From the IMG/VR virus record IMGVR_UViG_3300044645_000668, positions 1-24,317 of that record: 24,317 nucleotides of DNA. The stretch is one strand, 5' to 3'. The DNA comes from a virus. The stretch's first letter is position 1; each line of letters opens with the position of its first letter. Under the pieces are notes generated by a model that had not been told where the DNA came from, ran no database searches, and saw only the letters and a list, made by a program, of their open reading frames with translations. A program made the position numbers and the translations under genes. Of this stretch, positions 1-24,317 are shown one piece after another.

Positions 1-111
1 AGAGACTTTGCCGACGCAGCGCCTCCACCGAAGGAATGGACCGGAGAAGCCGCCGAGGCGCTTGCACGTACCCGTAGAAAGTTTGAAGCCAGCAAGGAGG
101 CACTCGCATGA
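1..111 (+). CDS. 3' end of an unrecognised protein (partial)
   Basis: The first reading frame is open from base 1 to a TGA at 109-111, giving 36 residues that end in KEALA. The tail is charged and Ala-rich (KEWTGEAAEALARTRR) and probably helical. The start lies outside the window. The stop overlaps the ATG of the next gene (ATGA) and the strong ribosome binding site of that gene, AAGGAGG, lies inside this frame. That is the arrangement seen between most genes here and is the main reason to believe the frame is coding. No function can be assigned. Confidence 0.6.
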   Translation, partial: RDFADAAPPPKEWTGEAAEALARTRRKFEASKEALA

Positions 112-374
112 GTACGACGATTGACGCGCCCCCAACATTAACTCCCAGGCAATTGGACATCCTTCAGTGGATTGCCGGTTTCATTGACACGCACGGCTAC
201 CCGCCGACGTACAGGCAAGTCGGTTGCCACTACGGATGGCGAAGCCCAAGTGCCGCCACGTCCACGCACTTGCGGTCGCTGGAGCGCAAAGGCGTTGTGA
301 CTCGTGAGCCTGGGCAGGCCCGCACTCTGAAGCTGACGCCGCTTGGCATGGCGATGATCGGCGGTGACGCATGA
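108..374 (+). CDS. LexA-type winged-helix DNA-binding protein, no peptidase domain
   Basis: This 88-residue protein matches the N-terminal DNA-binding domain of LexA. Its pattern LTPRQLDILQWIAGFIDTHG is followed by PPTYRQVG and then a recognition-helix region and wing (THLRSLERKGVVTREPG). LexA proteins carry a C-terminal S24 peptidase domain with a Ser-Lys dyad; this protein ends soon after the wing, so it cannot self-cleave in the SOS manner. The start is well supported by AAGGAGG eight bases upstream. The gene overlaps its neighbours on both sides (ATGA), so it belongs to the early operon. It probably acts as a repressor or modulator in the cytoplasm; its target is unknown. A MarR-like or other winged-helix assignment is possible but less good. 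Confidence 0.8.
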   Translation: MSTTIDAPPTLTPRQLDILQWIAGFIDTHGYPPTYRQVGCHYGWRSPSAATSTHLRSLERKGVVTREPGQARTLKLTPLGMAMIGGDA

Positions 375-562
375 GCCAGCAGTGGCACTACCTCCCGGCA
401 CCGCTCGATGTCGTCCAGGCGTTGATGAGTCGTGCGTGGGACGACGACATCAGCGACGACGACCGGATTCTCATTGAGACTGCTGCACGTTCGCTGGAGG
501 CGACGCTAGAGCGTTGCGTGCGGCTGGCAAGCGTCATTGAGAAGACGGAGGTGGGGCTGTGA
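371..562 (+). CDS. Small acidic phage protein, unknown function
   Basis: A 63-residue protein whose start overlaps the previous stop (ATGA) and whose own stop overlaps the GTG of the methyltransferase (GTGA). The middle is rich in aspartate (WDDDISDDDR) and is followed by a helix-prone segment (AARSLEATLERCVRLASVIE). No signal peptide, membrane segment or known motif is visible. The tight coupling to the methyltransferase suggests co-expression, and the strong GGAGGTGG ribosome binding site for that gene lies inside this frame. I do not recognise the family. Confidence 0.65.
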   Translation: MSQQWHYLPAPLDVVQALMSRAWDDDISDDDRILIETAARSLEATLERCVRLASVIEKTEVGL

Positions 563-1548
563 CGTTTGGCGAACTGTTCGCAGGGATTGGTGGCTTTTCG
601 CTCGGTCTTGAGCGGGCCGGAATGACGTGCAAGTGGCAAGTGGAGATTGACCCGTATGCAAGAGCAGTCCTCAACAAGCACTGGCCCGACGTGCCCAAAC
701 ACGACGACGTGCGAACCTTCCCGCCAACACACACACACACACAGGATTTCAGCGTCGATCTCATCTGCGGCGGCTTCCCCTGCCAAGACATCAGCGTCGC
801 TGGCAAGGGGGCAGGACTCGCAGGCGAGAGGTCCGGTCTTTGGAACGATTTTGCTCGGATCATTCGCACAGTTCGGCCTCGATGGGTGGTCATCGAAAAC
901 GTCCCAGCTCTCACTGCTAGAGGGCTCGGAACCGTTCTCGGCGACTTGGCCGAAATCGGGTTTGATGCGGAATGGCATTGCATACCGGCTTCAGCCGTTG
1001 GTGCTCCGCACAGACGCGAACGGATCTGGATTGTGGGCAACGCCCGTTGCGAACCCATCGGCGGCAGCATCGCTGCCAGCGCTGTTGAACGAGGCCAAGC
1101 GGCTGCACCTGCGTCGCCAGTGTCCACTGGCGACGCAGGTTGCGGCAGAACATACGCACGGTTATCGAATGTGGCCGACTCCGACTGCGCACGGCTTCGA
1201 CATTGCGGACGTTCCTGCACTGCTTGCGAGACGAGAGCGGTGCAAGGAAAAGAACAAGAACGGCAACGGCTTTGGGTTGACGCTCAACCAAGCCGTCAAG
1301 GTGGCGATGTACCCAACGCCAACCGTGCAGGACGCCAGCAACAACGGCGCCCCGAGCCAACACCAGCGGAACAGCTTGCCGCTGAACGCAGTGGCTGGTG
1401 GGAGTCTGAACCCGACGTGGGTCGAGTGGCTCATGGGATTCCCTCACGGGTGGACCGCCTTAGATGCCTCGGCAACGCCGTCGTCCCGCAAGTTGTCGAA
1501 GTCATCGGGCGGGCGATCCTTGCAGCGGAAGCGAGGATGACGTCATGA
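559..1548 (+). CDS. dcm: C5-cytosine DNA methyltransferase (Dcm family)
   Basis: The protein transfers a methyl group from S-adenosylmethionine to C5 of cytosine in a specific DNA sequence. The 329 residues carry the family motifs in order: motif I FAGIGG at residues 7-12 (cofactor binding), motif IV GGFPCQDIS with catalytic Cys75, motif VI with Glu113-Asn114-Val115, motif VIII around HRRERIWI at 151-158, and motifs IX-X near the end, including RLRCLGNAVVPQ. The stretch from about 160 to 280 is the variable target-recognition region, so the methylated sequence cannot be read from it. The GTG start has a GGAGGTGG site just upstream and overlaps the previous stop. An (AC)8 run at 727-742 encodes Thr-His repeats between motifs I and IV. 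Another long frame overlaps almost the whole gene. Likely role: protection of phage DNA from host restriction. Confidence 0.93.
   Translation: MTFGELFAGIGGFSLGLERAGMTCKWQVEIDPYARAVLNKHWPDVPKHDDVRTFPPTHTHTQDFSVDLICGGFPCQDISVAGKGAGLAGERSGLWNDFARIIRTVRPRWVVIENVPALTARGLGTVLGDLAEIGFDAEWHCIPASAVGAPHRRERIWIVGNARCEPIGGSIAASAVERGQAAAPASPVSTGDAGCGRTYARLSNVADSDCARLRHCGRSCTACETRAVQGKEQERQRLWVDAQPSRQGGDVPNANRAGRQQQRRPEPTPAEQLAAERSGWWESEPDVGRVAHGIPSRVDRLRCLGNAVVPQVVEVIGRAILAAEARMTS
656..1540 (+). CDS. Overlapping open frame inside the methyltransferase gene, with WPTPT and WVEWLMGFP motifs
   Basis: One base forward of the methyltransferase frame (codon starts at coordinate mod 3 = 2), the sequence is open to a TGA at 1538-1540. 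An ATG at 656 is the first standard start, but no good ribosome binding site is seen. The translation is not random-looking. It contains WSSKTSQLSLLEG, FSATWPKSGLMRNGIAYRL, three related WATPV/WPTPT/YPTPT motifs (near 1048, 1168 and 1308) and ends with LNPTWVEWLMGFPHGWTALD. From memory, phage and metagenome ORFs with these phrases occur repeatedly beside or within cytosine methyltransferases; I cannot confirm this by search. It may be a real dual-coded protein, an alternative C-terminal half reached by frameshifting, or a compositional shadow of the methyltransferase, whose VADSD-like repeats map onto WPTPT in this frame. Confidence 0.35.
   Translation: MQEQSSTSTGPTCPNTTTCEPSRQHTHTHRISASISSAAASPAKTSASLARGQDSQARGPVFGTILLGSFAQFGLDGWSSKTSQLSLLEGSEPFSATWPKSGLMRNGIAYRLQPLVLRTDANGSGLWATPVANPSAAASLPALLNEAKRLHLRRQCPLATQVAAEHTHGYRMWPTPTAHGFDIADVPALLARRERCKEKNKNGNGFGLTLNQAVKVAMYPTPTVQDASNNGAPSQHQRNSLPLNAVAGGSLNPTWVEWLMGFPHGWTALDASATPSSRKLSKSSGGRSLQRKRG
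727..742. repeat. (AC)8 dinucleotide tract inside the methyltransferase gene
   Basis: Eight uninterrupted AC units lie between the codons for motif I and motif IV and encode Thr-His-Thr-His in the methyltransferase frame. Simple repeats of this kind in methyltransferase genes are known sites of slipped-strand phase variation in bacteria. Both the methyltransferase frame and the overlapping frame are open across the tract. No other comparable simple repeat was noticed in the window. Confidence 0.9.
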
Positions 1549-1808
1549 GCGACTTCGCATTCATTTTCATCGGTTCGGTTCTCCACGCCGTGACGTTCAC
1601 GGCTGGCATTTTGGTTGGGACTTCTCTGCGAAAGGATGTGCGGAATGACAATGACGAAGGAACGAAAGACGAAGGCTGGTGGCATCAGCCTGTCAGCACC
1701 GGAACTCAAGGCGGCTCTCGCAGCCGTGGGCCAGGCGGTGCCGACAAGGTCGCCACGTCCCATCTACCAGAGCGTGCTCCTATCGGGCGGGGTTCTGTCT
1801 GGGAGTGA
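1545..1808 (+). CDS. Small membrane protein overlapping the clamp gene start
   Basis: An 87-residue frame starts at an ATG overlapping the methyltransferase stop (ATGA), with GAGG at a suitable distance. Residues 4-28 form one hydrophobic membrane-spanning segment (FAFIFIGSVLHAVTFTAGILVG) read here as two pieces FAFIFIGSVL and HAVTFTAGILVG. The rest is polar and charged. The last ~164 bases overlap the beginning of the sliding-clamp gene in another frame, so the C-terminal half may be unconstrained. It could instead act mainly as a short coupling ORF that feeds ribosomes to the clamp start at 1645. No family is recognised. Confidence 0.45.
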   Translation: MSDFAFIFIGSVLHAVTFTAGILVGTSLRKDVRNDNDEGTKDEGWWHQPVSTGTQGGSRSRGPGGADKVATSHLPERAPIGRGSVWE

Positions 1809-2766
1809 CGGTGACGTGCGAATCGACGTCACGCTGGAAACCGCCCCCCCCGGCATCAATTTCCTGCTGCCAAAGGATCGCTTTTCCGCCATCCTTGGCA
1901 GTTTCACGGGCGATGAAATCACGATTACGCCTGACGAGTCGTCATGCGTCATCAAGGCTGGGCGTGGCGAGTGGACGCTGCCAACCGAGGACGCTGGCGA
2001 GTATCCCGCGTGGAGCGTTGACGGTGCGAAGCCTGTCACGCGGCTCCCGGTTGACCAGTTCTGCCGTGCCGTCAAAGGTGTCGTGTTCGCCGTGGACGAC
2101 GAGTCGAGCCGCTACGCTCTCGGTGCGGTGCTCGTGGAAGTCAAAGGCGAGGTTGTCACGTTTGTTGCCACGGACGGTCGCCGGCTCTCGTGCGTGAACT
2201 GCGAGCACGACCTTGCGGTTGACGACTCGCAGACGCTCGTTCCGGCTCGTGCGATGGCAATCATCGCACGGCTCGCAGCTGGGTGCGGTGATGCCAGCGT
2301 TCAGCTGGAGGCAACCAAGAACGAGATCGTCGCCACAATTGGCAACGCTACCGTCACGGCTCGTCTACTTGACGGTCGATACCCTCGCTGGCGTGACACG
2401 CTGCCGGATCGCGACGCCAAGGCAACCACGGTCAGCCGTGCGGATCTGCTGGCAGCGACGCGGGCCGCAGCCATCGTGACCAGCGATGAGAGCAAAGGTG
2501 TGCAGTTCGTGTTCTCTGGCGACGGCATCTGGCTGCACGGCCAGAGCAGCGAGAAGGGCGAATCAAGCGTCACCTGCGACGTCGTGGAAGCCGGTGACAA
2601 GGCGACGGTCAAGCTGGACCCGTTGTTCGTCCAGCAATGGCTTGGCGGCATCGACAGCGAAGCCGAGCCAGAGGTTGAAGTCGAAGCCGTTGACGCACAG
2701 TCGGCGGTGATCTTGCGGTGCGGCGACAACACGGGCGTGATCATGCCACTGGCGGTGGATGCCTGA
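1645..2766 (+). CDS. dnaN: DNA polymerase III beta subunit (sliding clamp)
   Basis: A 373-residue protein of full clamp length with all three clamp-fold domains. Diagnostic stretches are LPTEDAGEYPAW at about 112-123, RYALGAVLVEV at 156-166 followed by FVATDGRRLS at 173-182 (bacterial clamps have RY-L-GVLLE and VATDGHRLA), DGRYPRW at 243-249, and the C-terminal VIMPLAV at 365-371. The dimeric ring tethers replicative polymerase and other clamp-binding proteins to DNA. Start: two ATGs, 1645 and 1651, follow an AAAGGA site; longer in-frame starts lack support. The gene overlaps the next one (TGATG). No polymerase or clamp loader is visible here, so it probably works with host proteins or with phage genes outside the window. 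The family call is firm although identity to cellular clamps looks low. Confidence 0.93.
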   Translation: MTMTKERKTKAGGISLSAPELKAALAAVGQAVPTRSPRPIYQSVLLSGGVLSGSDGDVRIDVTLETAPPGINFLLPKDRFSAILGSFTGDEITITPDESSCVIKAGRGEWTLPTEDAGEYPAWSVDGAKPVTRLPVDQFCRAVKGVVFAVDDESSRYALGAVLVEVKGEVVTFVATDGRRLSCVNCEHDLAVDDSQTLVPARAMAIIARLAAGCGDASVQLEATKNEIVATIGNATVTARLLDGRYPRWRDTLPDRDAKATTVSRADLLAATRAAAIVTSDESKGVQFVFSGDGIWLHGQSSEKGESSVTCDVVEAGDKATVKLDPLFVQQWLGGIDSEAEPEVEVEAVDAQSAVILRCGDNTGVIMPLAVDA

Positions 2767-3080
2767 TGGGAGTTTGGCGACTTGTCTACGACAAGAACGT
2801 GCTGAAGCGGCTCTGGGCGGCTGGCAATACTCATGTAGAGATTGCCGCCGCCTTGGGCTGCTCAGCCGGCTACGTCGAAAAGCTACGGAAACGTCACGGC
2901 CTGCCGCGACGTCCTCGGTGCCACCACGGACCACAGGAAGACGATCCGACGCCAGAGCAGATCAAAGAGCGTGCGGCTGAGTGCATAGCACGGCGAGAGC
3001 CGCCAGCAGTGCCAAAGACAGAGCGAGTCATCGCCCCGAAATACTCGTGGGATGGATTTCGCTTTACCGCTTTGAGTTGA
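2766..3080 (+). CDS. Helix-turn-helix DNA-binding protein
   Basis: A 104-residue basic protein that starts one base inside the clamp stop codon. Residues 10-48 form a helix-turn-helix of resolvase/GcrA-like style: VLKRLWAAGNTHVEIAAALG, then CSAGYVEKLRKRHGLPRR. The middle (DDPTPEQIKERAAECIARRE) is a charged helix and the protein ends in YSWDGFRFTAL. The pattern LWAAG-x-IA-LG resembles GcrA-type and sigma-region-4-like domains, but the GcrA C-terminal part is not evident. It may regulate phage transcription; a small-terminase role cannot be excluded because no other candidate is present. Its stop codon sits within a TTGACA that may be a promoter element for the next operon. Confidence 0.7.
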   Translation: MGVWRLVYDKNVLKRLWAAGNTHVEIAAALGCSAGYVEKLRKRHGLPRRPRCHHGPQEDDPTPEQIKERAAECIARREPPAVPKTERVIAPKYSWDGFRFTALS

Positions 3081-3095
3081 CACGCTCGCTAGTGT
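3077..3095 (+). promoter_or_regulatory. Promoter-like element TTGACA-N7-TAGTGT
   Basis: TTGACA (3077-3082) overlaps the stop codon of the helix-turn-helix gene and is followed after seven bases by TAGTGT (3090-3095). The hexamers look like -35 and -10 boxes but the spacing is far shorter than the usual 16-18. TAGTGT resembles the TAGCGT and TACCGT boxes in the elements at 7271 and 19208. The same TTGAC-N7 layout recurs at 3649. Transcription from here would serve the exported-protein gene and those downstream. Confidence 0.35.
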
Positions 3096-3129
3096 GATTC
3101 GCAGTGCCGCACGGAGCGGCTTTCACTAG
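3089..3129 (+). promoter_or_regulatory. Nested inverted repeat in the leader of the exported-protein gene
   Basis: CTAGTG (3089-3094) pairs with CACTAG (3124-3129), and inside it GCCGC (3106-3110) pairs with GCGGC (3116-3120) around the loop ACGGA. The structure ends a few bases before the AAAGGA ribosome binding site of the gene at 3147. There is no following T run, so a simple intrinsic terminator is unlikely. An operator or a 5' leader hairpin fits better. Confidence 0.45.
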
Positions 3130-3146
3130 TCGAAAGGACGGACGAT

Positions 3147-3452
3147 ATGCGAAGGATTTGCATGGTTGTGGCTCTGGCGTTCTGTGGCGTTGTGGCGAAT
3201 GCGGACAACGTCGTGATCAACGCACGACGGGTGAACATCACATCTGCCCAGCAGGACGCCGAGATCATGGCACGCTCAGGCGTGCTGCGTCACTGCGGCA
3301 CCGCTGGTGGCAGGCGTGAGGGCATCGGCTTCTCGTCGTCGTCGCCGGATGCGGCGCTGCGGAACTGCTGCTACTACGGGCGATACCGCATCGTGGAAAA
3401 GGCAGTCGCTCGTGGTCCGCGTGGCTGGTTCGCTGTGATTCGCTACGAATGA
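3147..3452 (+). CDS. Small exported protein, unknown function
   Basis: The 101-residue protein begins with a typical signal peptide: MRR, a hydrophobic core (ICMVVALAFCGVV) and a likely cleavage after ANA. The mature part carries the pattern MARSGVLRHCG-GG-REGIGF, then SSSPDAALRNCCYYGRYR and a final GPRGWFAVIRYE. Three cysteines (one after His, then a CC pair) could bind metal or form disulfides outside the cytoplasm. The start has AAAGGA eight bases upstream. From memory, similar short proteins with a CCYYGRYR-like segment occur in planctomycete genomes; this could not be checked. The gene overlaps the next one by ATGA. Export suggests action at the host envelope, for example superinfection exclusion, but this is speculation. 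Confidence 0.75.
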   Translation: MRRICMVVALAFCGVVANADNVVINARRVNITSAQQDAEIMARSGVLRHCGTAGGRREGIGFSSSSPDAALRNCCYYGRYRIVEKAVARGPRGWFAVIRYE

Positions 3453-3652
3453 GCACGCACTGGATCACGGTTGAGTTTCTCGGCGGCCCACTGGACGGCG
3501 CTTTGCGGCCCGTCCAAGTGGGCGTCGCCATTTACTACCTCGCCAATGGTGCGGTCATTCATGCGTACGCGCTGGACGAGATACACGAGGGGAACCATGT
3601 GCGACAGGTGATGCGGCACTTCGAGATCATCCACTCGTCGTGGTTTGCTTGA
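3449..3652 (+). CDS. Small phage protein with a FLGGPLDG motif, unknown function
   Basis: A 67-residue protein whose ATG overlaps the previous stop. The N-terminal VEFLGGPLDGALRPVQVG is followed by YYLANGAVIHAYAL and a charged C-terminus. Short phage proteins with a GGPxDG turn and a later Tyr/His-rich strand are common in actinobacterial and other phages and generally have no known function. No signal peptide or membrane segment is seen. Its stop codon lies inside the TTGACG element at 3649. Confidence 0.65.
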   Translation: MSTHWITVEFLGGPLDGALRPVQVGVAIYYLANGAVIHAYALDEIHEGNHVRQVMRHFEIIHSSWFA

Positions 3653-3667
3653 CGCTCCTGCGATGAT
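3649..3667 (+). promoter_or_regulatory. Promoter-like element TTGACG-N7-GATGAT before rusA
   Basis: TTGACG (3649-3654) overlaps the stop codon of the preceding gene and GATGAT (3662-3667) follows after exactly seven bases, the same layout as at 3077. The ATG of the resolvase gene begins six bases after GATGAT, which would give an almost leaderless mRNA. This is weak evidence alone; the repeated layout is what makes it worth recording. Confidence 0.25.
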
Positions 3668-3673
3668 CGGTGC

Positions 3674-4072
3674 ATGAAGCCGATCACGTTCACAGTGCCG
3701 GGCGACCCAGTGCCACAGCCACGAGTGCGAGTCAGCACACGCGGCGGCTTCGCCAGAGCGTACGTGCCGTCGAAGCATCCAGTGCATGCGTACCGCGAAG
3801 GCGTATTGCGTGCGGCGATTGATGCAGGGCTGCTGCCAGTGAGCGAGCCAATCGAAGTGATCATTGACGCTGTGTTCGCACGTCCGAAATCGCACATGAC
3901 AAAGCGTGGCGTGAAAGCGTCAGCACCAGCGTTGCCAAGAGCGGATGTAGACAACGTGGCGAAGGCGTGCCTCGACTCGCTGAAGGATTTGTTCGACGAC
4001 ACGAATGTGCGGCGACTGATCGTGGAAAAGTCGTGGGGCGATGAGGCGAGAACAACGGTGAGGGTGCAGTGA
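3674..4072 (+). CDS. rusA: RusA-like Holliday junction resolvase
   Basis: A 132-residue protein of normal RusA length. RusA is a dimeric, metal-dependent endonuclease that cuts four-way DNA junctions made during recombination and replication. The N-terminal strand (ITFTVPGDPVPQPRVRV) and the core LPRADVDNVAKACLDSL followed by DDTNV are characteristic. Asp91, Asp93, Lys97 and Asp108 line up in order and spacing with the family's catalytic acidic residues and lysine. No Shine-Dalgarno sequence is evident before the ATG, consistent with a leaderless or weakly translated start. It sits between early genes and the packaging module, where a resolvase would debranch DNA before terminase loads it. 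Confidence 0.88.
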   Translation: MKPITFTVPGDPVPQPRVRVSTRGGFARAYVPSKHPVHAYREGVLRAAIDAGLLPVSEPIEVIIDAVFARPKSHMTKRGVKASAPALPRADVDNVAKACLDSLKDLFDDTNVRRLIVEKSWGDEARTTVRVQ

Positions 4073-4590
4073 GTCGTGAGCTTGTCACATTTGGCGAAGA
4101 TCAAAAGCAGGCGCTCGTCGCAGCGATGCTTGCATTTCTTGATAGGCCAGATGCCGCAGGACGTCTCATGACGGCAATGGGAGGTTTTCTGTTCGAGGAT
4201 TGGCTAGCAGATCAAGCAGCCAAAGCCGGGTTTGACTTTGAAAATGTGTCACACAAGAAACTTCCGTATGACTTGGTCATTAATGGCTATCGAGTACAAG
4301 CGAAAAGCAGCGGGTCAACAAAGGGAACGGTTGATGTCCGGCCCGTGCGTCCCGTAGTTGGCTCTACATGCAGACGATATTCGCTAGAAGATTTTGATGT
4401 ATTGGCTGTCCATCTTGCGTCCTTTGATGAGCGATACTTCATTCCTGTCAAAGAATTTCGCTGCCCTCAGTTTCAGGAGATGGTCTGCGGATGCTTCGTC
4501 AGAGATCGTCACGCAAAGTGGCGCGACGCATGGTCAGTCGTTGAGGGCAAGCGTGGCGAGTTTGCTAGCGAACAGATGCTTTTGTTCTGA
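4069..4590 (+). CDS. PD-(D/E)XK nuclease-like protein
   Basis: This 173-residue protein starts with GTG overlapping the rusA stop, with GTGAGG upstream. Glu43 in GFLFEDWL, Asp68 in LPYDLVINGY and Gln77-Ala78-Lys79 in RVQAKSS give the order E...D...QxK expected for a variant PD-(D/E)XK nuclease core. The later FDVLAVHLASFDERYFIPVKEF resembles the final strands of small restriction-like or PDDEXK domains of unknown function. The DNA is visibly less GC-rich than its neighbours, hinting at separate acquisition. It may be a homing or restriction-type endonuclease, or a nuclease working with RusA. A partnership with the methyltransferase at 559 is possible but they are not adjacent. Confidence 0.6.
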   Translation: MSRELVTFGEDQKQALVAAMLAFLDRPDAAGRLMTAMGGFLFEDWLADQAAKAGFDFENVSHKKLPYDLVINGYRVQAKSSGSTKGTVDVRPVRPVVGSTCRRYSLEDFDVLAVHLASFDERYFIPVKEFRCPQFQEMVCGCFVRDRHAKWRDAWSVVEGKRGEFASEQMLLF

Positions 4591-4761
4591 CAAGCCTAGA
4601 AAACAAGGGCAAAACGTGCGTGAAGTGCGAAAAAGCCTAGAAAACAAGGCATTCCCGCCCGCACGTCCAGCGATTTTTTTAGGTTCTCCCGGCGTTTTTC
4701 GCTTCTAGCCTCCACGGCGAGCTTGCCATGTTTTGCGTGTTTTTTAGCCACCGGGTGACGC
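4591..4761. other. Non-coding stretch with direct and inverted repeats before the terminase gene
   Basis: No gene is supported in these 171 bases, the longest clear gap in the window. It holds a 17-base direct repeat (4592-4608 and 4633-4649), an inverted pair ACGTGCG (4614-4620) / CGCACGT (4660-4666), another GCGAAAAA (4627-4634) / TTTTTCGC (4695-4702), and T runs at 4674-4680 and near 4740. It is richer in A and T than its surroundings. Possible roles are a terminator for the early operon, the promoter of the late operon, or the packaging (cos/pac) recognition site, which in many phages lies beside the terminase genes. Confidence 0.6.
4592..4649. repeat. 17-base direct repeat, two copies 41 bases apart
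   Basis: AAGCCTAGAAAACAAGG occurs exactly at 4592-4608 and again at 4633-4649. Direct repeats at regular spacing upstream of a terminase gene are typical of protein-binding arrays such as terminase recognition sites, though a regulator site is equally possible. Confidence 0.85.
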
Positions 4762-6858
4762 TTGGTTCGCGCTGACCAAAAAGACCGACAGGACAAGGCG
4801 AAGGCTAGGTACGACGACATCAAGCGTCGGACGGGCGAACGCTCACGCCAAGTCGGTGCCGCCGGCCGTGACATCGGCAGCATTCCGCCGGTCAAGGACG
4901 TCAAACGCCGTGACGCCTGCCGTGATTCGTTTCGCCAGTTCTGCGAAGTCTACGGTTCTGAGTCGTTCCCTCTGGCGTGGTCTGCTGATCACCTGACGGC
5001 GATTGCCAAGATTGAGGCTGCGGTGCTGCGTGGCGAACTGTTCGCTTTCGCCATGCCTCGTGGTTCAGGCAAGAGCACGCTGTCGATCTGGGCCTGCCTG
5101 TGGGCGATGCTCTACGGTCATCGCTCGTTCGTGATGCTCGTGGGCAGTGACCAAGCGATTGCCTGCCAGATGCTCGACACGCTCAAGAGTCACCTAGAGC
5201 AGAACGACCTGCTGGCTGAAGACTTCCCGGCGGCGTGCTATCCGGTGCGTGCGTTGGAGGGCATCACCGCTCGGGTGCGTGGTCAGACGTGCGAAGGCGA
5301 GCCGACGCACATGGGATGGACCGCCGACAAGGTCACGTTGCCGTGGATCAAGGGTGCCGCCTCGGCTGGTGCGGCTGTGCGTGTCGCTGGCATCACTGGG
5401 CGAATCCGTGGCATCAGCCACACTCGCCCAGACGGGAAGACGATCCGCCCCAATCTGTGCTTGATAGACGACCCGCAGACTGACGAGAGCAGTGCAAGCC
5501 CGTCGCAGGTCGCCACCCGTGAACGCATCCTCTCGGGTGCCATCCTCGGTCTCGCCGGTCCCGGTGCGAAGATCGCCGGTTTGGCGACGATCACGGTGAT
5601 TCGTCCCGACGACCTGGCTGACCGGCTGCTGGACCGGATGCGTCATCCGTCGTGGCAGGGCGAGCGTACGAAGCTGGTCTACGAGTGGCCGACGGCGGAT
5701 GAACTGTGGGGGCAGTATTCCGAGATGCGTCGAGAGGGGCAGCGTAGCGGTGAAGGCACTGCGGCAGCTGACGCCTTCTATCGGGCGAATCAGGCGACGA
5801 TGGACGCCGGGTCTCGCGTGGCGTGGCCGGAGCGGAAACATGACGACGAACTGACGGCGATCCAACACGCATGGAATCTACGCATCGACCGTGGTGAGTC
5901 GGCTTTCCAAGCGGAGTACCAAAACGCACCGCTCGCCGATGACATCTCGTCCGAGAAACTCGACAAGCGGGCGCTCGCCGCTCGGGCGTTGACGCTGTCT
6001 CGTGGGACTGTCCCACTTTCCCACCAGACGGTGACGGCGTTCATCGACGTGCAGGATCGGCTGCTCTACTGGCTGGTCGCATCGTGGGGCGATTCGTTTG
6101 GCGGTCACGTCGTCGCATACGGCACTTACCCTGACCAAGCCAGTACGTTCTTCGAGGCTAAGAACGCCAAAAAGACGTTGGCACTCTCTGCCAAGGGTGC
6201 CGGGTTCGAGGGTGCGTTATCCGCTGGCCTGGAGTCGCTGACGCAGATACTTCTCGGCAAGGATTGGATACGTGAGGACGACGTGCCAATGCGTGTGCGT
6301 CAGGTGCTCATAGACGCCAACTGGGGGCAGTCTACGGAGACGGTGCGGACGTTCTGCCGGCGGTCCACGTTTGCGGCGATGCTGCTGCCGTCTCACGGCA
6401 AGGGCATCGGTGCGTCTGGCGGCTCGCTCACTGAGAAGAAGGGGCGAGGCGAGAAGATAGGTCTGAACTGGGTGATGAGGCAGACGGCGACGAATCAACG
6501 ATACGGCGTCTACGAGACGAACTTCTGGAAGACGTTCTCGGCGGCTCGGCTTCGTCTAGCGATGGGCGATCCAGAGGCTATCACGCTCCACGCTGGCGAG
6601 CATGACATGCTGGTGGAGCATCTGACCAGCGAGTACCCGGTGCGGACCGAGGCACGCGGGCGAGTCGTGGACGAGTGGAAGCTAGACAACCGGCGCGAGA
6701 ATCACTGGTGGGACTGTCTTGTTGGGTCTGCTGTGGCGGCGTCGATTGCAGGCGTGCAACCAGTGGCGACCGAGGCGGGCGGACGCCAGCGGAAAAAGGT
6801 GACAATCCCGACGAATTCAAACGGGAAAAAGATCATTCAGGTAAAGCGTCTCAAATGA
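4762..6858 (+). CDS. terL: Terminase large subunit (ATPase and nuclease)
   Basis: The 698-residue protein drives DNA into the prohead and cuts the concatemer. The N-terminal ATPase has a Walker A-like PRGSGKST at 99-106 and a Walker B NLCLIDDP at about 231-238, followed by QTDES. The C-terminal RNase H-fold nuclease is marked by three well-placed acidic residues: Asp428 in TAFIDVQDR, Asp517 in VLIDANWG and Asp650 in HWWDCLVG. The N-terminus is a highly charged helical stretch that may replace or contact a small subunit, for which no gene was seen. The start is a TTG at 4762; an in-frame stop two codons upstream excludes a longer form and the next region lacks ATG. The stop overlaps the next gene. 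It resembles terminases I associate with planctomycete prophages. Confidence 0.93.
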   Translation: MVRADQKDRQDKAKARYDDIKRRTGERSRQVGAAGRDIGSIPPVKDVKRRDACRDSFRQFCEVYGSESFPLAWSADHLTAIAKIEAAVLRGELFAFAMPRGSGKSTLSIWACLWAMLYGHRSFVMLVGSDQAIACQMLDTLKSHLEQNDLLAEDFPAACYPVRALEGITARVRGQTCEGEPTHMGWTADKVTLPWIKGAASAGAAVRVAGITGRIRGISHTRPDGKTIRPNLCLIDDPQTDESSASPSQVATRERILSGAILGLAGPGAKIAGLATITVIRPDDLADRLLDRMRHPSWQGERTKLVYEWPTADELWGQYSEMRREGQRSGEGTAAADAFYRANQATMDAGSRVAWPERKHDDELTAIQHAWNLRIDRGESAFQAEYQNAPLADDISSEKLDKRALAARALTLSRGTVPLSHQTVTAFIDVQDRLLYWLVASWGDSFGGHVVAYGTYPDQASTFFEAKNAKKTLALSAKGAGFEGALSAGLESLTQILLGKDWIREDDVPMRVRQVLIDANWGQSTETVRTFCRRSTFAAMLLPSHGKGIGASGGSLTEKKGRGEKIGLNWVMRQTATNQRYGVYETNFWKTFSAARLRLAMGDPEAITLHAGEHDMLVEHLTSEYPVRTEARGRVVDEWKLDNRRENHWWDCLVGSAVAASIAGVQPVATEAGGRQRKKVTIPTNSNGKKIIQVKRLK

Positions 6859-7271
6859 ACCAGATCACGCTCACCACCATCGACGGTCTTGACCCCCGTG
6901 ACATGCTCGCCATCCGCTCGCGGCTGACGAAGCAGGGCAGCGAGTTTCAGATTGAGGTTGCCCAGGTGCTTGAGGGTGACGCAAGCAGCTGCACGCCGGT
7001 CGCCGTCTGGCACGCTGATGGTGCGATGCTGGCTTGGGCGTGCTCGCACGTTTGGCGTGGCATGCAGACGCTTGAGCAGTACGTCGAGGAACGCTATCGG
7101 CAGACAGGCAAGGCGACGGCGTTGACTGCGTTCCTGCTTTCGTCGGGCGTCATCACTTCCGGCAAGCCGCTTGCAGTGTTCTCTCCGTACACGGCAGACA
7201 TCGCCAGAAAGCTAGGCGTGGCTGACGTCGTGCTCTTTGAGCGGCGCGGCTCTGAGTGGGTCGAAGTCTAA
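6855..7271 (+). CDS. GNAT-like acetyltransferase-fold protein
   Basis: A 138-residue protein beginning at an ATG that overlaps the terminase stop. The layout fits the GNAT fold: a strand pair (VAVWHADGAMLAWACSH), then LEQYVEERYRQTGKATALTA, resembling the acetyl-CoA pyrophosphate loop followed by a helix, and a C-terminal PLAVFSPYTADIARKLG with VADVVLFERRG, like the last helix and strand. The loop is less canonical than R-x-x-G-x-G/A in cellular enzymes, so activity may be reduced or lost. Lying between terminase and connector it is transcribed with head genes; its substrate is unknown. An unrelated head-assembly factor cannot be excluded. Confidence 0.5.
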   Translation: MNQITLTTIDGLDPRDMLAIRSRLTKQGSEFQIEVAQVLEGDASSCTPVAVWHADGAMLAWACSHVWRGMQTLEQYVEERYRQTGKATALTAFLLSSGVITSGKPLAVFSPYTADIARKLGVADVVLFERRGSEWVEV

Positions 7272-7312
7272 CGGCATACCCGGTCTGACTCATGCGGTGC
7301 TTCCCGTAGCGT
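7271..7312 (+). promoter_or_regulatory. Bipartite promoter-like element, copy 1 (before connector/portal)
   Basis: ACGGCATACCCGGTCT (7271-7286), a 16-base gap, then CCCGTAGCGT (7303-7312). The same 16-mer, followed after exactly 16 bases by CCCATACCGT, occurs at 19208-19249. TAGCGT fits a -10 box (TANNNT) and TCTGAC lies 17 bases upstream of it, so a sigma70-like promoter is plausible, with the invariant block as activator site or extended -35. The ATG of the following gene is seven bases after TAGCGT. Confidence 0.55.
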
Positions 7313-7319
7313 TGCTCGC

Positions 7320-7529
7320 ATGAGCGACGAACTACGCGCAAAGATTGCCGAGACGGCATCCGGTCCCAAGCGGGTCCGTACCGACGCAGGCGAAGTTGAG
7401 GCACAGGACGTCGCCTCAATGATTGAGGCTGACAAGTACCTGGCTGGCAAGAACGCAGCCACGGGCAGCGGCACGAACACGCGGCGTGGTCTGCGGTTCA
7501 ATAAGCTCATTCCGCCAGGAACTATCTAG
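7320..7529 (+). CDS. Small head-tail connector, gpW-like
   Basis: A 69-residue protein directly before the portal gene, the usual place of the lambda gpW-type connector. The sequence is helical and charged at first (SDELRAKIAETASGPKRV), continues with AQDVASMIEADKYLAGKNAA and ends with RRGLRFNKLIPPGTI. The central segment resembles the gpW/gp6-like pattern of a helix with an Ala/Leu/Tyr face. In lambda, gpW completes the head and forms part of the neck. No Shine-Dalgarno sequence is visible, and a candidate -10 box lies only seven bases upstream of the ATG, so translation may be leaderless. The portal GTG follows one base after its stop. Confidence 0.6.
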   Translation: MSDELRAKIAETASGPKRVRTDAGEVEAQDVASMIEADKYLAGKNAATGSGTNTRRGLRFNKLIPPGTI

Positions 7530-7530
7530 C

Positions 7531-8979
7531 GTGGGACTGCTAGGCAACCTGTTCTCTCGTGGCAACAGGCCGCAGCCGGCGGCGGTGCCCGTGCGTGTCC
7601 GTGCAAAGTTCGACGCTGCCGAGAGCCAAGACGACCGGCGGCACTGGGCAAACGCTGACGCCTTCGCTGCGGATGCGGCACTCTCGCCGATGAAGCGGCG
7701 CGAGATGCGGAACCGTGCTCGCTACGAGCGTGCCAATAACTCGTGGCTCGCTGGCATCTCGTCCACGCTCGCCAATGACTTGGTCGGCACAGGCCCGCGT
7801 CTTCAGTTGCAGTTTGGCGACGACGAAAGCGCACGTGCAATCGAAAAGCTGTTCTTCGACTGGGGCTGGCAGATCGACCTTCCGGCGAAGCTGCGGACGA
7901 TGCGAGAGGCTTTGGTCGTGGACGGCGAAGCGTTCTCGCTGATGATTTCCAATCCTCGCCTGCCTGGCGTTCAGCTTGACCTGCGGCTTGTGGAAGCCGA
8001 GATGGTCGCCACGCCTACGGAACTGATGAGCGAGACGATCACGCCAGACGGCTCGACTGTTGACGGCATGGAGTTTGACTCCGTCGGCAACGTCGTTGCC
8101 TACCAAGTTCTCAACTTCCATCCCGGCAGCAATTTCCGCGTCAACACTTTGCAATTCCAGCGCGTGCCTGCTGCCCAGATGGTGCATTGGTTCCGGCCTA
8201 TCCGGCCCGGTCAACACCGTGGGTATCCAGAGGTGGCACCGGCTCTGAGGTTGTTTGGTCAGCTTCGCCGCTACACCGAGGCGGTTGTGGCTGCGGCTGA
8301 GACTGCCGCCGACTTCGCGGGCTTCCTGCGGACGAACTCGCCTGCCGCCGAGATTGACGAGGTCGAAGCGTTCGCCGAGATGCCGATTGAGAAGCGCACG
8401 ATGGTCACGCTGCCAGACGGCTGGACGTTCGAGCAGCTGAAGGCAGAGCAGCCTACGACGCAGTTCCCGTCGTTCGTGCGTCAGATTCTCGGCGAGCTGG
8501 GGCGCTGCATGAATCTGCCGTTCAACGTCTGTGCTCTCGACTCGTCGTCATACAACTATGCGAGCGGTCGCATGGACCACCAAATCTACGCGACGACTCA
8601 GCGGGTCATGCGTGACGATCTTGAGCGTGTGATGCTCGACCGTCTGCTTGCGGCTTGGGTCAACGAAGCCACGCTTGCGGGTGTGCTGCCGGAAGGCGTG
8701 CCGCCGTTCAGCGAGTGGGATTGGTCGTGGCAGTGGGATGGCAAAGAGCACGTTGACCCATCCAAGGAAGCAAACGCTGCCGAGACTCGGCTGCGGACGC
8801 ACACGACCACGCTGGCGGCTGAGTACGCCAAGGCTGGCAAGCAGTGGGATGTCGAACTGCGTCAGCGTGCCGCCGAGGTGGCGATGATGAAGGAACTCAA
8901 CCTATTCGTTGATTTCACGCCGGAAACGAATTACGGCGGGACGCTCGACGAGAACGGCGAACCAATGGGGGCGCGATGA
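7531..8979 (+). CDS. Portal protein, lambda gpB family
   Basis: The 482-residue protein forms the dodecameric ring at the capsid vertex through which DNA passes. It matches lambda-type portals: an N-terminal RREMRNRARYERANNSWLAG with TLANDLVGTGPRL, the LREALVVDGEAFSL-like strand (here MREALVVDGEAFSLMI), VHWFRPIRPGQHRGYPEVAPAL, then YTEAVVAAAETAADFAGFL and the later NLPFNVCALDSSSYNYASGR. Length is normal for the family. The GTG at 7531 is one base after the connector stop, with CAGGAA as a modest binding site; a longer in-frame extension to 7423 would overlap the connector and is unlikely. It overlaps the protease-capsid gene (ATGA). Confidence 0.93.
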   Translation: MGLLGNLFSRGNRPQPAAVPVRVRAKFDAAESQDDRRHWANADAFAADAALSPMKRREMRNRARYERANNSWLAGISSTLANDLVGTGPRLQLQFGDDESARAIEKLFFDWGWQIDLPAKLRTMREALVVDGEAFSLMISNPRLPGVQLDLRLVEAEMVATPTELMSETITPDGSTVDGMEFDSVGNVVAYQVLNFHPGSNFRVNTLQFQRVPAAQMVHWFRPIRPGQHRGYPEVAPALRLFGQLRRYTEAVVAAAETAADFAGFLRTNSPAAEIDEVEAFAEMPIEKRTMVTLPDGWTFEQLKAEQPTTQFPSFVRQILGELGRCMNLPFNVCALDSSSYNYASGRMDHQIYATTQRVMRDDLERVMLDRLLAAWVNEATLAGVLPEGVPPFSEWDWSWQWDGKEHVDPSKEANAAETRLRTHTTTLAAEYAKAGKQWDVELRQRAAEVAMMKELNLFVDFTPETNYGGTLDENGEPMGAR

Positions 8980-10808
8980 ACGCAATCAAGTTGGATTCTG
9001 GCGTCACGTTTCTGCAAGCCGCCGACGGCGATTCGGCACCGGCTGGCAAGAAGTTTCGCATCGTCGCCTACACGGGTGCTCCTATCCGTCAGGGCTGGAG
9101 CCGTGAGCCGGTCGTGATCGACATGGCTGGCATGCAGCTGCCGGCGACTGTGCCGGTTGTCGTCGGTCACGACTACGCACTTGGCTCCATCGTCGGGCAG
9201 GGTCGCCCGTTTATCGAAGCCGGGCAGATCATCGTTGAAGGCGAGATCCTGGCCGACAACGAGAACGCACGGCAGGTCGCCGCTCTTGGTGCCGCTGGCT
9301 ACCAGTTCCAAGCGAGCGTAGGTGCCGATGTTCGCAGGCACCAGAAGATCGACGCCGAAGGCGTCACCACCGTCAACGGCACTGCCCATATCGGGCCAGT
9401 GCGAGTCGTCAAAGCCTCATCGCTGCGTGAGGTTTCGTTCGTCACCTTGGGCGCTGATGCAGCTACCAGCGTCGCCATTGCCGCCGAAGAGGTGGCAGAG
9501 GAGTCAGTCATGGCGGACCACGCCAGCGAGAAGCCTGCCGACGTCGTCGAGACGCCGGTGGAAGTCACGGCGAGCGTCGCCGTGGTGGCCGAGAACGAAG
9601 TCAAGCAGGACGCCAACGAGGCTCTCCTGGCTCGGCTCGCAACCTACGAAAAGAAAGTTTCCGACATGGAAAAGCTGATCGCCACCCGCGACGAGCGTCC
9701 TGCGGCTCCTGCCGTTCACATGGCGCAGCCGACCGCTCGCACGCCCGAAGTCATCGAGGCAGCGTTCGCCCTCCAAGGCGGCCTGCCGAATGTCGAGAAG
9801 CAGTACGACGCCAAGACCCTCGAAGCCGCTGGCAAGATCCAGCGGACCACGAGCCTCGGCGAAGTGCTGCTCTCGGCTGCTGAGGAAGGCGGCTACGTCG
9901 GTCCTCGCCGTGTGTCGGCTGCAACGCTGCGTCCGATCCTCGCTGCTGCGTGGGCGACCCACAGCATCAGCGGCATCCTGTCGAGCACCGTGAACAAGTT
10001 CCTCCTCGCTGGCTTCAACGGCGTTGAGAGCTCGTGGCGGTCGATCTCGTCTGTGCGAAGCGTGAACGATTTCCGCAGTGTCACGAGCTACCGGCTCAAC
10101 GGCGGGATGAAGTTCCAGAAGGTCGCCAACGGCGGCGAGATCAAGAACTCTGGCTTCAGCGATGAGAGCCGGACGATCTCGGCGGAGACCTACGGCATCA
10201 TGACCAGCGTCACTCGCACTGACCTGATCAACGATGACCTCGGTGCCCTGACTGCCGCGCCTCAGCGGTTGGGTCGTGGCGGCGCTCTTGCTCTGAACGA
10301 TCTGTTCTGGGCTTCGTTCCAAGACGATTCGACGTTCTTCACCACGGGTCGTGGCAACAAGAAGAACACCGCCGGTGCTCTCTCCCTCGCGAACCTCAAG
10401 GCCATTGCCACGATGTTCCGCAAGCTGAAAGACCCGGACGGCAACCCGGTTGCTGTCGATCCCCGCGTGCTGCTCGTTCCGGCTGATCTGGAACTCGCTG
10501 CGGCTGAGATCATGGGCTCGTCGCTCTTGGTCGGCGGTTCGTCCGCTGCCCCGGATCGCAACGTGCTCGCCGGTCGGTATCAGGTCGTCTCGACAAGCTA
10601 CCTGTCGAGTGCCGAGGACTACTACCTGCTTGCGTCTCCGGCTGATCTGCCGGTGATGGAAGTGGCTTTCCTCAACGGCGTCCAGTCCCCCATCGTTGAG
10701 ACGGCGGAAGCCAATTTCAACGTCTTGGGTGTCGAGATGCGGGGTTACTTCGACGTAGGTGTGGCGAAGGCCGAATACCTCGCCGGCGTGAAGGCTGACG
10801 CTTCGTGA
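8976..10808 (+). CDS. Prohead protease fused to gpT-like major capsid protein
   Basis: A single 610-residue ORF contains two parts that are normally separate genes. Residues 1-170 are a Mu-I/HK97-like prohead protease, with likely catalytic His65 in VVVGHDYALG, Ser114 in FQASVG and Glu152 in LREVSF. Residues 180-250 are Glu/Ala-rich and helical (a scaffold-like delta region, NEALLARLATYEKKVSDMEKL). Residues about 260-610 resemble the Mu gpT major head protein: VNDFRSVTSYRLNGG, GGEIKNSGFSDESR, TYGIMTSVTRTDLINDDLGA. An internal ATG at 9510 (residue 179) has AGAGGAG six bases upstream, so a scaffold-capsid protein could also be made without the protease. Proteolysis would release mature capsid from the polyprotein. 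No frameshift or stop separates the parts. Confidence 0.88.
   Translation: MNAIKLDSGVTFLQAADGDSAPAGKKFRIVAYTGAPIRQGWSREPVVIDMAGMQLPATVPVVVGHDYALGSIVGQGRPFIEAGQIIVEGEILADNENARQVAALGAAGYQFQASVGADVRRHQKIDAEGVTTVNGTAHIGPVRVVKASSLREVSFVTLGADAATSVAIAAEEVAEESVMADHASEKPADVVETPVEVTASVAVVAENEVKQDANEALLARLATYEKKVSDMEKLIATRDERPAAPAVHMAQPTARTPEVIEAAFALQGGLPNVEKQYDAKTLEAAGKIQRTTSLGEVLLSAAEEGGYVGPRRVSAATLRPILAAAWATHSISGILSSTVNKFLLAGFNGVESSWRSISSVRSVNDFRSVTSYRLNGGMKFQKVANGGEIKNSGFSDESRTISAETYGIMTSVTRTDLINDDLGALTAAPQRLGRGGALALNDLFWASFQDDSTFFTTGRGNKKNTAGALSLANLKAIATMFRKLKDPDGNPVAVDPRVLLVPADLELAAAEIMGSSLLVGGSSAAPDRNVLAGRYQVVSTSYLSSAEDYYLLASPADLPVMEVAFLNGVQSPIVETAEANFNVLGVEMRGYFDVGVAKAEYLAGVKADAS
9510..10808 (+). 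CDS. Putative internal product: scaffold region plus major capsid, from an internal start
   Basis: ATG at 9510 in the protease-capsid frame is preceded by AGAGGAG at six bases, one of the better binding sites in the window, and falls exactly at the join between the protease-like part and the helical scaffold-like part. Lambda (C/Nu3) and other phages use internal starts to make scaffold from a protease gene. Here it would supply the many capsid copies needed per protease copy. The evidence is positional only. Confidence 0.4.
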   Translation: MADHASEKPADVVETPVEVTASVAVVAENEVKQDANEALLARLATYEKKVSDMEKLIATRDERPAAPAVHMAQPTARTPEVIEAAFALQGGLPNVEKQYDAKTLEAAGKIQRTTSLGEVLLSAAEEGGYVGPRRVSAATLRPILAAAWATHSISGILSSTVNKFLLAGFNGVESSWRSISSVRSVNDFRSVTSYRLNGGMKFQKVANGGEIKNSGFSDESRTISAETYGIMTSVTRTDLINDDLGALTAAPQRLGRGGALALNDLFWASFQDDSTFFTTGRGNKKNTAGALSLANLKAIATMFRKLKDPDGNPVAVDPRVLLVPADLELAAAEIMGSSLLVGGSSAAPDRNVLAGRYQVVSTSYLSSAEDYYLLASPADLPVMEVAFLNGVQSPIVETAEANFNVLGVEMRGYFDVGVAKAEYLAGVKADAS

Positions 10809-10823
10809 TCTGACAAACCGTGA

Positions 10824-10855
10824 CCGCCGGGCGGGAGCCTAAGCCCGCCCGGCGG
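10824..10855 (+). terminator. Strong hairpin after the capsid gene
   Basis: CCGCCGGGCGGG (10824-10835) and its exact reverse complement CCCGCCCGGCGG (10844-10855) form a 12-bp GC-only stem with an eight-base loop. No T run follows, so it may be a partial terminator, an RNase barrier stabilising the capsid mRNA 3' end, or an attenuator rather than a classical terminator. Confidence 0.7.
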
Positions 10856-10899
10856 CATGATTCCAAACAAACCCATTTCCCAGAAAGTAGGTGATCCTA

Positions 10900-11223
10900 A
10901 TGGCTTCTTATTCTCAGGCTGGCTGTCTGATCGACTACACGCCTTCGGCTGCTGTTGCCGCTGGCGATGTCGTCCTTCTCGCTGATCTCGTGACCGTGGC
11001 CCCTCGTGCAATCGCCGCCAACGCGCTGGGTGCGGTGTCGGTTGATGGCGTGTGGAGCATCGCCAAGGCTTCGGGCGCTGTCTCGCAGGGTGCGCTCCTT
11101 TACTGGGACGCCACCAACAGCGTCGTCACCACCACTGCCAGCACGCACAAGCGGGCTGGCAAGGCCGCTGCTGCGGCTGCGTCGGGCGATGCGTCGGTGA
11201 TGGTCATCCTCAACGTCGGTTGA
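10900..11223 (+). CDS. Capsid decoration-like protein, DUF2190 type
   Basis: A 107-residue protein directly after the capsid gene. It resembles the DUF2190 family of small beta-rich proteins beside phage capsid genes: CLIDYTPSAAVAAGDVVLLADLV, AIAANALGAVSVDGVW and a later GALLYWDATNSVVTT. These proteins are thought to decorate or stabilise the capsid lattice. The start at 10900 is chosen because AGTAGGTGAT lies a few bases upstream; the GTG at 10891 lies within that site. Ala and Ser/Gly are abundant and there is no signal or membrane segment. Strong hairpins lie before and after the gene, so its mRNA level may be set separately. Confidence 0.8.
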   Translation: MASYSQAGCLIDYTPSAAVAAGDVVLLADLVTVAPRAIAANALGAVSVDGVWSIAKASGAVSQGALLYWDATNSVVTTTASTHKRAGKAAAAAASGDASVMVILNVG

Positions 11224-11240
11224 TTCCCGTCCCACTGCAA

Positions 11241-11283
11241 GCCGCCGGCGGCAGCGTTTCATCCTTTCCGCGCCGCCGGCGGT
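11241..11283 (+). terminator. Long GC-rich hairpin after the decoration-protein gene
   Basis: GCCGCCGGCGGC (11241-11252) recurs as GCCGCCGGCGGT (11272-11283). Because the core is self-complementary the copies pair with each other and can also fold singly; GCG and CGC extend the stem inward toward a T/C-rich loop. Like the hairpin at 10824 it has no clear T tail. It ends just before the ribosome binding site of the next gene. Confidence 0.6.
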
Positions 11284-11302
11284 CTTGTGGTTAGAGGTGC
11301 CT

Positions 11303-11992
11303 ATGTCCGATCTACTCGCCAGCGGTGCAGCGTGGCTCGCCGGTCAGTTGTCGGCGAGCGCGTCGCGGTCTGTCCGCTACTCTCGCGGGGCTGACTACGG
11401 CACAGTCAGTGCCACGATTGGCACAAGCCGCTTTGAGTCGCAGGGCACTTCCGGCGTGATAGAGCAGTGGGAGTCGCGTGACTTCGTCATCAAGGCGGGC
11501 ACTCTTCCGTTTGGCGAGCCGCTGCGGCATGACAAGATCGTTGACACGATCAACGGCGTTGACATCACGTATGAGGTGACGAGCCCGCGTGGCGTCCCGG
11601 TGTTTCATTACGGCGACGCATTCCGGCAGACGGTGCGTGTTCACACGATTGCCACTGCCGAGGCGGCACAGGTCGCTCCGACGCTCAGGCGTCGCTTCTG
11701 GGGTTCGTTTGCTGCGACGACCATCACTGACGCTCAGATCGTCGCCAGCCTCGCTAATGACCTGGGAGGCTCTCGGGCACAGTCGAGGACGATCACCGCA
11801 CACACTGCGTATATCTACGTCGTCTTGCCGACGAGTTTCGGCGTACCGACGTTTGCCGTCAGCGGCTTGACGTCGTCTGCCTGGGAGACGACGACACGGA
11901 CGATCACGTTTGCTGGGCAGGCTGCGGCAAGCTACGGCATTCACCGCACAACGTATCCGATCACTGGCACCGTCAATCTCGTGGTGACATGA
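11303..11992 (+). CDS. Head-completion-like protein fused to a fibre-type domain
   Basis: The 229-residue protein has two parts. The N-terminal ~120 residues (SDLLASGAAWLAGQL, SVRYSRGADYGTVSATIG, VIEQWESRDFVIKAG, GVPVFHYGDAFRQTVRVHT) look like head-tail joining or head-completion proteins found after capsid genes. The C-terminal ~95 residues (RRRFWGSFAATTITDAQIV, TAYIYVVLPTSFGVPTFAVSG, YGIHRTTYPITGTVNLVV) resemble a small beta domain that recurs in phage fibre and appendage proteins. The fusion would place a fibre-like decoration at the neck. ATG 11303 is preferred because AGAGG lies five bases upstream; the in-frame TTG at 11285 falls next to the hairpin. Function of both parts is inferred from position and pattern. 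Confidence 0.6.
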   Translation: MSDLLASGAAWLAGQLSASASRSVRYSRGADYGTVSATIGTSRFESQGTSGVIEQWESRDFVIKAGTLPFGEPLRHDKIVDTINGVDITYEVTSPRGVPVFHYGDAFRQTVRVHTIATAEAAQVAPTLRRRFWGSFAATTITDAQIVASLANDLGGSRAQSRTITAHTAYIYVVLPTSFGVPTFAVSGLTSSAWETTTRTITFAGQAAASYGIHRTTYPITGTVNLVVT

Positions 11993-11995
11993 CGT

Positions 11996-12274
11996 ATGTC
12001 AAGCATCAAGGGCACCAACGTACTCGCGCCGGTCGTGCCATTCGACACGACAGATACGCACGCATCGCACGAGGCTCTGTACGGCAAGGGCGGCTACCGC
12101 AGCGTGGCAGACGTAGCCGAGAGAGACGCAATCCCGGCTCTGAGGCGAGAGGCGGGCATGCTGGTCTGGGTGATCGACACACAGAAGGCGTGGCGGCTCA
12201 ACGCAAACCTGACCACATGGACTGAAGTCACCGCAATTAACGAACCACAACTCTTAGACGGGGGCAACTACTGA
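11996..12274 (+). CDS. Short fibre-associated protein
   Basis: A 92-residue protein four bases after the preceding stop. Its core, KGGYRSVADVAERDAIPALR followed by EAGMLVWVIDTQKAWRL and LTTWTEV, is a small beta module seen in many phage tail fibre and structural proteins, where a variable binding part is often attached. Here it is nearly the whole protein, so it may be a connector or collar subunit of the fibre complex encoded next. Another frame opens at 11989 but lacks family features. Confidence 0.6.
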   Translation: MSSIKGTNVLAPVVPFDTTDTHASHEALYGKGGYRSVADVAERDAIPALRREAGMLVWVIDTQKAWRLNANLTTWTEVTAINEPQLLDGGNY

Positions 12275-12275
12275 C

Positions 12276-12869
12276 ATGGCGAACACCATTCGCATCAAGC
12301 GGTCCACAGGATCGGCGGCACCGACGACGCTGCAAAACGCAGAGCTTTCCTATAGCGAAGGCGTGGCCGGCGGCGGCACGCTGTTCATTGGCGTTGGCAC
12401 GGGCGGTGCTGGTGGGTCTGCCACCAGCGTCATCGCAATCGGTGGGCCGTCAGTGTATGCGTCCAAAAGCTACGTGGACTCTGCGATTAGCAATGCCAAC
12501 CTGTCGAACTACCTGACCACGTCTGCCGCTGCATCGACCTACCTTTCACAAGCAACGGCGGCCAGCACATATGCAACCCAGAGCAGCGTAAGCACGGCGA
12601 TCTCCAACGTGATCAATGCCGCCCCGGCGGCTCTCGACACGCTCAAGGAGCTGGCCGACGCTCTCGGGTCGGATGCTGCGTTTTCTACGACAGTGACAAC
12701 GTCCATTTCCGGCAAGCTCGCAAAGGCGAGCAATCTGTCGGACGTGGCCGATGTGTCTGCGGCTCGTACGAACCTTGGGCTTGGCAGCATGGCAACGCAG
12801 TCGGCAGGCAATGTGGCGATCACTGGCGGCTCAATTGACAACGTGACGCTTGACGGCGGCACGTACTGA
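12276..12869 (+). CDS. Tail fibre protein with coiled-coil repeats
   Basis: The 197-residue protein starts with IRIKRSTGSAAPTTLQNAEL, the N-terminal attachment pattern of many trimeric phage fibres (major-tropism-determinant type). Residues 60-110 are Ala/Ser/Thr-rich heptad-like repeats (SAAASTYLSQATAASTYATQ). The segment APAALDTLKELADALGSDAA is a very common tail-fibre motif, followed by ASNLSDVADVSAARTNLGLG. The C-terminus (ITGGSIDNVTLDGGTY) is a short beta cap with no receptor-binding domain, so it is probably an adaptor in a larger fibre. Its ATG follows the previous stop by one base. Confidence 0.8.
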   Translation: MANTIRIKRSTGSAAPTTLQNAELSYSEGVAGGGTLFIGVGTGGAGGSATSVIAIGGPSVYASKSYVDSAISNANLSNYLTTSAAASTYLSQATAASTYATQSSVSTAISNVINAAPAALDTLKELADALGSDAAFSTTVTTSISGKLAKASNLSDVADVSAARTNLGLGSMATQSAGNVAITGGSIDNVTLDGGTY

Positions 12870-12928
12870 CCGAGCCGGTCTGAAAACAAGAACATCCGGC
12901 AACAATGCCGCAACGAAGGACGTGACGC

Positions 12929-13297
12929 ATGCCGACGTTTTCTCAGCTTCCTGGCGACCTAACGGTTGAGTTCGTGGTCGCTGACGAAGTCAACTTCACG
13001 CTTGACCTAGACGTTGACGTGACGGGCTACACGTTTACGGCAGGCGTCTACGTCGTCTCCACTAACGGCTTCTTCGGTGGTGGTGGCGGAACGATCAACG
13101 CTGTCGGTGCCACGGCGATCACGCCGACGATCACGGTCGTGAACGCTGCGGCTGGCACTCTGTCGTGGGGCGTGAGTGAAGCCCAGACGGTGACGCTGTC
13201 GCCTGCGATCAAGTACCGGCATTTTGTGCGGTGGGTGACTCCTGCCGGCGTGACTCGCACGGTTGTCTCTGGCGACCTCATCGCAAAGGCACCATGA
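12929..13297 (+). CDS. Small beta-rich baseplate/fibre adaptor-like protein
   Basis: A 122-residue protein between two fibre genes. The pattern LPGDLTVEFVVADEVNFTLDLD, then VDVTGYTFTAGVYV, and later ITVVNAAAGTLSWGVSEAQT and YRHFVRWVTPAGVTRTVVSG suggests an Ig-like beta sandwich like the N-terminal domain of lactococcal BppU-type fibres, which bind the baseplate. The Gly run GGGGG in the middle is a flexible loop. Its stop overlaps the start of the large fibre (ATGA), consistent with joint assembly. No enzymatic motif is visible. Confidence 0.6.
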   Translation: MPTFSQLPGDLTVEFVVADEVNFTLDLDVDVTGYTFTAGVYVVSTNGFFGGGGGTINAVGATAITPTITVVNAAAGTLSWGVSEAQTVTLSPAIKYRHFVRWVTPAGVTRTVVSGDLIAKAP

Positions 13298-15957
13298 GCA
13301 ACATCACCGTCAACGTCACGAACGCCGGGGCGGCTAACGTCGCCGTCTCCAACGGCTCGACGGTCAATGCGACTGTCGGTAATGGCGGTGCGGTCAATGT
13401 GTCGCTCGGCACGATCTCGCCGGGCAACGCCACGGTCGTGTCTGGGACCGTCCAGGTTGGCAAGGTCACGACGCTGGCGGCTGGAAGCAACGCCACAGTG
13501 ACGAACACCAACGGCACAAGCTACGCAGCCGTGCTTGATTTCGGCATACCGGCTGGCCCGTCTACGTCCGTGAGCGTCGGCAGCACGACCACGCTGGCGG
13601 CTGGCAGCAACGCCAGCGTCACCGGCACAACGAGCGACGGCAACCTGACGCTGTCGTTTGCGATCCCTCGCGGCACCAACGGGACTACGCCGAGCTTCAC
13701 CATCGGCAACGTCTCGACGGTGGCTGCTGGTGGCTCTGCTACCGTGACGGCAACGCCAAGCAACGGCGGGGCGAACGTCACGCTCGACTTTGGCATCCCG
13801 CGAGGCGCGGACGGCGCGGGCGGCGGCTCTAGCGTCTCGCTCTCCGACGCCACGCCATCGGCTCTTGGCACAGCGTCGGCGGGCACCAGTTCGCTCGCCA
13901 GCAGGAGCGATCACGTTCACGCCGTGCCCGTCATCAGCTATGCGAACCTGACCAACGTGCCAAGCACGTTTGCTCCGTCGGCCCATCAACACGCGGTTGG
14001 CGACGTGACAGGCTTGCAGACCGCGCTCGACTCCAAGAGCGCGACCAGCCACGCACACAACTACGTTACAGCGCTCAACAGCCTCACGGGTGGCGTCACG
14101 CTGGCGGCTGGCAGCGGCGTGACACTGTCCACCAGCGGCTCGACGCTCACTATTGCCGCGACGGCTACGGACGATGCGGACGGCGGTTTCTACGAGGGCT
14201 ACGTCCCGGCGAACACGATCACGATCGGCACGCAGCCGACCGCGCAGACTGCGAGCGGTGGCGCTGCGACGTTCTCGGTTTCTGCGACCTCGTCTCCCGG
14301 CGGCACGATTTCATATCAGTGGCAAAAACAGGACGGCGGCTACGGCAGCTATGTGGATGTCGATGGAGCCACGTCGGCCTCGCTCTCGCTGACGGGTTTG
14401 CTCAACACGGTGGACGATGCCGACCTCTACCGGGTGGTCGTGAGTGCGACGAACGCTGCCAGCGTGACAAGCACCTCGGCGCTGCTGACAGTGCCAGCGA
14501 ACGTCATCACGATCACCTCGCAGCCGTCGAATCAGACCGCCGCCAGTGGGGCGGCGACGTTCACGGCATCGGCATCGGTTGCTCCCAGCGGCACCGCGAG
14601 CTACCAGTGGCAGCGTTCGGCGGACGGTTCAGCGTGGGCAAACGTCAGCGGAGCCACGTCCGCCTCGCTGGCCTTGTCGGGCCTCACGGTCGAGGCGGAT
14701 GGTGGGGCTCAGTTCCGCGTGGTGGTGTCTGCGACCAACGCAGCCAGCGTGACGAGCAGCGCGGCTACGCTCACGGTCGAAGCGAATAACACGATCACGA
14801 TCACAAGCCAGCCGTCGAGCCAGACGGCATCGGGCGGGGCTGCCACGTTCTCGGTGGCGGCAAGCTCGGCACCGGCGGGCACGCCAGCGTATCAGTGGCA
14901 GAAGGCCGAATTTGTGCCTGCTCGCTCTGCGGCGTGGGTGCAGCGGACATTGCCGTCGTCGCAGGCGTGGAGTGCTGTCGCTTACGGCGGTGGTGTGTTT
15001 GCGGCTGTCGCGATCAACAGCAACGTCGCAGCCAGTAGCACGGACGGGCTGACGTGGACACAGCGCACGCTGCCGAATAGCACGACGTGGGGCGACATCG
15101 CCTACGGTGGCGGGCAGTTTCTGGCAGTCAGCAACACTGGCTCGACGGCATCCAGCGGCGACGGTGCTACATGGACGGGAGGCGGCTCCCTGCCTAGCAC
15201 GGGAAATCCTGGCGCGTGGGCCGTCGCGTTCGGCAATTCGCTATTCGTCGCAGTGCGGGCTGACGGCACGATTGCGACCTCTGACACTGGATTCGCGTGG
15301 ACGCAGCGGCGGGGGGCAGTGACCGGCACATACGGCCACAAAATTGCGTTTGGAGGCGCACAGTTCGTCGTTGTGAACGACTCGCCCGGCGGCGGATACG
15401 GTTACGTCACAAGCACTGACGGCGTGACGTGGCCGGCGGGCGGGTATTTGCCCGCTGAAAACACTCGCGCCGGGATTGTGTACGGTGGAGGTCTGTGGGT
15501 GGTCGTGGATCGCGGAAATGGCGCAGGCAGCAGCGCCTACTACACAAGCACCAACGGCACTACGTGGACCAAGCGCACGTTGCCCGTGACCGCCGACTGG
15601 CGAGCAGTCACCTACGGCGACGGCGCGTTCGTTGCGGTTTCCAGCGGCTCGCCGTCCACGACGCTCACCAGCACGGACGGGCTGTCGTGGACTCAGCGCA
15701 CGCTGCCGAGCACAGCGGGATGGAGGGCGGTTGGATTTGGCGGCGGCACGTTCGTCGCGCTGTCCAATTCCAGCAAAGCCGCCAGCGCAGCGCCCGGCAT
15801 CGGCACGTTCTCCAACATCAGCGGAGCCGCGTCATCGTCGCTCGCCTTGACGACCCTCGGCGCGGCCGACAACGGCGACCAATACAGAGCCGTCGTCAGC
15901 GCCGCCAACGCCGCCAGCGTCACCAGCCAATCCGCCACGCTCACCATCACGGGGTAA
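13294..15957 (+). CDS. Large tail fibre with Ig-like domains and an inserted seven-bladed beta-propeller
   Basis: The 887-residue protein reads as follows. Residues 1-180 hold three repeats of a fibre module (TTLAAGSNATVTNTNGTSYA..DFGIP). Residues 205-290 are a stalk with HAHAI-like collar segments (SAHQHAVGDVTGLQTALDSK). Two complete Ig-like domains occupy about 308-401 and 404-495 (ITSQPSNQTAASGAATF, YQWQRS, FRVVVSATNAASVTS). A third begins at about 500, is interrupted after YQWQKAE (about 538), and resumes at about 837 with FSNISGAASSSLALTTL to the end. The insert (541-835) has seven blades, each with W..LP..W..VAYGGG.FVAV and mostly ending in an Asp-box-like STDGLTW. This suggests carbohydrate or protein binding at the fibre tip. 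The ATG at 13294 overlaps the previous stop; a longer frame upstream is shadow. Confidence 0.88.
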   Translation: MSNITVNVTNAGAANVAVSNGSTVNATVGNGGAVNVSLGTISPGNATVVSGTVQVGKVTTLAAGSNATVTNTNGTSYAAVLDFGIPAGPSTSVSVGSTTTLAAGSNASVTGTTSDGNLTLSFAIPRGTNGTTPSFTIGNVSTVAAGGSATVTATPSNGGANVTLDFGIPRGADGAGGGSSVSLSDATPSALGTASAGTSSLASRSDHVHAVPVISYANLTNVPSTFAPSAHQHAVGDVTGLQTALDSKSATSHAHNYVTALNSLTGGVTLAAGSGVTLSTSGSTLTIAATATDDADGGFYEGYVPANTITIGTQPTAQTASGGAATFSVSATSSPGGTISYQWQKQDGGYGSYVDVDGATSASLSLTGLLNTVDDADLYRVVVSATNAASVTSTSALLTVPANVITITSQPSNQTAASGAATFTASASVAPSGTASYQWQRSADGSAWANVSGATSASLALSGLTVEADGGAQFRVVVSATNAASVTSSAATLTVEANNTITITSQPSSQTASGGAATFSVAASSAPAGTPAYQWQKAEFVPARSAAWVQRTLPSSQAWSAVAYGGGVFAAVAINSNVAASSTDGLTWTQRTLPNSTTWGDIAYGGGQFLAVSNTGSTASSGDGATWTGGGSLPSTGNPGAWAVAFGNSLFVAVRADGTIATSDTGFAWTQRRGAVTGTYGHKIAFGGAQFVVVNDSPGGGYGYVTSTDGVTWPAGGYLPAENTRAGIVYGGGLWVVVDRGNGAGSSAYYTSTNGTTWTKRTLPVTADWRAVTYGDGAFVAVSSGSPSTTLTSTDGLSWTQRTLPSTAGWRAVGFGGGTFVALSNSSKAASAAPGIGTFSNISGAASSSLALTTLGAADNGDQYRAVVSAANAASVTSQSATLTITG

Positions 15958-15960
15958 GCC

Positions 15961-17778
15961 ATGCCCAATCGCATCAAGCCACGCAGATCGTACACCGCCA
16001 ACTCCGTGCCGCTCACGAGCGACCTTGACACGCACGAGCTGGCGATCAACTGGGTGGACGGCAAAGCGTTCACAAAGGATGCCAGCGGCAACATCGTCAG
16101 CGTGACGCTCGGCGGGAGTGGTGGTGGCGGCGGCTCTGGTGGCTCGCTCTCTGGCAGCGTGACGATACCGGCGAGCGATCCGTACTGGGACAGCGTGCTG
16201 CTGCTGCTTCGCGGCGACGGCAACTTCACAGACGCGTCAAAGTACGGTCGCACGCTTACAGCCCACGGCAATGCGGCTGCGACGGCGGCTGGTAAATACG
16301 GCACCAACTCTATCGCGCTGGATGGAACGGGCGACTACCTGTCGCTTTCAAGCAGCGATTTTGCTTGGGGAACATCCGACTACACACTAGAGGCGTGGGT
16401 GTGGCTCAATAATCTTGGATCGTATGGCAGTTGGTTTTCAACACTCTTCAGCGACGGCAATATGTCCGGCGGGGTGAGTGCAGGAATTACCAATACAGGC
16501 ATGCCCTACTTGGAACACCTCAATGGATTTAGTGTCGTTGGCTCAACTGCTTTTCCTACGGCGCAGTGGGTCCATGTGGCCGCGACTCGCAGTGGCAATA
16601 CTGTGAAATATTACGTCAACGGATCTTCCGTTGGCAGTGTTTCGTTTTCCGGTTCGCACACAAATAGCTCCGTTGTCGTTGGGCGGTTCTACACTGACTT
16701 GGACAACAACTACTGGAACGGCCGCATCGCAGAACTCCGCGTAACGAAAGCGGCCCGCTTTACCGCGAACTTCACGCCGCCGACTGCCGCTCTGCCGACG
16801 ACGATCTTTCAGGCATCGCCCCAGACCCTCCCCGTCACTATCACCGGCTCGGGCGGCGGCGGCTCTGGCCTCTCATGGTCAAGCGTGCCAGCCTCCGCGA
16901 CGGCGACGGGGACGGCTGGGCAGATCAGCTACGACTCGTCTGGCTATTTCTACGTTTGCACGGCGGCGAATACGTGGCTGCGGGCGGCGTTGAGTACGTG
17001 GGACTCTGACGCCACTGCGTTCCTGACAGCGGCGGGCATCACGGACGCAACACAGTCATCGGCTATAGGGACGCTCGTCGGATCGCTGAAGAGCGCGGGC
17101 GTCTGGTCAAAAATGCGCGCGATTTACCCGTTCATCGGCGGCACGGCATCGACTCACAAATGGAACCTCAAAGACCCGCGAGACTTGGACGCCGCCTATC
17201 GGCTGGCGTTTTCAGGCAACTGGACGCACTCCGCAACGGGGGTCACTCCAGATGGCAGCACAGCGTACGCCAATACGTTCGCCGTGCCATCCACGTTTTT
17301 TAGCGACTACACAGGCGCATACGGCCTGTATCTGCGCACCAACCCAGCATCTTCGACTGGGTATCGAGTGGACATGGGCGCACAGTTTTTCTCGGACCCA
17401 ACAAGCAACCGATTTCTCCAGCATATCGGATCAACCGACGGCAATTCGTACTACGACTGGCGGAATCGCGTAACAGTTGCCACGTCGACCGTCGGTAGTG
17501 TCATTGGGTTCCATGTCGTCTCGCGGACAAGCACTTCGCTGATGACGGTCTACCGGAACGGCAATTCGGTTGCGTCCGGGACATCGTCGGACATCACCAC
17601 CGACCTGCCAAATCGCGCGCTCTACATCGGCGCACAGAACCACTCCGACGGACCGAGCTTGCACTCAAACCGCGAGCAGTCATTTGTGTTTCTGTCGGAA
17701 TCTCTGTCTGGCTCGGAAGTGACTGCCGTCAATGCCGCCGTGCAGGCGTTCCAGACGGCACTTGGCAGGAACGTCTGA
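15961..17778 (+). CDS. Tail fibre protein with LamG-like lectin domains
   Basis: A 605-residue protein. Residues 1-50 (NRIKPRRSYTANSVP, THELAINWVDGKAF, VTLGG) are a fibre attachment module, then a Gly/Ser linker. Residues 78-270 form a LamG/concanavalin-like jelly roll: LLLRGDGNFTDASKYGR, YLSLSSSDFAWGTSDYTLEA, WVHVAATRSGNTVKYYVNG, GRIAELRVTKAARF. After another Gly-rich linker, residues 300-340 are a short module (AGQISYDSSGYFYVCTAANT). Residues 355-605 contain a second phage-type LamG-like domain, with IYPFIGGTASTHKWNLKDPR and a later HVVSRTSTSLMTVYRNGNS. It likely binds surface glycans. The first lectin domain is visibly lower in GC than its flanks, suggesting exchange of the receptor-binding part. 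The ATG is three bases after the previous stop. Confidence 0.85.
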   Translation: MPNRIKPRRSYTANSVPLTSDLDTHELAINWVDGKAFTKDASGNIVSVTLGGSGGGGGSGGSLSGSVTIPASDPYWDSVLLLLRGDGNFTDASKYGRTLTAHGNAAATAAGKYGTNSIALDGTGDYLSLSSSDFAWGTSDYTLEAWVWLNNLGSYGSWFSTLFSDGNMSGGVSAGITNTGMPYLEHLNGFSVVGSTAFPTAQWVHVAATRSGNTVKYYVNGSSVGSVSFSGSHTNSSVVVGRFYTDLDNNYWNGRIAELRVTKAARFTANFTPPTAALPTTIFQASPQTLPVTITGSGGGGSGLSWSSVPASATATGTAGQISYDSSGYFYVCTAANTWLRAALSTWDSDATAFLTAAGITDATQSSAIGTLVGSLKSAGVWSKMRAIYPFIGGTASTHKWNLKDPRDLDAAYRLAFSGNWTHSATGVTPDGSTAYANTFAVPSTFFSDYTGAYGLYLRTNPASSTGYRVDMGAQFFSDPTSNRFLQHIGSTDGNSYYDWRNRVTVATSTVGSVIGFHVVSRTSTSLMTVYRNGNSVASGTSSDITTDLPNRALYIGAQNHSDGPSLHSNREQSFVFLSESLSGSEVTAVNAAVQAFQTALGRNV

Positions 17779-17906
17779 TGCGTGACGCCATCTACCTCGC
17801 CGCTCTCGTCACCGCCGCGCTCGCCGCTGGCGTGATCGCGGCACGGGCTGGGCAGGCCGCGATTCGGTGGGCGATTGGTCGGGCGATTGTCAACGCTTTT
17901 GGGTGA
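17778..17906 (+). CDS. 42-residue membrane protein
   Basis: This short gene fills the gap between the LamG fibre and the tail completion gene. ATG 17778 overlaps the preceding stop (TGATG) and the TGA at 17904-17906 lies three bases before the next ATG. Residues 4-22 (AIYLAALVTAALAAGVIAA) form one membrane-spanning helix, followed by a second amphipathic stretch with Arg residues (RAGQAAIRWAIGRAIV). Such a peptide could be a small holin-like or membrane-associated protein; no lysis partner is present to support that. Coupling to both neighbours and the clear hydrophobic pattern are the evidence for coding. Confidence 0.6.
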   Translation: MRDAIYLAALVTAALAAGVIAARAGQAAIRWAIGRAIVNAFG

Positions 17907-17909
17907 TAC

Positions 17910-18377
17910 ATGAGCAGCACACTTCGAGCACTCGCCGACAGCCTCGCCACTGGCTTGCAGTCCGTGACGTGGGGCATCACGTCCACGGTCGTGGAGCGTA
18001 AGAACTGGGCGAACGTGGACGTCGATGCAATGGCATCGCCTCGCGTGTTCGTCGTTCCCGGCAATGCTGACGTCACTCGCATCAGCCGGCAGGTGATGCA
18101 GGTGGACTACACGGTGTCTGTGTTCGTCGGGCGGCATGTGAGCACTGATGCAGAGGTTGATGGCATGCTCGACCTAGCAGACAGCGTCATGCTCCAGGTG
18201 CGTGCTCATTCGTTTGGCGCTGGCGTCACGTGGCCGGCTGGCGTCACGAGCCCGCAGACGGTCAGCATTGACCTGAATCCCGACGACGCACTGACTGAGC
18301 GGAACGTCTGGCGGGCTGTGATCACGGCGACGTACCGGGTGTTTGAAAGCAACACGCTGCCGACGCCTGCACCGTAG
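17910..18377 (+). CDS. Tail completion / tail terminator-like protein
   Basis: A 155-residue protein at the position of tail terminator proteins (lambda gpU type), before a minor tail/neck protein and the tube genes. The pattern LRALADSLATGL, SPRVFVVPGNADVTRISRQV, DYTVSVFVGRHVSTDAEVDGML, ADSVMLQVRAHSF and VWRAVITATYRVFE fits the alpha/beta fold of this group: N-terminal helix, central strands with an input like vy.vpv, helix, final strand. Terminators cap the finished tube and make the tail attach to the head. No enzymatic motif is seen. The assignment rests on gene order and pattern. Confidence 0.6.
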   Translation: MSSTLRALADSLATGLQSVTWGITSTVVERKNWANVDVDAMASPRVFVVPGNADVTRISRQVMQVDYTVSVFVGRHVSTDAEVDGMLDLADSVMLQVRAHSFGAGVTWPAGVTSPQTVSIDLNPDDALTERNVWRAVITATYRVFESNTLPTPAP

Positions 18378-18386
18378 GAGGTGGCT

Positions 18387-19205
18387 ATGCCGTCAATGCT
18401 TTCTGGCATGAGCCGTGCATTTATCCGTCCCGGCATGGTCGGCGGCAATCGCCGTGAGATGTCAGGCGATACGCTCGGGCGGCTGAGGCTGCGGGCGAGC
18501 ATTCGCGGGAGCTTCTTCGACAAGCCGAAAGTCAGCCGGATGATCGGCAAAATGAACGCTCGCGTTCTGTCGATGCTCGGCAAGGACATCAAGCAGGAAG
18601 CCAAGGCTGGCATCGGGCGTGGCAAGGGCAAGGTCAGCGCAGCCTCACGCAAGAGGCTCGGGCGTGGCAAACCGACTGAGTTCGTGGGCGGGCTGTACCT
18701 AGACATCACCGGCTACTCTGCCGGCGAGCCTCGGCCGGCGGGCCAACCGATTAAGTCGTGGGCGCCAAGGAAGTTTATCTACAACGACATTGTAAACTTC
18801 TTTGATCCTGCCCGAATGACAGCCGTGATCGGAACGTACAAGACGCGACCCTGGCTGGCGCAGCTGCACCAGTTCGGCGGCACGGTCAAGCAAACCGCTT
18901 GGAGGATCGGCGTCGGGGCTGCGCGCAATGCGTACCTGCGCCAGCGTGGAAACGGCAGGCAGGGTCGAGACGAGCGGGGGAGATTCACAAGTGCGTTGCC
19001 GCAACGCAACCAGCACGAGTACGGCGCACTCATCTGGCAGATCGACAAGGCCGGGCGATTTAAGCACAGCCGCAACTGGGAACGCACCACAATCACTCGG
19101 ATGGCACGCTATCCGGCTCGCCCGTACATGGCAGGGTCTAGGCGTGTGGATCTCGCCATCCAAAAAGCCAACAAGAAGTGGAAAGACCAGCTGGCGAAGA
19201 ACTAG
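18387..19205 (+). CDS. Virion morphogenesis / neck protein (HK97 gp10 or Mu gpG-like)
   Basis: A strongly basic 272-residue protein. The middle (FFDPARMTAVIGTYKTRPWL, AQLHQFGGTV) and the end (RMARYPARPYMAGSRRVDLA) match head-tail joining and virion morphogenesis proteins, in which HEFGG and a late RPF/RPYM motif are conserved. The N-terminal ~110 residues are unusually Arg/Lys-rich (IKQEAKAGIGRGKGKVSAAS). ATG 18387 is preferred over the GTG at 18381 because AGGAGGTG is ideally placed for it. It probably links tail tube and head or helps tail completion. A shared-spacing promoter-like element follows its stop codon. Confidence 0.75.
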   Translation: MPSMLSGMSRAFIRPGMVGGNRREMSGDTLGRLRLRASIRGSFFDKPKVSRMIGKMNARVLSMLGKDIKQEAKAGIGRGKGKVSAASRKRLGRGKPTEFVGGLYLDITGYSAGEPRPAGQPIKSWAPRKFIYNDIVNFFDPARMTAVIGTYKTRPWLAQLHQFGGTVKQTAWRIGVGAARNAYLRQRGNGRQGRDERGRFTSALPQRNQHEYGALIWQIDKAGRFKHSRNWERTTITRMARYPARPYMAGSRRVDLAIQKANKKWKDQLAKN

Positions 19206-19207
19206 CC

Positions 19208-19249
19208 ACGGCATACCCGGTCTAGATTCCGCCCTGCTGCCCATACCGT
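19208..19249 (+). promoter_or_regulatory. Bipartite promoter-like element, copy 2 (before tail-tube genes)
   Basis: ACGGCATACCCGGTCT (19208-19223), a 16-base gap, then CCCATACCGT (19240-19249). Block order, the first block's exact sequence and the gap length match the element at 7271-7312; the second blocks agree at eight of ten bases. TACCGT is a possible -10 box. The first tail-tube gene begins 45 bases after the element, leaving a short leader with no strong Shine-Dalgarno sequence. Confidence 0.55.
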
Positions 19250-19294
19250 GAGCGAACCAGCCGCACCGCTGGCACTCGCACACGAGGACACCAC

Positions 19295-19621
19295 ATGGCC
19301 GTAGGCACAGTTGAAGTCACGCTCGGTAAAGACGTGGCTATTTCGGGCGTTGCCAATGCCCGTTCTTGCACAGTCACAAACTCAGCCAGCGACGTGGACG
19401 TCACGAAGTTCGGCGACACGTCCCGCAAGTTCCGCAAGGCTCTTATCGAGCAGACGATTGAGCTTGAGTGCGTTGACGAACCGAGCGTCACCATCGGCGG
19501 CACGTTCACCATCAGCGGAACGAAGACCGGCGACGCCACCTACATCTGCACAAACATTGCCAAGTCTCAGCCACTCGACGGAATCATCACCTTCACCGTC
19601 AGCGGCTCACGCACGGCATAG
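19295..19621 (+). CDS. Tail tube-like protein, paralogue 1
   Basis: A 108-residue protein, the first of three tandem related genes. It begins VGTVEVTLGKDVAISGVANA, continues with VDVTKFGDTSRKFRKALIEQTIELECV, and ends DGIITFTVSGSRTA. This matches small phage major tail (tube) proteins: an N-terminal strand, a ... V..T.FGD ... E..LE..  strand pair and a C-terminal strand after an I/LDG turn. Tube proteins polymerise into hexameric rings stacked along the tape measure. Position directly upstream of the G/T chaperones and the tape measure supports this. It lies just after the promoter-like element at 19208. Confidence 0.7.
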   Translation: MAVGTVEVTLGKDVAISGVANARSCTVTNSASDVDVTKFGDTSRKFRKALIEQTIELECVDEPSVTIGGTFTISGTKTGDATYICTNIAKSQPLDGIITFTVSGSRTA

Positions 19622-19657
19622 GACTAATTCACCACACACGCACAGGAACAATCACGC

Positions 19658-19996
19658 ATGGCTATCACGCTTGGCAAGGACGGTACTGGCATTCCGACAC
19701 CCACAGGGGGGAATGCGATTGAAGGCGTTATCTCGGCGACGTACACCGAGGAGTGCGAGACGATTGACATCAGCAATCGCAGCAACGTCGGCGGCACTAG
19801 CGGCACTCCTGGCCGCAAGGCTTCCAAGGCTGGCTTCACCACGAAGACGTGGGAAATCGAGTGCCACGATCCTGACGGGCTGCTCGCGTCTCTCAACGCT
19901 GCCGGCACTTCCGGCTCGTATTCGGTGATGAGCGTGTCGGAGGCGGTGTCAATTGATGGGGCCGTGGTCTATTCCGTGACGCTAAAGGAATTCTAA
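19658..19996 (+). CDS. Tail tube-like protein, paralogue 2
   Basis: A 112-residue protein starting MAITLGKDGTGIPTPTGG, followed by EGVISATYTEECETIDISNR and TKTWEIECHDPDGLLASLNA, and ending IDGAVVYSVTLKEF. It shares the TLGKD start, the central ID/VD..N/K strand and the IDG-xx-xSV end with its neighbours. The EECETIDISNRSNVGG part replaces the first paralogue's VDVTKFGD. CAGGAA about ten bases upstream is a modest binding site. Its stop codon shares a base with the ATG of the third copy, so these two are translated together. Confidence 0.7.
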   Translation: MAITLGKDGTGIPTPTGGNAIEGVISATYTEECETIDISNRSNVGGTSGTPGRKASKAGFTTKTWEIECHDPDGLLASLNAAGTSGSYSVMSVSEAVSIDGAVVYSVTLKEF

Positions 19997-20358
19997 TGGC
20001 GATCACGCTGGGGAAGGACTGCACCATCACGCTGGATGGAGGCCGCATCTTCAGCGCTCGCAACGTGACGCTGACAGAGTCTGCTCGCACCATTGACGTC
20101 AACCCGTACGGCAGCAGGTACGCAGCGACCTACAGCACGGGGTACGAATGCACCGTGAGCGTTGAACTGAACGACGACGCCGACCTCGGCACGGCGTTTC
20201 AGAAGATGCACACGGGCGGGACGTTTCAAGTAGCTGGCGGTGCCGCTGGGTTTGGGTTTCTCGCCGTAATGACAGGCATAAGTGAGACAGACCCGATTGA
20301 TGGCGTGGCGACGTTTCAGCTAGAGGGGCGTATGACCGATCCGAGACTTGTGCGATAG
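19996..20358 (+). CDS. Tail tube-like protein, paralogue 3
   Basis: A 120-residue protein starting MAITLGKDCTITLDGGRIFS, then VTLTESARTIDVNPYGSRY, TGYECTVSVELNDDADLGTA and a late DPIDGVATFQLEGRMTDPR. The TLGKD start and IDG..TF end link it to the two preceding genes; the central part is nearest in style to major tail proteins that have a TIDVNPYGSR-like loop. It may be the most abundant tube subunit, or all three may co-assemble. Its end is 13 bases before the GTG of the chaperone gene. Confidence 0.7.
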   Translation: MAITLGKDCTITLDGGRIFSARNVTLTESARTIDVNPYGSRYAATYSTGYECTVSVELNDDADLGTAFQKMHTGGTFQVAGGAAGFGFLAVMTGISETDPIDGVATFQLEGRMTDPRLVR

Positions 20359-20371
20359 CAGGGGGTGCAGC

Positions 20372-20929
20372 GTGCGTGAGTTCAAAGACGACGAGGGCAG
20401 GCCGTGGCGTCTGGCGTTGACCGTAGGGTCAGCGCTTCGCGTACGGGACAACGTCACCATTGACGTCGTTGACGAGGCGACCGGCGAGCGTAGGCCGCAG
20501 CCTTTCGACATGGTCGATGCTGCTGGCGTCACGCAGACGTTTCAGGTGCTGCGGAGCCAGTACGCAAAGATCGGCGAAGTGCTTTACGCCATGCTGACCA
20601 AGCAGATTGAAGCCAAGGGGCTGAGTCGTGAGGACTTCTTTGAGGGTCTTCGCGGCGACGCTCTTGATGCGGCGACGAAAGCGTTGGAGGCCGAGCTTGT
20701 CGATTTTTTCCCGCCGCGCCTCCGGTCGATGATCGGGCTTCTCGCAACAAAGATGGACGAAGTGCAAAGCGAGATGCTCGACAGAGCGGAGGCGGGGCTG
20801 AAGGCGGCGACGGTGGAGAAGCTCGCAGGTCAATCTGGGACGCCATCTGGGAAGCCGCTGGAATCCTCGGAATCCATCCCGGCAAGTGGACCGTCAGGCA
20901 ACTCTTCGCCGCTCGTGACAGCCGCCTAG
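20372..20929 (+). CDS. Tail assembly chaperone G-like
   Basis: A 185-residue protein between tube genes and the tape measure, the position of lambda gpG. It starts with VREFKDDEGRPWRLALTVGS and RDNVTIDV, has a central helical domain (FQVLRSQYAKIGEVLYAMLT, LSREDFFEGLRGDALDAATK, LVDFFPPRL) and a Ser/Gly/Pro-rich tail that ends in the stop at 20927-20929. Chaperones of this kind bind the tape measure and recruit tube protein. GTG 20372 is chosen because GGGGGTG lies just upstream; the in-frame ATG-less extension to 20348 overlaps the tube gene. Its last quarter overlaps the T frame described separately. Confidence 0.8.
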   Translation: MREFKDDEGRPWRLALTVGSALRVRDNVTIDVVDEATGERRPQPFDMVDAAGVTQTFQVLRSQYAKIGEVLYAMLTKQIEAKGLSREDFFEGLRGDALDAATKALEAELVDFFPPRLRSMIGLLATKMDEVQSEMLDRAEAGLKAATVEKLAGQSGTPSGKPLESSESIPASGPSGNSSPLVTAA

Positions 20930-21111
20930 AGCATCAATGGTGGCACACCGCCAACCTGTTGGCGCAAAACGCGAATATAAACCGAGACAAGCACAGCCCG
21001 AGAGTAGACCCGCGAAAACTCAACCCATACGCCAAGCAGCCCAAGCCACGGCAGGCCACGCCGGAAGACCTGGCTAGGCTGTTCGGCAAGGACTGGCAGA
21101 AACACGTATGA
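20372..21111 (+). CDS. Tail assembly chaperone GT, predicted -1 frameshift product
   Basis: From before 20821 to a TGA at 21109-21111, the frame one base back from gene G is open and encodes IWDAIWEAAGILGIHPGKWT, then VRQLFAARDSRLEHQWWHTA, NLLAQNANINRD and LNPYAKQPKPRQA, a typical T extension of phage chaperones (LWELAG.LGI.P..WTLREL). It has no ATG or GTG start, so it should be reached by -1 frameshifting from G, as in lambda. A canonical slippery heptamer T TTT TTC lies in the right phase at 20704-20710, but slipping there would replace much of G's helical domain; a later non-canonical slip nearer 20790-20830 would keep it. The end overlaps the tape-measure ATG. Confidence 0.7.
20704..20710 (+). 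promoter_or_regulatory. Candidate -1 slippery heptamer TTTTTTC
   Basis: In the G frame the codons are GAT TTT TTC, so the heptamer T-TTT-TTC has the X-XXY-YYZ form known to promote -1 slippage. It lies in gene G, which must shift by -1 to reach the T frame. Its early position (about residue 113 of 185) is the weak point. Confidence 0.35.
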
Positions 21112-23636
21112 GCGCTGGAGCAGTTAGAGCGGGCGGCGTGTTTGTTGAGATCGGCGCCGATCCTCGCAAATTCTTCTCGGCGCTGAACAAGGTCAACAAG
21201 TCGCTCGCCAGCATGGGCGGGTCACTTGTCTCTGGTGGCGGCAAGCTTGCTGCTGCTGGCATCGGCATGGCGGCACCGATTGCCGCTGCCGTGCGTCAGG
21301 GTGCAGCGTTTGAGTCCACGCTGCTCAACATACGGGCGAGCACTGGTGCGACATCGGCGCAGATCGACCAGATCAAGGCGTCGTCCATGGCGATGTCGCA
21401 GGCTCTCGGCGTCGGGCCTACCGAGGCGGCTCAGGGCATGCTTGAACTGCTGAAGGCAGGCATGTCGCTTGATGCCGTGCTCGGTGGTGCTGGGCAGACG
21501 GCGTTGGAGTTTGCCAAGGTTGGCGAGATGGACGTTGCCCAGGCGGCTGTGGTGATGTCGGACGCCATGAACGTGTTCAAGGTGTCGTCCGACGTCGCCG
21601 CCAATGCGTTGTCCTCGGCTGCGGATGCGTCAAGCACGTCTATCGCTCAGATGTCGGAAGCGTTCTCAATGTCGTCTGCCGTCGCCGGCCTAGCTGGGCA
21701 GAGCATTGAGGACTTGTCGGCGACGCTGGCAATCCTCGCCAACAACGGCGTGAAGGGCAGCGACGCCGGCACCAGCGTCAAGACGATGCTGATGCGGCTG
21801 ATGGCACCGGCTGACGATGCCGTGGGTGCCCTTAACCAACTCGGGCTTTCGGTCGCCTCGTTTCGTGGCGCTGACGGGCAAATGAAGCCGATGGTGGAAA
21901 TCATCGGCACGCTCAATCAAGCGATGGGAGGCCTAGACCAGACAGCGAAGGATGACATCTTCCGCCGCATCTTCGGTGCGGACGCCATTCGTGCCGCGTC
22001 GATTCTCGCTTCTGAAGGCGTGGATGGATTCACCAAGATGCGTGAAGCGATGGCATCCGCCCTGCCAGTGGGCGAGAAGTACAAGTTAGTGATGTCGGGC
22101 CTGGCTGGCTCGTTCGGTAGCGTGCTGGCGGCAATGCAGCGGATGGCTATTGCCATCACGGATGCAGTGGCACCGGCTCTTGCGGGTGCGTTGCCGTTCA
22201 TCACGGGATTCATCGACGGGCTGACGAAGCTGGCGACTGACAATAAGGAAGCCGTCGTCTTGTTTGCTCAAGTTGCCGCCGCAGCCATTGGCATCGGTGC
22301 TGCAATGGTGACTGTAGGGTATTCGTTGCAGGCGTTGAGCGGCTCCATCGGTCTTGTCTTGAAGGGCTTCGGTCTCTTTTCTGCCCTTGCTAGCCCGGTG
22401 CTGCTGGTTGCGGCTGGCATCGGTGCGGCGGTCTTTGCTCTCTACAAGTTTAAAGACCAGATAGGTGCGGCCCTCGGCCCGGTGGCTTCTCTCGTCCAAC
22501 AGGCGGCAGGAGCCATCGGCGAGGGTTTTGGTGCTGCCGTCTCTGATGGCATCGTCGTCCTTGGCGATCTCGCCACGACTGCCACGACCACCTTCAACGG
22601 CGTCTACGAAGCCGTCGCCGCCGGTGACTTGTCTGGTGCGATGGACGTGCTCTGGGCAGGGCTCGTCGCCGGCTGGCTGCGCGGCACTGAAGCGTTTATG
22701 TCGTACGTTGACCCGTGGGTAGCGGCGTTTCAAGACGTGTTCACGGACATCGGCTCAGGCATCTACATCGCGTGGGACAAGATCTATACGGACTCGGCTG
22801 CACTCCTCAACACGATGGGTGCCTTCATCATGGGCTTCTTTGACAACATCGCAAACGGCGTGATGGCGACTTTTGACAACCTCGTTGCTGGCATCCAGAT
22901 CGCATGGACGAGGGTGCGGGGGTTCATCACTGGGGCGAAGGACACGGAAAAGCGGGTGCAGAAGATTAAGGATGAGAAGGCTGCACGAGCAGAGCAGCGA
23001 CGGCAGGAGCGTCCAGGCATTGAGGGACGCACGGCGAAGGCTGGCAAAGAAAATGATCGTGCGGAGAAGGATAGGCAGGATCGCGCCAAGGGAATCAAGG
23101 ACGACGCACAGGCAACGAAGGACGAACGGCAAGTAGAGAACCAGCGTCGTGCAGACGAGCGGCGTGCGGCAACGCAGGACGCAGAAGCAAACGTCGGCGC
23201 GACGACACGCAAGGGCAAGGCTAATCGTGTGATGGGTGAGCAGTTCGCCGACCTTCTCAAGGAGGTTGAGAACGCCACGTCATTGGATCAGTTGTCTGAT
23301 CTCTACGGGCAGTTTGACGCTCTGAACTCAAGCGGTCGCCTGACGAGCAATCAGGCAGGCATCCTTGAGAATGCCATTGACGATGCACAGGAGCGGATCA
23401 GCAAGGCGACTAGCTCAATGGGTGCATCGCCGAGCGAGAAGGCTGCGACGGCTGGCGCTGATGCGGCCGGTGCCCAGTCGGCACAGAGCATGGGGCAAGT
23501 CGCCGGCACCTTCTCATCGCTCAACCTCGGCAGCGTGTTCGGCGGCAGTTCGCTCGCGGAACGCACTGCGAAGGCGGCTGAAGAGACGGCGAAGAATACC
23601 CGCAAGATTGACGGCGAAGGAAAGGTGGCAGCATGA
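21108..23636 (+). CDS. Tape measure protein, TP901 family
   Basis: The 842-residue protein sets tail length and helps DNA entry into the cell. Residues about 60-340 form the TP901 core: AAFESTLLNIRASTGATSAQ, SQALGVGPTEAAQGMLEL, VGEMDVAQAAVVMSDAMNVF, LATLAILANNGVKG-like sequence and a FRRIFGADAIRAASIL segment. Residues about 355-445 are hydrophobic, with several potential membrane segments (VLFAQVAAAAIGIGAAMVTV, LLVAAGIGAAVFAL). About 608-695 is a highly charged coiled coil (EKRVQKIKDEKAARAEQRRQ). By the usual proportion of roughly 0.15 nm per residue, the tail would be around 125 nm. It overlaps both neighbours (ATGA). No lysozyme or peptidase domain was recognised. Confidence 0.93.
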   Translation: MSAGAVRAGGVFVEIGADPRKFFSALNKVNKSLASMGGSLVSGGGKLAAAGIGMAAPIAAAVRQGAAFESTLLNIRASTGATSAQIDQIKASSMAMSQALGVGPTEAAQGMLELLKAGMSLDAVLGGAGQTALEFAKVGEMDVAQAAVVMSDAMNVFKVSSDVAANALSSAADASSTSIAQMSEAFSMSSAVAGLAGQSIEDLSATLAILANNGVKGSDAGTSVKTMLMRLMAPADDAVGALNQLGLSVASFRGADGQMKPMVEIIGTLNQAMGGLDQTAKDDIFRRIFGADAIRAASILASEGVDGFTKMREAMASALPVGEKYKLVMSGLAGSFGSVLAAMQRMAIAITDAVAPALAGALPFITGFIDGLTKLATDNKEAVVLFAQVAAAAIGIGAAMVTVGYSLQALSGSIGLVLKGFGLFSALASPVLLVAAGIGAAVFALYKFKDQIGAALGPVASLVQQAAGAIGEGFGAAVSDGIVVLGDLATTATTTFNGVYEAVAAGDLSGAMDVLWAGLVAGWLRGTEAFMSYVDPWVAAFQDVFTDIGSGIYIAWDKIYTDSAALLNTMGAFIMGFFDNIANGVMATFDNLVAGIQIAWTRVRGFITGAKDTEKRVQKIKDEKAARAEQRRQERPGIEGRTAKAGKENDRAEKDRQDRAKGIKDDAQATKDERQVENQRRADERRAATQDAEANVGATTRKGKANRVMGEQFADLLKEVENATSLDQLSDLYGQFDALNSSGRLTSNQAGILENAIDDAQERISKATSSMGASPSEKAATAGADAAGAQSAQSMGQVAGTFSSLNLGSVFGGSSLAERTAKAAEETAKNTRKIDGEGKVAA

Positions 23637-24317
23637 CGCTCGTATGGGTAGAAGACGGCGACTCACGCCAAGCCACCATCGTCCGCAAGGGACGCAAGGC
23701 GGCTTCTAGCTACACGAAGAGCTACAAGATCTTCGGCACTGCCGACGACACGGTGCTGCACGCAGAGATCAACGCCGAGATCAGCGCCAACGGTCGATAC
23801 TGGCAGTATCCAGGCGTTGCTGGCATGCAGCTGATGGCAGAGTCGTACAGCGTCAGCTACCTGGGCGACAACGCATGGCAGTTGCAGATCAGCTACTCGA
23901 AGGACGGTGCAGAGGACGGAACAAACCCGCTGAAGCGTGCCCGCAGTTTTGATACCACAGGCGGCACGCAGCACATCACGCAAGCGTGCTCGGTCGGCTC
24001 TGGCGGCACGCTCGACTTCGAGAAGCGCTACCCGTCGTCTGCCACGAATATGTCAGGTGCTATCGGCGTCGATTCAAACGGCGTCAACGGCGTTGACATT
24101 GTCGTGCCGCAGCTTCAGTGGCAGGAAAGCTACGACGTGCCAAATGCGTACGTGACGGCTGCGTATGTGCGTGGCATGGCTGGGATTACCGGCACGACGA
24201 ACAACGCCACGTTTCGTGGGTTTGACGCTGGCGAGGTTCTTTTCCTCGGTTGCAGCGGCTCGCAGGAATGGGACGACCAGAAGGGGAAAGGCCCGTGGTC
24301 GCTGTCGTATCGCTTCG
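23633..24317 (+). CDS. Distal tail / baseplate-type protein (partial, runs off the window)
   Basis: The frame starts at an ATG overlapping the tape-measure stop and remains open to the last base, giving 228 residues. It begins LVWVEDGDSRQATIVRKGRK, has a strand-rich middle (GRYWQYPGVAGMQLMAESYS, DFEKRYPSSATNMSGAIGVD) and a late FRGFDAGEVLFLGCSGSQEW followed by GPWSLSYRF. The GEVLFLG-SG and W-xSYRF pattern is, from memory, typical of the gene after the tape measure in planctomycete prophages. Distal tail or hub proteins normally occupy this position. The C-terminus is missing, so the function is inferred from location. Confidence 0.6.
   Translation, partial: MTLVWVEDGDSRQATIVRKGRKAASSYTKSYKIFGTADDTVLHAEINAEISANGRYWQYPGVAGMQLMAESYSVSYLGDNAWQLQISYSKDGAEDGTNPLKRARSFDTTGGTQHITQACSVGSGGTLDFEKRYPSSATNMSGAIGVDSNGVNGVDIVVPQLQWQESYDVPNAYVTAAYVRGMAGITGTTNNATFRGFDAGEVLFLGCSGSQEWDDQKGKGPWSLSYRF

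Follow-up and report, generated by a model that had tools for sequence, protein, structure and literature searches.

The window, which is the whole 24,317-base stretch of virus record IMGVR_UViG_3300044645_000668, contains two long overlapping reading frames. The first one (alpha) codes for the catalytic subunit of a cytosine-5 (m5C) DNA methyltransferase. The second one (beta), in frame +1 to alpha, is open for 294 codons from an ATG at 656 to a stop at 1540, so that the original prediction was right in describing a second frame across almost the whole methyltransferase gene. The list of open reading frames starts beta at TTG 647, we have judged ATG 656 to be the better start. The main features are the following:

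559 to 1548, plus strand: alpha, m5C methyltransferase catalytic subunit with motifs I–VIII and X, GTG start, 329 amino acids
577 to 660, plus strand: alpha motifs I (FAGIGGF) and II (VEIDPYA); the beta ATG is supplied by the TATGCA coding for YA
642 to 645, plus strand: GGAG, putative internal ribosome-binding site, 10 nt 5' of ATG 656, within the codons of alpha motif II
656 to 1540, plus strand: beta, predicted recognition cassettes plus motif IX, frame +1 to alpha, 294 amino acids
769 to 786, plus strand: alpha motif IV (GGFPCQ), with the catalytic Cys
887 to 976, plus strand: conserved N-terminal block of beta (WSSKTSQLSLLEG...TWPKSGLMRNG), dual-coding with alpha motifs VI–VIII
889 to 903, plus strand: alpha motif VI (VIENV)
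1012 to 1035, plus strand: alpha motif VIII (RRERIWIV)
1034 to 1171, plus strand: beta cassette 1 (WATPVANPS...)
1057 to 1452, plus strand: alpha residues 167–298, predicted unstructured linker from motif VIII to motif X (AlphaFold2 pLDDT below 50; alpha-frame identity 0.31 over homologous cassettes)
1172 to 1309, plus strand: beta cassette 2 (WPTPTAHGF...LTLNQAV)
1310 to 1402, plus strand: beta cassette 3 (YPTPTVQDASNNGAPSQHQRNSLPLNAV), common to distant loci
1403 to 1456, plus strand: beta motif IX (SLNPTWVEWLMGFPHGWT), assigned from a split-beta profile match to canonical motifs IX–X; in frame with I–VIII and X in single-chain relatives
1456 to 1491, plus strand: alpha motif X (RLRCLGNAVVPQ)

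The phrases quoted from the second frame in the original prediction are all found: SSKTSQLSLLEG at about 890–925, TWPKSGLMRNG at 944–976 and LNPTWVEWLMGFPHGWT within 1403–1456. Its three WPTPT-like motifs correspond to the xTP starts of the cassettes at 1034, 1172 and 1310, the placing of VADSD under WPTPT is exact, and TPSSRK (1475–1492) is present under LGNAVVPQ of alpha motif X. On the other hand, the statement that the methyltransferase frame carries all motifs from I to X has to be corrected. Motifs I–VIII and X are in that frame, but motif IX (LNPTWVEWLMGFPHGWT) is found in the beta frame, and the predicted recognition region, formed by the tandem WPTPT cassettes, also belongs to the second frame. 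We should also note that eight AC repeats (727–742) lie within both overlapping frames, where alpha reads THTHTHTQ. A slip of one unit in these repeats would shift both frames, so they are a candidate hot spot for phase variation or population variation. No match was found in an Rfam search of positions 400–1700.

Alpha has the motifs which define the catalytic core of an m5C methyltransferase: I, IV (PCQ), VI (ENV) and VIII. It matches Pfam PF00145 with an E value of 2.2e-47, only at model positions 1–162 of 324, and phrog_363 with an E value of 1e-87. A recognition domain followed by motif IX in the same chain is not found in alpha alone. An AlphaFold2 model, obtained with a 45-sequence alignment, has a pLDDT of about 95 for residues 1–166, and motif X is also ordered. 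The 132 residues from 167 to 298 have a pLDDT below 50, without any secondary structure until the motif X helix starts at 295. The best PDB matches of the model are M.HhaI (top) and M.HaeIII, with about 165 residues aligned, ending at the catalytic domain. Judging from this model, alpha lacks the small (recognition) domain.

Beta residues 5–286 match positions 8–295 of the 329 in phrog_1008, labelled "DNA methyltransferase", with an E value of 4.3e-27. This label gives no hint that the family has members with recognition cassettes and motif IX and without a catalytic domain. Neither Pfam nor NCBIfam has a model matching beta at E 1, and no PDB sequence is matched by the beta profile or by one split beta (see below). 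The AlphaFold2 model of beta alone has low confidence (pLDDT 61, pTM 0.27). Given this weak model and the lack of a PDB sequence match, no fold is assigned to beta; a poor prediction is what a subunit which depends on its partner might show when modelled alone, and is no evidence of a fold.

Related loci are abundant. A tblastn search of IMG/VR with the second frame gave at least 597 viral relatives, and a profile search of bacterial genomes gave 387 relatives. We have fetched 80 of the former and 80 of the latter, plus seven phage records. In the 80 viral loci and in the seven phage records beta is always exactly +1 to the methyltransferase frame. We have classified all fetched non-identical loci according to their architecture. 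A nested beta with motif X in alpha is found in 204 loci, a split layout with beta carrying motif X in 45, and a single chain in 23; about a dozen are exceptions, some of them with frame breaks inside the gene (for example L126 and L170). The +1 offset is constant in all the nested and split loci. Nested pairs are found in many bacterial phyla, with about 30–60% identity and intact catalytic motifs.

Motif X changes frame with the architecture, belonging to alpha in nested loci and to beta in split ones. In some relatives alpha ends soon after motif VIII and beta runs on with its own motif X, such as LKALGNGVCPQ in Arthrobacter phage Chocolat or RIGNGVVP in phiBT1. In the single-chain relatives, motifs IX and X are in the methyltransferase frame in all 23 cases, and 17 of them also have in-frame cassettes. 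For example, Hamulus gp68, Wachhund gp69 and ShiLan gp70 have a single frame in which motifs I–VIII are followed by three to five LPTP cassettes and then by motifs IX and X. Zerg, which belongs to the same genus as these three phages, is nested; in fact, single, nested and split forms are all found in the genus Cheoctovirus. The N-terminal block of beta is absent from the single-chain relatives.

The split loci also bear on the mention, in the original prediction, of phage genes with these phrases standing on their own near methyltransferases. This is correct, since Rebeuca (gp79), Toaka (gp82) and Chocolat (gp81) have beta homologues as genes apart from the methyltransferase frame. In all such cases, the separate gene lies beside a catalytic subunit, none has been found far from any methyltransferase. 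In phiBT1 (L176, positions 1926–2855), methylase 9.1 is annotated as "may be inactive", and the 600-bp annotation gap after this gene contains the greater part of a beta which has motifs IX and X and is itself unannotated. Two other loci have additional beta genes. An Actinomycetota metagenome-assembled genome has a second beta-like reading frame directly 3' of a nested pair (L166, 2755–3726), apparently a duplicate of the recognition subunit which has no catalytic core of its own. In L219, two successive beta-type frames (1085–2014 and 1965–2765), each with motifs IX and X, follow one alpha, so there may be two recognition subunits for one catalytic subunit.

Comparison of profiles indicates what beta may be. 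When compared directly with canonical methyltransferases, the nested-beta profile gives only a chance-level match at motif IX (E 0.42). The split betas, which match phrog_1008 strongly and for which Pfam and NCBIfam give nothing useful, provide the connection. Their C-termini align with canonical motifs IX–X (E 1e-4, probability 57%), their ends align with alpha motif X (E 4e-7), and their motif IX aligns with that of nested betas (E 7e-14). The link from nested beta to the canonical enzymes thus runs through the split and single-chain forms. In the latter, cassettes, IX and X are in frame with I–VIII, which argues that the second frame supplies motif IX and the recognition part of the enzyme. 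On these sequence comparisons, beta is the missing C-terminal half of the same methyltransferase, its recognition part being predicted.

The open second frame might be a shadow of alpha, whose conservation and GC-rich codon usage could keep the +1 frame open and apparently conserved. We have compared the real sequences with synonymous shuffles, in which the alpha protein and its codon usage are fixed. Out of 1000 shuffles of the window, 11 have a stop-free second frame, so an open frame by itself is not very rare. Shuffled genes also retain some similarity to beta, with averages of 68–85 bits, and to this extent the shadow explanation is partly true. It does not account for the actual scores. 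When the window and its six nearest rows are left out of the beta-family HMM, the window beta scores 264 bits, while no shuffle exceeds 130.6. We have also scored 118 held-out homologous loci whose alpha frame is open. The mean is 203 bits for the real sequences and 67.5 for the shuffled ones, and none of the 100 shuffles made for each locus equals the real score in any of them. The second frame is therefore conserved beyond what the methyltransferase protein requires. It has fewer stops than expected in these loci, 132 being found when 525 are expected, and many of the residual ones lie before the beta start or just beyond motif IX. Beta is also retained in Paenibacillus and Lacticaseibacillus phages (L081 and L085), it continues past the alpha stop in 45 loci, and its cassettes vary at beta third positions, all of which speaks against a shadow. 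This explanation is ruled out by the permutation tests. Beta is a conserved, selected protein, not a chance frame.

Possible starts for beta are also enriched. A Shine-Dalgarno sequence followed by ATG or GTG in the beta frame is found inside alpha in 36 of 155 loci, about six times the 5.8 expected; the maximum in 200 permutation rounds was 12 loci. Many of these sites correspond to the alpha residues EVPxYDDV, whose codons are able to read GGAGGTG...ATG. The site in the window is more modest: Its own putative ribosome-binding site has only the four bases GGAG.

The comparison of 453 nested pairs shows how constraint is distributed along the overlap. The third codon position of alpha, which is the second of beta, differs in 0.52–0.65 of the cases in alpha-dominated stretches, and this value drops to 0.303 across the N-terminal block of beta, from SWRTSQ to WPRSG. 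In motif IX, alpha third positions diverge by only 0.165, and the beta third position is the most variable. A different pattern is found in homologous nested cassettes, where divergence at beta positions 1, 2 and 3 is 0.286, 0.236 and 0.584, in pairs chosen on beta identity. Selection in the alpha frame would make beta position 2 the most variable; as it is the least variable, the cassettes must be constrained in the beta frame. Since alpha-frame identity over homologous cassettes is also low (0.31), cassette DNA appears to be beta coding, which alpha tolerates as a linker rich in Gly, Ala, Arg and Ser. True dual constraint is found in the beta N-terminal block and in motif IX/X. The idea that two constrained proteins share one DNA stretch thus holds, as the second frame is kept in homologues, with a restriction: Strong dual constraint covers only about 40 codons (SWRTSQ to WPRSG) and motif IX/X, and cassettes are constrained in the second frame only.

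The cassettes are short modular units. We have collected 505 of them, with a median size of 35 residues, and most loci have from one to seven per beta; for nested betas the usual number is from one to five. Single-chain relatives have them in tandem between motifs VIII and IX. The sequence P[STCA]PT, which belongs to the TL motif described for the recognition domains of m5C enzymes (PMC2413257), is found in 201 of the 505 cassettes, while the fuller TL consensus is found in 15. It is likely, short of proof, that each cassette is a recognition domain, as suggested by the presence of P[STCA]PT. Cassettes do not always follow the rest of the gene. An identity of 70% or more is found in 275 cassette pairs from loci with less than 55% identity in their alpha cores; 156 of these pairs come from loci sharing no other cassette, and 81 are at a different position. 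Such sequence comparisons indicate that cassettes are exchanged between distant relatives. Cassette 3 of the window (PTPTVQDASNNGAPSQ...RNSLPLNAV) also appears in Verrucomicrobia, in Burkholderiaceae and in one Arthrobacter phage. In L054, two cassettes of one beta share 83% identity, pointing to a recent tandem duplication.

The full explanation which we favor, with a probability of about 90%, is a split cytosine-5 DNA methyltransferase with both of its subunits encoded in a single DNA stretch. The frame starting at GTG 559 would give alpha, formed by the AdoMet-binding and catalytic domain (I–VIII), a long disordered linker and motif X. Translation would start a second time within the gene, at ATG 656 with its weak GGAG site, and give beta in the +1 frame, where the overprinted N-terminal segment would be followed by three recognition cassettes and then by motif IX. 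Beta would stand in for the recognition domain absent from alpha, and both subunits would associate to form the active enzyme. Its likely role would be the multispecific methylation of phage DNA as a protection against host restriction. We infer this role from the phage context and because there is no convincing adjacent restriction gene, as only a weak PD-(D/E)XK match, below the Pfam cut-off, is found at 4069–4587.

Some of the same observations may be read in other ways. Programmed +1 frameshifting could fuse motifs I–VIII of alpha to the cassettes and motif IX, instead of a separate beta being made from a second start. The existence of single chains with the same order would agree with this, as would the constant offset in nested and split loci. 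Nevertheless, constraint on the beta frame reaches upstream over alpha motifs VI–VIII, a part where the product of a shift would not use this frame. In addition, internal start sites are more frequent than expected, and split loci give beta its own reading frame, often with an annotated start. We consider frameshifting improbable. An even smaller chance should be given to a beta which only shares the locus and whose function is unrelated, for instance inhibiting host restriction or acting as a regulator. Its N-terminal block is new when compared with the single-chain enzymes, and neither Pfam nor NCBIfam has a model for beta, but cassettes and motif IX occur in frame inside single-chain methyltransferases, motif X sits in whichever chain can carry it, and the parts missing from alpha are exactly those of beta. 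Finally, the coexistence of the three forms in Cheoctovirus could suggest that a recent frameshift broke a single-chain enzyme and that both frames are decaying. Purifying selection in both frames, together with the presence of intact nested pairs across many bacterial phyla, makes such decay hardly credible.

Two subunits encoded in one DNA stretch, as we propose, would combine features known from other enzymes: a nested, out-of-frame subunit which carries a recognition array. M.EcoHK31I is made of two polypeptides, and there too the smaller one is encoded in a different frame within the gene for the large one. It methylates YGGCCR, with motifs I–VIII and X in the large polypeptide and IX in the smaller one (PMC3404938), the same division that we find in the window, as far as its description allows a comparison. 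In M.EcoHK31I, however, the predicted recognition domain is described in the larger subunit (PMC3404938), while in the window the interval of alpha between motifs VIII and X is predicted to be disordered, and recognition-like cassettes are found in beta. In M.AquI, the large subunit has I–VIII, and the small one has the distal part of the recognition region and motifs IX–X (PMC3404938). This is the layout of our 45 split relatives (phiBT1, Rebeuca, Toaka and Chocolat among them), unlike the window, where motif X is in alpha and beta is fully nested. The multispecific enzymes of phages SPR, phi3T and H2 are single chains. These Bacillus phage m5C methyltransferases have tandem recognition domains for several targets (PMC8936443). 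They resemble the window in being phage enzymes with tandem units of this type; in the window the array is in another reading frame, and it would be multispecific by analogy. We have found no description of nested phage methyltransferase subunits in the literature searched, mostly without subscription papers, and given this limited coverage their novelty is provisional.

As for the evolution of these genes, a maximum-likelihood tree of alpha cores requires 12 changes of architecture; after shuffling of the labels, 40 are needed. If the tree is rooted with canonical enzymes, the nested lineages come first, and the actinophage single and split group falls inside them (support 88/91). The tree suggests that the nested form is ancestral, provisionally, as its backbone is weak and the bootstrap is unsettled. 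A nested alpha needs only an open linker frame through cassette DNA, so cassettes could be gained, lost or exchanged. As the catalytic chain would read this DNA only as a disordered linker, swapping would leave the catalytic fold untouched. A wider proposal would be that nesting is an evolved platform for such swapping, that it is among the most widespread conserved overlaps in phages, and that actinophage single chains are later fusions of the nested pair. We hold this tentatively, giving it slightly less than an even chance. If the platform reading is true, phages gain a multispecific methylation which can change quickly.

Outside small viruses it is uncommon, to our knowledge, for two needed coding frames to share a long conserved overlap, and such overlaps are discarded by annotation tools. 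Several hundred loci, in phages and in many bacterial phyla, hide a subunit of a common enzyme in this way. The hidden beta gene is either unannotated, called an "internal gene" (Diva), or labelled as a methyltransferase despite having no catalytic domain. For restriction-modification studies, the cassettes point to a code of natural, modular type by which the targets of cytosine methylation are set, and which could be read by methylome sequencing. For the study of gene evolution, the same enzyme as a single chain, a split pair and a nested pair is a natural experiment on how overlaps originate and are resolved.

Other genes in the window may be mentioned. Upstream of the methyltransferase, 108–374 codes for a small protein with a LexA DNA-binding domain (E 3e-20), too short for the LexA protease domain. 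Directly downstream of the pair, 1615–2766 codes for a phage DNA polymerase III beta sliding clamp with all three Pfam domains. The 610 amino acid protein at 8976–10808 matches a phage capsid family in its C-terminal half, and its N-terminal part looks like a prohead protease by eye. In the virion region, 15961–17778 codes for a protein with a concanavalin A/laminin-G-like domain, possibly involved in host binding, and just before it a 908 amino acid reading frame (13231–15957) has repeat-like segments.

Follow-up and report, generated by a model that had tools for sequence, protein, structure and literature searches.

Several described phage proteins join binding modules, Ig-like domains or propellers in ways that bear on the gene examined here. 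The evolved Dit proteins of siphophages carry a binding module in a beta-sandwich loop of a phage structural protein, and such modules are described as binding the host; there the module is a carbohydrate-binding one, and it is carried by the distal tail protein on its galectin domain (PMC7291167). Ig-like domains and a seven-bladed propeller are nested within one phage protein in the SU10 nozzle protein, although the nesting described there is the inverse of the one reported below (PMC9509320). The putative Hoc protein of phAss-1, a predicted virion protein, also unites four Ig-like domains with a propeller, but in tandem, with the Ig-like domains N-terminal and the propeller C-terminal (PMC10607447). 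Chains of Ig-like domains are likewise found in the tentaclins, proposed phage receptor-binding proteins, in which a C-type lectin at the N terminus is described as the binding head; one protein mentioned, from Brevibacillus, has a propeller in addition (PMC10743442).

The adhesin described here has a different arrangement, with a predicted propeller lodged inside a single Ig-like domain. Its carrier matches an Ig profile, unlike the galectin carrier of evolved Dit, and a sequence search of the adhesin at E 0.1 gave no Pfam match to a C-type lectin. Outside phages, the hybrid domain of integrin beta is Ig-like. It too receives a ligand-binding domain through two connections, but the insert is an A domain and the protein an animal receptor, so the likeness is one of analogy only (PMC12383024). 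In searches of the open-licence literature we recognised no paper that describes a phage Ig loop with a propeller nested in it. Nested binding modules in phage tails are thus already known, and the propeller in an Ig loop, as read from the sequence and a structural model, would be the new part.

The adhesin gene and its parts

The 24,317-base virus record (the window) is a siphovirus-like fragment by its gene matches, which include terminase, portal, protease-capsid, head-tail joining and tape-measure genes and, weakly, a major tail gene. Positions 12276-17778, between the head-tail joining and tail-completion genes and ahead of the tape-measure gene, are occupied by several adhesin-like genes in a row. 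The features considered here are as follows.

12929..13297, + strand, small gene upstream, sharing 4 bases with the start of the adhesin gene (weak match to phrog_1084)
13294..15957, + strand, whole adhesin gene, an ORF with its ATG start at 13294 (887 aa plus stop)
13294..14214, + strand, N-terminal stalk with GIPxG-type repeats and an H.H tail-repeat-like segment (PF12789, phrog_14)
14215..14493, + strand, Ig-like domain 1, intact (Ig profile, 148.2 bits)
14503..14778, + strand, Ig-like domain 2, intact (Ig profile, 134.1 bits)
14791..14904, + strand, Ig-like domain 3, N half, TITITSQP...YQWQK (59.8 bits, profile 1-38)
14905..15801, + strand, inserted seven-bladed Asp-box-type beta-propeller, assigned from repeats, AlphaFold2, structure matches and a blade profile
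15037..15057, + strand, Asp-box-like motif 1, STDGLTW
15154..15174, + strand, Asp-box-like motif 2, SGDGATW
15280..15300, + strand, Asp-box-like motif 3, SDTGFAW
15412..15432, + strand, Asp-box-like motif 4, STDGVTW
15547..15567, + strand, Asp-box-like motif 5, STNGTTW
15670..15690, + strand, Asp-box-like motif 6, STDGLSW (relative L008 has its mosaic switch here or just past it)
15802..15954, + strand, Ig-like domain 3, C half, GTFSNISG... to the protein end (51.1 bits, profile 44-93)
15961..17778, + strand, downstream gene encoding a LamG-like lectin domain (PF13385, 4.5e-21)

The stalk matched the phage tail repeat-like family PF12789 at E 0.00025, under Pfam's own cut-off, and the minor tail protein family phrog_14 at 9e-6. 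For the adhesin, an NCBIfam search returned zero matches and phmmer against the PDB nothing better than E 0.22. Of 26 loci compared, 20 have a match to the small gene at 12929-13297 ahead of their adhesin, and its product is a possible attachment partner.

The split Ig-like domain and its insert

The Ig profile was built from the copies in two relatives only (L010 and L012), with window sequences left out. The N half of the third domain (38 residues) scored 59.8 bits against profile positions 1-38 and the C half (51 residues) 51.1 bits against positions 44-93; joined, they gave a single match of 108.6 bits over the full length, 1-93, and the 299-residue insert reached a maximum of 0.1 bits. 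Three sets of 2000 shuffles each reached no more than 12.0, 11.1 and 10.4 bits, and chance resemblance was rejected on the comparison of 108.6 with 12.0 bits. These scores bear out a sequence-only reading of the window, which had proposed two whole Ig-like domains and then half of a third (148.2, 134.1 and 59.8 bits, the N half ending in YQWQK at 14904), had taken the C-terminal segment to be the missing half, and had placed the insertion in the loop after the Trp strand; the profile break at 38/44 falls in the C-C' hairpin. The span it gave, 14914-15798, lies inside the insert, whose limits we have refined to 14905-15801.

An AlphaFold2 model built with 19 window-and-locus rows had a mean pLDDT of 91.2 and a pTM of 0.88. 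The two Ig halves were both modelled with high confidence, at 92-95 over model residues 1-40 and 92-97 over residues 331-390 in ten-residue blocks. Structure-search rows lay mostly over model residues 43-339 (window residues 540-836), that is, over the propeller. Solved relatives of the intact Ig copies include 9ncf_S (named as an Ig-like domain protein) and 9c2d_S (named as a tail protein). Profile matches, pLDDT values and relatives together support a putative closure of the third Ig-like domain around the propeller. A tandem layout was rejected: the halves of the Ig profile flank the insert, and in relatives seven blades lie between split halves.

The insert itself consists of seven repeats whose pairwise scores average 64.1, where 300 shuffles averaged 23.8 (sd 1.2; maximum 27.3), and seven blades were found by a blade profile that was partly built from the window protein. 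In VIA-align the propeller matched virginiamycin B lyase 2z2o, which is seven-bladed (Z 31.4, rmsd 2.5, 281 residues), and 7big, a designer protein titled 7-bladed (Z 27.5). YCF48 held the top rank in Foldseek. YCF48-like proteins (5ojr, 2xbg), which are photosystem assembly factors, matched the propeller best in both Foldseek and profile searches, but the likeness covers the propeller only, at 14-18% identity. None of the 50 viral structure matches listed exceeded a query TM-score of 0.68, as fits matching by the propeller only. The register of the first and last strands, judged from sequence, fits a 1+3 Velcro closure. By a pattern that follows the Asp-box consensus, the insert contains six Asp-box-like motifs for its seven blades, and published Asp-box propellers are described as having at most n-1 boxes each (PMC2716378). 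The seven repeats of the sequence-only reading, mostly closed by such motifs, are thus upheld as a seven-bladed fold by AlphaFold2 and the structure matches; structure prediction and profile revealed neither a separate C-terminal domain nor a non-propeller fold or another blade count.

The distance in sequence between the two Ig halves, together with the fact that the AlphaFold2 model is a monomer, would also suit a domain swap, in which the N half would be completed by the C half from a second chain and the propeller would bridge chains; phage fibres are often oligomeric. The ends of a propeller are expected to be adjacent, however, and the one-chain model is confident along its whole length, so that we regard a swap as very improbable. 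Still harder to credit is an Ig-like domain that never closes, its C-terminal piece forming a free-standing mini-domain: that piece matches the second half of the Ig profile only, the joined halves cover the profile from end to end, both halves are retained in 21 nestings, and a relative (L012) carries the domain intact. We hold with high confidence to the nested fold, a complete propeller within the C-C' hairpin of the third Ig-like domain.

Nested, uninterrupted and otherwise filled domains in relatives

Relatives were drawn from scans of viral contigs, with 80 of 185 kept in one scan and 80 of 89 in another. Once exact copies and sequences contained in others had been set aside, an Ig-like domain split at C-C' with seven blades between its halves was found in at least 21 nestings in at least 20 distinct ORFs, 12 of the 20 having contributed to the blade profile. 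A stricter search for split domains recovered 18 of the 21 nestings, missing L051, L059 and L073; L091, discussed below, was also unlisted. One protein (L127) has two nestings. Its long open frame (L127:3515-9514) contains many Ig-like domains, two of them each with a nested seven-bladed propeller.

Classification by script was applied to 65 records, namely 64 contigs hand-picked from match tables and the window, 44 of which have the stalk motif. The script assigned these 44 to C-C'-nested (20), A-B-nested (11), intact (7) and intact but truncated where the contig ends (3) classes and left three without a class; moving L042 to the A-B class and L051 and L059 to the C-C' class by hand gave final counts of 21, 12, 5, 3 and 3. 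Seven of the 21 C-C'-nested records comprise the window itself and six contigs that match it at 100% over the query.

The sequence-only reading had also called for relatives with the third Ig-like domain uninterrupted, or with a different insert at the same point. The former was found in L012, where the third domain is followed by two more Ig-like domains and an RCC1-type propeller; the candidate for the latter, L091, is less clear. In none of three copies compared did both halves of the third domain match that of L012 best, and because these matches are indecisive we treat the uninterrupted site as a homologue and not as a proven ancestor. Distal parts vary further. L010 combines the nested propeller with an RCC1 domain at its C terminus, L035 has its insert in the second Ig-like domain and a further C-terminal LamG domain, and L031 to L034 have one intact Ig-like domain and a different C-terminal part, for which Pfam gave zero matches in L032. 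With these added domains beyond the propeller in L010 and L035, the fibre-tip position given in the sequence-only reading is a putative one.

A second kind of nesting uses the A-B loop. Asp-box-type repeats lie between Ig strands A and B in ten aligned copies (L038, L039, L042, L046, L050, L054, L057, L064, L068 and L069) and, separately, in L066 and L071. For L064 the model likewise matches propellers, with Z 29.5 against virginiamycin B lyase and 24.8 against the 7-bladed designer protein, though its confidence is lower (pLDDT 79.9; 63-79 in the Ig part). The C-C' loop of L091 holds a 145-residue segment (L091:5407-5841) within a large subtilase-bearing phage protein. This segment shares 39% identity over 89 residues with a second stretch of its own protein and had zero Pfam matches; it is perhaps plastocyanin-like, given a weak, below-cut-off copper-binding match elsewhere in the protein and a resemblance to such proteins. 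The same Ig-like domain also has a long B-C loop, which makes it a weaker case. A related seven-bladed Asp-box propeller, 39% like that of the window, occurs inside a Phage-tail_3 / Rcc01698-type tail hub protein (L108:2450-5785). In addition, L085:5935-12567 is an array of Asp-box-like blades and Ig-like stretches with a period of about 420 residues.

In a propeller tree with a midpoint root only and seven end branches flagged as long, the C-C' kind did not form one clade (2 changes, with 4% of bootstrap trees having one). L066 and L071, both long-branched, fell inside the C-C' kind; the other ten copies with A-B-loop propellers made up one starred side of the tree, and propellers outside Ig-like domains (L107, L108 and phage B23) another. 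A DNA search of cultured phages returned one 73-base match, to two Caulobacter phage CcrSC records. The cultured-phage records that we examined contain propellers but zero nested ones, all nested examples coming from uncultivated virus records; two translated cultured-phage relatives have blade-like repeats, with no split Ig-like domain by eye. A scan of genome contigs gave one weak relative among 197 stretches, matching Ig residues only.

Putative binding head, exchange and the receiving hairpin

Among 16 of the 19 rows, kept after near-copy removal and still related to one another, with segments assigned by sequence grammar, mean column entropy was 2.09 bits in BC loops, 1.52 in strand A and 1.51 in DA loops, against 0.63 in AB turns, 0.86 in CD turns and 0.80 in the Ig. 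The BC and DA loops of a propeller share one face and the AB and CD turns the other. Since the Ig joins the propeller at a CD position, the more variable face appears to be the one turned from the carrier, as a binding face would be; the low variability of the turns may reflect Asp-box structure alone. We picture an adhesin in which the stalk would be followed by two Ig-like spacers and then by a third Ig-like domain with its C-C' hairpin opened for the seven-bladed propeller. The chain would run from Ig strand C into the outer strand of the last blade (as the sequence register suggests), through the seven blades and back to strand C'. Such a two-strand hold at the rim would probably orient the propeller more firmly than a single linker, with the variable loops facing away from the carrier toward a ligand on the bacterial surface, probably glycan or protein. 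The propeller is thus probably the receptor-binding head of the adhesin, a role that we regard as putative.

Two further possibilities bear on this role, one on function and the other on location. A six-bladed sialidase was rejected, seven blades being counted by repeats, AlphaFold2, structure matches and the blade profile alike. GH33 and GH58 are sialidase families. Their propellers are described as six-bladed, against the seven blades here, although several glycosidase families contain Asp-box propellers (PMC2716378) and the insert might on that ground be an enzyme, sialidase-like or otherwise glycan-cleaving, and not a binding head. Over the 19 rows, however, the propeller's only fully invariant acidic residues are D87 and D126 of Asp-boxes, and it has no invariant Glu, His or Tyr, so that no invariant catalytic set is apparent and an enzyme seems quite unlikely. 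As for location, the protein could be a Hoc-like decoration of the head or neck instead of the tail fibre that the sequence-only reading called it, which would be compatible with an adhesin: its gene sits between head-tail joining and tail-completion genes, and its Ig-like domains match the head protein family phrog_613 and the Hoc-like decoration family phrog_2973. Those matches are confined to the Ig-like domains, whereas the stalk matches tail families, if weakly, and we consider a head or neck position possible but the less likely placement. The downstream LamG gene matches virion families of tail and head categories alike and is therefore undecisive.

The sequence-only reading had likened the propeller to a swappable cassette, and the exchange part of that proposal is supported by comparison of gene order across 26 loci, 12 of which have a matching head, neck or tail gene (identities are those of the best segment). 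Similar portal, capsid, head-tail or neck genes accompany differing distal modules in L034, L038, L049, L063 and L064. The capsid of L034 is 92% identical and two small upstream genes 98-100%, yet its Ig-like domain is intact; L049 (capsid 93%, neck gene 99%) is nested in C-C', and L064 (capsid 86%, head-tail gene 94%) in A-B. In L060, one of the 12, the backbone is divergent, at 52% for the portal and 44% for the capsid. L008 is almost identical to the window up to about residue 790 and beyond it is 88-99% like L009 and 67-83% like the window; on this alignment it is a recombinant within the propeller. Because similar backbones carry different distal modules and L008 is such a mosaic, exchange of the distal part among relatives by recombination is supported. 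The modular adhesin as a whole, with the nested propeller as binding head and a distal part exchanged by recombination, strikes us as a likely explanation.

The hairpin that receives the propeller has features of its own. An Asp-box follows within 14 residues of the Trp-strand motif in 51 of 144 distinct intact Ig-like domains, compared with 2 elsewhere in the Ig; shuffling gave a mean of 0.165 and a maximum of 2, of 153, over 200 shuffles. The C-C' hairpin of the second domain in the window, SADGSAW, fits the pattern used, and single Asp-boxes are described in some Ig-like domains (PMC2716378). The chain break of the propeller coincides with the place of the missing seventh Asp-box. In L135 and L136, two nearly identical sequences, the first junction still has a segment resembling an Asp-box. 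The position of the break, together with the Asp-box in a third of intact C-C' loops, suggests that nesting could have arisen as a splice between two similar hairpins. The ten aligned A-B-loop copies retain the Asp-box in C-C', so this route would not explain A-B nesting. More tentatively, and with somewhat less than even confidence, we suggest that phage Ig-like domains might be general sockets into which propellers are spliced in register through exchange of Asp-boxes, breaking neither fold, the C-C' hairpin often being an Asp-box of the sort with which propeller blades close; the A-B loop would be a second socket, the C-C' loop would also take an unrelated segment (as in L091), and a related propeller also sits in the hub protein of L108.

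Empty, filled and differently filled loops on similar backbones offer a testable model for how binding heads change while their carrier is kept. They suggest that the Ig-like chains of phages, besides acting as spacers, may offer mounting points, and that domain insertion can be guided by a short hairpin common to both partners. If Ig-like domains do prove to be general sockets, they would provide phages with a plug-in system for swapping receptor-binding heads.
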